Shown: in pieces, positions 1 through 64,000 of the stretch
Position numbering within the stretch: the first letter of the stretch is position 1
Layout of the letters: every line of letters begins with the position of its first letter
NCBI GenBank assembly: GCA_030635145.1
Contig: DAOVZK010000006.1
Coordinates: forward strand, 1 to 64,000
Source of the DNA: Planctomycetota bacterium
Lineage (GTDB): Bacteria; Planctomycetota; Phycisphaerae; SM23-33
Length of the DNA stretch: 64,000 bases
Reading direction: 5' to 3'
Translations under genes and position numbers: made by a program
The notes under the pieces: generated by a model
Told to the model about the DNA's origin: nothing
Seen by the model: the letters and a program-made list of their open reading frames with translations, nothing else
The model's database searches: none

Positions 1-203
1 CTATGGTTTGGGGTATCGATATGGGGCGACGGCCTGTCCGCCGACCCCGTCCTATCGTACCCCAACCTCTTTTAACGGGATACGATTCTCCCGATAGGAT
101 TGCTCATAGTTTCATTGAATGCCCAAATACCAAGGCAAGAGAACCACGGATAAACACATATAGACACGGATTTTTTCTGGTAGGCGGGTGCCGTTTTTTC
201 TTT

Positions 204-339
204 GTGTCATCCTCGCGAACGCGGGGATCCAGTGGATTTCCCCGCGACAACCGTAAAAACTGAACATCCAATATCCAACACGGAATTTCCAACCGATGAA
301 GGTAAAACGTGGTTGCAAAAACCGCAACCACGGCACCCG
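204..339. repeat. Cluster of dispersed intergenic repeat fragments (TGTCATCCTCGCGAACGCGGGGATCCAG; AACATCCAATATCCAACACGGAATTTCCAA; GTGGTTGCAAAAACCGCAACCACGGCACCCG)
   Basis: First and third motifs recur at 25651-25680 and 25711-25740; region has no convincing ORF. Confidence 0.7.
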
Positions 340-560
340 GCGACGAACTGTCACAACTCAAAAAAGTCGACTAATCTCGCAGGCTCATGCTGCAGCTATC
401 CGGGGAAGAAAAAATCGTGAAAATTTCCATACACCCCTTAAGTTGTCAGGATTTACACCGACAATACCCGTGGAGGCAGCAGTGATAAGTACGTACTGGG
501 TTGTACGAACCAGCCGCTGCCGGAGGATTTTTACTTTGTTTCGCCAATGCAGGTAAGTAT

Positions 561-1301
561 ATGCAAGAACTAGACATAAGACAAATCGATGATGCCGTCA
601 ACGACGCTGTTGACAAGAGCATCCCCTTGACTGTAACGTTTGAATCCGGGGGCTGGGTGAATCTTCACAGTCGTTTTTTGGCAATCGAGGGCGAAAATTT
701 GCTCGTCGAAATACCCATAGATCGTGACGGGTCGGCGAGGGAGTTGGCCCCGGCACAAAAGGTCGATTTGAGCTTCAAACTTAAGCATCACAAGTATCTC
801 ACCCAGGCACGCGTGGCGGGATACGTGCATCGTACCGACAAGGACAATCACGAAACCGAGACACTCTCGCTATGCCTCCCGCTGCACATGCAACGCATCC
901 AGCGGCGCAGCTATTCGCGCGTGACTGTCCCGGTGGGCAAGGTCATTCGCGTGAGCGTTTGGCGAGGCGGGAAGGATTGCGAACCGACCGGGCCGGAAGG
1001 TAAGGTTTGGTCGGGCACGCTGGGCGATTTCAGCGCGGGCGGATTCCGCGTCATCATCTCCGCCGACACCGGTTTCGATTTGAACGACGGTGACAGCGCC
1101 GGAGTGCGAATCGCCTTCGACAACGGCAGCGAGTCTATCTACAGCGACGCCGAATTCCGGCACTGCGACCATGAAGGCCGAACGCTTTCGCTGGGGTTCC
1201 AGTTCGTCGGGTTGGCACACACCATGCAAGGCCGCGAAACCCTGCGAACCATCGCACAGCGGATGGCACAGATAATGCGGTCGGTCAAACGCGTCGGATA
1301 A
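561..1301 (+). CDS. PilZ domain (YcgR-like) putative c-di-GMP binding protein
   Basis: QRRSYSR (RxxxR-type) motif and DFSAGG ((D/N)xSxxG) motif; start chosen at MQELDIRQ after AGGTAAG. Confidence 0.75.
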   Translation: MQELDIRQIDDAVNDAVDKSIPLTVTFESGGWVNLHSRFLAIEGENLLVEIPIDRDGSARELAPAQKVDLSFKLKHHKYLTQARVAGYVHRTDKDNHETETLSLCLPLHMQRIQRRSYSRVTVPVGKVIRVSVWRGGKDCEPTGPEGKVWSGTLGDFSAGGFRVIISADTGFDLNDGDSAGVRIAFDNGSESIYSDAEFRHCDHEGRTLSLGFQFVGLAHTMQGRETLRTIAQRMAQIMRSVKRVG

Positions 1302-1362
1302 CCGCAGGTGTTACGCAGCTTTTTCTTTCGCAATTGCTGCACGAATTATCTAGTATGCCCGG

Positions 1363-1890
1363 ATGGCTAAATCAAAAAGTACCGCAACCGTTTTCACTGT
1401 TTTTCCGACTGCATGGGGTGCGATGGGCGCAGCTGGGGGCGACGCCGGCTTGTCTCGCGTGATTCTTCCGCATTATCAGCGCGACGACCTGCTGGAGCTG
1501 ATGCAATGGGATCATCCCGGCGCGCGGCGCGACGATGCATATTTCGAGGGGTTCGCAGCTGCGTGTCGAAGCTACTTTAACGGCCAGGCCCCGGATTTCA
1601 GCGGCGCGGTTTGCGAATTACCAAGTGCGGAAAGTTTTTCCGGTAAGGTTTACCGCGTAGTTCGTGAAATTCCGTGGGGCCAAACGATGAGCTATCGCGA
1701 AGTGGCTTTGGCCATCGGATCGGAGCAGGCTGCTCGGGCTGTGGCCACAACCATGAGCAAAAATCCACTACCGCTGATTGTTCCCTGCCATCGCGTGATC
1801 TACTCCAACGGTGGCGCGGGTGGGTTTTCGGCAGAAGGCGGGGCGGCCTTGAAATTGCGGCTAATCGCGCACGAGAAAAAACAATCGTAG
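1363..1890 (+). CDS. ogt: Methylated-DNA--protein-cysteine methyltransferase
   Basis: IPWGQTMSYREVA...VPCHRVIYSNGGAGGFS active-site signature. Confidence 0.9.
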   Translation: MAKSKSTATVFTVFPTAWGAMGAAGGDAGLSRVILPHYQRDDLLELMQWDHPGARRDDAYFEGFAAACRSYFNGQAPDFSGAVCELPSAESFSGKVYRVVREIPWGQTMSYREVALAIGSEQAARAVATTMSKNPLPLIVPCHRVIYSNGGAGGFSAEGGAALKLRLIAHEKKQS

Positions 1891-1927
1891 CAAAAATTAT
1901 CGGCAGCTAAGCCGACATCGCCGCCGC

Positions 1928-2674
1928 TTAGTTCATTTCGTTCATCAACGATTCGGGAATATCGAAGTTGGTGTACACCTTCTGCACGTCGTCGTGATCT
2001 TCGAGGTTTTCCATAAAGTTCAGCAGCTTGCGGGCCTTCTCGTCGTCGGGGGTGATGGTGTTGGCTGGGATCATCGCCAGCTCGCTCGATATAGTCTCGA
2101 TATTTTTTTCGGCCAGTGCGTCTTTGACAGCTGCAAACGTAGCGGGGTCGCATGAGATTTCGAAAAATTCGCCTTCAGTCGTCACGTCGTCGGCTCCGGC
2201 GTCGAGCGCGATTTCCATGAGCGTGTCTTCGTCGGTCTGGTCGGCGGCGATAACAAACGTGCCCTTCTGCTCAAACATGTACGCCACGCAATTGCTGGCC
2301 CCGAGCTGCCCGCCACCCTTCTCGAAAAGCTTGCGCATTTCCGGTGCCGTGCGATTTCGATTGTCCGTAAGCGTGTTGACCATAAACGCCACTCCGCCCG
2401 GGCCGTAACCTTCGTAAACGACATCTTCGTAGCTTACGCCCTCAAGGTCGCCGGTGCCTTTTTTGATGGCGTTGGCGATGGTGTCTTTGGGCATGTTCGC
2501 CGAGCGAGCTTCGTCGATGGCGTACCGCAGCGTAAGATTCGAATTGGGATCGCCGCCGCCAGATTTGGCCGCCACGATAATCTGCCGCGAAATCTTCGAC
2601 CATATCTTCCCGCGTTTAGCGTCCTGCCGGCCTTTGCGATGCTTGATATTTGCCCATTTACTATGTCCAGCCAT
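1928..2674 (-). CDS. yebC: YebC/PmpR family protein
   Basis: MAGHSKWANIKHRKGRQDAKRGKIWSK signature and full-length family match. Confidence 0.95.
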   Translation of the reverse strand: MAGHSKWANIKHRKGRQDAKRGKIWSKISRQIIVAAKSGGGDPNSNLTLRYAIDEARSANMPKDTIANAIKKGTGDLEGVSYEDVVYEGYGPGGVAFMVNTLTDNRNRTAPEMRKLFEKGGGQLGASNCVAYMFEQKGTFVIAADQTDEDTLMEIALDAGADDVTTEGEFFEISCDPATFAAVKDALAEKNIETISSELAMIPANTITPDDEKARKLLNFMENLEDHDDVQKVYTNFDIPESLMNEMN

Positions 2675-2881
2675 GTCTCTGCCTTCTCGCTTGTCTAAAA
2701 CCAGTCAACCAACGGATTATTTATTATAAAATCATAAAATTATTACACAACACAGCGCACATCCTAATCTATTTCGCGTCATTTGAGTAGCAAAACAAAT
2801 TTCGGCGGCAAAACCTCGTTTTTTCCTGTGCCGAAATGAACGTGAACGATTACGAAAATTTTCGGCAGCGGCAAAAGCTTA

Positions 2882-5800
2882 TCATTGCTGCTTATCGCCC
2901 GGGGTTATGGTGGGCGATTTTTTTACTTCACCCGGATTGGTTTTGACAGCTGCGGGCTTCGGGGCCCGGAAATGCCGAGTCTTTTTCCCGAGCGGGGCAA
3001 TCTCAGCGGGACGCCCTGCCTTGACGGCCTCGATTTTACCGGGCGTATTTGCCAATATCTCGCGAAATGCATACTGTGGGAATTCCTCGATTTTGACTTT
3101 CGCCTCTTTTACGGCAGCAGCCCAATACTCGACGGCATGTTTTTTCCAGCCGAGGCGGTAAAGAACATCGCCGGCATGATCCCACATCACAGGATCGGAC
3201 TCATCAACAAACGACAGCGATGATGAATTGTGGATTCGCTCCAAAATGTTTTCGAATACTTTACCGGCTTCGCTAAGTTTTCCCTGCTTGTACAACACCC
3301 AGCCAAGAGTATCCAGCGATGCCAGCGGAGCCTCGCCCTGCTTTGCTTCTGCTTGTTTTAACGACTTGCGTACGAGTTTTTCTGCGGTGCCTAAATTCAC
3401 ACCCAGCTCGGCGAGCTGATAAGCGTAATTGTTCTGCCATTCCGGATTGTTGCGATTTTGCTCGTAAATCTGTTTCGACAATTTCGTGGCCTGCAACATG
3501 TCGCCCTGCTCATTAAGAGCACGTAGCTTAAACCGCAACCAGAGCATGTTCTTCGGATCTTTCCCGAGATGTTCATCCGCAATTTTCACAGCCTCGGCGT
3601 ATTTTTGCTCCGCAATAAAAATATGATATTGCTGAAACTCACAAATCTTTAGCGCCTTGGCAAGCTTATCAGATTTCAGATACTTCGGCAGCTCATCATG
3701 ATACTCGGCGAGCAACTCACCGGCGAGGATGGGATTTTTTCTTATCATCGAACTGATTAATGCACGATGCACATCTCTGCCCAACTTGGAAGACATGGGA
3801 TACTGTTTGGCAAAAGCTTGGGCCTTGTCCAACTCCCCAGCCTCCACCAAAGCCCCTATGTACGTGCCCAGCAACATCTCCAAAGATTCGTCATCGGATT
3901 TTTGCTTCGCGGGTTTTGTGGCTGGCTCGGTAGTAGGCTTGCTGGTCGGTTGCGTGGTAGGCTTAGTGGTTGGAGGCGGGGGTAGCATTTTTTCGAGCAT
4001 AGCAACTGCAGCTTCGGGGTGCTTTTCCTTTATAAGGAAGCATGCCGCCAGGGTGAGGGCATTGGGCGAGTCGGCCTCTGCGACTATCTTAATGAGTTTG
4101 TCGTAGCTTTTGGCCTTGGCCAAAAATTCCATCTCGAAACCCTGCAGGGACTCCAGCGAGAAAAATCTGTTCCCGGCGTAGTCGCGAAGCTTGTGGACGA
4201 ACTTTGCGCCGTCCGCAAATCGCTGCGACTCAGTGTAAATATTAAACAGCAGCCCAACGTATGCGAAGTTTCTCTTGTCTCGCTTCCACCATGCGCTAGC
4301 CAGCTTAATGGCCTCGTCTACCTGCCCATTTTTCAGCAGTGCCTCGGTAAGCATGGTTCGCATGGTTTCGTTTCGGGGCATTTGCTTAACGAGCTTGCGC
4401 GCCACCGGTACCAATCGCTTGTACTGCCCCGCCTTGAACAGCGCAACCCCCAACGCCTTCCCATAATTGACATCCTGCGGATGCTGCTGCCACAGCTTTT
4501 CCCAAATGTCGGCAGCGGCGCCATGCCAACCGGGTACGGACATATCGTACAGCTGTGCCAAAACTCGCTGCACGCGAACATTGTTGGGATGCTTTTTGTA
4601 CAGACCTTCAAGTTGCGCGGCGAGCTTCTCGTAAGTGGTTTTCGGCAGCACCCCGGGATGCCGCGACAGCTGATTGCGAACCTGCAATACCCCAACATCT
4701 GGGTCGTTTGGATATTGCTGTTTGAGGTTTTGAATAATTTTGGCAGCCGTTTTATTTTCACCGGCCAGCATGTAGGCCTCGGCAGCGAGTTGGCGGCCTA
4801 GTGGTTTTTTTGGCAGCTCACGAACTGCCCGCCCTGCTACCCGCCGGGCTGATTTGACATCTCCCTGCCGCACGTAGCAATCAAACAGCAACCGGTAAAT
4901 GTCCTCTCGCCTTGGGTCTAACCCCAGCGACAGACGCAGCGTTTCCGAGGCCGACTGCAGCAGTTGAGAGTCATCATTCTTTCGCGCCGCGGCGAGCTGA
5001 TAAGCCCCAGCCAGCTTCAACAGCGTTGGAATGTGCGACTCGTTTTGCTGCTGTGCCGTTTCCAGAGCTTTGACCGCTTCGCTAAGTTTGCCTTGCTCAA
5101 GGCGAACCTTACCGAGCATGAAATGATAGTAAAACCCCTTGCGGGCCTGGTTCTGAATCTGATCGAGAATGGCGCTTACCTGCTGCGACTGCCCCCCATC
5201 CATCCGAATTCCCAGCAGCGCGTCATAGGCGGGGTAAAAATCCTTTTTGGCATCGATGGATCGCTTAAAGTGGTCGGCGGCGAGAAACTGATTTCCGCTA
5301 TGCTGGGCGAGTAGTCCGGCGACGTAGTGCAGGGCGTATTTTTCGTCGCTCATATCGCGATACGTCTCGGCCCCGAACTGTTGGGCGAGATCGGGGGGCG
5401 TTGCACTACCGGCCGAGATTATTTTCTTAATCACCGGAAGCAAATCCGGAGGGGCCTGCGATGTATTGGCGACCAATTTCCCTAAACGCCGCAAACCCTG
5501 CAGCGACTCGCCATTTTTAGCATCGATCACCGCCAGCATCGTCGCAGCCTGCAGATTCGACGGCGCCTCGCGCCATAAATTCTCGAGCAACTCGCGGGCA
5601 TCTTCGTCGGCACCCATTTTTAGCAGCGATTCGATCAGCGCGATTTTTAACTCCGGCGACACCGCCGAGCTTTGCTTGTGCAGCCGCTCCCAAATTCGCT
5701 TAACCGTCGCCGGATCCCCGGACGAAATGCACAACGACCGCGTCAGTGTCGGTAGAGAGTCGATGGGTGTATCCAGTTCGGCGAGGCTGACGACGAGATC

Positions 5801-6691
5801 TTCGCCTTCGGTGTGCTGCTTGTTGTGGATTCGCACCTGCAGCAAAAGCTCGGCAGTTTTTTCGTTGGACCTGTCACGTCGATACGCCTTGTCAAGCACA
5901 ACCGCAGCTTCGCGCGTCTTGTGCAGTTTCAAGAGCAGTCGGCTGCGATCGGTAAGCAAAACCTCGGGATTCATCAAAACATTTTGCAGCCCGGGTGTAT
6001 CGTAATAGTTTCTGGAATGCTCGCGAAGCAGCACGCTCAATCGTTCGTTGCATTCTGCCGCCGCCGTCCAGTAGCCCTGCGCATCTAACAGCCGATACAA
6101 AAACAAAAGCCCAATCGCATAATCGGATCCCAACTCCTTGGCGTTGCTGCAGACCAGGGCAGTGCGGAAATGCCGAATCGCCAAGTCGTATTTTTTCTGG
6201 ACGACACAGGTTCGTCCCAGCCCCAGCTGAAGTGCAATGTCATCGCTCAAATACTTCGATGCCAGCGTAAGATTCTCATAGGCTTTCGTAAAGTCGCCCA
6301 TGCTGAAGTACACCTCGCCCAACAGCCGATGAATCTGCGGATTGGCGGGGTCAAACCCCTGTGCCCGCTGCAGTTTTTCGATGGCACCGGGGAGGTCTTT
6401 TTTCTTTACGAGGACAGCGGCGGCGGCGATGGCTTTGGTGGCGTTGGGGTGCAGCTCGCGGGAGTACGGAATATTTTTCGGTGTCGCAATTGCCGGTTTC
6501 AGCTGCGCAAATTTCACCAGAGCCTTGGGCGGTAAGGGTTTTTGCTGCGAAACAATATCGGCGGTAAGAACACCAGGGGCGGGTTGTTGTACCGTGGAAG
6601 TTTCAGTGCATCCGGTTAGCCAAAACACCGCCCCCAAGGCGCCCAAACATATCGCGAAACGGATCGCTGAAATCGCTGAAATTTTTTTCAC
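2882..6691 (-). CDS. Large TPR-repeat lipoprotein (1269 aa)
   Basis: Lipobox-type N-terminus (...FWLTGCTE), many TPR-like helical repeats, T/P/K-rich linker. Confidence 0.75.
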   Translation of the reverse strand: MKKISAISAIRFAICLGALGAVFWLTGCTETSTVQQPAPGVLTADIVSQQKPLPPKALVKFAQLKPAIATPKNIPYSRELHPNATKAIAAAAVLVKKKDLPGAIEKLQRAQGFDPANPQIHRLLGEVYFSMGDFTKAYENLTLASKYLSDDIALQLGLGRTCVVQKKYDLAIRHFRTALVCSNAKELGSDYAIGLLFLYRLLDAQGYWTAAAECNERLSVLLREHSRNYYDTPGLQNVLMNPEVLLTDRSRLLLKLHKTREAAVVLDKAYRRDRSNEKTAELLLQVRIHNKQHTEGEDLVVSLAELDTPIDSLPTLTRSLCISSGDPATVKRIWERLHKQSSAVSPELKIALIESLLKMGADEDARELLENLWREAPSNLQAATMLAVIDAKNGESLQGLRRLGKLVANTSQAPPDLLPVIKKIISAGSATPPDLAQQFGAETYRDMSDEKYALHYVAGLLAQHSGNQFLAADHFKRSIDAKKDFYPAYDALLGIRMDGGQSQQVSAILDQIQNQARKGFYYHFMLGKVRLEQGKLSEAVKALETAQQQNESHIPTLLKLAGAYQLAAARKNDDSQLLQSASETLRLSLGLDPRREDIYRLLFDCYVRQGDVKSARRVAGRAVRELPKKPLGRQLAAEAYMLAGENKTAAKIIQNLKQQYPNDPDVGVLQVRNQLSRHPGVLPKTTYEKLAAQLEGLYKKHPNNVRVQRVLAQLYDMSVPGWHGAAADIWEKLWQQHPQDVNYGKALGVALFKAGQYKRLVPVARKLVKQMPRNETMRTMLTEALLKNGQVDEAIKLASAWWKRDKRNFAYVGLLFNIYTESQRFADGAKFVHKLRDYAGNRFFSLESLQGFEMEFLAKAKSYDKLIKIVAEADSPNALTLAACFLIKEKHPEAAVAMLEKMLPPPPTTKPTTQPTSKPTTEPATKPAKQKSDDESLEMLLGTYIGALVEAGELDKAQAFAKQYPMSSKLGRDVHRALISSMIRKNPILAGELLAEYHDELPKYLKSDKLAKALKICEFQQYHIFIAEQKYAEAVKIADEHLGKDPKNMLWLRFKLRALNEQGDMLQATKLSKQIYEQNRNNPEWQNNYAYQLAELGVNLGTAEKLVRKSLKQAEAKQGEAPLASLDTLGWVLYKQGKLSEAGKVFENILERIHNSSSLSFVDESDPVMWDHAGDVLYRLGWKKHAVEYWAAAVKEAKVKIEEFPQYAFREILANTPGKIEAVKAGRPAEIAPLGKKTRHFRAPKPAAVKTNPGEVKKSPTITPGDKQQ

Positions 6692-6703
6692 GGCACCACC
6701 CTG

Positions 6704-7591
6704 TTACGGAATCACCTTGCTTAATGGATAGGAAATAATCCCTGACGCACCAGCTGCCCGCAGCTGCGGTATCAAATCGCGCTCGGTGTGTTCCTCGATT
6801 ATGACTTCCAGCGCGACGTATTTTTCATCGGCAAGATGCGAAACGGTCGGGCTTTTTTCGGATGGAAGAATTTTCATAACCGCGTCGAGATTGTCGCGGG
6901 AGACGTTCATTTTTAATCCGCTTTTGGCACGGGCGGCGATGGCACCTTGCAGCAGCAGCGAGATGTTTTCGATTTTTTCGCGCTTCCAGTCGATTTCCAT
7001 CGCTTGTTTGTTGGCGATCAATCGCGGGGTCGACCACATCAGCGTGTCGATTACGCGAAGCTTGTTGGCGCGGAGGCTGCTGCCGGTTTCCGTTACATCG
7101 ACGATGCCGTCCAACAGGCGGGCCTTGACTTCTGTCGCGCCCCAACTGAACTCCACCTTTACGTTAACGCCCTTCTCGGCGAAATACTTTTTCGTAACGT
7201 TCATCAGCTCGGTGGCGACGATTCCGCCTTCGAGCTGCTCGACCTTGGTGACCCCGCCTTCTTCGGGAACGGCGAGCACCCATTGCGCGGGCTTGGCTGA
7301 GACCTTCGAGTAAACCAACTCGGTAATCTCGACGACGTCGGAATCGTTTTCACGAATCCAATCATATCCCGTCAACCCGAGGTCGACGATGCCTTCTTCG
7401 ACGTAGCGGCTCATTTCCTGGGCACGAAACATCACACCTGACATCTGGTCGTCATCAATTGTGGGAAAATAGCTGCGCGAGGGAACATGAATGTTGTATC
7501 CCGCCTGCGCAAAAAGATCCAACGTGCTCTGCTGAAGCGATCCCTTCGGAATGCCCAGTACCAATTTGTCTTGCGGTGTGGTGTGTTGCAT
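6704..7591 (-). CDS. hisG: ATP phosphoribosyltransferase, long form
   Basis: LVLGIPKGSLQQSTLDLF..., TEVKARLLDGIVDVTETGSSLRAN; C-terminal regulatory domain. Confidence 0.93.
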   Translation of the reverse strand: MQHTTPQDKLVLGIPKGSLQQSTLDLFAQAGYNIHVPSRSYFPTIDDDQMSGVMFRAQEMSRYVEEGIVDLGLTGYDWIRENDSDVVEITELVYSKVSAKPAQWVLAVPEEGGVTKVEQLEGGIVATELMNVTKKYFAEKGVNVKVEFSWGATEVKARLLDGIVDVTETGSSLRANKLRVIDTLMWSTPRLIANKQAMEIDWKREKIENISLLLQGAIAARAKSGLKMNVSRDNLDAVMKILPSEKSPTVSHLADEKYVALEVIIEEHTERDLIPQLRAAGASGIISYPLSKVIP

Positions 7592-7636
7592 AACCTTGTG
7601 TCTTTCGTCTACTTTCTGTGTGCCCGCGGGGGGCAT

Positions 7637-8614
7637 TTACTTCTTTTTCGATTTAGTTTTCTTGGCCGTTTTCTTCGCAACTTTTTTTACAGCCTTCTTT
7701 GTTGTTTTTTTCGCCGCTTTCTTAACTGTCTTTTTCGTGGTTTTTTTTGCCACTTTCTTGACAGTTTTTTTCTTTGCCGCTTTTGCCTTAGCCCTCTCGG
7801 CGGCTTTTTTCTTTTTGGCTGCTTCTTTTTTCTTGGCGGCGGCCTTTTCAGCTTTTTCCTGTTCCTTGGCTTCGCGAGCAGCTTGGCGCTCGTCGGCTTT
7901 GCGTTGTTTTTCTTCGTCGGCCAGGCGTTTGGCCTCGGCCTTGGCTTCGCGTTCTGCCTGCTCCACCGCCAGCCGCTTGGCGTCTTCCTTGCGCTTCTTC
8001 TCAAGGGCAGTGGCGTTTTGGGCAATGTAACCGCGGAAAAATTCATGCGCCGCCATATCGTGCTTCTGCAAAACAATCCGCTCCAAAAACGATTGCGTAT
8101 CGTCAATGTCGGCACCGGGATGAATCATCTCATTCATTTCGAGCACTTCCAGTAGCGATTTGTCTATCGGAACGGCGTGGATGTCGAAAATTCGTCGTGC
8201 GACGAGGGCCTCGGCAAAATTCGGGAACCCCAGTTCGCGCAAGTGTCGCCGGATATCACGATTGGATTTTTCGCGAATGTACGCCACATCAAGCGTGTTG
8301 GAGATCGTGAAAATCGCGTTGAGAACAACCGAAATCGTCGTCGCTTTTTCGTGTTGCTCGGTAACGTTTTTGTCGAAGCAGTCGGAAATTTCTTTTTCCG
8401 GGGCAGCCCGCAGCTCGTTGAAATCTACGAACACATTGGTAAACGTGGAGATAGATTTGTTAACGTGCTTGATATCCGTACCATCACCCAGCAGTACCGA
8501 CTCCAAGATCACCGCGATAGATTCGCTTTCATCAGCAAGCTCTACTTTGACGGTCTTTTTCATCCCGCTGAGCAGTTTCTTGATTTTACGTTCATATAAT
8601 TTTGCGTTTTTCAT
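7637..8614 (-). CDS. Globular domain fused to lysine/alanine-rich histone H1-like tail
   Basis: C-terminal KKAAERAKAKAAKKKTVKKVAKKTTKK... repeats; N-terminal ~190 aa unassigned. Confidence 0.6.
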   Translation of the reverse strand: MKNAKLYERKIKKLLSGMKKTVKVELADESESIAVILESVLLGDGTDIKHVNKSISTFTNVFVDFNELRAAPEKEISDCFDKNVTEQHEKATTISVVLNAIFTISNTLDVAYIREKSNRDIRRHLRELGFPNFAEALVARRIFDIHAVPIDKSLLEVLEMNEMIHPGADIDDTQSFLERIVLQKHDMAAHEFFRGYIAQNATALEKKRKEDAKRLAVEQAEREAKAEAKRLADEEKQRKADERQAAREAKEQEKAEKAAAKKKEAAKKKKAAERAKAKAAKKKTVKKVAKKTTKKTVKKAAKKTTKKAVKKVAKKTAKKTKSKKK

Positions 8615-8772
8615 AATCCCTTTCGTCTTGGGTCACGAATTTTCGGGGTTTATAGCACTTTCCGAAAGTCCTGTCGCATGTTCATGTCTGTTGTGCCCTG
8701 TCATTTGAATCTTTTAAAAAACATATAAAAGACAGAGGCGAAACGTAATGAACGACTACGACATCTCATTTG

Positions 8773-9210
8773 TTAATGCTCTATTGTTTCGTCGGCTTCC
8801 CCTTGGGAAACCTGATTCAGATTTTCGTCGTCTTGCTGTTGTCGGGCTTGTTCTTTTGCTTCGCGTTCTGCGGATATCTCCGAGAGCAGGCTCAACGTTT
8901 CCAATGTCTTTTTGAATTTCACATCGATTTCAAAACTTAGTCGCGGTGTATTTCGCAGGCGAACCTCTCGGCCGAGCCGTTCCTGCAAATATCCAACAGC
9001 GTGCTTCAAGGCAGCGATAGTTTTGTGCTGGTCTTCCGCGCTGCCGGTTACCGACACAAATACGCGCGCCGTCAACAGATCCTCGGGAACCTCCACGCGG
9101 GTAATCGACGTCCGGGCGGAGTCAAAACGCGGGTCCGACATCTTTGACAGCAGAAGCTGCCCCAGCGTATTACGTATCAGATTACCAACTCTCTCTGTTC
9201 TTCGTGACAT
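8773..9210 (-). CDS. rbfA: Ribosome-binding factor A
   Basis: MSRRTERVGNLIRNTLGQLLL...DPRF...; position downstream of infB; start trimmed from the ORF track. Confidence 0.88.
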   Translation of the reverse strand: MSRRTERVGNLIRNTLGQLLLSKMSDPRFDSARTSITRVEVPEDLLTARVFVSVTGSAEDQHKTIAALKHAVGYLQERLGREVRLRNTPRLSFEIDVKFKKTLETLSLLSEISAEREAKEQARQQQDDENLNQVSQGEADETIEH

Positions 9211-9214
9211 TTTG

Positions 9215-11890
9215 CTATAACTTCCGTGCAACTTCTGAGGTTGTATAGAATTCGAGGATATCGCCTTCCTTGATGTCGTCGTAGCCGCTGATCTTAAGGC
9301 CGCACTCAAGCCCGGCCTTGACTTCGCGGGCATCGTCCTTGACACGTTTGAGGCTGTCCAGCGATCGCTCGTCTTCGACAACGACATTGTTGCGAATGAT
9401 GCGAACTTTGGCGTTGCGATTGACGAGGCCTTCGGTGACGTAGCAACCGGCGATAGTACCGAGCTTCGATGCCTTGAAAGTCTGGCGAATTTCCGCACGG
9501 CCGAGGGTTTCTTCGCGAATTTCCGGTGTCAACTCGCCTTCCATCACACGCTGCATGTCTTCGGTAATCTCGTAAATAACACGATACGCGCGGATGTCGA
9601 CGTTCTTCGCTTCGGCAAGCTTCCTGGCCGGGGCGGCGGCGACAACATTAAACCCGATGATAATCGCACCGGACGCTTCGGCGAGCGTGACGTCGCCCAT
9701 CGTAATCCCCCCGACACCGGTGTGGAGAATGTTGAGCTTAACTTCATCGTTGCCGAGCTTGTTGAGTGTTCCGGTGATCGCTTCAATGGAACCCTGGACG
9801 TCGGCTTTGAGAATAAGCGGGATGGCCATAGTTTGGCCTTCCTCGATTTTCCCGATGAGTTCTTCGAGACTCTTGGGGGCATTGGATGCGGCGTTGAGTG
9901 CTTTGGCGCGATTTTCGCTGCGACGGTGTTCGGCCACGGCGCGGGCTTCGTCGATATCCGAAACGATGTAGAATTTGTCGCCGGCTTCGGGGACGGTGTC
10001 GAGGCCCGTTACAGAAACGGGTGTTGCCGGGCCTGCCTCGGTGATAACCTTGCCCTTGTCGTCGTAGATTTGTCGCACACGGCCGAAACCTTGACCGGCC
10101 AACAACACGTCGCCAACTTTTAATGTACCATCGCGAACCAGCAGCGTCGCCAACGTGCCCCGCCCCGGGTCTATTCGCGATTCGATTACGAACCCGCTTG
10201 CAGGTGCGTCAGGCTCGGCTTTGAGTTCCAGAATTTCAGCCTCCAACGACAGCAGCTCGACGAGTTCGTCAACGCCTTGGCCGGTTTCGGCAGAAGTTTC
10301 GATGACTTCGGTATCACCGCCCCACTGGCGAGGCTGAAGGCCGTACTCGGCAAGCTGGCCCAGAGCACGCTGGACGTTGGCGTTGGAAACGTCAACTTTA
10401 TTCAGCGCGACAACGATAGGAACCTCGGCGGCCTTAGCGTGCGAGATGGCTTCGACGGTTTGCGGCATCACGCCGTCATCGGCAGCAACTACGAGCACGA
10501 CAACGTCGGTCATATTTGCACCGCGGGCGCGCATTTCGGTAAACGCCTCGTGCCCGGGAGTGTCAAGGAACACAACGTGCGCATCGCCTTGGTCGTGGCG
10601 GTAGGAACCGACGGCCTGAGTAATTCCCCCAGCCTCACCACCAGCGACACTGGTGTTGCGGATGCGGTCAAGCAGCGAAGTTTTACCGTGGTCGACGTGG
10701 CCGAGGAAAGTTACTACCGGCGCTCGCGTGGCGATTGTACCTTTTTCGCGTGTGGAGAGTTTCTCGACGAGAAGATCTTCGGGGGTTTGCTCAGTCTGGA
10801 CATCAAGCTCGATGTCGTAGTCGGCGACAACCATTTCGGCCTCGGAAGTTTTGATGACCTGATTGACGGTGGCCATCAAGCCTTCTTCCATGAGCCTCCG
10901 AATAATTATCGCCGCTTTAAGTCCCGTCGCAGCAGAGAGGCTTTTGACGGTGATTGGTTCTTCAATCGGAATTTTGCCCTGTTTCGTGTGTGGGACAATC
11001 CCGCCACCGGAAATAGCTGCGCGGTGCCGTCGCGACGACGACCCGGCGCCTTTGATGCGTTCTGCACGTTCGGCGAGGTCGGCATCGCGCCATTCTTTGA
11101 GTTTTTCACCGACTTCTCGCAATCCGGTTCGCCCGCCTTTGCGGCGTGGGCTGCGGCGGGTGGTTTTCTTGTCGCCGGGTCCGCCTTTTCCGCCAGCGCC
11201 TTTAGCTCCAACACCCGGAGGGGGTACAACACCACCGGTACGATTGCGTTCGTCGGCGAGGCTTACCGGGCCACGCATTCCGCGGCGCGGGGGTCCACCG
11301 GCACCGGCATATCCGCCTTCGCGAGGTCGGGGTCGCGGGATGTAGTCGGGTTTTTCGACGCGAATAACTCGCGGGCCTTTCAGCTGGGCGGGCTTGGGTA
11401 CTACCTGAGGCCCGGCGGGAACGACTGGTTTCGGTTTCGGGTCAGGTTCTGGTTCGGGCGCCGGTTTTTCGGCGACGGGTTCGACAACAGATTCGGTGGG
11501 CGACTCGTCGGTCGCAGCCGGTGGTTCAGTCTCAGCTTCAGGAGCCTTTACTTCAGCGGCCGGTGCCAGTTGCTCGTCTGTCGACTCGGAGGCGGGCGTT
11601 TCAGCATCTTCGGTAACCGCCGCTTCGTCTACCTTCTTCGCAGCGGTTTTGCGTTTGCGAGTTTTCTGCGCCCGCTGGCGAGCTTCGTCAAGATCGACGT
11701 GCTTGGTTAATTCAACGGCAGTGTGATGTGCACTGTCTTCGCTGAACCATTCGCGAATGGTTTCTTCCAGACCGGCGGAAAGCGATGCCATGTGGTTTTT
11801 GACCTCGATTTCCTCGGCGCGACATTTCACAAGAATGTCTTTGCTTTTTACACCCAGTTCTCGAGCTAATTCAAATACACGTGTTGCCAA
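9215..11890 (-). CDS. infB: Translation initiation factor IF-2
   Basis: [57 protein letters not shown]. Confidence 0.98.
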
Positions 11891-11961
11891 AAGAACCTCC
11901 GGTCACTAGTTGGCGTTTTCAAAATTTTAAAACTACGACTTACCACTTACCGCCGGATACG

Positions 11962-13416
11962 TTACGCCTCGTCGGTTTGTGGTTTGGTTTCATCGGAAAC
12001 CGATGTTTGCTCGGCGGATTCGTCCGCGGGAGCATCTTGCACTTGTTCGTCCGGCGATTCGCCCGCCGCTTCTTCGGTTGGCGCGTCGGTAGTCTCATCC
12101 GCAGCAACTTCTTCTGCTGGTGCGTCGTCGGTTGGCGCGTCGGGAGCAACTTCTTCGGCTGCGACTTCTTCCGTTGCAACCTGCTCATCTGCAACCACAT
12201 CCGGGGCCTTGGCGGTCTTGGTATCATCCGGGGCTTTGGCGCTTTGATCTTTTTTGGCCTGTGCCTGAGCCTCAGCTACCCGTTTTGCTTCTTCGGCACA
12301 ACGGATGACGATTTTCTGCGCCATTTCCTGTTCCATGTTCAGTTCGTTGACCAGCGGTTCGGGGCCGACCTCTTCAACATCCATAACCGAAACCATGCCC
12401 ATCGCCACGATCTGATCGACAACCGTCGAATCGACACCGTCAATCGACCGCAGGGCCTTTTCGAGGATGTCCAAACCGTTATTGAATTCCACGGGGGTAA
12501 GGATATCGATGTCCCAGCCGGTCAGCCTTGCTGCCAGCCGCACGTTTTGTCCGCGTTTTCCGATTGCCAGCGACAGCTGATCGTCGGTAACTACGACGGT
12601 GGCACGGCTGAGTTCGAAACCGAGCGAAATTTCCGCGACCTCGGCCGGTTTGAGAGAATTGGCGATCAGCAATTTCGACGATTCATTCCAGCGAACGATG
12701 TCAATTTTCTCACCGCCGAGTTCGTCGACGATATTCTTGATACGGCTGCCGCGAATTCCAACGCAGGCACCGACGGCATCGACTTTTGGGTCGAGCGACG
12801 TGACAGCTACCTTGGTGCGGTAACCCGCCTCGCGGGCCAGCATCTTGATGTCGATAATCTGCTCGGAAACTTCGGGAACTTCCAGCTCGAACAACGCGCG
12901 AATGAAATCCGGGTGCGTTCGCGACAAGATAATTTTAACGTTACCCGGTGCCTCGCGTACATCCAGCACCATCGCGCGAATTCTCTCTTCGGGCTTGTGC
13001 GAATCACCGGGAATCTGTTCGCCTTTTGGCAGCAGCGCTTCGCAGCGGTCAAGCTCGACGACCAGCGATCCGCCTTCCCAGCGAGCGACGCGGCCGGTAA
13101 CGATCTGGCCCTTGCGCTCGAGGTATTCGTCGTAAATGCTTCCGCGTTCGGCTTCGCGGATTCGTTGGATCATTACCTGCTTGGCGGTTTGGGCGGCAAT
13201 GCGGCCGAGATCGCGCACGGACATCGACTCGCCGTTAACCATCGCGATAATGCTGCCGTTAGAGCGGTCAATGACAACTGAAATCTCGTCGTCAACGTCG
13301 TTGGCCTTGCGAATAGCCGAACACATCGCCACTTCAAGATCCTCGAACACGGTCTCGGGATCAATATTCTTCTCCCGGCCGATGCTTTCCACTATGCGAA
13401 GCAGTTCTTGATTCAT
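11962..13416 (-). CDS. nusA: Transcription termination/antitermination protein NusA with long acidic C-terminal extension
   Basis: MNQELLRIVESIGREKNIDPETVFEDLE; S1/KH region GACVGIRGSRIKNIVDELGGEKIDIV. Confidence 0.95.
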   Translation of the reverse strand: MNQELLRIVESIGREKNIDPETVFEDLEVAMCSAIRKANDVDDEISVVIDRSNGSIIAMVNGESMSVRDLGRIAAQTAKQVMIQRIREAERGSIYDEYLERKGQIVTGRVARWEGGSLVVELDRCEALLPKGEQIPGDSHKPEERIRAMVLDVREAPGNVKIILSRTHPDFIRALFELEVPEVSEQIIDIKMLAREAGYRTKVAVTSLDPKVDAVGACVGIRGSRIKNIVDELGGEKIDIVRWNESSKLLIANSLKPAEVAEISLGFELSRATVVVTDDQLSLAIGKRGQNVRLAARLTGWDIDILTPVEFNNGLDILEKALRSIDGVDSTVVDQIVAMGMVSVMDVEEVGPEPLVNELNMEQEMAQKIVIRCAEEAKRVAEAQAQAKKDQSAKAPDDTKTAKAPDVVADEQVATEEVAAEEVAPDAPTDDAPAEEVAADETTDAPTEEAAGESPDEQVQDAPADESAEQTSVSDETKPQTDEA

Positions 13417-13523
13417 GTTTCTTATTTCCCGTCTATAAACTTCTGCAGGCCTTACCGCCGATCCCGGCAACACCCGACAACTGCCAAATAAATCCGTATC
13501 AATCCGTACATCCCTATAAACAC

Positions 13524-13548
13524 AAAAAAAGCGGGTTGTTATGCCCAC
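13524..13548 (-). terminator. Intrinsic terminator upstream of nusA
   Basis: Minus strand GTGGG-CATAACAA-CCCGC stem followed by 7 T. Confidence 0.6.
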
Positions 13549-13898
13549 TTTCAAAAGCGTCAAGCTCCGACTGTCAGACGACCCACCGCCAAACGCGACA
13601 AGTGCGCGCAGACGACAGACCGCCCACAATCTATCCGGGTGGACCAAGCAAACACGCTGCTCCTGTCCGCCCGATGGGCGATATCAACCTGACCCGAGAC
13701 CGCATCACCGGTTCGAGCCCTTTACAAACAGGCTTTTTGTCACGACAGTGACTCCATGCCCGGTTACCTCTTACAAAAGTCCAATTCCAATAGAGCAGCT
13801 CCAGTTACCCGCACCGCAAAGCACGAATTCCAGAAAGCTGCACAAACCCTACCTCGGGTACTGCAACATCCAGGCAGCACTCAACGATAAGAACAACC
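13524..13898 (-). ncRNA. Putative independent ~375 nt noncoding RNA of unknown family
   Basis: No minus-strand ORF; sigma70-like promoter at 13904-13932 and intrinsic terminator at 13524-13548. Confidence 0.45.
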
Positions 13899-13903
13899 GG
13901 AGA

Positions 13904-13932
13904 ATTTTACGACACTAACCCGAAGTGGTCAA
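13904..13932 (-). promoter_or_regulatory. Sigma70-type promoter candidate TTGACC-N17-TAAAAT
   Basis: Minus-strand hexamers at 13932-13927 and 13909-13904 with exact 17 bp spacer. Confidence 0.55.
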
Positions 13933-14063
13933 TACAAAAGCGGTAGTTCTCGCTTTTTTATCCACTTGCGAATAAAAATGTTATCGGACCCAAAGACGTT
14001 TTTTCTGCATCTGGATTGGGATTTATCACTGTCATAATTCGCGTGGTTGGATAAAATCGGGGC

Positions 14064-14990
14064 GTGGAAAAGTTATACTTCATTTTGGGCTGCACCGCAT
14101 GCGGTAAAGCTGCGGTCGGGCGACAGCTTGCCCGCCAACTAGGTGCGCACATTCTAAGTGTAGATTCCATGAAAATTTACCGGCGAATGAACATCGGCAC
14201 AGCTACTCCTTCGCAGGCTGCGCAGCAGGAAATTCCGCATCACGGAATCGACCTCGTCGAACCCAGCGAACCATTCTCCGTCGCCCAGTACATAACCGCC
14301 GCCGACACCGCTATCGCCGCCATCCGCCAGCAAGGTGCAATTCCCCTAGCTATTGGCGGCACAAGCCTTTATATCAAGGCTCTGTCTGAGGGGCTGTTCG
14401 AGGGGCCTCCCGGTGACCCGCAATATCGCGAGGAACTCAAGCGGCGGATCGAGGCCGAGACTGCTACCGGGTTGCACGAGGAATTGGCCCGCGTCGACCC
14501 CGTATCAGCAGAGCGGATTCATCCGAACGACGAAAAACGCCTGATTCGTGCGTTGGAGGTGTTTCACCAGACCGGAACCCCTATCAGCCAGCTGCAAACG
14601 CAGTGGGACTCCGCTGAAAAACGCTACGAATGTGTGATGATCGCCCTGCGGCGCGAAAAAGAGTCGCAGTCGCGGCGCATAAATGCCCGCGTTAAGAAAA
14701 TGGTCGAAATGGGCCTGCTCGACGAAGTCAAATCGCTGCTGGCAGAGCCCCCACCGCTCAGCCGTCAAGCCGCACAAGCCGTTGGCTACGCGGAAGTTAT
14801 ATCGCACTTAAGGGGCGAGCTTACCTTCGACAAGGCTGTCGAGAAAATCAAGATCAACACCCGCCGCCTCGCCAAAAAGCAGCGAACCTGGCACCGCCGC
14901 TGGGCCACCGTGCAATGGTTCGATATTCCCGACGACGAATCGCCCCAAGTCACAGCTGGGCGCATCCTAAAAGAGGTGAATTTTGAGTGA
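14064..14990 (+). CDS. miaA: tRNA dimethylallyltransferase
   Basis: GCTACGKAAVGRQLA, DSMKIYRRMNIGTA; GTG start. Confidence 0.93.
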   Translation: MEKLYFILGCTACGKAAVGRQLARQLGAHILSVDSMKIYRRMNIGTATPSQAAQQEIPHHGIDLVEPSEPFSVAQYITAADTAIAAIRQQGAIPLAIGGTSLYIKALSEGLFEGPPGDPQYREELKRRIEAETATGLHEELARVDPVSAERIHPNDEKRLIRALEVFHQTGTPISQLQTQWDSAEKRYECVMIALRREKESQSRRINARVKKMVEMGLLDEVKSLLAEPPPLSRQAAQAVGYAEVISHLRGELTFDKAVEKIKINTRRLAKKQRTWHRRWATVQWFDIPDDESPQVTAGRILKEVNFE

Positions 14991-15468
14991 CCGCAACGAC
15001 ATTTCGCACCAGGACGCCGAATTCATGGCTGCGGCGCTGTCGCAAGCCCAGACGGCCGCGGAAATTGGCGAGGTTCCGATCGGGGCCGTCATCGTTCGCG
15101 ACGGAAAAATCATCGCCGCCGGGCACAATACGCGAATTATCGACACCGACCCGACCGGCCACGCCGAAATCGTCGCGATCCGCCGCGCCGCCGACACCTT
15201 GGGCGACTGGCGACTCAGCGGCTGTACGCTCTACGTCACACTGGAACCCTGCTGCATGTGCGCCGGGGCGATCGTGTTGTCGCGAATTGACCGACTGGTT
15301 TACGGAACCCCCGACCCCAAGGCCGGGGCCGTCGATACGTTGTTTAAACTTTGCACCGACGAACGACTGAACCATCGCGTGGAAATTACCCGCAGTGTGA
15401 TGCAGCAGCAGTGCGCCGAAATCCTCACAGCCTTCTTCAAAGCCCAACGCGCACTGGGGAAAAAGTAA
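14983..15468 (+). CDS. tadA: tRNA-specific adenosine deaminase
   Basis: DPTGHAEIVAIRRAA, TLEPCCMCAGAI; TTG start overlapping miaA. Confidence 0.92.
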   Translation: MSDRNDISHQDAEFMAAALSQAQTAAEIGEVPIGAVIVRDGKIIAAGHNTRIIDTDPTGHAEIVAIRRAADTLGDWRLSGCTLYVTLEPCCMCAGAIVLSRIDRLVYGTPDPKAGAVDTLFKLCTDERLNHRVEITRSVMQQQCAEILTAFFKAQRALGKK

Positions 15469-15519
15469 AAATCTTCACCACAAAAGAACGCATGAACACA
15501 AAGATAAATTTTGTAGGTT

Positions 15520-18500
15520 TCATTCGCCTCGTTCGGGATTTTTTGCTTTTGGCGTCTTGAAGTGGCGGTTGTATAACCAGCTGGCGGCAACGAGCAGCAT
15601 CCCAAGCCCGAGGAATGACAATATGCGGTAGGCTGCGTCTACCCCGCGCATATCGACGACGAATACTTTTCCGAGCGTGATGAGGAAAACGCAAATCGCA
15701 AAATATCGCAGCCCCGGAAAATTGCGAACGAAACCCCACACCAGCATCGCTGTCGCACAAAGCGCCCACCACAAACTCAGGCCCATTTGCAGCGCCTTAC
15801 CCGAGTCTGCCAGCTGTGATGATCGCATCAGCACAACGCGGTCGATTTCGAAGCTTCCGCCCCACAGCACAACGAACCACGCACCAAGCCCAAGCGCGAT
15901 TGCTATCGCGGGTAACATGAATATCTCGCGCCACTTGCTCAGGACATTCAGCGAGCCCATGAGCACCGCGATTACCAACCCACCGACTATCGACCAGTTG
16001 AAAATCACCGCCGACTCCAGGTCGCACCCGTATTCAACTTTGCAGAACAGCAGATCGTGGAACATCCATTTGACAGCTCCGACTACAAGCAGTAGCGCCG
16101 CCAGCTGTATTGCCATGCGTTGCCGCAACACCAGCGCCAAAACGACCACGATTTTTGCTGCCACCAGCACGCACCACGTCGACGGGATCGATGGAAGCTC
16201 GATGATGCAGCGAACACAAAACATCGCCGCCGCTACATAAAAGAATCCCATTCCCAGCGTGTCTTCAATGTCGTGATTTTTCACGGGGCGGCCGACCTGC
16301 AGTATTGTTCCGATTGCAAGCATGCTCAGGGCAAGCCCGGTGGCGATTACCAGTGCGTTTGATATCCCCACGCCCCCGACGGAGAAGCACGTGTCGAAGA
16401 CGGCGGGGTTGTATTGCAGTTCGTAACCGAGGAAATGAATCACAGCTGCGCCGGTGGCAACGACGGGCATGAGCAGCAGCAGGATGTTATTCCATTTTTT
16501 CGCGAGCAACATCATCGCCAACCCGATTCCCGCCCAGGAGACAGTCGTAGCGGTGTTGTCGAATTGAATTCCCGCGGCGAACATCAGCAACGCAAGCCCT
16601 TGGATGAAATACGCGGTGGCGAGCACAGTCAATCCGCGCCGCTGCAAAATCAGCGACAGCACCGCAGCCCCCGCAGACAGTCCAAATGTATAGATCCCCA
16701 TCCCGCGGCCGATGAATTCCAAACCGAGAAAATACGTCGACGCAAACATTCCGCCCGTCAGCAAAAACGACATCGCGGTGTCGACGTGCAAGTTGCTCCA
16801 TGACATTTTCCGCAGCGAACGAAGCAAAACGTCGCACGTGAAAATGGCAAAGTAAATCCATATCCAGACGCTGTACTGAATCGTCAACTCAACTGTCAAC
16901 GGTTTATAAGTAGTCCACCAAGTGGTCATCATCGTCAGGATAATTCCAAGGGCTGTCCACAGCAGTGCGACAACTCTCGTTTCGTTGAGTTTCAGCAGCA
17001 AGTACAACCCCAGGACGATTACGTTCAGGGCGCAGAGCTGCGGTAGAATTTCGGCGGCGGGAATTTGCAGCACCAGCGACCACATCAGTACCATCAGCAG
17101 ACCCGGTGCGAGAATGCAAACGGCGGGGAGGTATCGTTGAGTGATTTTTCGCGACAGCTGTCCGTAGAGAACGTACCCCACGAACAGGCCCATTGACACC
17201 CATCCCAGAACGACGATCATCACATGCGATTCGTTGCCCATCTGATTGCAGGCTGCGGTAAATCCCATCATCGTTGTGACAATCGCAAACAGCGATAGAT
17301 TTTTGTACCGCGTACCCCACAGCGAAATCCCCAGCAGGGCGGCCTGCAGAACCAGCGTGAAGCTCAGCAACACGGGATTGCTAAAACCAACAGAGTTCCA
17401 CAGCACCATTCCCAAAATCGCCGGTACGCCGATTAGATAGTATGCAGCACCGCGTGCAGAACGGCCGAGCTTTTCGGCGATGCATGTAATCGAGAAGCAT
17501 GCAACCAACGACGCCCACGAGAAAATGCCCAGCTCGGTTAAGGTCGGTTCGCTATAGGCGATAGCAGCGAAGAACGCATAAGTGGTGAGAATAAATCCAA
17601 TCGCGGCGAAGCCCCGCCATCGCTTGTGCAGCAGCGAAAGCGGCTGCAGGATAATTTGCAACACCAGTGCGAAACTCAGCAATGTCACCACCGAGTACTC
17701 GGCTCTGATCCAAAGGGTCATCGCCAGAAGACTTGTAATTCGCATCAATATATCCGCATATAAGAAGTTTGCTTTGGTCAGCCGCGTTGACAGCACGGCG
17801 TATGCGATGAAGGCAGCGAGATACAGCCAGCTGAAGACGGCCGTTACCGGCAGGGACGAGTCGGCGGCTCCGAGAAACTGCGCTGCCCATCCGCCGATCA
17901 GCACGATCGTTCCGCCAAGCGCGATGGCACTTAGCGGGAACCATTTTTTCAGCAATCCAAGCCCCAGAAAACCAAGGTCGACGGCGAGGATGTACACCAT
18001 CAGTTCCCGCTGGCGGTTTACACCACTGGACAGCAGTATGGGCGTGGCAAGCGCACCGACAAGCGCGATGACTGCGCAGAATATCATGCCCGTTCGCAGC
18101 GAAAGCGCAATACCAAGAATTGTAACGGCGATCATCGCGGCGAAGGCGACATTCTCGCTGATGATATTGTAGTCCGGGAACAACCCATTGGGACTTGCCG
18201 CCCAACTCGTCAGGTATAATCCCACAACACCAAGGGCGAACATGCCCCCAGCGAAAAATCGCAGCCCGCGGCGCAAAGTTATTTCGCCGATCGCGAGTAC
18301 GATGAATCCGGCGATTGCTCCGACGAGGCATCGCATCGGCGGGGTTGGGACGATCCACCCTTTGTCATATGCCAGCTTGAAGAAAAACACACCAGCCAAA
18401 AGCGACACGATAATCCCCGCTACGAGGAACCATTTTTGCCCGATCTGTTGCTCAAAACTCTTTTCAGGTTCATCGCTGCGTTTGGGCTTTGCGACGGGCG

Positions 18501-18837
18501 GTTCAGGGATTTTTACTTCGGGTTTGGCGGCGACGAATTTCTCCGCCTCGAGTTCGGGTGGAATAAACGCAGGCGTTTCGATCTTGCGCGGTTTCTCGAC
18601 TTGAGGTTGTGGTTCGGGAGCCTTTACCTTCGTTGGAGCTGCCGGAGCCACTGGCGCCGCCGGAATCGCGGGAGCTTTCGGTGGGGCCGGTGGAGTTTGC
18701 GGCAGCGGTGGTGGCGTGACCACCGGTTTACCGGTAATCGAATTTATCATCTGCTCCAAACGTTCCAGCCGCTGTTGCATGTCCTGCAGGGTTTTCAAAA
18801 AATCCTGCCCGCCGCTATCACCGCTCTGCTGATTCAT
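15520..18837 (-). CDS. DUF2339 multi-pass membrane protein
   Basis: ~25 hydrophobic segments after a Pro/Ala/Lys-rich cytosolic N-terminus. Confidence 0.75.
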   Translation of the reverse strand: MNQQSGDSGGQDFLKTLQDMQQRLERLEQMINSITGKPVVTPPPLPQTPPAPPKAPAIPAAPVAPAAPTKVKAPEPQPQVEKPRKIETPAFIPPELEAEKFVAAKPEVKIPEPPVAKPKRSDEPEKSFEQQIGQKWFLVAGIIVSLLAGVFFFKLAYDKGWIVPTPPMRCLVGAIAGFIVLAIGEITLRRGLRFFAGGMFALGVVGLYLTSWAASPNGLFPDYNIISENVAFAAMIAVTILGIALSLRTGMIFCAVIALVGALATPILLSSGVNRQRELMVYILAVDLGFLGLGLLKKWFPLSAIALGGTIVLIGGWAAQFLGAADSSLPVTAVFSWLYLAAFIAYAVLSTRLTKANFLYADILMRITSLLAMTLWIRAEYSVVTLLSFALVLQIILQPLSLLHKRWRGFAAIGFILTTYAFFAAIAYSEPTLTELGIFSWASLVACFSITCIAEKLGRSARGAAYYLIGVPAILGMVLWNSVGFSNPVLLSFTLVLQAALLGISLWGTRYKNLSLFAIVTTMMGFTAACNQMGNESHVMIVVLGWVSMGLFVGYVLYGQLSRKITQRYLPAVCILAPGLLMVLMWSLVLQIPAAEILPQLCALNVIVLGLYLLLKLNETRVVALLWTALGIILTMMTTWWTTYKPLTVELTIQYSVWIWIYFAIFTCDVLLRSLRKMSWSNLHVDTAMSFLLTGGMFASTYFLGLEFIGRGMGIYTFGLSAGAAVLSLILQRRGLTVLATAYFIQGLALLMFAAGIQFDNTATTVSWAGIGLAMMLLAKKWNNILLLLMPVVATGAAVIHFLGYELQYNPAVFDTCFSVGGVGISNALVIATGLALSMLAIGTILQVGRPVKNHDIEDTLGMGFFYVAAAMFCVRCIIELPSIPSTWCVLVAAKIVVVLALVLRQRMAIQLAALLLVVGAVKWMFHDLLFCKVEYGCDLESAVIFNWSIVGGLVIAVLMGSLNVLSKWREIFMLPAIAIALGLGAWFVVLWGGSFEIDRVVLMRSSQLADSGKALQMGLSLWWALCATAMLVWGFVRNFPGLRYFAICVFLITLGKVFVVDMRGVDAAYRILSFLGLGMLLVAASWLYNRHFKTPKAKNPERGE

Positions 18838-18955
18838 ACACCAACCTCATCAAAAAAGTTTTCTTGCTGCATGGTTGGGTTTTAGAAAACCCCGAACGTA
18901 AACATTGTACGCATCACGATAGTTACATACCAGAATGCTTTGGATGTGCGCGGGA

Positions 18956-20383
18956 TTATTTTCCGACGCAGAATCGCGCGAAGATTCGCCCGAGAATATC
19001 TTCGGTGACAACCTCCCCGCTGATGGCACCGAGTTGTGCGAGCGATTCGCGAAGTTCGACGGCGACGAATTCGGCGCTGTCGGTTACAGACTCGCATTGC
19101 AGCAGCATGTCGCGAGCTTGTTGGATTGCCGCGATTGCCCCCAGCAAACATCTGCGCTGCCGCGCGTGCAGCCCGATTCCAAATCCGCTGCGAACCGTGC
19201 GCAAATGCAGCGTCTCTGTCAGCAGTTGTTTGAGTTCGTCCAGTCCTGCACCCGTCACCGCCGACGTGCGGATAATTTTAACTTTCGCATCGGGTGACAG
19301 CTGTAAGCTTTCAGCTGCGCGCGCAGCTGCGTCGTCGTCGCAGGCGTCGCACTTGTTGACTATCACCATCAGCGGGGCGGAGGGGTTTGTGCTGCGGACG
19401 CTTGCGCGTAACTCCCCGGCCGCGGAGGTATCGTCGTCGCCAGGGTCGATCACCAGCAGAATCATATCTGCTTGGGCGATTGCGTTATGGGCAGCGATGT
19501 TGGCTTCGGATTCGATGGCGTTTTTGGCGGGGGCGAACCCGGCGACGTCCAGCAGCGTGACGACCGACCCGCAGGGTAGTAGCAGCGACCCGCGAAGCAC
19601 GTCGCGCGTCGTTCCGGCTAACCCCGAGGTTATCGCCCGGTTTGTGCCGGTCAGCGCATTGAGCAGCGAACTTTTTCCGACGTTCGCGTTACCGGCGATC
19701 ACGACGGTGGGGGTTTCGCTGGTGTCGGGTAGCTCGATGGATTGCTCGGTGGTTTCGGCCAGCAGCTGCGCCACGCTTTGCAACTCGTCGGTGGCGTCGG
19801 GGACTGAGCAGATGGTGATATCTTCGTCGGCGAAGTCGATTGACGCTTCGATGGCAGCGAGCACTTCGGTTACGCGAATGGCGGTGGTGCTGCAAAGGTT
19901 GTGCAACTTTCCGCCCAGTGCCGCCATGCCCGCTCGCAGCTGCGCGTCGTCGTCGGAGTTACTGATGTCCGCCACGCCCTCAGCTGCCGACAAGTCGATG
20001 CGTCCGCTGAGAAATGCCCGCGCGGTAAACTCACCAGGCTCGGCCAGCCGTGCACCGGCGTCGATCAACACCGACACAAGCTCACTGCATAGCGACGCCG
20101 ACCCGGGAATGTGCAACTCCACTACGTCCTGACGCGTGTAGCTGCGCGGTGAGCGAAACACGTACACCTTCCCCGGAAGTTCGAGATCCCCACCTGCGGT
20201 TAGTAGCGATAAGATTCCGTCGCAGCAGGAGAATCCCGGTGCGTCGGTGAGTGATCCGGTGGCGGGGCGGAAAATTTTCGCGGCGATCGGCACCGCGTCG
20301 TTGCCTGACAGGCGCACAATTCCGCGCGGGGCAGAACCACCCGCCGTCGAAATCGCCGTAATTGTATCGTCAGTCCGAAACAT
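18956..20383 (-). CDS. mnmE: tRNA modification GTPase MnmE
   Basis: TITAISTAGGSAPRGIVRLSG; VVIAGNANVGKSSLLNAL; C-terminal IFARFCVGK. Confidence 0.95.
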   Translation of the reverse strand: MFRTDDTITAISTAGGSAPRGIVRLSGNDAVPIAAKIFRPATGSLTDAPGFSCCDGILSLLTAGGDLELPGKVYVFRSPRSYTRQDVVELHIPGSASLCSELVSVLIDAGARLAEPGEFTARAFLSGRIDLSAAEGVADISNSDDDAQLRAGMAALGGKLHNLCSTTAIRVTEVLAAIEASIDFADEDITICSVPDATDELQSVAQLLAETTEQSIELPDTSETPTVVIAGNANVGKSSLLNALTGTNRAITSGLAGTTRDVLRGSLLLPCGSVVTLLDVAGFAPAKNAIESEANIAAHNAIAQADMILLVIDPGDDDTSAAGELRASVRSTNPSAPLMVIVNKCDACDDDAAARAAESLQLSPDAKVKIIRTSAVTGAGLDELKQLLTETLHLRTVRSGFGIGLHARQRRCLLGAIAAIQQARDMLLQCESVTDSAEFVAVELRESLAQLGAISGEVVTEDILGRIFARFCVGK

Positions 20384-20559
20384 CCCCAGAATTCTACCGC
20401 ATCGGCGGGTGATTTGGAATCCTGCAGGGAAAATTCGACGTATTTGCAGTTTATGCAAAAAAAACGCGAATGGCGGTTGTTTTTCGCATTAACTTTCGGC
20501 ATAATGAAGTGTTCGTGTGAAATTACCAATCGAATAGCCTCGTTCACAAGGATCTCTTC

Positions 20560-21294
20560 ATGGGACCGCTTATTTCTGCACTCGTGCAATTACAATCAAT
20601 AGAACTGGATTTAACGAACCTGCGGCGGCGCAAACGCGTCAAGGATAACGCCGTTAACGCTCAGCAGGCCAAGATCAATCAGCACACCGAGCAGCTCGAA
20701 TCTGTGCGAGCTAACTCTATGGAGCGGCGAAAACGTTCCGACGAACTGGATCTGGATCTTCGCGCGAGCGAAGAGCATGTCGAAAAACTGCGAGTTGATC
20801 TCAACAGCGCCAAGACCAATAAAGAATACGCCACTCTGCTGACGCAAATCAATTCGCTCCGCGCCGACAACGCCAAAGTCGAAGACGAGGGGCTGAAAGT
20901 TATTGCTGAGATCGAAGCCCTCAAGCAGCAGATAACCGAACTCGAAGCCCTTATCGCCGAAGAGGGAAAAAAGCTCACGATTGTTCAGGATTCCAGCAAA
21001 GACGAAATCGCGAAGCTCGATACGATGATTGCGGATTTGACAGTCAAACGTGACGACTCGGCGGGAAAGATTCCACCTAAGTCGCTGGCGATTTTCGATC
21101 GCATTGCGAGTAATTACGATGGGGAGGCGATGGCGCAGGTCGAAGTTAGCGGCCGAAAGCAACCCTACTCGTATTCGTGCGGTGGATGTTACATGTCGCT
21201 TAACGCCGAACACGCAAACGCATTAAAATCGCACGACGCCATCCGCCAGTGCGATAATTGCAAACGCATCCTCTATATGGACGAGACGGCGTAG
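20560..21294 (+). CDS. Coiled-coil C4-type zinc ribbon protein
   Basis: Coiled coil plus CGGCYMSL...CDNCKRILY. Confidence 0.8.
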   Translation: MGPLISALVQLQSIELDLTNLRRRKRVKDNAVNAQQAKINQHTEQLESVRANSMERRKRSDELDLDLRASEEHVEKLRVDLNSAKTNKEYATLLTQINSLRADNAKVEDEGLKVIAEIEALKQQITELEALIAEEGKKLTIVQDSSKDEIAKLDTMIADLTVKRDDSAGKIPPKSLAIFDRIASNYDGEAMAQVEVSGRKQPYSYSCGGCYMSLNAEHANALKSHDAIRQCDNCKRILYMDETA

Positions 21295-21305
21295 AGGATC
21301 GTGAG

Positions 21306-21722
21306 ATGCAGGTAGTAATCAACATCGATGGTGGTTCGCGAGGAAATCCCGGCATCGCCGCCGCGGGCGTCGTCATCAAATCTGCAGACGATGGAACCGT
21401 GCTGCATTTGGCGGGAGTCTATCTGGGTGAGGCGACGAATAACGTTGCCGAGTATCAGGGGCTGATCGAAGGGCTGCGACGGGCGAAAAAACTCGCAGCT
21501 ACCGAGGTTGTGGTTTTCAGCGATTCGCAGCTGTTGGTGCGGCAGATGAATGGGCAGTACCGCGTCAAAAACGCAGGATTAAAACCGCTATTCGAAAAAG
21601 CCAATTCCCTCACCGCGGATTTCGAGAAGTTTGCCATTTCCCACGTGCCCCGCGAGCAAAATACCGAAGCCGACGAGATGGCCAATAAGGCAATGAACCT
21701 TAAACGCACTATCGAAGAATAG
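21306..21722 (+). CDS. RNase HI-like protein
   Basis: INIDGGSRGNPGIAAAG, NNVAEYQGL, FSDSQLLVRQMNG, HVPREQNTEADEMAN. Confidence 0.88.
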   Translation: MQVVINIDGGSRGNPGIAAAGVVIKSADDGTVLHLAGVYLGEATNNVAEYQGLIEGLRRAKKLAATEVVVFSDSQLLVRQMNGQYRVKNAGLKPLFEKANSLTADFEKFAISHVPREQNTEADEMANKAMNLKRTIEE

Positions 21723-21776
21723 ATCGCCTGCTTTTTGGCGGTGCGATGTGCCGGGACGCAAAAAAGCGAGGTAACC

Positions 21777-23243
21777 ATGTGGAAACTTAACGCCAGACTT
21801 TTTTTGGCATTTGCCGCAGCCGTCTGTGTGTTGCTGCCATCGGCCGTTGCCGGTGAACCGTCGGATGCGACCAAAAAACCGAAGTACATTTTCCTGATGA
21901 TCGGCGACGGGATGGGCTTGGTTCATCGCGAGTCGGCGGAAATGTATAAACGCCTTAACACAGGCGCAGCGGGCGGAGAAAAAAAAGGGAAATTGGTAAT
22001 GAATCAGTTTCCCGTACAGGGGCTTACGACTACCTATCCTCACGACAGGGCAGAGGTGACAGATTCTGCGGCGGCGGGTACTGCACTGGCCTGTGGTGAA
22101 AAAACCAACAACGGAGTCATCAGCATGTCGCCCGACCTGAAAACGAAGTTCAAGTCGGTAGCCTACCACGCCAAAGCCGCCGGTATGAAAATCGGTATCG
22201 TCAGTAGTGTTCCCATCGACAAGGATACCCCCGCGGTTTTTTACGCCAACGAACCAAACCGGAAAAATTATTACAATATCGCCCTGCAGATTCCTGAGTC
22301 AGGTTTCAATTATTTTGCCGGAGATTCACTTCGGGGTTCAAGGCCTAAGTGCATGAAGGGACGTAAGAGTCCATATGACTTCGCCAGGGGCGCGGGCTAT
22401 AATATCTATAAAAACCGGGAAGGATTAAAAAAAACCAAACCCGGTGACGATAAAATCATTTGGGAGGTGGACATTCCATTTGTCGTCGACTCCAACCCAG
22501 AAACGGTTACGCTCGCCGAACTCACCAGCAAGGGAATCGAGGTTCTCGACAATCCCGACGGATTTTTCATGATGATCGAGGGTGGTAAGATCGATTGGGC
22601 ATGCCATAACAATGACTTTGCCACGCAGATTCACGAAACCCTCGCATTCGACGCCGCCGTCGCGGTGGTGTACGAGTTCTATAAAAAGCATCCGAGCGAA
22701 ACGCTGATTATTGTGACGGCCGACCACGAAACCGGCGGATTAAAAATGGATACTGACGCCGCGTTTGAACCGGAAAAATTCCTCGCCGCGGTAAAGGCAC
22801 AGAAAATTTCCGGCCGTGAACTCAAAAAGAAAATCAAAGGATGGAACACCGACAACATCACCAAAGATCAGGCGATGAAAAAAACGATGGTGTATTTCGG
22901 ACTGTCGAAGCTGAAGAATTTGACTCCGCAGGAAAAAGCGGAACTGTCCCGTGCGATAGAAAAGACCCTTAAAAACAAAACCCCCAAGGATCAGCCAGCT
23001 AAATTAAAACAGAAATACGGCAGCAGAAATCTGATTGTGCTCGCGTGCCAAAGAATTATTGCCGATAGATGCCGAGCCAGCTGGGGTACTTTTGAGCATA
23101 CCGGCGTTTCTGTCCCGACGACTGCTATCGGCGTGGGGGCGAAACGTTTTGGCGGCGACACCGATAACACCGACATCGGCAAAAAACTCATCGAGCTGAT
23201 TTCTCAGCCCTGCCGCGATATTCGAAAAAAACTTGCATTTTAG
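21777..23243 (+). CDS. Secreted alkaline phosphatase
   Basis: Signal peptide; FLMIGDGMG, TDSAAAGTALACGEKTNNGVI, VTADHETGG. Confidence 0.92.
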   Translation: MWKLNARLFLAFAAAVCVLLPSAVAGEPSDATKKPKYIFLMIGDGMGLVHRESAEMYKRLNTGAAGGEKKGKLVMNQFPVQGLTTTYPHDRAEVTDSAAAGTALACGEKTNNGVISMSPDLKTKFKSVAYHAKAAGMKIGIVSSVPIDKDTPAVFYANEPNRKNYYNIALQIPESGFNYFAGDSLRGSRPKCMKGRKSPYDFARGAGYNIYKNREGLKKTKPGDDKIIWEVDIPFVVDSNPETVTLAELTSKGIEVLDNPDGFFMMIEGGKIDWACHNNDFATQIHETLAFDAAVAVVYEFYKKHPSETLIIVTADHETGGLKMDTDAAFEPEKFLAAVKAQKISGRELKKKIKGWNTDNITKDQAMKKTMVYFGLSKLKNLTPQEKAELSRAIEKTLKNKTPKDQPAKLKQKYGSRNLIVLACQRIIADRCRASWGTFEHTGVSVPTTAIGVGAKRFGGDTDNTDIGKKLIELISQPCRDIRKKLAF

Positions 23244-23293
23244 TCCGATTTTGGTACTCTGTGCGGCCGTTTTACACCGACTGGAGACACGCA

Positions 23294-24148
23294 ATGTTTG
23301 AAGTTATATCCAATGAAGTGCTGACCGACAATGTGCATCGCATGGTCATCAAGGCCCCGCGAATCGCCAAATCTCGCCAGGCCGGTCAGTTCGTAATCGT
23401 CCGCAGCGACGCCGACGCCGAGCGCATCCCCCTTACCATCGCCGACGCCGACGTCGCAGCTGGCACCGTTACGCTGATTATTCAGGCGTTGGGAGACGGC
23501 ACGCGGCGAATCGTCGGTATAGAACCGCCCGACGGGTTGAAGGATGTCGCCGGGCCGCTCGGGCTTCCCACGCACATCGAAAAATGGGGCAAAGTTGCCT
23601 GCGTGGGTGGTGGTGTCGGGACAGCAGTGCTGTATCCGCTTGCCGCTGCCGCCGCCGAGGCCGGGAACGAAGTCACCGCTGTAATTGGCGGACGAACCGA
23701 ACCGCTGGTTATCCTTCGCAACGAACTCGCGGAATTTTGCGACGACGTTCTCGTAGCCACCGAGGACGGATCGCTCGGAACCAAGGGTTTCGTCACAGCT
23801 GTTCTGCAAGAGCTGCTCGACGACGAGGCCAAACGTCCCGCCGCCGTGTTTGCCGTCGGGCCAGTCGGCATGATGAAAGCTGTGGCTGAGCAGACGCGCC
23901 CCTATGGCATCAAAACGCTGGTGTCGCTAAACCCGATTATGGTCGACGGAACAGGAATGTGCGGTGGATGCCGGGTGACTGTCGGTGGTGAGGCGAAATT
24001 TGCCTGCGTTGACGGGCCGGAATTCGACGGGCACTTGGTAGACTTCGACGAGCTTGCCTCGCGGCAGGCCACGTATGAAAAACACGAAAAGCACGAAGCC
24101 TGCCGTCTCGCACAGCAGCTCAACGAAATGAAACGAGGACAAAAGTGA
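23294..24148 (+). CDS. FAD/NAD(P)- and FeS-binding subunit, NfnA/PyrK-like
   Basis: C-terminal GMCGGCRVTVGGEAKFACVDGPEFDGHLVDF; GTG overlap with NfnB-like gene. Confidence 0.8.
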   Translation: MFEVISNEVLTDNVHRMVIKAPRIAKSRQAGQFVIVRSDADAERIPLTIADADVAAGTVTLIIQALGDGTRRIVGIEPPDGLKDVAGPLGLPTHIEKWGKVACVGGGVGTAVLYPLAAAAAEAGNEVTAVIGGRTEPLVILRNELAEFCDDVLVATEDGSLGTKGFVTAVLQELLDDEAKRPAAVFAVGPVGMMKAVAEQTRPYGIKTLVSLNPIMVDGTGMCGGCRVTVGGEAKFACVDGPEFDGHLVDFDELASRQATYEKHEKHEACRLAQQLNEMKRGQK

Positions 24149-25563
24149 GCTCCAACGACCTTACACCCAAGCAGCGGCTGGCTATCGAGCGGGCTAAGAT
24201 GACCGAACAAGCCCCCGAGCGGCGCGTGACGAATTTCGAGGAAGTCAACCAAGGCCTACCCGAAGCCGTTGCCGTTAAAGAAGCACAACGCTGCCTCGAC
24301 TGCAAAAATAAACCATGCATCGAAGGATGCCCCGTTGGCGTTCGTATTCCGGAATTTATTACCGCGCTGGCCGAGGACGATTTGCCAAAAGCCGCCGAAA
24401 TTCTGCTGACCGACAACGCGCTGCCCTGCACCACCGGCCGCGTTTGTCCGCAGGAAGTGCAGTGCGAGGCGCTGTGCATTCGCGGTAAAAAGGGCGAACC
24501 AGTAGCCATCGGCTGGCTGGAACGATTCGTTGCCGATTGGGCAGCCCAACACGCTGACACGCCGAAACTTTTCGGTAACAAACCTGCGAAAAAAACCGGC
24601 AAGACCGTTTGCGTTGTTGGTAGCGGCCCCGGTGGGTTGACCGCAGCTGGTGAACTGGCACGCATGGGCCACGACGTTACGATTTTTGAAGCCCTGCACG
24701 CCACCGGCGGTGTGTTGCGATACGGCATTCCCGAGTTTCGTTTGCCGAAAGCCATCGTCGACCGCGAAGTGGCAAACCTCGAATCGCTCGGTGTGAAAAT
24801 CGAATGCAACGTAATCGTCGGTAAAACGATCACCGTCGAGGAGATCATGGAAGAATTCGACGCGTGCTTTGTCGCCAACGGCGCGGGGCTGCCGATGTTC
24901 ATGAACATCCCGGGCGAAAACTTCCGCGGTGTGTACTCGGCTAACGAATATCTCACCCGCGTAAACCTGATGGGCGCGTATCGCGACGATGCCCGCACGC
25001 CGGTCGTCCGCGGGAAAAAGGCCGTCATTTTCGGTGGTGGCAACACGGCGATGGACAGCGTGCGGACGGCAATGCGGCTGGGGGCAGACCCGGCCATCAT
25101 CGCATATCGCCGATCACGTGCGGAAATGCCCGCGCGAATCGAAGAAATCCAGCACGCCGAAGAAGAAGGCATACAGTTTGACTTCCTCGTTGCCCCGCTG
25201 GAAATTCTCGGTGACGAAGACGGGTCAGTCCGGGCTGTGAAAATGCAACGCATGGAACTTGGCGAACCCGACGCTTCCGGCCGACGCCGCCCAGTACCGA
25301 TCGAAGGCAGCGAATTCGAACTCGAAGCCGACGTTATCATCGTAGCCATCGGCGTACTGGCCAACCCGATTCTAACCAACGCCTGCCCCGCCCTTGACCT
25401 CAACAAATGGGGCAACATCATCGTCGACGAAAACACGATGACGAGTATCTCGGGTGTCTTTGCTGGTGGTGATATCGTGCGCGGCGGCGCGACGGTTATC
25501 CTGGCGATGGGCGACGGTAAACACGCAGCAAATCAAATCGACGTCTTTTTAAAAAATATTTGA
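24145..25563 (+). CDS. Glutamate synthase small-chain-like / NfnB-like oxidoreductase
   Basis: RCLDCKNKPCIEGCPVGVRIPEFI, GSGPGGLTAAGELARMGHDVTIFEA, GGGNTAMDS. Confidence 0.88.
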   Translation: MSSNDLTPKQRLAIERAKMTEQAPERRVTNFEEVNQGLPEAVAVKEAQRCLDCKNKPCIEGCPVGVRIPEFITALAEDDLPKAAEILLTDNALPCTTGRVCPQEVQCEALCIRGKKGEPVAIGWLERFVADWAAQHADTPKLFGNKPAKKTGKTVCVVGSGPGGLTAAGELARMGHDVTIFEALHATGGVLRYGIPEFRLPKAIVDREVANLESLGVKIECNVIVGKTITVEEIMEEFDACFVANGAGLPMFMNIPGENFRGVYSANEYLTRVNLMGAYRDDARTPVVRGKKAVIFGGGNTAMDSVRTAMRLGADPAIIAYRRSRAEMPARIEEIQHAEEEGIQFDFLVAPLEILGDEDGSVRAVKMQRMELGEPDASGRRRPVPIEGSEFELEADVIIVAIGVLANPILTNACPALDLNKWGNIIVDENTMTSISGVFAGGDIVRGGATVILAMGDGKHAANQIDVFLKNI

Positions 25564-25614
25564 AGAAGATTTAAGCGGCAGTCTCGATTAAAATTGGAAC
25601 AGCGGACATCCACA

Positions 25615-25915
25615 GTAGGGTCGGCCATTGCCGACCAATTTTCGGCGCGTTGTCATTCTCGCGCATGCGGGAATCCAGTTCTTAACCAGCGGCATGGTCA
25701 GTGCCAAACATGGTTGCAAAAACCGCAACCACGGCACCCGCCATTAATACATCTGGCGTTGCCGGTGTCATTGCGAGGAGCATCGCGACGCGGCAATCTT
25801 TAGCGGCATACGAGATTGCTTCGCTACGCTCGCAATGACAAAAGTTGTAGGCCGGGTCTTGACCCGGCAATTTAAAGCTTGCGAGACATACGCGCCGGGT
25901 CAAGACCCGGCCTAC
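25615..25915. repeat. Pile-up of repeat families: GTAG-headed REPs (25615-25636; inverted pair 25847-25868 / 25894-25915), TGTCATTCTCGCGCATGCGGGAATCCAG, GGTTGC..GCAACC element, GTCATTGCGAG..CTCGCAATGAC element (25767-25839)
   Basis: Each motif recurs elsewhere in this window; palindromes read directly. Confidence 0.85.
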
Positions 25916-25919
25916 AAAC

Positions 25920-26342
25920 TTAGGACGCCGCCTCCGTCGCTTTGTTGAAGTCAAAGATCCTTCGTTTTAGCTCCGCAACAAAACGCCCGGCTTCACCCAG
26001 CACTGTTATCACGATCCCGAGTATCAGGATGGGCAGGATTGCGTCAGGTAGAAACCCTGCCTCATATGACTTGTTAAAGCTGGGCATGTGCAGCCTTGAC
26101 ATTGCGAAGACGAAAACCTCCAGGAACAACGCGATGCCGAACGCATGGATGCAAATTGATTTGTGAGACCTCCTAATGCCTAATGCCGTGAGAACGATGA
26201 TGAATCCAACAACTGTTGTCCAGGTGATCCAGGGTGGAATCTGACGCCACCCCTCAAGCCTTGGCACGATGCAGGGCAGATAGATTGTAAAATAGAGCAG
26301 TGGACAGTACACATATCCCAAGATTAGTGTTATCAGTTTCAT
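25920..26342 (-). CDS. Small multi-pass membrane protein
   Basis: MKLITLILGYVYCPLLYFTIYL...; about 4 hydrophobic helices. Confidence 0.5.
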   Translation of the reverse strand: MKLITLILGYVYCPLLYFTIYLPCIVPRLEGWRQIPPWITWTTVVGFIIVLTALGIRRSHKSICIHAFGIALFLEVFVFAMSRLHMPSFNKSYEAGFLPDAILPILILGIVITVLGEAGRFVAELKRRIFDFNKATEAAS

Positions 26343-26371
26343 TCTGACTCCTAGCATAGATGGATAACGGC

Positions 26372-27241
26372 CTACTTCGTCTTGCATTCTTCGTCGAGGA
26401 GTTTGGCGTAGGCGGTCATGAGTTTTTTGGTTATCGGCCCGGGTGTGGTTTCGTCATCTTCGGCAACGTCGTGCCGTTCGATGGTCGCTACCGGCCGAAT
26501 GCCCATACACGAACTCGTCAAAAAGCATTCGTCGGCGGCGAGCATTTCTTTTACCGTCAGCGGGGTGTCGTCTTTGACGGGAATCTCTAGCCCCCGGCAA
26601 AGCTCAATCGTCGCATCGCGAACCACACCCGGTAACACAGGCGTATCGCGAGGTGGGGTATACACCACACCATCCAGCACCAAAAATATATTGGAAAAGC
26701 ACGACTCGGCCAGGTGCCCCTCGGTGGTGTACCACAGTGCATCTTCTGCGCCCTTTGCGGCAGCCTCCTGGCGGGCGAGAATTCGTGGAAGGTAGCACCC
26801 GGTTTTGAAACCGAAAATCGGATCGCCGGGAATTTGCTTCAAGGCCGTCACGATAACCTTGATTCCCTTCGTGTACCATTCGGCGGGATACTCCGGCAGC
26901 GGTGCAGCTGTGATAAGCGTCACCGGGGCCCCATCAGGCGGCCCGGGTGTTAGCGTTATGCGGCATCGCGCTTCGGTTAGGGCGTTGGCCTCCAGCACCG
27001 CGTCCATTCCGTCGGCCAGTTGCCCCGTAGTCGGTGCGACGCTTAACCCCAGCACGCGAACCGTCTCGGCTAACCGCTCTAAATGCTGCTGAAACCGAAA
27101 CACCACACTGTTGTGCGCAAGCATTGTCGTAAACACGCTGGCCCCGTGCAGAAACGCCGGGTCGGCGACGCTGATTTTGGCATCGCCGGCGGGAATAATG
27201 TTACCGTTTAGATAAACTTTTAATTCGTTTGTGTTGCTCAT
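26372..27241 (-). CDS. Class IV aminotransferase (aminodeoxychorismate lyase / branched-chain aminotransferase-like)
   Basis: VYLNGNIIPAGDAKISVADPAFLHGASVFTTM; GHLAESCFSNIFLV. Confidence 0.85.
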   Translation of the reverse strand: MSNTNELKVYLNGNIIPAGDAKISVADPAFLHGASVFTTMLAHNSVVFRFQQHLERLAETVRVLGLSVAPTTGQLADGMDAVLEANALTEARCRITLTPGPPDGAPVTLITAAPLPEYPAEWYTKGIKVIVTALKQIPGDPIFGFKTGCYLPRILARQEAAAKGAEDALWYTTEGHLAESCFSNIFLVLDGVVYTPPRDTPVLPGVVRDATIELCRGLEIPVKDDTPLTVKEMLAADECFLTSSCMGIRPVATIERHDVAEDDETTPGPITKKLMTAYAKLLDEECKTK

Positions 27242-27329
27242 GCCCCACAGCATAGCTGCCCCCGCCGAAACGTCCAAAATTATTTTCCACCGAGAGCGAA
27301 AAATATCTCCCGCCCGATCCGATAAAACC

Positions 27330-27335
27330 TATAAT
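27330..27335 (+). promoter_or_regulatory. TATAAT -10 box candidate immediately upstream of the 27340 RNA
   Basis: Exact TATAAT; -35 weak. Confidence 0.4.
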
Positions 27336-27339
27336 CCCG

Positions 27340-27428
27340 GGTGAATTGGGTCTGAGAGCTGGGACGCAGCCGACAGGGGCCACGACTGCCAATCTGTCAA
27401 TTGTGTCGCACAAGCCCCCAATTCAGCC
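27340..27428 (+). ncRNA. Putative multibranched structured RNA of unknown class
   Basis: Closing stem GGTGAATTGGG/CCCAATTCaGCC enclosing GCTG/CAGC, GACAG/CTGTC and TTGTG/CACAA hairpins. Confidence 0.45.
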
Positions 27429-27462
27429 GATTTGACAGTTGTTCAAATAGGGTTATTTGAGA

Positions 27463-27487
27463 TAACTACCTTTTTGTGCGGTAGTTA
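27463..27487 (+). promoter_or_regulatory. Perfect 8 bp inverted repeat, 9 nt spacer (TAACTACC-N9-GGTAGTTA) upstream of dnaK
   Basis: Read directly; CIRCE-like geometry but different sequence. Confidence 0.55.
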
Positions 27488-27492
27488 AAAAT

Positions 27493-27509
27493 TTGGCACG
27501 GGTGTTGCA
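27493..27509 (+). promoter_or_regulatory. Sigma-54 promoter for dnaK
   Basis: TTGGCACGGGTGTTGCA matches YTGGCACGRNNNTTGCW at every specified position. Confidence 0.8.
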
Positions 27510-27582
27510 AATATAGTCTGGAGCTGAGTATGTTTTGGGGAAATTGGTTAAATAAAAGCTCAGCGGAAAGAAGGATAAAATT

Positions 27583-29496
27583 ATGGCAAGTAACAAAGTA
27601 ATTGGAATTGATTTAGGTACAACCAACAGTGTTGTCGCGGTGATGGAAGGTTCGGAGCCCAAGGTGCTGATCAATCAGCAGGGCGCCCGGATTACTCCGA
27701 GTGTTGTGGGGTTTACCGATAAGGGCGAGCGTCTCATCGGCCAACCGGCCCGCCACCAGCAGGTAACCAACCCCGAGAACACCGTGTTTTCGATCAAGCG
27801 TTTCATGGGCCGACGTCACGCAGAAGTGGCCGCCGAAGAAAAAATGGTGCCGTACGGTGTCATTGGCGGGGCGCAAGATCTCGTGAAGGTTCACGCCCAC
27901 GGTAAAGACTACACACCGCAGGAAGTTTCCGCGATGATTCTCGGCGATCTGAAAAAGACAGCCGAAGACTATCTCGGTGACACGGTGACGAAGGCAGTCA
28001 TTACGGTTCCGGCGTATTTTAACGACTCGCAACGAACGGCTACGAAAGAGGCTGGCGAAATCGCGGGGCTTAAAGTCGAGCGAATTATCAACGAACCCAC
28101 AGCTGCCGCTTTGGCGTACGGGCTTGAGACCGGGAAAAACGAAAAAGTAGCCGTCTTCGACTTCGGCGGTGGAACGTTTGATATTTCGATTTTGGATATC
28201 GGCGATAATGTTTTCGAGGTGTTGGCTACTAACGGCGACACGCATCTCGGCGGTGATGATCTCGACGAACTGCTGATCAACTATCTCGCCGACGAATTCA
28301 AACGTACCGAGGGTATCGATCTGCGGACCGACGCGATGGCCCTTCAGCGGTTGAAAGAAGCCGCCGAAAAAGCCAAATGCGAACTGTCGACGGCGATGGA
28401 AGCGAACATCAATCTTCCGTTTATCACCGCCACAGCCGACGGGCCTAAGCACCTGACGATGACTCTCACGCGGGCGAAGTTCGAACAGCTCTGCGAGCCG
28501 ATTTTCGACAAGCTCGTTGGGCCTTGCAAAAACTGTCTCAAAGACTCTAAGCTGCCTGTTGGCGAAATTGACGAAATTTTGCTCGTTGGCGGATCGACGC
28601 GAATTCCTCGCGTCCGCGAAATCACCAAGAGCATCTTCGGGAAAGAACCCAACAAATCGGTCAACCCCGACGAAGTCGTCGCCATCGGCGCAGCCATCCA
28701 GGGTGCGATCATGGCCGGTGAGGTCGAAGAGCAAATGGTTCTGCTCGACGTTACCCCGCTGTCACTCGGCGTCGAAACGCTTGGTGGTGTGATGACGAAA
28801 CTCATCGAACGAAACACGACGATTCCGACCGAGAAGACCGAAACGTTTTCGACGGCGGCGGACAATCAGGCGGAAGTAACTATCCACGTGCTGCAGGGCG
28901 AGCGAGAATTTGCCGCCGACAACCGCACGCTGGGCCAGTTCAACTTAACGGGCATGCCACCGGCACCGCGCGGCGTGCCGCAAATCGAAGTGGCGTTTAA
29001 CATCGATGCAAACGGCATTTTGAACGTTACCGCCACCGACAAGGCGTCCGGCAAGTCGCACAAGATCGAAATCAAAGGCTCCAGCGGCCTGGATCAGGGC
29101 GAAATCGACAAGATGAAAACCGACGCCGAATCGCACGCCGAAGATGACAAGACACGACGCGAACTGGTAGACCTCAAAAACCAGGGCGACTCGATGGCGT
29201 ACAACGCCGAGAAGATGCTGAAAGATTCCGGTGAGAAAGTTTCAGCTGAAGATCGAGGTAATATCGAGTCGGCTGTTTCGGGTTTGAAAGAAGCAGTCAA
29301 GGGCGACGACGGCGAGGCCATCAAGCGTGCCTTGGAAAGTTTGGAGCAGGCCTCGCACAAAGTTGCCGAAGAAATGTACAAGGCTGCCGCCGCCGAACAA
29401 CCCGCCGCTGACGGAGCTGCTCCCGAAGCTGCAGCTGATGATTCGGCCAAGGGTGACGACGACGTCATCGACGCCGAATACGAAGTAAAAGACTAA
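27583..29496 (+). CDS. dnaK: Molecular chaperone DnaK
   Basis: [19 protein letters not shown]...; full-length. Confidence 0.99.
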
Positions 29497-29555
29497 CTCG
29501 TAGCACGAGTGGCAAACCATTTTAAGGCCTAGGCCTTGTGCATATAAGTATAAAA

Positions 29556-29596
29556 GACCCCGTGGGATTTGGAATAAAAATTTCGCGGGGTTTTTT
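29556..29596 (+). terminator. Intrinsic terminator downstream of dnaK
   Basis: ACCCCG ... CGGGGT stem then T6. Confidence 0.7.
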
Positions 29597-29867
29597 ACTG
29601 CGCGGCGGAAAAGGCCCACAGCTCAGCTACTCCGCCGGGGGATCTATTAGTCGTGGTTGATTGCGAGGGGCGTTTTTCGATGGCGTGGCAGCAGAGGCGC
29701 TTGCATCGTTGGCAGCGGGCGAGGGTGAATTTTCGACCGGCCGCGAACTTGCGGACACCATATTTACCCCAAGGTTCGCTGAATCCGCATCGCAAACAAC
29801 GCACCACCCATCCCGGTGCCCTGCGCTCGTAAGATGATAATGTTGCGTCATCGTCCATAAGTTGCAT
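29595..29867 (-). CDS. Small zinc-ribbon-like protein
   Basis: CLRCG...CQRCKRLCC. Confidence 0.45.
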   Translation of the reverse strand: MQLMDDDATLSSYERRAPGWVVRCLRCGFSEPWGKYGVRKFAAGRKFTLARCQRCKRLCCHAIEKRPSQSTTTNRSPGGVAELWAFSAAQ

Positions 29868-29997
29868 TGTATCGTATATTTGTGCCGGGAAATATCAAAA
29901 GGCAGAATGTAAAAAACCTTTATGATTGCTCAATGGTTAGTTCGATTGTATAATCCAGCGGCGGCGGGGGCTGCCTATGCGTAATTTTGGCACTGGG

Positions 29998-30014
29998 TGG
30001 CACGGTTACTGCCT
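29998..30014 (+). promoter_or_regulatory. Second, weaker sigma-54 promoter candidate
   Basis: TGGCACGGTTACTGCCT: GG and GC elements at correct spacing, two mismatches. Confidence 0.35.
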
Positions 30015-30093
30015 CGATAATTTTGAGTTCCAGTCCGGCGGGCTAAACGCATCATGCTGAATTCCCCCGGATTTTACCGACAGGAGAAAAACA

Positions 30094-30930
30094 ATGCTTG
30101 CAGCAGGTTTAGTTCAAATTTGGATGATTCCCCCCATGTTGATTCTGCTGGGAGGTTGGATATTTTTTGGTGGCTACCTATTTCAAAAATCCCTGCTGAA
30201 ACATACCGACAAGCGGCGGGTGAGTTATGGATCGGGTGTGCTGACATCGTTTCTATGCGGTTCGGTGGGTGGAGTTCCCGCTGTACTGGCGTTGTTTATG
30301 GGCATGAATCTTGGTAGTGGCACGGGGCGGATGGTGTCTATTATTCTCAGTGCTGTTGCTGGGCTGATATGCTTTGCTGTGATCGCATATCTGGTTGTCT
30401 GGACGATGCTCAAAAAAGAATCAGCCAAAACCTCCTTCCGCGTAGCCCTGGTTCCCATTGTTGTGATCATCGCCCTCGGAGGCGTTATTGGTGTCGGCTG
30501 TGGAATACCCGCGTATTTTCAGGCACAACACCGAGGCTTCCTGAACAGCCAAGTTGCCCCGACGCAGATGAAACTAGTGCAAATTTACAAAGCACTGCTC
30601 CGCAATTTTCCGACCGATCCGCCCCAGACACTCGACGTGCTGATTGAAAAGAAACTCATACCTGAAGATGGATTGACCAGCTCCGCCAAACCGGATGGAA
30701 AAGGATTTTTCTATCATCCCCCGAATAAACTCCTCACTCGACTTGATCCAGAGCATCAAGATCAGTTGTTGGCGTGTGACTTCGCCGAAAATTTCGATGG
30801 CGAGTTTTACTGTGTCATCTACACCTATGGTGCACCCGCCGTTCTTGGTGAGCAGGCTTTCAAGGTGGTGTTGGATGAGCCGATCAATAAGGAATTTGCT
30901 GAGGCATTTCGCAAGGCAGACGAGAAATAG
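30094..30930 (+). CDS. Membrane protein of unknown function
   Basis: Several TM helices then a soluble C-terminal domain. Confidence 0.6.
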   Translation: MLAAGLVQIWMIPPMLILLGGWIFFGGYLFQKSLLKHTDKRRVSYGSGVLTSFLCGSVGGVPAVLALFMGMNLGSGTGRMVSIILSAVAGLICFAVIAYLVVWTMLKKESAKTSFRVALVPIVVIIALGGVIGVGCGIPAYFQAQHRGFLNSQVAPTQMKLVQIYKALLRNFPTDPPQTLDVLIEKKLIPEDGLTSSAKPDGKGFFYHPPNKLLTRLDPEHQDQLLACDFAENFDGEFYCVIYTYGAPAVLGEQAFKVVLDEPINKEFAEAFRKADEK

Positions 30931-30988
30931 CGGAAGACCCGGGTGCGACATTTCATCTTGCCACAGCTGAGATAACCGTTAGGAGATT

Positions 30989-32890
30989 ATGTGCGGTTTC
31001 GCCGGTGAATTCGTTTTCGGTGCTGGTGAAGCAGACCAGCTGATAGTGGGACGCATGGGCGCGACGCTTACCCATCGCGGCCCCGATGAAGAGGGAACGT
31101 TCGTGTCGGGCGACCGGCGATGTGCGATTGCATTTCGGCGGTTAAGCGTAATCGATCCCCCCGAATCACATCAGCCGATGACCTCCTCCGACGGAAAAAC
31201 CAGCATCGCCTTCAATGGTGAGATCTACAATTTTCGTCAGCTCCGCGAAAAACTCTCCGCTGCCGGGGCAAGATTCCGCACCCATGGCGATACCGAGGTT
31301 CTGCTGGAATTATTCCGCGCCAAAGGCATCGGCGCCTTGGAAGAGCTGGTGGGCATGTTCGCATTCGCCGCCTACGATGCCAACGTTCATACGCTGACGC
31401 TCGCTCGCGACCGCCTCGGGCAAAAACCACTATGGTACTCAACGCTGCCCGACAGAATCGTCTTTGCCTCCGAGCCCAAAGCCCTGCTGTTGCATCCGGG
31501 TATCGACAAAACTCCCGACCGCAGCGCGATCGCAGCATTTTGCACAATCGGATACGTACCTGCCCCGAGTTCGGCATGGAGCGGAATCCGAAAGTTGGCA
31601 CCGGGGTCGTCGCTGGTTTGCTCGGCAGCTGGGCCCGCCGAACCAGTACGATACTGGACGCCGAAAATCGCATCTCCATCTGCGGGTTTGTCCATGAGCG
31701 ACGCGGTCGACAAAGTTCGCGACCAGCTCGAGCAGGCTGTTAATATGCGAATGGTCTCCGACGTTCCGCTCGGTGCGCTGCTGTCTGGCGGGGTCGACTC
31801 TGCTGTTGTCGTTGCGCTCATGAGCGCAGCTGCTGGCAAAACCGGCGGCGTCAAAACCTTCACCGCCTGCTTCGACGACCCCCGCTACAATGAAGGTCCC
31901 ATCGCCAAACGCGTAGCCGAACACTGCAACACCGACCACACCGAATTGCGGATTGCGCCCGACCCTCGCGGAATGCTCGACTGGGTTGTCGACCACTACG
32001 ACGAACCGTTTGCCGACTCCAGCGCGATACCGACGCATCTGATTTCCCGCGCCGCCCGCGAGCATGTCACCGTCGCACTTACCGGAGACGGCGGAGACGA
32101 AGCCTTCGCCGGGTACGACCGCTATCGCGCCATGCACATGACGCAAAACATGTCCGTCGCAAAGTACATCGCAATCACAATCGCTGCCGCCGTTGCTCGG
32201 CGCTTCGCGAGCAAAAACGAACGCTCACGCCGCGCCCGTCTCGTGCGTTTTGCCGCCGCCATCGATCTGCCCCCAGCTGTGCAGTACTTCAAGTACCGAC
32301 GACTTTTCGGCCCCGACGAATTGCTCGAAATTTTCAGCAACGATTTTCTCGCTAGTGGGAATGTCGACGTCGATGCCCCAGCTGAGTGGTTCTGCGACTT
32401 GTACGAATCCGGCGGGCAGGATGACGAAGTTGCAAATGCGCAGCTGTGCGATTTGGCGACGTATCTTCCCGACGATCTGCTCGTAAAATCCGACATTGCA
32501 TCGATGGCAGCCTCGCTTGAACTTCGCGCACCGATGCTGGACCATCGCGTTATCGAACTCGCCCTGAATCTCCCGACCGAAACCAAACTCAACTCCCACC
32601 GCGGAAAGCTGGTGCTCCGCGAAGCCTTCGCGCACATGCTACCACCAGGTGCTTTCGATCATCCCAAACGCGGGTTCGGGGTTCCGCTGGGCGATTGGCT
32701 GCGAAATGAACTTCGCGACGAGATGGCCGAGACTTTAAACGACCCCGCCCTGGAAAAAATGGGCCTCTTTGATAAAAGCGCGATGAACAATCTTATGAAC
32801 GCACATCTTGCAGGGCGGCGCGATTATTCGCATCAGCTTTGGGCGATGATGGTTCTGGGGCGGTGGTTTGCAAAATTCGGGGGCGTGTGA
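30989..32890 (+). CDS. asnB: Asparagine synthase (glutamine-hydrolysing)
   Basis: MCGFAGEF N-terminal nucleophile Cys; LSGGVDSAVV. Confidence 0.95.
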   Translation: MCGFAGEFVFGAGEADQLIVGRMGATLTHRGPDEEGTFVSGDRRCAIAFRRLSVIDPPESHQPMTSSDGKTSIAFNGEIYNFRQLREKLSAAGARFRTHGDTEVLLELFRAKGIGALEELVGMFAFAAYDANVHTLTLARDRLGQKPLWYSTLPDRIVFASEPKALLLHPGIDKTPDRSAIAAFCTIGYVPAPSSAWSGIRKLAPGSSLVCSAAGPAEPVRYWTPKIASPSAGLSMSDAVDKVRDQLEQAVNMRMVSDVPLGALLSGGVDSAVVVALMSAAAGKTGGVKTFTACFDDPRYNEGPIAKRVAEHCNTDHTELRIAPDPRGMLDWVVDHYDEPFADSSAIPTHLISRAAREHVTVALTGDGGDEAFAGYDRYRAMHMTQNMSVAKYIAITIAAAVARRFASKNERSRRARLVRFAAAIDLPPAVQYFKYRRLFGPDELLEIFSNDFLASGNVDVDAPAEWFCDLYESGGQDDEVANAQLCDLATYLPDDLLVKSDIASMAASLELRAPMLDHRVIELALNLPTETKLNSHRGKLVLREAFAHMLPPGAFDHPKRGFGVPLGDWLRNELRDEMAETLNDPALEKMGLFDKSAMNNLMNAHLAGRRDYSHQLWAMMVLGRWFAKFGGV

Positions 32891-32931
32891 TTTTGGTGCG
32901 AGTAGAGTATTTATAACCGTTCGCATAATTT

Positions 32932-33137
32932 TGGACAGGATAACAAGATCGGATATTAGGTTAAAAAATCCTGTTAATCATAATTAAAAATGTTACACAT
33001 CTGATGGTATTCAACATTACCCCGTCGCAATTAGATTTACTGTTCATAGTTTTTGTTTTCTTTTCAATAATTTAGATTTTATCCTGTGATCCTGTCAAAA
33101 AAGAAAAATTAGTTGGATTGACAGGAAGAAGAGAGGG
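32932..33137. repeat. Intergenic element with ends GGACAGGATAACAAGAT...ATCCTGTCAAAAAAG...TTGACAGGAAGAAGAGAGG
   Basis: Both ends recur inverted at 58473-58620. Confidence 0.7.
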
Positions 33138-33165
33138 GCGATGGGGAGTTTGCGATTATGAATTG

Positions 33166-34236
33166 CTATGACAGCCGTTTGAAAAGGTTGAGGTAGTCCC
33201 GCAGCGATTTGCGAACCGTACTCGTGCCGGTGCAGAATTTGTCGCACTGTTTCGTGATCCGCCGTCGCTCCGATTTGCCCAGCTGCGACCGCCACATTTG
33301 CCCCACATCATCCGTCGCGATATTTCCGAGCGGGGTTAAGTGCGATTGGCACAGCAGCACGTCGCCGTTTGAAAGGATCGACAGGTTTCGCAACGGCACG
33401 CGGCAGATACCGAGATTCGATGGAATCTGCCCACTGAAATGTTCCGTCCACAGCTGCATTGAGGCGGGGGAGTTCATTATTGGATCACCGGCGCGTTTCA
33501 TTTCCGTCAGGCGTTCCACGAGATTCAGCACCGCAGACAGCGGAATCCGCATGAGTTTTTCGCTTTCGGGCGACCATTTGACCATCGGCTGAAAATTTAC
33601 ACCGGCTGCCTCGACGCTCTTTGCGAATTCGACAACTTCGTGTACGCTGTCGATATTTGTTGTGCACACCAGCGGGCGAATGATAATCCGCGCAGAGCTG
33701 CCGCTACGCTTGATCGCGCTGGCGAGATTTTCGACGTTGCGTTTTACTTTTTCCAGCAGCCCGGGCACCCCGCGCAGCGAGTCGTGAATTTCCGGGTTCA
33801 TGCTGTCGATCGAAACATTGATGTTGAATATCCCAGCACCCAGCAGCTTCTCGATATTCCCGTCGTTCAGCAGTAATCCGTTGGTGGTGATGCCGCTGGT
33901 TACACCCATCGCGCGGGTGGCGTGGAGAATTTCGAACAGGTCGTTTCGCATCAGCGCCTCAGCTGCGCAGAACTGCACGTGATATGAGCCAGAAAGATGT
34001 TTCAGCGAGCGTAGCGCCCGAATCCAGTCAGCTGCGGGTAGTTCAGATTCAACCGGGTCGCGCCAGTACGTGCACATTTCGCAGCGTGCGTTGCAGCGGG
34101 TGGTGAGTATCGCGTATATCTGCACCGGGCGAGTGAAGTCTAACCCCGTGCGGACGAACAGTTGCTCCGCAAATTTGCTTCGCAGATTCGCCAACGCCAA
34201 TCGCACTAACCGAGATTTTTCGTCGCCGTTTGTCAT
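33166..34236 (-). CDS. Radical SAM/SPASM-like protein
   Basis: TTRCNARCEMCTYW; Cys-containing C-terminus. Confidence 0.88.
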   Translation of the reverse strand: MTNGDEKSRLVRLALANLRSKFAEQLFVRTGLDFTRPVQIYAILTTRCNARCEMCTYWRDPVESELPAADWIRALRSLKHLSGSYHVQFCAAEALMRNDLFEILHATRAMGVTSGITTNGLLLNDGNIEKLLGAGIFNINVSIDSMNPEIHDSLRGVPGLLEKVKRNVENLASAIKRSGSSARIIIRPLVCTTNIDSVHEVVEFAKSVEAAGVNFQPMVKWSPESEKLMRIPLSAVLNLVERLTEMKRAGDPIMNSPASMQLWTEHFSGQIPSNLGICRVPLRNLSILSNGDVLLCQSHLTPLGNIATDDVGQMWRSQLGKSERRRITKQCDKFCTGTSTVRKSLRDYLNLFKRLS

Positions 34237-34672
34237 CACCGCCACATGATAACACCGCACCCGGGCGTTTTCGCCATGAAATTTCGATATCTTTTGGTTA
34301 CCTCTAAAATTTCGATTTTTTACTACGTACGCCGCCTTAAAGTCCAATGTTTGTTGTCCGCTGTGGGAGGCGGTTTAGTAGATTGTCAAATAATTAGCGG
34401 TACTCTTTCGTTTTGCAAATGCGAAAATTCCTCAGAAATATCCGCCAAATCGTGCGAACATCATTAATTTATACATTTTCTCAAAATACCACTTAACGCC
34501 GCCGCGACTGACTCCGATTATCTAATGTCAGACGGAAATCTTTCCATCGCCCTCGGGCGAAACGGAGGATATTGCCACGGAATAACGAGGTTTTGCGCGC
34601 ATTTGGCGAGGGGCCTCACAGGCGAAAAAAGAGTTATGAATGTCCGAATCGAAAGTTTTAAGGAGCGCGGAA

Positions 34673-35443
34673 ATGCAAACCGTGGAAATATTCAAGCAGT
34701 ATCTGGAGCATCTTTTTTCGGGGAACCGATCAAGTGCCCGCGAGCTTCTTTTTGATGCCAACGATCGCGGGTTTGGTGCGGAGCGATTGCTTACGCACAT
34801 CATTTGGCCGGCGATGGAACAAATCGAACGACTGTACCGTAAGGATCGCATCTCGAAAATCAGCGAACATATCGCCACGCGAATCAACCGCATGTTGGCG
34901 AATCAGCTTCAGCGGGTATTACGAAAGAATCCCCAGAACGGCCGACGAATTGTCGTGCTGTGCGGAGATGACGAGCGAGCTGAACTTGGGGCGCAGATTA
35001 TGAGCGACATGTTCGAGGCACAGGGATGGAACGTGTGGTTTATCGGTGGCGGAGTAGCTAACGACGAAATTCTAAAATTTGTCGGGCAGACCAAGCCCGA
35101 TATCCTGATGGTGCATGCGTCACTGCCTCCGGAGGTGCCCGAGGTTCGCAAGCTCATCAAAATGATTCGCGAAGTGGGAATTTGCGAAGAAATGCAGGTT
35201 ATGGTTTGTGGAGGAATCTACAACCGGGCAGAAGACCTCGCCGAAGAGATCAACGCCGACCTGTTTGCTCATGATCCGACAGAAGCCCTTTGCCTAGTGG
35301 AGAGCAGCCCGCAGAGGATTATTCGCGAGGATAAACCTGAACCCGGACGGCGCCGAAAACGTAAGAAGAAACAGCAGTTGGTGCAAATCCAAGAGCTCAG
35401 AGATCGACTTGGCGTACCAGCGGACACCACCGAGGAAGCTTAG
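34673..35443 (+). CDS. B12-binding-domain-like protein (lacks canonical DxHxxG His)
   Basis: Helical cap region ISEHIATRINRMLA followed by VVLCGDDERAELGAQIMSDMFEAQGWNVWFIGGGVANDEI. Confidence 0.7.
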   Translation: MQTVEIFKQYLEHLFSGNRSSARELLFDANDRGFGAERLLTHIIWPAMEQIERLYRKDRISKISEHIATRINRMLANQLQRVLRKNPQNGRRIVVLCGDDERAELGAQIMSDMFEAQGWNVWFIGGGVANDEILKFVGQTKPDILMVHASLPPEVPEVRKLIKMIREVGICEEMQVMVCGGIYNRAEDLAEEINADLFAHDPTEALCLVESSPQRIIREDKPEPGRRRKRKKKQQLVQIQELRDRLGVPADTTEEA

Positions 35444-35545
35444 GCCAAAGCGGACTTGGCGCTGTGCGGGTGTGGAGGTTTTTTTATAGGGAGGCACCCG
35501 CATGGCTGACAATTTAGATTTAGACCGCACAAAATCTCGGATTTA

Positions 35546-35651
35546 CGGGGTTTTGGTTGGGTTCTTCACTCGTCAATGGGACCAAAATTGTCTCAGCTGA
35601 AGAGTATCGTCCAAAATGGCCTTGAAGAACCAGACCGAGACCCCGTTTTTT
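35546..35651 (+). terminator. Long hairpin (about 22 bp stem incl. G-U pairs) with T6 tail
   Basis: CGGGGTTTTGGTTGGGTTCTTCA ... TGAAGAACCAGACCGAGACCCCG TTTTTT. Confidence 0.65.
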
Positions 35652-35700
35652 ATGCCTCCGCGGCCACTGGTGCCTAGTCCCTAATCCCTATTGCCTACCC

Positions 35701-36354
35701 TTAGCGGTTTTGCATTTTCGCGCAGAAATTTTCGGCGTTACGGAACATTTTTTCCAATTCGTCGGGGGTGAGTCCTGCGCCGGTGGCCACCTTCTCGGCG
35801 TAGCTGCGCGTCGGCATCTGGTCGGGTGTGTGTGCGTCGGATCCGAAAATCAGCTTCGCGCCGGTTTGTCGCGCGGCAGCTACCACATGTCCGTTGCACA
35901 GCGAGTGCCCCGCCTTGGACGAAATTTCCAGCATCACACCGCGCTGCTCTGCCAGCTGTGCGTCTTCGAGCGATATCAGCCCCGGGTGCGCGAGAATATC
36001 CGCCCCGGCCTCAATGGCAGCCCGGTTCGTACCCGCCTCGACCGGTTCGCAGATCGTCTCACCGTGAACGATCACATACTGTGCCCCCAGTTCGCGGGCG
36101 TAGTTGGTGGCAGCTGCGATTTGCACGGGGCGAACGTGCGTAAGTTCCACACCGCAGAAGACGATGATGCGGTTGAGTTTGTTTTCGCTGAGGGCAGCCT
36201 TGTTGGCAATCGAGATCATATGCTCCAGCGTGGCGGGCCCGGCGTGGTCGCTGATGCCCAGCACGCGATAACCGGCGACTTCGGCGCGGCGGATATGCTC
36301 AGCTGGTTCCAACGCCCCGTCAGACAAAAACGTATGTGTGTGAAAATCTATCAT
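35701..36354 (-). CDS. PHP domain phosphoesterase/histidinol phosphatase-type protein
   Basis: MIDFHTHTFLSDG; GISDHAG; FGSDAHTPDQM. Confidence 0.9.
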   Translation of the reverse strand: MIDFHTHTFLSDGALEPAEHIRRAEVAGYRVLGISDHAGPATLEHMISIANKAALSENKLNRIIVFCGVELTHVRPVQIAAATNYARELGAQYVIVHGETICEPVEAGTNRAAIEAGADILAHPGLISLEDAQLAEQRGVMLEISSKAGHSLCNGHVVAAARQTGAKLIFGSDAHTPDQMPTRSYAEKVATGAGLTPDELEKMFRNAENFCAKMQNR

Positions 36355-36436
36355 GTTTAATCCTTGTCGAGTACCAACTGGAACCATGTTAATAAATTCC
36401 GCGACAAAATTCACTTCAATTAAGTTGTTAGTAATT

Positions 36437-36530
36437 AGTTTTCAGGTGTCAGTAAGAGAATGTCAAAGCTCCAGATCGAATTTATCTTGTCGTTTTTCTT
36501 GCTGAGAGCTGATTACTGATAACTGAAAAC
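36437..36530. repeat. Repeat with AGTTTTCAGGTGTCAGT...ACTGATAACTGAAAACT inverted ends
   Basis: Related element at 50777-50900. Confidence 0.65.
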
Positions 36531-36583
36531 TTTTTCCAGCTTTTTTCTCTTGAGGACTGGGCAGGAACGGTGAAAATAGCGGC

Positions 36584-37561
36584 ATGCAGGTAATTTTTTG
36601 TGGAAGTGGTGATTTCGCCTTACCGTCGTTTCAGGCGGTGGTGGCAGCTGGTTACGATGTGACAGCTGTGGTGACCCCTCCTGCGCGCAAGGCTGGCCGC
36701 GGCGGAAAGCTGCAATCCACACCCGTCGCCATCGCGGCTCGCGAGGCGAATCTCGAACTTCACGAAACCGCGAACATCAATTCGCCGGAATCGGTCGCGT
36801 ATCTAAAGTCGCGCGGTGCCGACGCCATCTGCGTAATCGAGTTCGGGCAACTCGTGAAAAAGCCCGTCCGCGACATCGCCAAGATCGACGCGTTTAATTT
36901 GCACGGTTCGCTCTTACCGCAGCTTCGCGGGGCGGGGCCGGTGAATTGGGCGATTATCAACGGGCTGACCGAAACGGGCGTGACGTCGTTTTCGCTCGTC
37001 GACAAAATGGACGCCGGGGACGTTTACATAAAATCGCGAGCGATAAAAATCGGCGAAACCATGCGCAGCGACGAGTTGCGCGCGACTTTGGCACAGCTGG
37101 GCGCGGAGGTGGTGCTGGAAACCCTCGCACTGCTGGAAAGCGGCAAGGCCGTACCCGAACCGCAAGACGACGCAAAAGCGACGCTGGCACCGAAGCTGAA
37201 AAAAAGCGACGGTTTTGTCGACTTCACCGCACCGGCGGAGCAAATCACACGATTAGTGCGTGGGGCATGGAATTGGCCTGGCGCGCAGGCAGACTTCCGC
37301 CGTGCCGACGGAAAAATTATCCCCGTGACAATCGCCAACGCTCGCACTGTTGAAATTCACAGCTACAATGGCGACGGCTGCGCGGACAAAACGCCCGGAA
37401 GCATCGACGGTGATCTTTACATACAAACCGGCGCGGGGCGGATCGAAATTCTGGAAATCAAACCAGCCGGCAAGCGGCTTATGCTATGGGACGACTTCGT
37501 AAACGGATATCGCGTCCATACAGGTGACGCTTTTTTAAGCAGGGATGCAAACGGAAAATGA
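36584..37561 (+). CDS. fmt: Methionyl-tRNA formyltransferase
   Basis: NLHGSLLPQLRGAGPVNWAIINGLTETGVT. Confidence 0.96.
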   Translation: MQVIFCGSGDFALPSFQAVVAAGYDVTAVVTPPARKAGRGGKLQSTPVAIAAREANLELHETANINSPESVAYLKSRGADAICVIEFGQLVKKPVRDIAKIDAFNLHGSLLPQLRGAGPVNWAIINGLTETGVTSFSLVDKMDAGDVYIKSRAIKIGETMRSDELRATLAQLGAEVVLETLALLESGKAVPEPQDDAKATLAPKLKKSDGFVDFTAPAEQITRLVRGAWNWPGAQADFRRADGKIIPVTIANARTVEIHSYNGDGCADKTPGSIDGDLYIQTGAGRIEILEIKPAGKRLMLWDDFVNGYRVHTGDAFLSRDANGK

Positions 37562-38952
37562 CAAACGGTATCGATAATAATTTTAGGACAAAGCGGTTTC
37601 CTCGCGAGATGGCAACGGATGCTCTGCGCGACAAAAACCAAAACGTGTCGGGGCGATTGAAACGGCTTTTATCGCAGGCGTCGCTTTCACCAGCCGACCG
37701 CGGCCTGGCGCGCGAGCTGACGATGGGAGTTGTGCGAACTCGCGGGGCACTCGATGCCGTCATCAACGCGTATCTCAACCAGCCCAACAAAAAAGTTCCT
37801 ATGCCGGTTCGCAACATCCTTCGCGTTGCGTTGTATCAGATTCTCTATCTCGACCGTATCCCAACGTTTGCCGCCATCGACGAGGCGGTCAATCAGACCA
37901 AGCAGTTTCACAAACGCCAAAGCGGAATGGTTAACGGGCTGCTGCGATCCGTCGACCGCGAAATTGCCCGCGTGGATATCGACCCTGCCGCCATGCCGCC
38001 CGAACCGGATGTCGTTACAACTTCGCAAAACCAGGCGTGGAAATTTCCGAAGGCGATTTTTCCTGATCCGCAATCCGACCCCGCAGAATATGTCGCAGCT
38101 GCGTGGTCGATGTCATTACCGCTGGCGCAAAAATGGGCAGAGCGTTTCGATCCGCAGCAACTCATGCGAATTGCGCGGGGTACCTGCTGCACGCCCCCGC
38201 TGACACTTCGTGTCAACACGCTCAAGGCCACCATGCAGCAAGCACTAGATGGATTTCAGGCGGCGGGGATTTCGGCATCGGTTCACAATAATGGCAAAAG
38301 CATCGTGCTGAATTCCGGCGACCTGTTCGGAAAGCTTCCCGACTTTGCCGCCGGGTTCTATCAACCCCAAGACCCGACGGCCACCGCGGTGGTAGCCGAC
38401 ATGGATCTGCAACCAGGAATGCGAGTGCTGGATTTTTGCGCAGCCCCGGGCACTAAGACAACACATATGGCAGAGCGAATGCAAAACGAAGGCACCGTCA
38501 TCGCCGCCGACGTTGACGAATACAAAATCGAAAAAATTTCCAGCAACGCACAACGCCTCGGAATCGACATTATCACAACAATGCTCGCCGAGCAGGTCGG
38601 GCAGCTGGACCCGGGAAGTTTCGACATTGTATTGGCCGACGCACCTTGCAGTAACACGGGCGTTTTGGCACGGCGGCCTGAGGCGAAATGGCGGTTCGAG
38701 GCAGACACGATCGGCCCGGTCGTAAACACACAGCAGCAGATTCTCGATATGGCGTCGATTTTTGTCAAACCCGGCGGCCAGCTGGTCTACAGTATCTGCA
38801 GCATCGAACCGGAAGAAGGACCGCACGTGGCGAAATCTTTCGCGCAACGCAGCGGGATGAAATTGTGCGGCGAGAAGCCAACACTCCCAGCTGGTGCGGA
38901 CAACCCACAAGCGTGGTGCGACGGTGGATACGTCGCGACATTTAAGAAATAA
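37558..38952 (+). CDS. rsmB: 16S rRNA (cytosine-C5) methyltransferase RsmB-like
   Basis: VLDFCAAPGTKTTHMAE; ADAPCSNTGVL; N-terminal NusB-like domain; ATGA overlap with fmt. Confidence 0.92.
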   Translation: MTNGIDNNFRTKRFPREMATDALRDKNQNVSGRLKRLLSQASLSPADRGLARELTMGVVRTRGALDAVINAYLNQPNKKVPMPVRNILRVALYQILYLDRIPTFAAIDEAVNQTKQFHKRQSGMVNGLLRSVDREIARVDIDPAAMPPEPDVVTTSQNQAWKFPKAIFPDPQSDPAEYVAAAWSMSLPLAQKWAERFDPQQLMRIARGTCCTPPLTLRVNTLKATMQQALDGFQAAGISASVHNNGKSIVLNSGDLFGKLPDFAAGFYQPQDPTATAVVADMDLQPGMRVLDFCAAPGTKTTHMAERMQNEGTVIAADVDEYKIEKISSNAQRLGIDIITTMLAEQVGQLDPGSFDIVLADAPCSNTGVLARRPEAKWRFEADTIGPVVNTQQQILDMASIFVKPGGQLVYSICSIEPEEGPHVAKSFAQRSGMKLCGEKPTLPAGADNPQAWCDGGYVATFKK

Positions 38953-38979
38953 TACGAAGCAACAAAAGCGGAAATAAGC

Positions 38980-39462
38980 GTGGCCAAAAAGAAAGAACAA
39001 TCTAAACCCAAGGGTGTGCGAATTACAAATCGCAGAGGCCGGCGGGATTTTCACGTTCTCGAAGTGCTCGAGTGCGGTGTTGAGCTGCTCGGGACGGAAG
39101 TAAAAAGCCTGCGCGCCGGGCAAGCCAAAATCGACGAGGCCTACATCCGCATCGACAACAACCAGCTGTTTCTCGTCGGAGCAAATATCGCCCTATACCC
39201 CCTTGCCGGTGAAAGTATGCAGCATGTTACGACCCGCAAGCGAAAATTGCTGGTGCATCGGCGGCAAATCGAAAAACTACAGATGCACGTCAATCAAAAG
39301 GGCAAAACGCTGATTCCGCTTGTGATATATTTCCATCACGGGTGGGCGAAAGTCGAAATCGGCGTCGCCGAAGGCAAGCGGCAATACGACAAGCGAGACT
39401 CCCTACGCAAAAAAGATCAGCAACGCGATATGGATCGGGCCATACGGCAACGGCGGCGATAA
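38980..39462 (+). CDS. smpB: SsrA-binding protein
   Basis: NRRGRRDFHVLEVLECGVELLGTEVKSLRAGQAKIDEAY. Confidence 0.97.
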   Translation: MAKKKEQSKPKGVRITNRRGRRDFHVLEVLECGVELLGTEVKSLRAGQAKIDEAYIRIDNNQLFLVGANIALYPLAGESMQHVTTRKRKLLVHRRQIEKLQMHVNQKGKTLIPLVIYFHHGWAKVEIGVAEGKRQYDKRDSLRKKDQQRDMDRAIRQRRR

Positions 39463-39579
39463 CGCAGGTGTCTTTCATGCACGACGTGATATTCTTCAAA
39501 ACGACAATTAACAATTAAAAAAATGTATAAAAACATATTGTGATTACCCCTCGATCTGGTTATGTCTTAGAAGATCACT

Positions 39580-39604
39580 GCTATATGATACTATATCATA
39601 CAGC
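39580..39604. promoter_or_regulatory. 11 bp inverted repeat GCTATATGATA-CTA-TATCATACAGC, candidate operator
   Basis: One mismatch; ~47 bp upstream of the R-M gene start. Confidence 0.4.
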
Positions 39605-39650
39605 AAGACTAAGCGTTATGGATAAAATTGCAAAAGGATGATTATAAATA

Positions 39651-41543
39651 ATGGGAAATGAAAAAAAGACAGATTTATTTATTGGCAAATTGCTTGATTT
39701 GGCAAAAATTAAATTTGAACCAAATGGAAGTAATATAAAAGAAATTCAGGACGCATTGAAAACTGCTTCTAAAAAAGGAACAGGAAAAATTGGTTTCCCA
39801 GAATTTACCGCAAAATCAAAAGATTTTATAATCGTAATTGAAAATAAAGCAGATATTGAGAAACAGGCAGAATATAAAGATGACGAAAAGATTGAATTGT
39901 CAACCAAGACAAAATCAATTACAGATTATGCTGAAAATGGAGCATTGCATTATGCTAACGAAATAATAAAAAAGACTTCGTTTAAAAAAGTTTTTGCCTT
40001 TGGATGTTCGGGAGATGAAAAACACCACATAATCAGACCAATTTTCGTTGACGAAAAAGATTATAAATTACTGCAACCCATTGAAAATTTTGAAAATTTC
40101 TTTGAAGACAATATTGAAAAATATTACAGTGAGCAAGTGTTGGAGGAAACACCAACGGAAACGCTTGAACTCGAAGATATAATCAAAAAATCATCTGAAC
40201 TGCACGAATATTTAAGAAACTATGGGCAGTTGGGCGATAGTGAAAAACCGCTTGTTGTTTCAGCAATTCTTCTCGCCTTAAGAGAAAAATCCTTTGATAT
40301 AAATTCATTAACAGGTGATGACGTAAAAACGGACGGACAGAAAATATACAATGCTCTTTCAACTCATATGAAAAGGGTAAAAGTAAAACCTGAAACCAAG
40401 AAAGAGCAAGTTTTAAGTCAGTTTAATGTTGTAAAAGACCGAACAACATTAAATCAAGTGGATGAGCGACTTGCGAAAACACCTTTGAAATATTTTGCCG
40501 ATTTTCTGCAAAAAAATGTTTATGCAACTATTGTTGAAAATTCGCCCGAGGATGTTTTAGGTCGTTTTTACGGCGAATTTATTCGTTACAGCGGTGGAGA
40601 TGGACAAACTTTGGGAGTTGTACTAACACCAAGCCACATTACAGAATTGTTTTGCGATTTAATAGATTTGAAACCAACAGACACTGTATTTGACCCCTGT
40701 TGTGGAACAGGCGGTTTTTTAATTACCGCTATGAATAAAATGCTTGAACAAGCTAAACCAACAGAAAAAGAAATCATAAGAGCAGAAAAAATACATGGAA
40801 TTGAAATAAGAGAAGATATGTTTTCTATTGCCACCACGAATATGATTTTCAGGGGCGATGGAAAAAGTAATTTGATAAAAAATAATTTTTTAAAGCGAGA
40901 AACAGAAAAAATTAGAGCCAATAATTATTCTGTTGGTTTTATGAATCCGCCTTATTCGCAAGGAAAGGGGAAAGATACCGCTCATTTATCCGAAATTAAT
41001 TTTATCAAACACCTGCTAGATGGCTTGGCAGACGGTGGTAGATGTGTTGTTATTGTGCCACAATCTACAATGGTTGGTAATAAAAAAGAAGATAAGCAGG
41101 TAAAAAAACAAATTCTTAAAAATCATACACTTGAAGGAGTAATTACATTAAACAAAGAAACTTTTTACGGAGTAGGAACAAATCCGTGTATTGCAGTTTT
41201 TACTACTCATAAGCCACATCCAGAAAAAAAGTATTGCAAATTTGTAAACTTCGAGAATGATGGTTTTGAAGTGCATAAACACGTTGGATTAGTAGAAACA
41301 GAAAGAGCAAAAGAGAGAAAAGCCCACTTGCTTAATTGTTGGTTACACGATGCACCAGCCGAAAGTAAATTTATGGTAAAAGCTACCATATCAGCCCAAG
41401 ACGAATGGCTGCACTCGTTCTATTATTTTAACGATGAAATACCCAAAGAAGAAGATTTTGAAAACACAATTGCCAATTATCTCTCTTTTGAGTTTAATAT
41501 GCTTATACAAGGCAGAGAATATTTATTTGAAAATGCGGAATAA
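39651..41543 (+). CDS. BcgI A-like restriction-modification subunit: N-terminal PD-(D/E)XK nuclease candidate plus N6-adenine methylase
   Basis: GFPEFTAKSKDFIIVIENK (D-x5-ENK) N-terminal; VFDPCCGTGGFL and NPPY methylase motifs; 630 aa. Confidence 0.82.
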   Translation: MGNEKKTDLFIGKLLDLAKIKFEPNGSNIKEIQDALKTASKKGTGKIGFPEFTAKSKDFIIVIENKADIEKQAEYKDDEKIELSTKTKSITDYAENGALHYANEIIKKTSFKKVFAFGCSGDEKHHIIRPIFVDEKDYKLLQPIENFENFFEDNIEKYYSEQVLEETPTETLELEDIIKKSSELHEYLRNYGQLGDSEKPLVVSAILLALREKSFDINSLTGDDVKTDGQKIYNALSTHMKRVKVKPETKKEQVLSQFNVVKDRTTLNQVDERLAKTPLKYFADFLQKNVYATIVENSPEDVLGRFYGEFIRYSGGDGQTLGVVLTPSHITELFCDLIDLKPTDTVFDPCCGTGGFLITAMNKMLEQAKPTEKEIIRAEKIHGIEIREDMFSIATTNMIFRGDGKSNLIKNNFLKRETEKIRANNYSVGFMNPPYSQGKGKDTAHLSEINFIKHLLDGLADGGRCVVIVPQSTMVGNKKEDKQVKKQILKNHTLEGVITLNKETFYGVGTNPCIAVFTTHKPHPEKKYCKFVNFENDGFEVHKHVGLVETERAKERKAHLLNCWLHDAPAESKFMVKATISAQDEWLHSFYYFNDEIPKEEDFENTIANYLSFEFNMLIQGREYLFENAE

Positions 41544-41544
41544 T

Positions 41545-42621
41545 ATGAAATTGTTATTGAAAAATAGAGAGTGGAAAGAGTTTTTTATTAGTGATATCTT
41601 TTCAAATATTCAAAGGGGGAAAAGACTAAAAAAAGGAGACCACAAAGCAGGTAGAACACCTTATGTTTCTTCCACTTCGATGAATAATGGAATTGATAAT
41701 TTTATTGGAAATAAAGAAAATGTTCGCGTATTTTCAAGCTGTTTGAGCCTTGCAAATAGTGGTAGTGTTGGGGCTTGTTTTTATCAACCGTTTAAATTTA
41801 TAGCAAGCGACCACGTAACAAAATTAGCGAATGACGAATTTAATAAATACATTTTACAATTTCTTTCAACAATAATTTCAAGGTTAGGTGAAAAATATAG
41901 TTTTAACAGAGAAATTAATGATACAAGAATAAAAAGAGAAAAAATTCATCTTCCTACTACACGCGAAGGAAAACCCGATTACGCATTTATGGAAGCCTAT
42001 ATGCGAGAAAAAGAACAAAAAAAAATAAAAGCATATAAAAACTATGTTTCAAAAAGAATAAGCAAATTAGAAAAGACTAAAAAGGTTGTTTCGATTGCAG
42101 AGAAAGAATGGGAAGAGTTTGAACTTGGAAAGATGTTTGAATTAATTCAAGGTAAATCAAAAGGTTTAAATCACTTAATTAAAACTAAAGCAGGGGTCAA
42201 TTATTTAGGTGCAACAAATCTTAACAATGGCGTTCTATGTCAGGTAAAAGAAGAACCAAGTTTAATCCAGAAAGGAAATTCAATAGCGTTCATTAGAAAT
42301 GGTGAGGGGTCTATGGGGTATTCTGTTTACAAAACTGAAAATTTTATTGCTACTTCTGATATATCTGTTGGTTATAATCCTAAACTAAATAGATATGTAG
42401 GGACATTTATTACAACAGTAGCCGACAAAGTTAGGGGAAAATATAATTTTGGCTACAAACGAAGCGGTAAAAGATTGGTAAAAGAAAAAATCTTACTTCC
42501 AATCGATGAAAATAAAGAGCCTGATTATAATTTTATGGAAAGTTATATGAAATGGATTGAATTGAATAAGTTGAAAGAGTATTTGAAGTATAAAAAATGC
42601 ACAATAAATCGTTGCACCTAA
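41545..42621 (+). CDS. Specificity subunit with two target-recognition half-repeats
   Basis: Internal duplication: EWKEFFISDIF../EWEEFELGKMF.. and KPDYAFMEAYM/EPDYNFMESYM; starts 1 bp after the upstream stop. Confidence 0.85.
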   Translation: MKLLLKNREWKEFFISDIFSNIQRGKRLKKGDHKAGRTPYVSSTSMNNGIDNFIGNKENVRVFSSCLSLANSGSVGACFYQPFKFIASDHVTKLANDEFNKYILQFLSTIISRLGEKYSFNREINDTRIKREKIHLPTTREGKPDYAFMEAYMREKEQKKIKAYKNYVSKRISKLEKTKKVVSIAEKEWEEFELGKMFELIQGKSKGLNHLIKTKAGVNYLGATNLNNGVLCQVKEEPSLIQKGNSIAFIRNGEGSMGYSVYKTENFIATSDISVGYNPKLNRYVGTFITTVADKVRGKYNFGYKRSGKRLVKEKILLPIDENKEPDYNFMESYMKWIELNKLKEYLKYKKCTINRCT

Positions 42622-42690
42622 TTTTTTCACTGTCGCTTCAAAATGCAGGTGAACTCCGGCGTTCGATTCAATCTGGACACTACCTTCCAC

Positions 42691-44229
42691 TTAGTATTCT
42701 TTTCGTTTTCGGGCCGGGGGGATGTCCAAAATTCCGCGATACTTCGCGACGGTGCGGCGGGCAATGTCGATGCCGTGCTTGGCGAGGGCTTCGGAGAGTT
42801 GGTCATCGTTCAGCGGGGCAGCCTTGTCTTCGTTGTTTACGATTTCGCGCATCTTTTCCTTCACGGCGTCCCAGCTCATATCTTCGCCGGCTGCGTTTTT
42901 CGTACCGCCGGAAAAGAACATCCTCAGCGGAAAGATTCCCTGCGGGGTCTGCACGTATTTTCCAGACACTGCTCTGCTGACGGTGGCGATATGCACGCCG
43001 ACTTTCCCGGCGATGTCAGCCATCGGTAGCGGCTTGAGTGCCTCTTTGCCATGAAACAGAAAATTATGCTGCACTTTGAAAACTTCCTCGCTGACTCGCA
43101 AAATCGTGTGCCGCCGTTGGGCAATGGCACTGATTAACCACTCGGCCGAGCGAATGTTTTTACGTAAAAACTGCTTGGCGTTCTTGTCGGTGTTGCGGTC
43201 GCGGGCAGCGGTACTGTAGTAGTCGTTAATTCCGAGCCGCGGTGAATTCTTGTCAGCCATCGTTACGATAACCTCATCGTTTTCGCCGATGGTCACCATC
43301 ACGTCGGGATTGATAATCGGCGCCGACTGTTGGCCGATAAGCAGGCCCGGCCGCGGTGAAAGCTTCGAGATATATTTTATGCCCTGCTTTATGTCGTCGA
43401 GGTTTCGCCCGAGACGCTTGGCGATGTCGGGGAGGCGGTTCATTTCGATTTCGCGAAGGAAGTTCGTCACCAGCGTGCGCGGTAGTCCGACATCCTCACC
43501 TGCATCGGATTTAACTTGCAGCTGGATCAACAGACATTCCTTCAGGTCGCGTGCACCGATGCCGGTCGGTTCGAGCGTCTGAACATATTTCAACGCCTCG
43601 CGCATCGCAGCTACCGACGAGTCTTTCTCCTGCGCCGTCATCCCAGCAGTGCCGGAATCCTGCAGATACTGATTGACCTTCTCGGCGAGTTGCTCGAGCG
43701 ACACTCGCAGGTAACCGTCAGGGTCGAGCGAATCGATAATCAAAAGCCCGGCAGCCTGCAGCGATTCTGGCACCTCCACGAACCGCCACTGATCACGCAA
43801 GTAGTCGCTGAGCGACCCCTGCTGCGCGGGTGTGTTCGCCATCGCTTCCATTTTCCGGTCGGTTTCGCCGTAGTCGGAAGATTTTCGCGGCATCGGCGCG
43901 TCGGAGTTGGCAAAGTCCGAACCATACTCGCTGGTCATGCTGTCGAGTCGCTGAAAATCTTCGGTGTTGCTGTCGTCGTCGCGGACAACCATGTCGGTTT
44001 CCCCGCGGTCGAAAGTTTCGTCGGTTTCCGGTGTGGTGTCGGGCGGATTTTCGTCGGGCGTTTCGCGCATCTCCAGCACCGGATTCGATTCCATCTCGGT
44101 TTCGATCCGTTCCTGCAGATTCAGCATCGGCAGCTGAAGAATTTCCATCGCCTGGATGATCCTCGGTGAGAGTTTCATCTCCTGCGACATGCGAAGTTGT
44201 TGTGAAGTATCGAGCCTCATTTGAGCCAA
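42691..44229 (-). CDS. rpoN: RNA polymerase sigma-54 factor
   Basis: LRMSQEMKLSPRIIQAMEILQLPMLNLQERI; C-terminal RRTVAKYRGILDIPPARKRK (RpoN box). Confidence 0.97.
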   Translation of the reverse strand: MAQMRLDTSQQLRMSQEMKLSPRIIQAMEILQLPMLNLQERIETEMESNPVLEMRETPDENPPDTTPETDETFDRGETDMVVRDDDSNTEDFQRLDSMTSEYGSDFANSDAPMPRKSSDYGETDRKMEAMANTPAQQGSLSDYLRDQWRFVEVPESLQAAGLLIIDSLDPDGYLRVSLEQLAEKVNQYLQDSGTAGMTAQEKDSSVAAMREALKYVQTLEPTGIGARDLKECLLIQLQVKSDAGEDVGLPRTLVTNFLREIEMNRLPDIAKRLGRNLDDIKQGIKYISKLSPRPGLLIGQQSAPIINPDVMVTIGENDEVIVTMADKNSPRLGINDYYSTAARDRNTDKNAKQFLRKNIRSAEWLISAIAQRRHTILRVSEEVFKVQHNFLFHGKEALKPLPMADIAGKVGVHIATVSRAVSGKYVQTPQGIFPLRMFFSGGTKNAAGEDMSWDAVKEKMREIVNNEDKAAPLNDDQLSEALAKHGIDIARRTVAKYRGILDIPPARKRKEY

Positions 44230-44371
44230 ACCACTAACGTAACATTTTCCTCAAAAACATCTTACAATCCTCTCCGCCGAGCACGGCCGAGAGGTGACAC
44301 CACTGTATCGGACTTAAGTATAGCAAATTGTATGCCGAAATGGCTTATTTTTGTAATTATTTTTCGACGAT

Positions 44372-44532
44372 TTAGAGCGATTAACGATTAAGATGCGGGA
44401 TGCAGGCGCCAGCGAGGACAAGGCTGATAAGGACGCTGAAGCAGGCATAGTAAGCTATGCCGATGCAAGCGGACGCAATCAGCCGACGCCGCAGCCAGCA
44501 TGAACCCCGCAGGTTAAGCGTTAGTTGCTCTA
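44372..44532. repeat. TAGAGC-family structured repeat, copy A
   Basis: Long near-palindromic ends plus core AAGGACGCTGAAGCAG-GCATAGTAAGCTATGC-CGATGCAAGCGGACGC. Confidence 0.8.
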
Positions 44533-44612
44533 GCCGGTTCCCCAAAAATTCCGCATTTTTCCGACGATCTCGGTGGTATTTGGGCGAATTTGGAGCTATC
44601 GTAAACTTGATC

Positions 44613-45557
44613 ATGAAAGAGTCAGACTTTTTAACGTGGATTTACTCCCAAAACGGCTTCGACCCCGAAAAGGTTCCCGTCGGCCCGGGTGACGACATGG
44701 GCATTGTGAATCTAGACGCCGATACGCCGCTGCTGGTGGGGGTCGATCAGGTTCTCGACGGGGTGCATTTTAATCTGGCGTTGCATGGGGCGGAGGCAGC
44801 TGGGCGCAAAGCAATGGCACGCAATCTTTCCGACGTAGCTGCGATGGCGGCCTTGCCGGTCGGAGCTGTCGCGTCGGTGGCCTTGCCGAAAGGTTTTTCG
44901 CAAAACGACGCGCAGCAAATTTACGCGGGGCTGCGAAAACTTGGTGACGAATTCGCTTGTCCCTTAGTCGGGGGCGACGTAAGCACGTGGGCAGGGCCGT
45001 TGGGTATAAGCGTTACGATTTTCGCCAAGCCCGCCGGTGCCACAGGTGGCATCAAACCCGTGCTTCGCAGCGGTGCCCGCAGCGGAAACGCAATTCTCGT
45101 AACCGGACAGCTGGGCGGGTCGTGGTACGGGAAGCATCATCTCGAATTCGTTCCGCGTGTTCGCGAGGCGATACTGTTGGGGTTGAAGTATCGGCTGCGG
45201 GCGATGATCGATATTTCCGACGGGCTGACCAAAGACCTTGGGCGAATCTGCAAGGCCTCAAACGTCGGTGCCGAAATCTGGGAAGACGCAATCCCCATCC
45301 GGCCGGGTGCGGGTAAGGATCGCGACCCGAAAGCCTCGCCGCTGGACGCTGCCCTAAACGATGGCGAAGATTACGAGCTGCTGTTTACGGTTCCCAAGGG
45401 TCAGGTCGAAAAAATTATGCAAGATGTCGCGGATGGAAAAATTCCCGTAGCGATTTCCCACATCGGAACGATCACCAAGCAACAAACCCTGACGCTGGTT
45501 TCACCCGACGGTTCGCAGTGCCCACTTACGGATGGGGGTTGGGATCACGAGACGTAG
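44613..45557 (+). CDS. thiL: Thiamine-monophosphate kinase
   Basis: VGPGDDMGIV...LLVGVDQVLDGVHF; MIDISDGLTKDLGRI; start trimmed to MKESDFLTW. Confidence 0.92.
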   Translation: MKESDFLTWIYSQNGFDPEKVPVGPGDDMGIVNLDADTPLLVGVDQVLDGVHFNLALHGAEAAGRKAMARNLSDVAAMAALPVGAVASVALPKGFSQNDAQQIYAGLRKLGDEFACPLVGGDVSTWAGPLGISVTIFAKPAGATGGIKPVLRSGARSGNAILVTGQLGGSWYGKHHLEFVPRVREAILLGLKYRLRAMIDISDGLTKDLGRICKASNVGAEIWEDAIPIRPGAGKDRDPKASPLDAALNDGEDYELLFTVPKGQVEKIMQDVADGKIPVAISHIGTITKQQTLTLVSPDGSQCPLTDGGWDHET

Positions 45558-45584
45558 GGATTGGGTGTCACTTACCGCGGTTGT

Positions 45585-46337
45585 TTAATGTCCGTTAAAA
45601 AATACGACGAGCAGGTCCCAGCAGATGTGCGAGCAGACAGCTACGCCGAATCCGCGCCAGGCAAACAGTACGCCCCACCACATTCCCGCCAGCGCCAAAA
45701 ATACGACACTGCCCCACCGAATCGCCGCCGCCCCGTGCAGCTGCGCGCCGGACAAATGGCATAGCGCGAACAAAATTCCCGAAACCACAATCGCCCCCAC
45801 CACCACGCGGTTTTCTTTGCGTTTCATCGCGTCGGTGAAGATCAAAAGCGCGATGCTGATGAAGACCATGCGGAACAGAAATTCTTCGTATACCCCTGCC
45901 CCGACAGATTCCAGCACGCCGCGCAGCATGGGGTGACTTTGCTCGCGGATTTGCGCCGGTACGGGAATTTTGCCCGTCATCCAGTTTGCTGCGATCAGCG
46001 GAAGAATCGAAATCGCGCCTTCGACGACCATTCCGATTATGGCGGTGAAGCTGATGTGATGTTTGTGTTTCCCTCGCCCGAGATGCATGAGATGCTGCGC
46101 GAACAGCACGACGAGTATGACGATGGCGGGGAGAAATTTGCCAGCCACGCCCATCATCGAAAAGACGTAACGCAGATATTCCGGCACCAGCAGCGCGCTG
46201 CCGAGCTTTGCCGAAAACGCATGAAAAAACAGCAGCAACCCCGCCACCAGCACCAGTTGATTCAACGGCCGATGAACCTCAGCCCCATAGCTGTGGTCGT
46301 CGGGTGCGAAAACGCATTGGTCTTTTTCTCGTTTCAT
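45585..46337 (-). CDS. CPBP family intramembrane glutamic protease
   Basis: GAGVYEEFLFRMV; LCHLSG; HICWDLLV. Confidence 0.85.
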   Translation of the reverse strand: MKREKDQCVFAPDDHSYGAEVHRPLNQLVLVAGLLLFFHAFSAKLGSALLVPEYLRYVFSMMGVAGKFLPAIVILVVLFAQHLMHLGRGKHKHHISFTAIIGMVVEGAISILPLIAANWMTGKIPVPAQIREQSHPMLRGVLESVGAGVYEEFLFRMVFISIALLIFTDAMKRKENRVVVGAIVVSGILFALCHLSGAQLHGAAAIRWGSVVFLALAGMWWGVLFAWRGFGVAVCSHICWDLLVVFFNGH

Positions 46338-46735
46338 TGGCGGGGGCTTTCTTTTCGTTCTGACGGGAAAATCAGATACTCGCGATTTTTCTTCACCGTT
46401 TTCGGCCCGATCCCGTGGATTTTTTCCAGGTCGGCTGGAACGTCAAACGCACCCACACCGTGCTGCTGGCGATATGCGATGATCGCTTCTGCCCTAGTCG
46501 GTCCGATTCCGCTTAGTCGCTGAAGTGCCGCCGCCGCCGCCGTGTTGGGATCGATAAATTCGCGAGCCGCCCGAACTTTGGCAGCGTCTGCATTTGGGTA
46601 TTTCTCAAACCAGCAACGATCAGATAGTCCAACCGCGGCGATCCCGATCCACGCTGCTCCGACAATCGCAATCACCGCACAGAGATTGGGCTTTGATAAC
46701 CCAACATCCAAGTATGTGTGCATTCGGTTTGCCAT
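46334..46735 (-). CDS. ComEA-like helix-hairpin-helix protein
   Basis: TM segment then LQRLSGIGPTRAEAIIAYRQQHG...LEKIHGIGPKTVKKNREYL. Confidence 0.8.
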   Translation of the reverse strand: MANRMHTYLDVGLSKPNLCAVIAIVGAAWIGIAAVGLSDRCWFEKYPNADAAKVRAAREFIDPNTAAAAALQRLSGIGPTRAEAIIAYRQQHGVGAFDVPADLEKIHGIGPKTVKKNREYLIFPSERKESPRQ

Positions 46736-46760
46736 TATAGTTATGTTTCCGCGGTCTATC

Positions 46761-46905
46761 TAGAGCAGTTACGATTAGCTGGCTGCGTCCGCTTGCATCG
46801 GCCCGTACGGGTCTGCTTCGGCGTCCTTACAAGCCTCACATTTTGCCGCCCCCGTTGGGGGTCACTGACGCAGAAACTGTAAAATTGCAATCTTAAAATG
46901 CTCTA
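46761..46905. repeat. TAGAGC-family structured repeat, copy C (core on minus strand)
   Basis: Reverse complement core AAGGACGCCGAAGCAG-ACCCGTACGGG-CCGATGCAAGCGGACGC; ends TAGAGCA/TGCTCTA. Confidence 0.75.
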
Positions 46906-46906
46906 A

Positions 46907-48412
46907 TCATACAAACTTGTTGCGTGCAGCCTTGAGAGTTTGCATTTCCGTCAGTGCCATTTTTGGTGTCATGTCACTCGCGCAAAGCCCGCCGTTAGGA
47001 AGATGATGCGGTGATCCGTCGCTTAAGTCGCGCCAGCAGAGGCTGTCGACGAACGGTTTGCTGGCGGCTACCTTGTATACCGCGTGCAGCCATTCTGCCT
47101 GTAGCCGCTGCGACCACATAGCGTGCCAGGCCCCGGCGTTTCGCGCATGGGCTGCGCCGCTCCAGGCGTCGTTGCGATTTCCGCGCACGCTTGACGGCAC
47201 TTGGCAGGCCGTCAAATGCAGCGTCTTGCCTTGTACCAAAAATTCGTCCATCAACGAACTGATCTGCATCAGATCGCGAGCATAGTACCCGTCGCAGGCG
47301 GCACCCATTTGCAGATGGATTCCGAACGCGTCGCATTGGACGTCGTTCTGGAAGGCCATGTCGGCGTAGAGCATCGGTGGGATGGTGCGTTGGTTTCGCG
47401 CGTAGTATTCGCCCCATGGATGCGCCAGGTCGATCAGCACGGTGCTGTCGGGTGCGAGTTTTTTGACGAACCGGCAGCACGTTCGGGTCAGTTCGGTGAT
47501 CTGCTCAAAGTTCAGATTGTACGAGTTAATCGCCGCCAGTCCGGAAACGACTTTCCACAGCTGCACCTTGCCGTCGTAACGCTCGATGACGCCCCGCAGG
47601 TGGTGGAAGATTCGTTTTTGCAGTTCGTCGAAATCGTTCCGCCAAAACGCCAGCCATTCCGGTAGAAACCCGTCCTCGAAGCTAAGCAGCGGCCCGGCGT
47701 GAACGGGAACGTTTTTTTCCGTCGCCCAATCAATCCAGCTGTCGACTTCTTCGAAGCGAAATTGCGTTTCGGCCGGTTCGACGTTGGCCCAGATTATTGG
47801 AACCGAAACGAAATTTGCCGACTCGCTGATAATTTCACCCCCGGTCGTGATATCCGCGCTTGGGTTGACCATGATTCCGAGTGTCGGCTTTGGTTTTCCT
47901 AACCGCACGCGTTTTTTTGTCAGCAGCTCGGCGTGGAACAGCGCCATTTTTTCACCGAACAGCATTGCTTTGTTCAAGACGTCGTCGGCGATGACCGACC
48001 CGGCCGCGGGGTCGGCGGCGCTGGTGTTTAATGCCTCTATGAACCCCGCCGTGATCGCGCGAAATTCGTTATTCAACCCCTCGGATGTTTTGGTGTCGAA
48101 CAGGCCCCAGTCTTCGCGCTTTTGATAGAGTCGCATGATTTGCCCGCGGGCGAGTTCGAGGTTCAGCGAGTATGGTTTGGCTCGCGGAGTTAACCGCGTC
48201 GTCGATAGCAAGTACACCCCGCAGCTGTTTGTCGCCCACAGCACCGCCAACCCGCTGGGCCCGCTGGTGTTTTTTACGCAGGTAATTTCGTTGCCCTCGC
48301 AAAGCAGGTCGGCACGCAGGGGGATTGCGTCCTGTCCGAACACATACGATCCAGACAGGTCGACACTTTTGGCGGGGGCACCGTGTTTATAAGCTTCAAA
48401 CTTCAACATCAT
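46907..48412 (-). CDS. GH10-like endo-1,4-beta-xylanase/glycoside hydrolase family protein
   Basis: GH10-like layout (VHAGPLLSFEDGFLPEWL, WKVVSGLAAIN, GIHLQMG), distant. Confidence 0.5.
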   Translation of the reverse strand: MMLKFEAYKHGAPAKSVDLSGSYVFGQDAIPLRADLLCEGNEITCVKNTSGPSGLAVLWATNSCGVYLLSTTRLTPRAKPYSLNLELARGQIMRLYQKREDWGLFDTKTSEGLNNEFRAITAGFIEALNTSAADPAAGSVIADDVLNKAMLFGEKMALFHAELLTKKRVRLGKPKPTLGIMVNPSADITTGGEIISESANFVSVPIIWANVEPAETQFRFEEVDSWIDWATEKNVPVHAGPLLSFEDGFLPEWLAFWRNDFDELQKRIFHHLRGVIERYDGKVQLWKVVSGLAAINSYNLNFEQITELTRTCCRFVKKLAPDSTVLIDLAHPWGEYYARNQRTIPPMLYADMAFQNDVQCDAFGIHLQMGAACDGYYARDLMQISSLMDEFLVQGKTLHLTACQVPSSVRGNRNDAWSGAAHARNAGAWHAMWSQRLQAEWLHAVYKVAASKPFVDSLCWRDLSDGSPHHLPNGGLCASDMTPKMALTEMQTLKAARNKFV

Positions 48413-48839
48413 AAAATCCAGGGCATAATTTTGCGTGATTGTAAACGCTAACGCCGTTTCGCCGCTCGATCTTTCGCGCTTTGACTATTCGGCCGCTGCA
48501 TTATAACTACAACTCGCCCCAAAAAGACACCCGCAACTCAAAACGAGGAAATTTTTCGTCGCCTTGCCAGAAAAAATCTGAGCGCAACCAAACCGGGCGT
48601 TAACACACATGGTTTATGTAGGGGAATTAGTCCTCACCGATTAAGGTAAAAAATTTATATATTTGTTCTTGACAATCTGAGCGATATTTGCGATGCTCGA
48701 TCTCAGGTATACCCGTTGTAAGCGCGTTATGTTTGTTCTTAGAGTCTACAGTTAGGGTTGACTTCACTTCACCAGATGTCGAAGTAGGGGCTTCCACCTT
48801 TTATCGTAACTTTCCGCAAGGAAGGGAAGGAGAATTTCT

Positions 48840-49556
48840 ATGCAAAAGACAAGAACTTTTCTCGTTACGTTGTTTGTTGTATGTGCTTTAACTACCGTGT
48901 CTTGGGGCTGGACGCCCCTGCCAGCCGTCACTCATTATAACATGGCCACAAGAGTTTTGGACTACTCAACAATGGACGACTATGTCGATCAATTTGACGA
49001 TATGGGCTTGAATTACAACAGCATAGTTTCTTATGCTGCCAACGAACCGTCGGATCCACACATCGGGTATTCCGGGTTGTCCAATCAGTCCTATCTATCC
49101 TGGGACCTGAATAACGAACAGGTCGGGCGACTGATTCACTGCGCCAGCGACAACAGTGTCTCATCGCACTGGGGCATTGGTCCGTGGTGGAGTGAATTTG
49201 CCATTGAGGGCAAAGCGGCTACAATGTCGGGACCGGCAATGAGTTCCCCGTTTACTGGGACATATTCACAGAAAATGTCGGCGTTCTATTCCGCCCAGGT
49301 GTCACTTAACAACACCTATACCGCCTGGTTTAACACCCAGTGGTGGCCAACCTTTGCCCCAACCAGTTACGTAAACACGGGTTTGTTAAATGGGATGCGA
49401 ATGACCGAAGCTGTACTCATCGCATTTTTCGATTATCACCTGCAGGAAAGTGCAATGGCACCGGCGGGTTCGCCTGTTCCGGAACCGGCAACGCTTGCGT
49501 TGCTTGGTGTTGGACTGGGAGCCTTGGCTGCCAAACGACGAAAACGTAAGAAGTAA
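48840..49556 (+). CDS. PEP-CTERM sorted secreted protein
   Basis: Signal peptide and C-terminal VPEPATLALLGVGLGALAAKRRKRKK. Confidence 0.9.
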   Translation: MQKTRTFLVTLFVVCALTTVSWGWTPLPAVTHYNMATRVLDYSTMDDYVDQFDDMGLNYNSIVSYAANEPSDPHIGYSGLSNQSYLSWDLNNEQVGRLIHCASDNSVSSHWGIGPWWSEFAIEGKAATMSGPAMSSPFTGTYSQKMSAFYSAQVSLNNTYTAWFNTQWWPTFAPTSYVNTGLLNGMRMTEAVLIAFFDYHLQESAMAPAGSPVPEPATLALLGVGLGALAAKRRKRKK

Positions 49557-49565
49557 TTCAGTAGC

Positions 49566-49724
49566 TAGAGTGGTTCTTGAAAGTTCTTTCGTTTTAGGCG
49601 CCAGCGAGAGCGTCGCTGACAAGGACGGCGAAACAGGCATAGTGAGCTATGCCGATGCAGCCGGACGCTGTCAGGGTCGCTCGCAGCCAGCATCAAACGG
49701 AAAAGACTTTTGAGAATCGCTCTA
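49566..49724. repeat. TAGAGC-family structured repeat, copy B
   Basis: Core AAGGACGGCGAAACAG-GCATAGTGAGCTATGC-CGATGCAGCCGGACGC; 25+ bp inverted ends. Confidence 0.8.
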
Positions 49725-49744
49725 AACTGAATACGTGAATAAAA

Positions 49745-49792
49745 AACCGGGGACAGTCATCCGCAATGGAAGGCTGTCCCCGGTTGTTTTTT
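49745..49792. terminator. Bidirectional intrinsic terminator
   Basis: AACCGGGGACAG-N17-CTGTCCCCGGTT 12 bp perfect stem with T runs on both strands, between convergent genes. Confidence 0.85.
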
Positions 49793-49807
49793 GATATCTT
49801 GTAGCGT

Positions 49808-50761
49808 CTACGCTTTGCGTTTTAGGATTGCTTGGCAGGCTTCGGTGATGTGTTTCGGCCCGAAGCAGTGCTTGTCGAACAAGTAACCCTCGGTGGCCAC
49901 TTCACCGAACTGGTCGTTGATGCCCAATCGCTGAATCGGAACCGGATAATTCTCGCCGAGCGCTTCGCATACCGCGCTGCCCAGCCCACCGACGATGTTC
50001 TGGTTTTCGACCGTTACGACCGCGCCGGTTTTCTTCGCCGATGCGACTAGCGCTTCGATATCCAGCGGTTTTACCGACGGGCAGTGCAGCAGATCCACAC
50101 CCACACCGTTGGCGGACAGTTCGTCGGCGACATCGCGTGCGAACTTCGTCATGAAACCCGTCGACACGAGCGTCACGTCGGAACCTTCGCGAAGCACGAC
50201 AGCCTTACCCGGTGTGAAGGTGGCGTTGTCGTCGAAAATTTTGGGCAGTTTCGGGCGAACCAACTGCATGTAGGCCGGCTGATCGGAAGACGCCATCTGG
50301 CGCAACATCGCCCGCAATTCGTAAACGTCGCAGGGTGAGTACACGTGCATATTCGGCATGGCCCGCATGATCGCCAAATCCTGGAAGCACATGTGCGTTC
50401 CCCCGTTGGGGCCTTGCGTAATGCCCGGGGCAGTGCCGACGATTTTGACGTTGTTGTTCGCGTACGCCACCGAGATGGTGATCTGATCGTATACTCGCCG
50501 CGAGGCAAAGCAGCTGAAACTTGCACAGAAGGGAATCTTGCCTTCCAGCGCGAGGCCTGCACCGACGCAGATCATGTTAGCCTCGGCCACGCCGCACTCG
50601 ACGAAGTTGTCGGGATGCGCGTCGGAAACTTTCGGGACAGTGCCGGATGCTCTACCGAGGTCGGCTTCGAGGCACATCACGGCGGGGTTGGTTTCCATCA
50701 GTTCGTTGAGGGTTTGAGCGTAAACTGCTCGCATTTCCATTTCGTGTAATTCAGCCATCAT
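49808..50761 (-). CDS. Transketolase, C-terminal subunit
   Basis: ECGVAEANMICVGAGLALEGKIPF; GGTHMCFQDLAIMRAMPNM. Confidence 0.93.
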   Translation of the reverse strand: MMAELHEMEMRAVYAQTLNELMETNPAVMCLEADLGRASGTVPKVSDAHPDNFVECGVAEANMICVGAGLALEGKIPFCASFSCFASRRVYDQITISVAYANNNVKIVGTAPGITQGPNGGTHMCFQDLAIMRAMPNMHVYSPCDVYELRAMLRQMASSDQPAYMQLVRPKLPKIFDDNATFTPGKAVVLREGSDVTLVSTGFMTKFARDVADELSANGVGVDLLHCPSVKPLDIEALVASAKKTGAVVTVENQNIVGGLGSAVCEALGENYPVPIQRLGINDQFGEVATEGYLFDKHCFGPKHITEACQAILKRKA

Positions 50762-50776
50762 TCTACCTTTTTTTCA

Positions 50777-50900
50777 AGTTATCAGTTGTCAGTCATCAGT
50801 TATCAGTAAAACAAGAATGCTTCCTTGTAAGTGTCTTGTGTCAGCAATCTGTGGTGTAGCCTTTTCTTGCTGATCACTGACTACTGATAGCTGACAACTT
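50777..50900. repeat. AGTTATCAGTTGTCAGTCATCAGT...ACTGACTACTGATAGCTGACAACT inverted-end repeat between split transketolase genes
   Basis: Same family as 36437-36530. Confidence 0.7.
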
Positions 50901-50904
50901 CGTT

Positions 50905-51756
50905 TTAGTACGGAAGTTCGATGTCTGCGTTGCTCATCGCGCTGAGATATTTTTCGCGGGCGGCTTCGTCAGGAACTTTAATATTATGGCTGCCGATGGT
51001 GTTCTCGATTTCGCTGCAGCCTTTACCTTTAATCGTGTGTGCGATAATCATCGCCGGTTTGCCGGTGACGTTTTTTGCGGCGGTAAGCTTTTCGTACAGG
51101 TCGTCCCGGTTGTGTCCGTCCATTTCGAAGACTTCCCAGCCGAACGACTGCCATTTTTCCACCAACGGTTCCAGCCCTAGAATATCGTCGGTGAACCCGT
51201 CGATCTGCAGCTTGTTGTAGTCGGTGATGGCTACGAGGTTGTCGAGATTCTTGTGGGCGGCGAACATGGCGGCTTCCCAGTTTTGTCCTTCGTTGGTTTC
51301 GCCGTCGCCGATGATGCAGAAAACGGTGTGATTCTGCTTGTCGAGCTTGGCGGCCAGCGCCATTCCGCACGCCACGCTAAGGCCCTGCCCGAGCGAACCG
51401 GTCGTCGCATCGATACCGGGAACGGTGCGTTCATCGGCATGCGAGGGGAGTTTTGTACCGTCGGCGTTGAGCGTTGGGAGCCAGTCTTTCGGGAAATATC
51501 CCTTATACGCCAGGGCTGCGTACCACACCGGGGCACCGTGGCCCTTGGACATCACCAAACGGTCGCGGTTTGCCCACTTGGGGTTGCTCGGGTCGACGTT
51601 CATTACGCGGTAGTACAGCGTGATGAAGGTTTCAACGAGGCTCAGTGCCCCGCCGAGGTGGCCGGACCCTGCACAGCAGACCATGTCGGTGATCACGTAC
51701 CGCAGTTCTTCCGTCAGTAAATCGAATTTTTTCGCGTCAAATGCTTCGTTGTTCAT
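50905..51756 (-). CDS. Transketolase, N-terminal subunit
   Basis: GSGHLGGALSLVE; SKGHGAPVWYAALA; GDGETNEGQNWEAAM. Confidence 0.93.
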   Translation of the reverse strand: MNNEAFDAKKFDLLTEELRYVITDMVCCAGSGHLGGALSLVETFITLYYRVMNVDPSNPKWANRDRLVMSKGHGAPVWYAALAYKGYFPKDWLPTLNADGTKLPSHADERTVPGIDATTGSLGQGLSVACGMALAAKLDKQNHTVFCIIGDGETNEGQNWEAAMFAAHKNLDNLVAITDYNKLQIDGFTDDILGLEPLVEKWQSFGWEVFEMDGHNRDDLYEKLTAAKNVTGKPAMIIAHTIKGKGCSEIENTIGSHNIKVPDEAAREKYLSAMSNADIELPY

Positions 51757-51962
51757 CTTGCCTTTCCTTATGGAATTTTTCACTCATTCATGTTGATATC
51801 CTTGCTCTAGCAAGCCGAGCATTCTAACACGTAACCCCGCCAAATGACTACCCAAAATTTACGAGATTCCCGCGATTGATGTTCTGCGAAGCGCGGCGGG
51901 GATGTTGAGGAATATCCGGCAGAGCTTGCGGATTTTGTCGATTGCGACTACAATCCCCCGGA

Positions 51963-52156
51963 TATTAAAATCGAAATCCGAATATCGCAATCCTAAACAA
52001 ATATGAAATTCGAATAGTAAAAATTCAAAACTATGGCAGAGAACGAATTGGTGTTTTCGTTTTGAATATTCAAAATTAGAACATTCGATATTGTTTCGCT
52101 TTTAGGATTTAAAGTTTCGGATTTAGATAGACCCGTAGGCCGGGTCTTGACCCGGC
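51963..52156. repeat. AT-rich AATCCTAAACAAAT...TTTAGGATTT element followed by GTAG-headed REP (52135-52156)
   Basis: Recurs at 61006-61138, also flanked by REPs. Confidence 0.8.
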
Positions 52157-52182
52157 GGTCCCTTTTTTAGTTACGGAATTAT

Positions 52183-53250
52183 TTGATGATCGAAACGAAA
52201 GACACAATCATTGTCGGTATCGAAAGCAGCTGCGACGAAACCGCCTGCGCCGTTGTCGCCAACGGTTCGCGCGTGATGAGCAATGTCGTGGCGACGCAAA
52301 TTGACATGCACGCCCGCTTTGGTGGGGTGGTGCCGGAAATCGCATCGCGCGCCCACATCGAGGCCGTCAATACTGTCATTCGCGAAGCACTTGATACCGC
52401 GAATATAACGTCCAACGACGTTTCGAGTGTCGCGGTCACCCACCAGCCCGGGCTTATCGGGTCGCTGCTGGTTGGGTTGATGGCGGCAAAAACGCTTTCC
52501 TGGGTCTGGGACGTTCCGATTATCGGGGTCAATCACGTTTATGCCCATGCCTACGCGGCGGCGCTGGATTCGCAGCCCATCGAGTACCCAGCTGTCGCGC
52601 TGATTTGCAGCGGGGGCCATACAGCCCTGTACCATTGCGACGCCCCAACCGAAATGCAGCTGCTGGGTTCCACAATCGACGACGCAGCCGGCGAGGCATT
52701 CGACAAAGTCGCGTCGATTCTGGGGTTAAGTTACCCCGGTGGGCCGATAATCGACAAAACCGCTCGCGACGGGAATCCCGCAGCTGTGGCGTTTCCGCGG
52801 ACGCTGCTGAAAGGCCAATCGCTCGATTTTTCGTTCAGCGGGTTAAAGACGGCTGTGCTGTACCATATAAACGGTATCCCGGGGATGAAATCCACCGGCG
52901 CACCCGACGAGGCCCCGCGCGGGATCGAAAACTTCACCCCGCAGCAAATCGCCGATGTCGCCGCAAGTTTCCAGGCTGCCGTCGTCGATGTGCTGACGAT
53001 CAAAATTCGGCGCGGTGTGCAGCAGACCGGCGCGAAAACGATTATCCTCGGTGGTGGGGTGGCCGCGAATTCTGCCCTTCGCGACGGTGCGGAAAAACTC
53101 GCCGCCAAGCTATCGGCCCAGCTGCGAACCGCCCCGCTGAAATACTGCACCGACAACGCCGCCATGATCGCCGGGTTAGGATATCACTACCTTGCGAAAA
53201 ATCAGATTTCCGATCTTACCCTCAAGGCCACGCCCACCGTGCACATGTAA
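52183..53250 (+). CDS. tsaD: tRNA N6-threonylcarbamoyladenosine transferase TsaD
   Basis: IVGIESSCDETACAVV; VNHVYAHAYAA; LGGGVAANSALRDG. Confidence 0.97.
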   Translation: MMIETKDTIIVGIESSCDETACAVVANGSRVMSNVVATQIDMHARFGGVVPEIASRAHIEAVNTVIREALDTANITSNDVSSVAVTHQPGLIGSLLVGLMAAKTLSWVWDVPIIGVNHVYAHAYAAALDSQPIEYPAVALICSGGHTALYHCDAPTEMQLLGSTIDDAAGEAFDKVASILGLSYPGGPIIDKTARDGNPAAVAFPRTLLKGQSLDFSFSGLKTAVLYHINGIPGMKSTGAPDEAPRGIENFTPQQIADVAASFQAAVVDVLTIKIRRGVQQTGAKTIILGGGVAANSALRDGAEKLAAKLSAQLRTAPLKYCTDNAAMIAGLGYHYLAKNQISDLTLKATPTVHM

Positions 53251-53360
53251 TTTGCCCCGCATACGCCCGTTCGGCGGGGATTATTTGATTGAAACCGCGT
53301 GGGTTTGCTGCTAGTCTGCTCTGGTCAGATTTTTCGTAACGATTACGCCTGCGAGGAGAT

Positions 53361-54296
53361 ATGAACATGCGACTTTTGAACGTTTTGCTTTTTTCGGTTT
53401 TGCTTGGGGTTGTTTTTACCAGCGTGGGGTGCAGCTCCAGACCCACCAAGCCCGTCGAAGACCCGGCCGATAGCAGCGTCGGTGCCGAAGTATGTATCTA
53501 TGAAGACGAGGAATTCTTCGAAATTGATGAGCGAGAGCGCAAGACCTCGACAGCAACGGTGGCGGCACCTGTCCCTGCGTCCGAAACCCAAACTCCTGCC
53601 ACGCCCAAACGCCCGGCGCCTGCTGGTGCGGTAGCATCCGTCAGCAAAGCCAAGCCTCTCCCCGCGGTATCTTCCAAGAAACCCCCGGCGACAAAAGTAA
53701 ACCCCACACCTGCGGCCAAACCCACACCACCTGTTGACGTCGCGGTTACTGACAAAGACGCCATCAAAACCGTAATGAACACTCTCGTCGAGGCCATAAC
53801 CAGCAACGACAAGGCAACCTTCATGCAAAACGTCGTGGCCACTTCCAAAACCAAGCCCAATATCGAATCGATGTTCGACGCCATAGTCACCCTCCAACAA
53901 TTCACCGACGCAATGACCGAAGCCTACGGTGACAACGCGATGAAGTCGCTCCCGATCCCCGTTAAACTTCCAACTTTAAACGAGCAAATGATCAACACTG
54001 CCAAAATCAAGATCCTCAGAAACAAAAAGTCCGCCGTTGTCCCGATTAAAAAAAATCAGCGTCTGAATCTGATCAAAAAAGCCGGTGCGTGGAAATGGGA
54101 TATCCTGAAAATGTCTCCCCAAATGCGAAAGCCCATGTACGTGGCCATGATGAAAAAGGCCACCGCCGCCATCAAAAAAACAATGCCCAAAATCGGACAG
54201 GACGGATACACGGCGAAGAAGATCAATAACGAACTTATGCGGTCAGTAATGCCGGGGGGAATGCCGGCCGGAATGCCGAGGGGAATGCCACGCTAA
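53361..54296 (+). CDS. Lipoprotein of unknown function with Pro-rich linker and GMP-repeat tail
   Basis: Lipobox LGVVFTSVGCSS; tail MPGGMPAGMPRGMPR. Confidence 0.65.
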   Translation: MNMRLLNVLLFSVLLGVVFTSVGCSSRPTKPVEDPADSSVGAEVCIYEDEEFFEIDERERKTSTATVAAPVPASETQTPATPKRPAPAGAVASVSKAKPLPAVSSKKPPATKVNPTPAAKPTPPVDVAVTDKDAIKTVMNTLVEAITSNDKATFMQNVVATSKTKPNIESMFDAIVTLQQFTDAMTEAYGDNAMKSLPIPVKLPTLNEQMINTAKIKILRNKKSAVVPIKKNQRLNLIKKAGAWKWDILKMSPQMRKPMYVAMMKKATAAIKKTMPKIGQDGYTAKKINNELMRSVMPGGMPAGMPRGMPR

Positions 54297-54301
54297 CGCC
54301 T

Positions 54302-55666
54302 ATGCCTACCAACAAACCAAACGCGTATCTCGCAGCCCATCGCGACGAAAATCTCGCTGCCCTGTTCGAGCTGCTGCGGATACCGACGTCGATAAAAGAC
54401 GCACCGCAGGATTATAACCGCTGTGCCGAATGGCTGCGCGATCGGCTGGTGGCGAGCGGGTTTGCAGCGGAGATTCTGACAACCCCCGATGCACCCCCGT
54501 ACGTTTTCGCTGAGTATCACACCAGCGACACTGCCCCGACCGTGCTGCTGTACGGGCACTACGACGTTCAGCCGCCCGACCCGCTGGACGAATGGACGAC
54601 AGAACCGTACGATCCGCAGGTTCGCGACGGGAAAATCTTCGCCCGCGGCGCCGCCGACGACAAAGGCCCGCTGTTTGCGCACATAATTGGTATCGAGGCG
54701 CTGTTGCAAACCATCGGCTTGGGCGTGAACCTCAAGGTGCTGTTTGAGGGTGAGGAGGAGATCGGCTCACCGCACATCGAATCGTTTTTGACCGAGCATC
54801 GCGAAAAGCTCCGCGCCGACACATTGGTCATCAGCGACACCGCCTTTTACGCCAGCGACCTTCCGTCGATTTCCGTGGGGTTGCGAGGCATGATGGGTGT
54901 GGAGATCGTCTGCACCGGGGCGGATCGTGATGTGCACAGCGGGGTGTATGGCGGGTTGGTGGCGAATCCGGCAAACGCGCTGGCGAGGATCATCGCCGAC
55001 ATGACCGACGACACCGGGCGCGTGACCATCGACGGATTCTACGACGACATCATCCCCCCCAGCGAAGACGAACTTAACAGCTGGGCGCAGGTGGAATTTG
55101 ACGAACAAAAACGCGCTGCCGATCTCGGGCTAGACGGATTTCATGGCGGGCAGCGCGGCGTCGATCCGCTGCACCGCAACTGGGCACACCCGACGCTGGA
55201 TTGCTCGGGAATTTCCGGCGGCCATGCAGGCCCGGGCGTTAAGACCATTATCCCCGCCCGCGCAAATGCGATTATTACGATGAGGCTGGTGCCGGGTCAG
55301 AACCCCGACAAAATTTTCGCAGCACTGCAGCAGTTCGTTGCAGACCATACCCCGCGAGGAATTACGTCTGAGGTTACCCTCCACGCCGCCGGGCGAGCAG
55401 CGTTGTTTCCCACCGATTCACCGTACGCCCAGGCCGGTGCCGCCGCCATGCAGCAGGCCTTCGGGAAAGCTCCAGCCTGGGTGCGATGTGGTGCCTCGAT
55501 TCCGATTACGGAAGTCTTCCAACGGACGATGAATCTCGACCCCGTCATGCTCAGCATCGGCGCACCGGATGACAACGTCCATTCACCGAACGAAAAGCTT
55601 GACATCGATATGCTATACAAGGGCGCCGAGATGGCCGCGGCGTTCTACCAGATTCTCGCGGATTAA
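54302..55666 (+). CDS. M20 family metallopeptidase/dipeptidase
   Basis: LLYGHYDVQPPDPLDEW; RGAADDKGPL; FEGEEEIGSPH. Confidence 0.94.
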   Translation: MPTNKPNAYLAAHRDENLAALFELLRIPTSIKDAPQDYNRCAEWLRDRLVASGFAAEILTTPDAPPYVFAEYHTSDTAPTVLLYGHYDVQPPDPLDEWTTEPYDPQVRDGKIFARGAADDKGPLFAHIIGIEALLQTIGLGVNLKVLFEGEEEIGSPHIESFLTEHREKLRADTLVISDTAFYASDLPSISVGLRGMMGVEIVCTGADRDVHSGVYGGLVANPANALARIIADMTDDTGRVTIDGFYDDIIPPSEDELNSWAQVEFDEQKRAADLGLDGFHGGQRGVDPLHRNWAHPTLDCSGISGGHAGPGVKTIIPARANAIITMRLVPGQNPDKIFAALQQFVADHTPRGITSEVTLHAAGRAALFPTDSPYAQAGAAAMQQAFGKAPAWVRCGASIPITEVFQRTMNLDPVMLSIGAPDDNVHSPNEKLDIDMLYKGAEMAAAFYQILAD

Positions 55667-55738
55667 ATTTCCGACGGCGTCGATGATTTGTAGGGGGCAG
55701 GCATGGTCAGCCCGCAGGGATGGCCATGAACGAGTTTC

Positions 55739-55899
55739 GTAGGGTCGGCCATTGCCGACCATCGGCAGCGCCGAAGATAATATTAGCATTGTCATTGCGA
55801 GCAAAGCAAAACAATCTCATTTTTGGCAGTTTAGATTGCCGCGTCGCTACGCTCCTCGCAATGACACCATGAAAGGCGGTCGGCAATGGCCGACCCTAC
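55739..55899. repeat. Nested repeat: inverted GTAGGGTCGGCCATTGCCGACC pair enclosing GTCATTGCGAG...CTCGCAATGAC element (55791-55865)
   Basis: Palindromes read directly; same families at 25615 and 25767. Confidence 0.85.
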
Positions 55900-55901
55900 A
55901 A

Positions 55902-55955
55902 CTATACAAGGGCGCCGAGATGGCCGCGGCGTTTTATGCAATCCTCGCGAGTTAG
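55902..55955 (+). pseudogene. Duplicated 3' tail of the M20 peptidase gene
   Basis: 45/54 identity to 55613-55666 (32 consecutive identical); LYKGAEMAAAFYAILAS* vs LYKGAEMAAAFYQILAD*. Confidence 0.8.
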
Positions 55956-55992
55956 AGCATTTTTAAATTACAATTGCACAATTTCACAGTTC
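55952..55992. repeat. Half copy D of the TAGAGC-family end
   Basis: TTAGAGCATTTTTAAATTACAATT.. resembles the reverse complement of the copy C end TTAGAGCATTTTAAGATTGCAATT.. Confidence 0.55.
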
Positions 55993-56050
55993 CCCCGTGC
56001 CAGCCTCGCCAACGCCCGCATCTACACAACATTATTCATGGGACAGAGTA

Positions 56051-57094
56051 CTAAGGTTTCCAGGTTTTTGGTTTGTCGGTGGGCTTGATGGGTTGTTTTT
56101 TCGAGGGTTTGGTTTTGTCCTGGATTATGATGATTTTAATTTTCTGGCCCGTACCTTTACAGATGTCGCATTTTAGTTTTCCGGCACCGCTGCACTTGTC
56201 GCACTTGACATAACCTTTATAGACGCTTTTACTGCAATGCGGACAAACCCACGTAACGTAAGTCTTAACACCGCGCTCGTCCATGATGCTGACGCAATCG
56301 GGGCAGGGTTCCCATTTTCTGACCAACTTTGTCCTGGTATGCCACTTGCCCTTGTACTTATACGGTATCTTTTTTTTGTAATCCTTCGGGAGCTTGCCTT
56401 TACCGTTACACTTGCGGCATTTGTCGTACCAGTTAGCGTGTTTTTGCTTCTTGTTGTCGATATGGGTGCACTTGACATATCCCGACCCTTTACACCTGGT
56501 GCACTTGGCCAGTCCAGCTCCATTGCAGACGGGGCAGGCGTTGAGATTTTTCTTTTTCGATTTGATTTTAATTTTGGGAGGCTTTGTGGGGGATCGCCCC
56601 GGGGCCTTTCCGAATTTTTTCGGAGCCGGTGGTTTCTTGGCCTGCGCTAACCGAAACTCGAACAGTTTTTTCGGCCATTTGGCTTTGGCGTTGCGGGCAA
56701 GCCGGTCGGCCTGCTCGGTTTTGTCATTCTTTCTGAGCTTGGCGCTTTTTTCGAGAAGTTTTTTTTGCCGCTCCTTAAGCCCCTTGATCGCATCTTCGTA
56801 AACCGGTACCGCATCTTTGTAGTTTCCGGAACTCGCCAATCGCTCCGCTGCCGAAAACAGCGGAAAATCCTGGAGTATCACCCGCCGCACACTCACCAGC
56901 GGTTTGGCGACGGTCTTTCCCGACAGCATGGTGAACTTGATGAAATCTTTGCTGACATTAACCACCTGCACTTTGGTGTACGGCAGGGCGAGAATTTTGA
57001 CTTCGTCGGTTATCCCCGTGGGGGCCACCGCAAGTACGCACAAAATCGTAACAAGTGTTCCTGTAAGAAGTTGTCTGGGATTGTAGTTAGGCAT
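56051..57094 (-). CDS. Exported protein with DnaJ-type CxxCxGxG zinc-finger repeats and no J domain
   Basis: Signal-like N-terminus; CPVCNGAG, CTRCKGSG, CRKCNGKG, CDKCSGAG, CDICKGTG plus further CxxC. Confidence 0.75.
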   Translation of the reverse strand: MPNYNPRQLLTGTLVTILCVLAVAPTGITDEVKILALPYTKVQVVNVSKDFIKFTMLSGKTVAKPLVSVRRVILQDFPLFSAAERLASSGNYKDAVPVYEDAIKGLKERQKKLLEKSAKLRKNDKTEQADRLARNAKAKWPKKLFEFRLAQAKKPPAPKKFGKAPGRSPTKPPKIKIKSKKKNLNACPVCNGAGLAKCTRCKGSGYVKCTHIDNKKQKHANWYDKCRKCNGKGKLPKDYKKKIPYKYKGKWHTRTKLVRKWEPCPDCVSIMDERGVKTYVTWVCPHCSKSVYKGYVKCDKCSGAGKLKCDICKGTGQKIKIIIIQDKTKPSKKQPIKPTDKPKTWKP

Positions 57095-57409
57095 GGTCTT
57101 GTCACCTCGCAACTTTAAGTTTCGCACCACTGAATTTCCAGAATCGGCGAATTTCGCACTTTCGCTGCCTCCATTTAGACATTATTTGGAAAATTTGGCA
57201 AGGATAATTTAACACCGCAGCCCAAGTTTTGGGTCGCTGTCGTTGCCGGTTATGGCTAGAAATCACTTGCGAATTGCCTCGATTGCCCCGATAATGTTCC
57301 GGAATGATTGGCAGGAGCGCATAATTCGCTCCGCGGGCCTGTCGGCCGAATTGCCGGTAAGCTCTGATGTGCTGTCCAGGTGACCGGCCATAACTGCTGG
57401 TTGAGGATA

Positions 57410-58441
57410 ATGTCGATGGCGAAATCGAAGAAGAATAACGATATAGAATTGGGAATAGCCCTGCCGTTTGAGGCGCCCGTGGCCCGGCTGCAATCGCAAA
57501 TCAGCGAGCTTGAATCCGAGCAAATCCGCACCGGCCGCGATTTCTCCACCGAGATCCGCCAGCAGCGCGCACAGTACGTTTCGATGCTCCGCAAAATTTA
57601 TCAGAACCTGACCCCGTGGGAAACTGTACAAGTCGCGCGGCACCCGCATCGCCCGCTGGGCCGCGACTACATCGACCTGCTCGTGAAGAATTTTGTCGAG
57701 CTGCGCGGCGACCGTCGATTTGCCGACGACAAAGCCATCTTCGGAGGCTTCGGGCGAATCGGCACGGAAAAGGTCATGGTTATCGGCCAGCATAAAGGCC
57801 GCGACACCAAGGAAAAAATCGCTCACAATTTCGGCATGGCCCAGCCGGAAGGATATCGCAAGGCCCTGCGACTGATGAAGCTCGCCGAAAAATACAAACT
57901 TCCCGTCGTGACATTTATCGATACGTCGGGTGCGTATCCGGGGATTGGCTCGGAAGAGCGCGGCGTAGCCGAGGCCATCGCGCGCAACCTGCTCGAGATG
58001 AGCCGGCTGAAAACTCCCATCGTCTGCGTCGTGATTGGCGAGGGCGGAAGCGGCGGGGCACTTGGCATTGCCGTCGGGGACAAAGTCGCCATCATGGAAT
58101 ACGCCTACTACTCGGTCATCAGCCCCGAAGGCTGCGCTTCGATTTTGTGGCGCACGGCCGAGAAGGCATCCGAGGCCGCCGACGCACTCAAACTCACCGC
58201 TCCGCATTTGCAGGAACTCGGCGTCGTGGACGAAATCGTTCTCGAACCGCTCGGTGGTGCACATCGTAATCCCCAAGAAGCTGGGCACAATGTCGAGCAG
58301 TTCATCATCCGCAACATCCGCGCATTGAAAAGATTCAAGCTCGAGAATCTGCTCGACAAGCGATACGAAAGCTGGCGGAAAAAAGGTGCGGTTCTCGAAA
58401 ATCCGCCCAAGGCAAAACCGCAAAGCAAAACCATCGCCTGA
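57410..58441 (+). CDS. accA: Acetyl-CoA carboxylase carboxyltransferase subunit alpha
   Basis: ARHPHRPLGRDYIDLL; FIDTSGAYPGIGSEERGVAEAIARNL; GEGGSGGALGIAVGD. Confidence 0.97.
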   Translation: MSMAKSKKNNDIELGIALPFEAPVARLQSQISELESEQIRTGRDFSTEIRQQRAQYVSMLRKIYQNLTPWETVQVARHPHRPLGRDYIDLLVKNFVELRGDRRFADDKAIFGGFGRIGTEKVMVIGQHKGRDTKEKIAHNFGMAQPEGYRKALRLMKLAEKYKLPVVTFIDTSGAYPGIGSEERGVAEAIARNLLEMSRLKTPIVCVVIGEGGSGGALGIAVGDKVAIMEYAYYSVISPEGCASILWRTAEKASEAADALKLTAPHLQELGVVDEIVLEPLGGAHRNPQEAGHNVEQFIIRNIRALKRFKLENLLDKRYESWRKKGAVLENPPKAKPQSKTIA

Positions 58442-58472
58442 TCTGCGGTCTATGATTTCGGGCGGCAAGCGT

Positions 58473-58620
58473 TCCCCTCTTCTTCCTGTCAATCAAACTA
58501 ATACCTTTTTTTGACAGGATCACAGGATAAAGCAAATTGCCAATTTCCCTTTTACGAATTTCAATTGTAAATTTGAAATGGGAAATTGAAAATCAGGTCA
58601 TCTTGTTATCCTGTCTAAAA
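58473..58620. repeat. Inverted second copy of the GACAGGAT element
   Basis: CCCCTCTTCTTCCTGTCAATC...ATCTTGTTATCCTGTCT matches the reverse complement of the 32932-33137 ends. Confidence 0.7.
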
Positions 58621-58808
58621 ATTTTGGCATGCGTTTCCGGCGCGCGGTTTATCGGCCGAAATCTACACGTTTGTGGAATTTCCACGAGGCCGTAGTTTCG
58701 CCATGCCAATGTACACGTTTGCGTAGAATCGAAAAGTAGTGTATAATCTTACAGATCAGCGATGCATTTTTCCGGCGATTGAAAAGCGATCGAAGCGGCC
58801 GGAAATCC

Positions 58809-59158
58809 GGGGGCGAATTGGATTCGACCGGACGGTGTGATGCGTCGGTGGCGTGCCGAGGTTCCAGGTGGCCTCGTAAAACCCTGGACACTTTTAGTTG
58901 CCAAACCGCAACTTCAAATGGCTGCGTAGATTACGCAACCCGTTTTTGGCGTCTTTGCTCGTGGGACATCAACGACGACGCACAGCGAGCTTGCTGGTAG
59001 AGAGTTGTCCGGTTACTCTCCCGGGACATTTGTCGGGCTGGTGGAAACAGAATCCTGTCGATTGGAGTCTGTATCCGCGAGAAACAAATAATCGAATACG
59101 CACGTAGAAACCGGCGTTGATACGTCACGGGACGCGGGTTCGATCCCCGCCGCCTCCA
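58809..59158 (+). ncRNA. ssrA: Transfer-messenger RNA; tag AKPQLQMAA encoded at 58900-58929
   Basis: 5' GGGGGCGAATTGGATTCGACC pairs with 3' CGCCTCC; T-arm GCGGGTTCGATCCCCGC; tag ORF GCCAAACCGCAACTTCAAATGGCTGCGTAG; CCA not encoded. Confidence 0.93.
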
Positions 59159-59250
59159 GTGGGCTCGCGTAGTAAAATCTATGCGAGCCCAACGCGATAA
59201 TGGGGTTCGCGCGAAATCAGATTTTCTACAATCTACAAAAAGGGTCGCCC

Positions 59251-60888
59251 ATGAGCAAACAGCATACGATCGGCAGCTACCTCATCGACAAACTTTCTTC
59301 GCACGGGGTTGGCCATATTTTCGGCGTACCGGGCGATTACGTTTTGGGTTTGTACAAGCAGCTGGAAGACAGCAAGCTGAAAGTGATAAACACCTGCGAC
59401 GAACAAGGCGCCGGTTTCGCCGCCGACGCCTACGCCAGAGTCAACGGCCTTGGCGCCGTCTGCGTTACGTATTGCGTTGGCGGGTTGAAGGTCGCAAACA
59501 CAACCGCCCAGGCCTTCGCCGAAAAATCGCCCGTCGTCGTCATCAGCGGAGCGCCCGGGACAAACGAACGCACCAAAACCCCGCTGCTGCATCATCGGGT
59601 TCGCGATTTCGACACGCAGCTGAAAGTCTTCGAGCAACTCACCGTGGCCTCTACCGTACTCGACGATCCCCGCACGGCCTGCAGCGAAATCGACCGCGTG
59701 TTCGCCGCTGCCCTTCGATACAAGCGTCCCGTGTACATTGAACTCCCGCGCGACATGGTTTCCGCCCCCGCCGATCCGCCGCAGAAATCGAACGACACCG
59801 TGCGATCAAGCGACCCTGTCGCACTTGACGAAGCATTGCGAGAGGCTGTCGGTATTATCTCCGCCGCGAAAAAACCCGTGATCCTTGCCGGTGTGGAGAT
59901 GCACCGTTTCGGTTTGCAGGATGCGTTGCTGAAGCTGTTGGACAAAACCAAAATTCCGGTCGCCTCTACGATCCTGAGCAAGTCGGTCGTCGTGGAAAAT
60001 CATCCGCAATATCTTGGCGTGTACGAAGGCGCCATGGGCCGTGAGGAAGTTCGGGAGTATATCGAGTCCAGCGACTGCCTCATTCTTCTTGGCGTGTTTA
60101 TGAGCGATGTGAATCTCGGAATTTTTACCGCCCATCTCGATCAGGGCAAATCGATTTCCGTCACCAGCGAAAAGGTTTCGATTCAACATCACAGCTACGA
60201 TGGCGTGGAGATGGACGATTTCATCGCCGGGCTTATCGCCGCCGACATGGGTAAACGCAAGGTTCCCGATATTCCGAATCCGCCGCTTCCCGAACCCGCC
60301 AATCCTACCACTGGGAAACCGATGACCGTGCGATATTTGTTCCAGCGGCTGAATTCGTTTCTGGACGACAACACCATCGTGATCGCCGACCCCGGTGACG
60401 CCATGTTCGCCGCGATCGACATGAACATTCATTGCGCGACGGAGTTCCTATCCCCGGCCTACTACACGTCGCTCGGGTTTGCTGTTCCGGCAAGCATCGG
60501 TGCCCAGCTCGCCAACCCACAGCTGCGCCCGCTGGTGCTGGTGGGCGATGGTGCGTTTCAAATGACCGGCATGGAAGTCGCGTCGATTGCGAGGTTCGGG
60601 TTGACTCCGATAATCATTGTGCTGAACAACCAGGGATACGGCACCGAACGCCCGATGCTGGACGGTGCATTCAACGACATTCCATCATTAAACTACGCCC
60701 GCATTCCCGAGCTTCTCTCGGCCGGTAAGGGATACGACATCCACACGGAAGATCAGCTGGAATGTGCGTTGCAGGAAGCCCAAAAGCATACGGATAGCTT
60801 TTGCATTTTCGATGTTCACCTCGATCCGGCAGATCGGTCGATGGCACTTGAGCGATTGACTACTGTCTTGGGCAAGCGAGTGAAATAG
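59251..60888 (+). CDS. Pyruvate/indolepyruvate decarboxylase-like TPP enzyme
   Basis: YLIDKLSSHGVGHIFGVPGDYVLGL; GDGAFQMTGMEVASIARFGLTPIIIVLNNQGYGTE. Confidence 0.9.
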   Translation: MSKQHTIGSYLIDKLSSHGVGHIFGVPGDYVLGLYKQLEDSKLKVINTCDEQGAGFAADAYARVNGLGAVCVTYCVGGLKVANTTAQAFAEKSPVVVISGAPGTNERTKTPLLHHRVRDFDTQLKVFEQLTVASTVLDDPRTACSEIDRVFAAALRYKRPVYIELPRDMVSAPADPPQKSNDTVRSSDPVALDEALREAVGIISAAKKPVILAGVEMHRFGLQDALLKLLDKTKIPVASTILSKSVVVENHPQYLGVYEGAMGREEVREYIESSDCLILLGVFMSDVNLGIFTAHLDQGKSISVTSEKVSIQHHSYDGVEMDDFIAGLIAADMGKRKVPDIPNPPLPEPANPTTGKPMTVRYLFQRLNSFLDDNTIVIADPGDAMFAAIDMNIHCATEFLSPAYYTSLGFAVPASIGAQLANPQLRPLVLVGDGAFQMTGMEVASIARFGLTPIIIVLNNQGYGTERPMLDGAFNDIPSLNYARIPELLSAGKGYDIHTEDQLECALQEAQKHTDSFCIFDVHLDPADRSMALERLTTVLGKRVK

Positions 60889-60892
60889 CTCA

Positions 60893-61167
60893 GTAGGGTG
60901 CATAACTCGTTACGCACCGATTGATGTGTATTGATTATTGGTGCGTAAGCAAGTCCGTAGGCCGGGTCTCGACCCGGCGAAAAGTAAACTCGAAATAAGA
61001 ATGTCGAAATCCTAAACAAATACAAATTTCGAAATTTAAAATAAATTCAGGCAACAATTCGGTATTTTTGTTTTGAAAATTATAATTTTGAACATTCGAT
61101 ATTGTTTCGCATTTAGGATTTCGCGATTCGGATTTAGCTTATGATGCCGGGTTAAAACCCGGCCTAC
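60893..61167. repeat. Composite repeat: GTAGGGTGCATAACTCGTTACGCACC REP, GTAGGCCGGGTCTCGACCCGGC REP, AT-rich TCCTAAAC/TTTAGGAT element, inverted GCCGGGTTAAAACCCGGCCTAC REP
   Basis: Palindromes and recurrences read directly. Confidence 0.85.
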
Positions 61168-61191
61168 ATCTCACGTACACAGAGACAACTT

Positions 61192-61485
61192 TTATCGTCG
61201 CCGACGCTTTTTGCTGTCGCGGGATTTCCTGTCACTCCGTTTGCCGTCACGCCGTTTTTCATGCCGCTTACGTTCCCATTTGTGGTGACGTTTTTCATGC
61301 TTCCATTCATCTTTTTCCCATCGGCGGTTGTGATTGTCCTTCTCGTAACGAACTACCACAACATCACGCTTTGTGCGCATACGCCTTCGGCCGTGATGCG
61401 AACGATCATCGCATCCGGCGAATAAAAGCGAGGCAAAACCTACCATCAGAATTACAACACTCAGCATGGTTATTGACTTTTTCAT
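61192..61485 (-). CDS. Small very basic Arg/Lys/His-rich lipoprotein
   Basis: Signal plus lipobox LLFAGCDD then RRRMRTKR...KKRRRR. Confidence 0.55.
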   Translation of the reverse strand: MKKSITMLSVVILMVGFASLLFAGCDDRSHHGRRRMRTKRDVVVVRYEKDNHNRRWEKDEWKHEKRHHKWERKRHEKRRDGKRSDRKSRDSKKRRRR

Positions 61486-61697
61486 CGTATCGCTCCTTTC
61501 GCAAATTTTTCATTTTTCAACACACAATTTTTAATCGCTGGCAGCTTCGATCCGTCACTGGTACTAACGTTGACGGCGGCGGAATATTGCCAGATTTACG
61601 CAGATAATCGGGGTAAATTTTCGGCGCAGAATGCCGGGATAACAGTTGCCAAAGGTATTCTATCAACCTAAAATCGGCAGGTGGTATGATCTAAAAC

Positions 61698-63479
61698 ATG
61701 GAGAGCATGATGGAAAAATTAATGTGTCTACTTATTGTTTCGATTAGCTTCGGGGTGTCTGGAATTTTAATCGCCGCCGAGGTCGATAAAAAGTTTCTGG
61801 CAACGCTCCCCAAAAAAGAGCAGGAAATGAAAGACGATGTGGACCACTGGGGGCTGCCGTTCGCTGATCAATTGCGACGTTTTATCAAGGCTCGTTCGCA
61901 GCTGCAAGATCAGCTCGGAGCAAAGGCGCCCAAAAATTTTCTTGTTGGCATCCAGCACGGCTTGGAGAAAGTTCCATTAAACAAGTACTGGTTCAAGGGA
62001 AAGTACACTAACGAAATTAATTTGACGGCGGCCAGGAACGAATACGAAAATTTTCAGGTTGCTGTCTTGCCCGAGATCGGAAAAACGCTGGATAACGTTA
62101 CGCTGTCTGCCGGGCCGTTAAAATCGGCGGACGGAAAACACAGGATCGCGGCGGCCAATATTCGCATTTATCGTGTTGGATATGTAAAAACGGTTCCGGC
62201 GCAGTATCCTTCATTATACACGGGGATGTGGCCGGACATATTGTTGCCCAACAAGCCGATCAAAATCACCGGCATCGATCTGGGCCTCTTCTGGGTGGAA
62301 ATCAAGGTTCCCAAAGATGCCCCAGCTGCTGACTACGAAGGAGAGTTAAAACTCCAGGCCGATGGCGAATCTCTGGGCGTCAAAGTTAAACTTCATGTCT
62401 ACAACTTTGCCTTGCCGGATCGAGTGCCGTTTCCCGTGGCGGTTTGGACTTCTCCCTCGCTGCCGTGGGGCGAAAAGATGTCGCCCGAACAATACCGCAA
62501 GCTTGCCAGTGAATTTTTGAAACATGGAATTGATCCAATATCTATTGGCGGAAATTTTGTTTCCTTAAAGGACAATGATTTTCAAACCCTTGATGAAAAT
62601 CTGCAGTATTGTCTCGATCGGGGCTTGCAGGCATTCCAGATTTCGTCAGCCGGGAAAGACCCTGAAAAGCTGAAAAAGTATGTGGCGCATCTGCGAGAAA
62701 AAGGCTGGGTTGATAGAGCGTTGATATACCTCGGCCCGGATGAGCCTGACGACAAAAAATTCAAAACCCAAAACATTCCCGCTTATCAGAAATTCCATGC
62801 GGCTTATCCCGACGTCAAGGCATTTTTGGCTAGTGAGTATCATGAGAATATGGATAAGGGTTGCGATATTTGGATGACGGATGTTTCTACGGGGAAGGGC
62901 CCAGCCTTCGCGGCGAAAAATAAGGGCAAGGCAAATCTTTGGCTGTACTTCTGTCACTTGCCTATAAGAATCGATTATTATCGCCCTCTGGTTCAGGCCC
63001 CGAATCTGCAAATTGACAATGAAGCCATCGAAAATCGTCTGACCCTTTGGCTGTGCTGGAAGTACGGAGCAGAGGGGATGTTTATATGGGCAGGTAATCG
63101 AGAGTGGGCAAAACCGGAAATAGATCGTCGCGACTGGAAAACCAAAGGCTGGGAACTTACGAAAAAGCCTTACGGTTTTCCTTATGCCGGTATTCACAAC
63201 GGTAATGGATACCTGATTTATCCCGGTGCCAACCCCAGTATCCGCATGAAAATTCTTCGCGACGGTTCGGAAGACTTGGGATACCTTTCGATTCTCAAAG
63301 AATTGCAGCAAAAGAGTTCGGACAACGCCTTCAAAAAAGAAGCAGAAGCCTTAATCTCTGTTCCGGCGAGCGTGTTGGTAGATGCTCATTATTTCAACAA
63401 AGACCCGGACGCACTATTAAAAGCCAGAAACCAAATCGCGGAACTTATTGAAAAAGGTTCCCAAAACGATAACGAATAA
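61698..63479 (+). CDS. Secreted DUF4091 family glycoside-hydrolase-like protein
   Basis: Signal peptide; C-terminal IRMKILRDGSEDLGYLSIL typical of DUF4091. Confidence 0.8.
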   Translation: MESMMEKLMCLLIVSISFGVSGILIAAEVDKKFLATLPKKEQEMKDDVDHWGLPFADQLRRFIKARSQLQDQLGAKAPKNFLVGIQHGLEKVPLNKYWFKGKYTNEINLTAARNEYENFQVAVLPEIGKTLDNVTLSAGPLKSADGKHRIAAANIRIYRVGYVKTVPAQYPSLYTGMWPDILLPNKPIKITGIDLGLFWVEIKVPKDAPAADYEGELKLQADGESLGVKVKLHVYNFALPDRVPFPVAVWTSPSLPWGEKMSPEQYRKLASEFLKHGIDPISIGGNFVSLKDNDFQTLDENLQYCLDRGLQAFQISSAGKDPEKLKKYVAHLREKGWVDRALIYLGPDEPDDKKFKTQNIPAYQKFHAAYPDVKAFLASEYHENMDKGCDIWMTDVSTGKGPAFAAKNKGKANLWLYFCHLPIRIDYYRPLVQAPNLQIDNEAIENRLTLWLCWKYGAEGMFIWAGNREWAKPEIDRRDWKTKGWELTKKPYGFPYAGIHNGNGYLIYPGANPSIRMKILRDGSEDLGYLSILKELQQKSSDNAFKKEAEALISVPASVLVDAHYFNKDPDALLKARNQIAELIEKGSQNDNE

Positions 63480-63501
63480 ATAAACCAGATGGCCGGTGGG
63501 C

Positions 63502-64000
63502 TTACACCTGCACGGTTTTGGCTTGATTGCGGAGGTGACGTTTGCGGTCGGCCTCTTTGAGGAACCGTTTTCGTAGCCGTATCGATCCGGGCGTGAGTTC
63601 CACGAGTTCGTCGCTTTCGATGTACTCCAGCGAGCCTTCGAGCGAGTATTTTCGCGGGGCCTTGAGCGTTACGGTCGCGTCTTTGTTGGCCGAGCGTACG
63701 TTTGTGAGGTTCTTCTTGCGAACGACATTGGCAGGGAGGTCGTTGTCGCGGCAATGCTCACCGACGAGCTGGCCTTCGTAAATCTGATCGCCCGGGGAGG
63801 TGAACATAATCCCGCGGCCGGCGAGTTGGTCGAGGGCATACGCGGTAACCTGCCCGGTTTCGGTGGCGATGAGCACCCCGTTTTGTCGGCTTGGAATTTC
63901 ACCGCGAAATTCTCCGTACTCGGCGAAGCGATGGTTCATTATGGCTTCCCCGGCGGTGGCGGTCAGCAGTCTGCTGCGCAGCCCGATTAATCCGCGCGAC
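63502..64000 (-). CDS. typA: TypA/BipA GTPase, C-terminal part (5' truncated by the window edge)
   Basis: GLIGLRSRLLTATAGEAIMNHRFAEY...YEGQLVGEHCRDNDLPANVVRKKNLTNVRSANKDATVTL. Confidence 0.95.
   Translation of the reverse strand, partial: SRGLIGLRSRLLTATAGEAIMNHRFAEYGEFRGEIPSRQNGVLIATETGQVTAYALDQLAGRGIMFTSPGDQIYEGQLVGEHCRDNDLPANVVRKKNLTNVRSANKDATVTLKAPRKYSLEGSLEYIESDELVELTPGSIRLRKRFLKEADRKRHLRNQAKTVQV

Follow-up and report, generated by a model that had tools for sequence, protein, structure and literature searches.

A large, apparently undescribed family of mobile hairpin elements with a covarying core in planctomycetes and their relatives

The stretch of DNA analyzed here (the window) comprises the first 64 000 nucleotides of contig DAOVZK010000006.1 from a Planctomycetota genome of the class Phycisphaerae (assembly GCA_030635145.1). 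Three copies of one repeat are present where a sequence-only reading of the window had placed them. Copies A (positions 44375–44530, plus strand, 156 nt) and B (49568–49722, plus strand, 155 nt) are complete hairpin elements, and copy C (46763–46903, minus strand, 141 nt) is a chimeric and decayed one. According to Pfam, copy A lies between two divergent genes, a sigma-54 gene on the minus strand and a thiL-like gene of the AIR-synthase family on the plus strand. Copy C follows the stop of a GH10-like gene and precedes the start of an HHH-domain gene; both genes are on the minus strand. Copy B has on one side the stop codon of the gene directly upstream (48840–49556, plus strand), the product of which carries a PEP-CTERM sorting signal, and on the other side a separate inverted repeat with T/A runs (49738–49792). 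The window also contains a tmRNA gene (58809–59161, plus strand), identified by a full-length Rfam match of 163 bits.

The whole element, about 155 nt long and devoid of coding capacity, represents one long hairpin with several internal loops, and its GAG...CTC terminal inverted repeats pair as the hairpin base. All three copies are flanked in the same way (TA|GAG...CTC|TA). In copy A the terminal repeats together with the flanking TA, as delineated by pairing in the fold and by the flank letters, occupy positions 44373–44392 (plus strand) and 44513–44532 (minus strand). Closer to the tip is a core of two strands. The 5' strand of copy A, AAGGACGCTGAAGCAG (44429–44444, plus strand), has a 4-bp helix flanked by the loops AAGGA and GAAGCAG, and the 3' strand, CGATGCAAGCGGACGC (44461–44476, plus strand), was assigned by its match to the 3' core motif. 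Between them lies a hypervariable apical hairpin (44445–44460, plus strand); apical tips appear to be free to change, as the family has 138 different apical sequences. Matches to the same two motifs define the core strands of copy B, AAGGACGGCGAAACAG (49621–49636) and CGATGCAGCCGGACGC (49653–49668), both on the plus strand, and those of copy C on the minus strand, AAGGACGCCGAAGCAG (46813–46828) and CGATGCAAGCGGACGC (46785–46800). Copies A and B are 82% identical across 79 nt, while copies A and C share two inverted blocks of 88 and 92% identity.

The helix exchanges between the copies had been listed correctly in the sequence-only reading. As structural evidence, however, the three copies are unequal. 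Copies A and B fold far more stably than their shuffled counterparts (z = −7.07 and −6.89, respectively; 200 shuffles each). In contrast, copy C has a z of only −1.07, and 29 of its 200 shuffled versions fold equally well. Moreover, the left and right arms of copy C match different subfamilies, and the copy has an extra CCCCC..GGGGG insert in common with another element, L014. Taken together, these features make copy C weak evidence for the outer helix.

At most one mismatch being allowed, the 5' core motif occurs at least 18 times in this 2.38 Mb genome, compared with three occurrences of the same pattern read backwards. For the 3' core motif the corresponding numbers are at least 18 and 0. 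The copies sort into subfamilies with common arms, making recent copying evident. Across GTDB genomes, at least 111 stretches contain the core pattern, nearly all of them from Planctomycetota (Phycisphaerae, Sedimentisphaerales, Pirellulales and Planctomycetales among the matches listed) and Lentisphaerae; the matches listed also include one metagenome-assembled genome (MAG) named Proteobacteria and one named Thermoplasmatales. The distribution is patchy. Among 297 genomes of the phylum, a covariance model of the core (R1) has matches in 20 at an E-value threshold of 1e-6, and the core pattern is present in 15 of 60 relatives (both counts include the genome studied here). Copy numbers range from one to at least 150 per genome, the latter in each of two genomes (G353 and G359). 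The MAG named Thermoplasmatales archaeon SW_10_69_26 (G363; loci L039, L129, L227 and L429–L446) has 30 copies, in which the core is kept and the arms are longer and unrelated.

Searches of viral contigs, phages and plasmids for the element gave no match. Neither did Rfam at or above the gathering score, in line with the earlier statement that no named family fits; an Erse match in L102 (20 bits, the gathering score being 138) was treated as a chance one. A hit to a known Rfam or MITE (miniature inverted-repeat transposable element) family had been named as evidence against the sequence-only reading. In kind the elements are indeed MITEs, but no named family that corresponds to them was found. 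We found no description of them in open-licence papers, and an earlier account elsewhere is possible. Thus, copies A, B and C belong to what is apparently a large, undescribed family of mobile DNA elements in planctomycetes and their relatives.

To what extent is the fold itself conserved? In a full-length alignment of 29 divergent copies RNAalifold predicted 24 base pairs, 21 of which show double changes. In the core alignment 91.8% of the cells pair, and both sides change in 19 of 22 pairs. The covariation score is 0.691, in comparison with 0.204 for shuffled partners (none of 500 shuffles scored as high) and 0.076–0.155 for slid partners; the absence of covariation, which would have spoken against the sequence-only reading, was therefore not seen in these 29 copies. 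The letters of the internal loops (AAGGA, GAARCAG, CGATGCA and GACG) are nearly invariant. Two internal loops, AAGGA/GACGC with tandem GA.GA and GAARCAG/CGATGCA, thus stay fixed while the helices change. An arm is complementary to its own partner at a level of 0.663 and to the arms of other subfamilies at 0.538, the value for shuffled sequence being 0.530. Conservation of the core within clusters was left out of the evidence, since the core itself had served to find those copies. A further prolific subfamily of the window's own genome (L342–L347, L354 and L356), with ends TAGAGCATTGAAAAGTTG.., keeps AAGGA/GACGC and has the GAARCAG/CGATGCA loop replaced by a fully paired inner stem. As this subfamily is prolific, the latter loop is not strictly needed.

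Mismatches in the arms reveal which strand is involved. When the two arms are aligned in a strand-neutral way, isolated mismatches are G.T in 86 cases and A.C in 36 (P = 7e-6), and the excess of G.T persists when counted by cluster (33:10) or by position (27:7). Since A.C here corresponds to G.T on the opposite strand, it is the motif strand that has its fold preserved. In the young burst of G351 (see below) the ratio among fresh mutations is 9:7, and by this small control mutation alone is not obviously the source of the bias. The earlier suggestion of selection on a folded strand is supported: divergent copies covary far beyond both shuffled and slid controls, and one strand is favored.

These observations bear on a rival explanation, according to which the elements are ordinary fold-back MITEs with an unselected fold, and paired changes are made by hairpin-templated repair together with recombination between subfamilies. 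It would account for the chimeric copies (C and L014), for deletion remnants of 28–50 bp and for the conversion of an inner loop into a helix in one subfamily. However, templated repair should erase loops, whereas the loop letters hardly vary, either within the phylum or in the archaeal-labeled MAG. Nor should it give any one-strand preference for G.T over A.C. We consider this explanation improbable.

The remnants just mentioned (L349, L355, L357, L358 and L361 in the window's own genome and L373 in G351) consist of two ends only. All those from the own genome are joined at one and the same TTGA microhomology. The remnants stem either from hairpin deletions that occurred repeatedly or from a very small mobile form.

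Two tests of mobility draw on genomes other than that of the window; the window copies have just the TA..TA flank, which is ambiguous as a target duplication. In G351, which has the youngest burst, identical 3-bp flanks surround 21 of 23 elements (12 TAA, 8 TTA and 1 TTT) that were gathered by their ends and not by their core. Elements of G352 have TA...TA flanks in 12 of 13 cases, compatible with a 2-bp duplication. The ends of some subfamilies match those of insertion sequences. In G359, a transposase gene of the IS5 family (NF033580, above the cut-off) has a stop codon that lies within ATTCATTCTGTTAGGGGCTC, the reverse complement of which is identical to hairpin ends at 17 of 18 positions. 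The window's own genome contains an IS5-like remnant whose end, CTAGGTTCTGTCTGAAAAGTC, agrees with the ends of the L054 subfamily at 20 of 21 positions. Finally, the ends of an IS1182-family element in G358, CCTAGGAGTCTGTCCGAG, resemble the L089 ends, CCTAGGAGTCAGTCGGAG. Transposon ends of three or more kinds thus surround the same core, and between subfamilies the ends differ while the core stays. The assertion that the pattern indicates 'not simple copying' consequently does not stand as worded. The elements are transposed copies with subfamily arms shared by descent, as the 3-bp duplications and the matches to insertion sequence ends also indicate. Both processes, copying and selection for structure, are at work, each on its own time scale.

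Searches revealed no partner transposase for the subfamilies to which copies A, B and C belong and neither a DDE_Tnp_1 nor a DUF4096 gene in G351, and PF13340 as a partner marker gave nothing above the cut-off. The partners may have been missed because draft assemblies often lack multi-copy insertion sequences. Among the loci examined there was no autonomous version with an open reading frame between the core halves, and the loci compared included no empty sites in related genomes. One insertion, present in both L221 (G359) and L242 (G353), is in an orthologous place with flanks 96–98% identical; it sits inside a predicted 714-residue reading frame and is the single orthologous pair among the loci compared. 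G351 also harbors related elements. L368 (contig C84, positions 195–339) has ends, CTAACAAAATGA, that resemble those of the hairpin family, and a CGTC-REP-like interior, GTCATTGCGAGG..GCAATCTC, instead of the core. L369 and L370 are sister elements of ∼178–183 bp that have the same ends and arms and a longer, altered core.

Another candidate mechanism is mobilization of REP-like hairpins by Y1/HUH transposases (RAYT). The genome does have nine Y1_Tnp matches, and the elements fold as a single-strand hairpin with conserved unpaired letters, which speaks for this mechanism. Yet the 1.5 kb on either side of each of the nine is free of these elements, other REPs accompany the RAYT-like genes here, and target duplications together with DDE-type ends are unlike Y1 chemistry. 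Hence, we regard RAYT mobilization as very improbable. In a separate observation, the Acido-Lenti-1 RNA family (RF01687) matches, with at most 35.5 of the 37 bits required for gathering, palindromic repeats flanking RAYT-like Y1 genes. Such matches occur in L148–L151 of the window's own genome, and in L149 they are on both sides of the gene. Two weaker ones (L102:5880–5926 and L116:6800–6847) are 17–18 nt past the end of a hairpin element. The Rfam 'sRNA' Acido-Lenti-1 may really be a RAYT-associated REP.

Only 8 of 133 elements lie inside open reading frames. The rest are intergenic, usually within ∼100 nt of a gene end. This position, the very stable folds of copies A and B and the placement of copy B, with a stop codon on one side and a separate inverted repeat on the other, would all suit a cis-acting RNA in host transcripts (an mRNA stabilizer, processing site, attenuator or terminator) of the type reported for ERIC and Correia elements and kept by host selection. 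However, the elements are randomly oriented relative to flanking genes (37 co-directional, 34 opposite, 27 divergent and 27 convergent), the genes having been called by a simple hexamer score that makes single assignments rough. There are no GNRA or UNCG loops among 59 tetraloops, and none of copies A, B and C has a terminator-like site (a GC-rich hairpin followed by a T run). Recent copies also show no detectable constraint. In the young burst the core has 4 changes in 31 sites and the remainder 27 in 126, purifying selection was not detected, and the core shows no detectable excess of conservation. A role in host transcripts is therefore unlikely in our view. As no constraint is detectable in the young burst, selection is visible only between old lineages. 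Random orientation and fresh mutations free of detectable constraint together indicate that the fold probably serves the propagation of the element itself rather than the neighboring genes. That the inner core is kept while the paired arms are rewritten suggests that the fold itself has an as yet unnamed job. As to the folded form, random orientation and the absence of RNA-type tetraloops tip the balance slightly toward single-stranded DNA and away from RNA, though neither point is decisive.

On balance, we favor with moderate confidence the view that these are structured MITEs of ∼155 bp, present in Planctomycetota and Lentisphaerae and having a selected functional fold; copies A, B and C are assigned to the same kind on the grounds of homology. 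That such elements move non-autonomously by cut-and-paste transposition, with terminal inverted repeats and 3-bp target duplications, is shown by the subfamilies of other genomes. Judging by the similarity of the ends, IS5- or IS1182-family transposases could mobilize in trans the subfamilies that bear matching ends. The fold would be a functional module that became joined to different transposon ends, with selection acting on lineages that go on propagating and not on each insertion site. We know of no fold-dependent step in DDE transposition. The folded strand may help the element to spread or persist, for example, as single-stranded DNA that a host factor recognizes when the DNA is replicated or transferred (slightly favored) or as an RNA of the element. 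A bolder version, which we put forward only tentatively, is that the core represents a new class of functional folded nucleic acid (RNA or single-stranded DNA), spread via unrelated DDE transposon ends and read by a conserved factor, possibly in both bacteria and archaea.

The usual view of MITEs is that of passive leftovers of insertion sequences. In the present family, a strand-specific fold with covarying helices survives the swap of transposon ends and spans Planctomycetota, Lentisphaerae and possibly an archaeon. Its persistence suggests that non-autonomous elements carry a portable function with them. The fold offers a sequence-defined target for finding the binding factor, and the covariance model could annotate hundreds of unnamed intergenic features in planctomycete genomes.

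Several known systems share some of these properties. Like the structured RNAs of Rfam, the elements have helices that covary around conserved internal loops, although no Rfam family matches them. Like GTAG and CGTC REPs, they are dispersed intergenic palindromes with conserved unpaired letters. REPs, however, are 20–40 bp long and have a GTAG or CGTC tag beside a simple stem, and CGTC REPs have been described without a known transposase (PMC3733652). Our elements differ from REPs in their length (∼155 bp), several internal loops, transposon ends and target duplications, and they do not flank RAYT genes. The core does read CGTC on the other strand, but identity with CGTC REPs was rejected as the size and stem do not fit. 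The terminal sequences of three hairpin subfamilies are like those of IS5 (NF033580) and IS1182 (NF033551) insertion sequences; unlike these, the hairpins have no transposase and their interior is unrelated. Closest in kind are the IS-derived MITEs such as ERIC, RUP, NEMIS/Correia, bcr1 and QMITE, which are likewise non-coding, ∼155 bp in size and bounded by terminal inverted repeats, with target duplication where testable, many intergenic copies and foldable transcripts or strands (PMC10969869, PMC3733652). The open-licence MITE literature consulted for this comparison (the same two papers) describes no such planctomycete family. What sets the present elements apart from those MITEs is a phylum-wide core with invariant internal loops, covarying helices and exchangeable ends.
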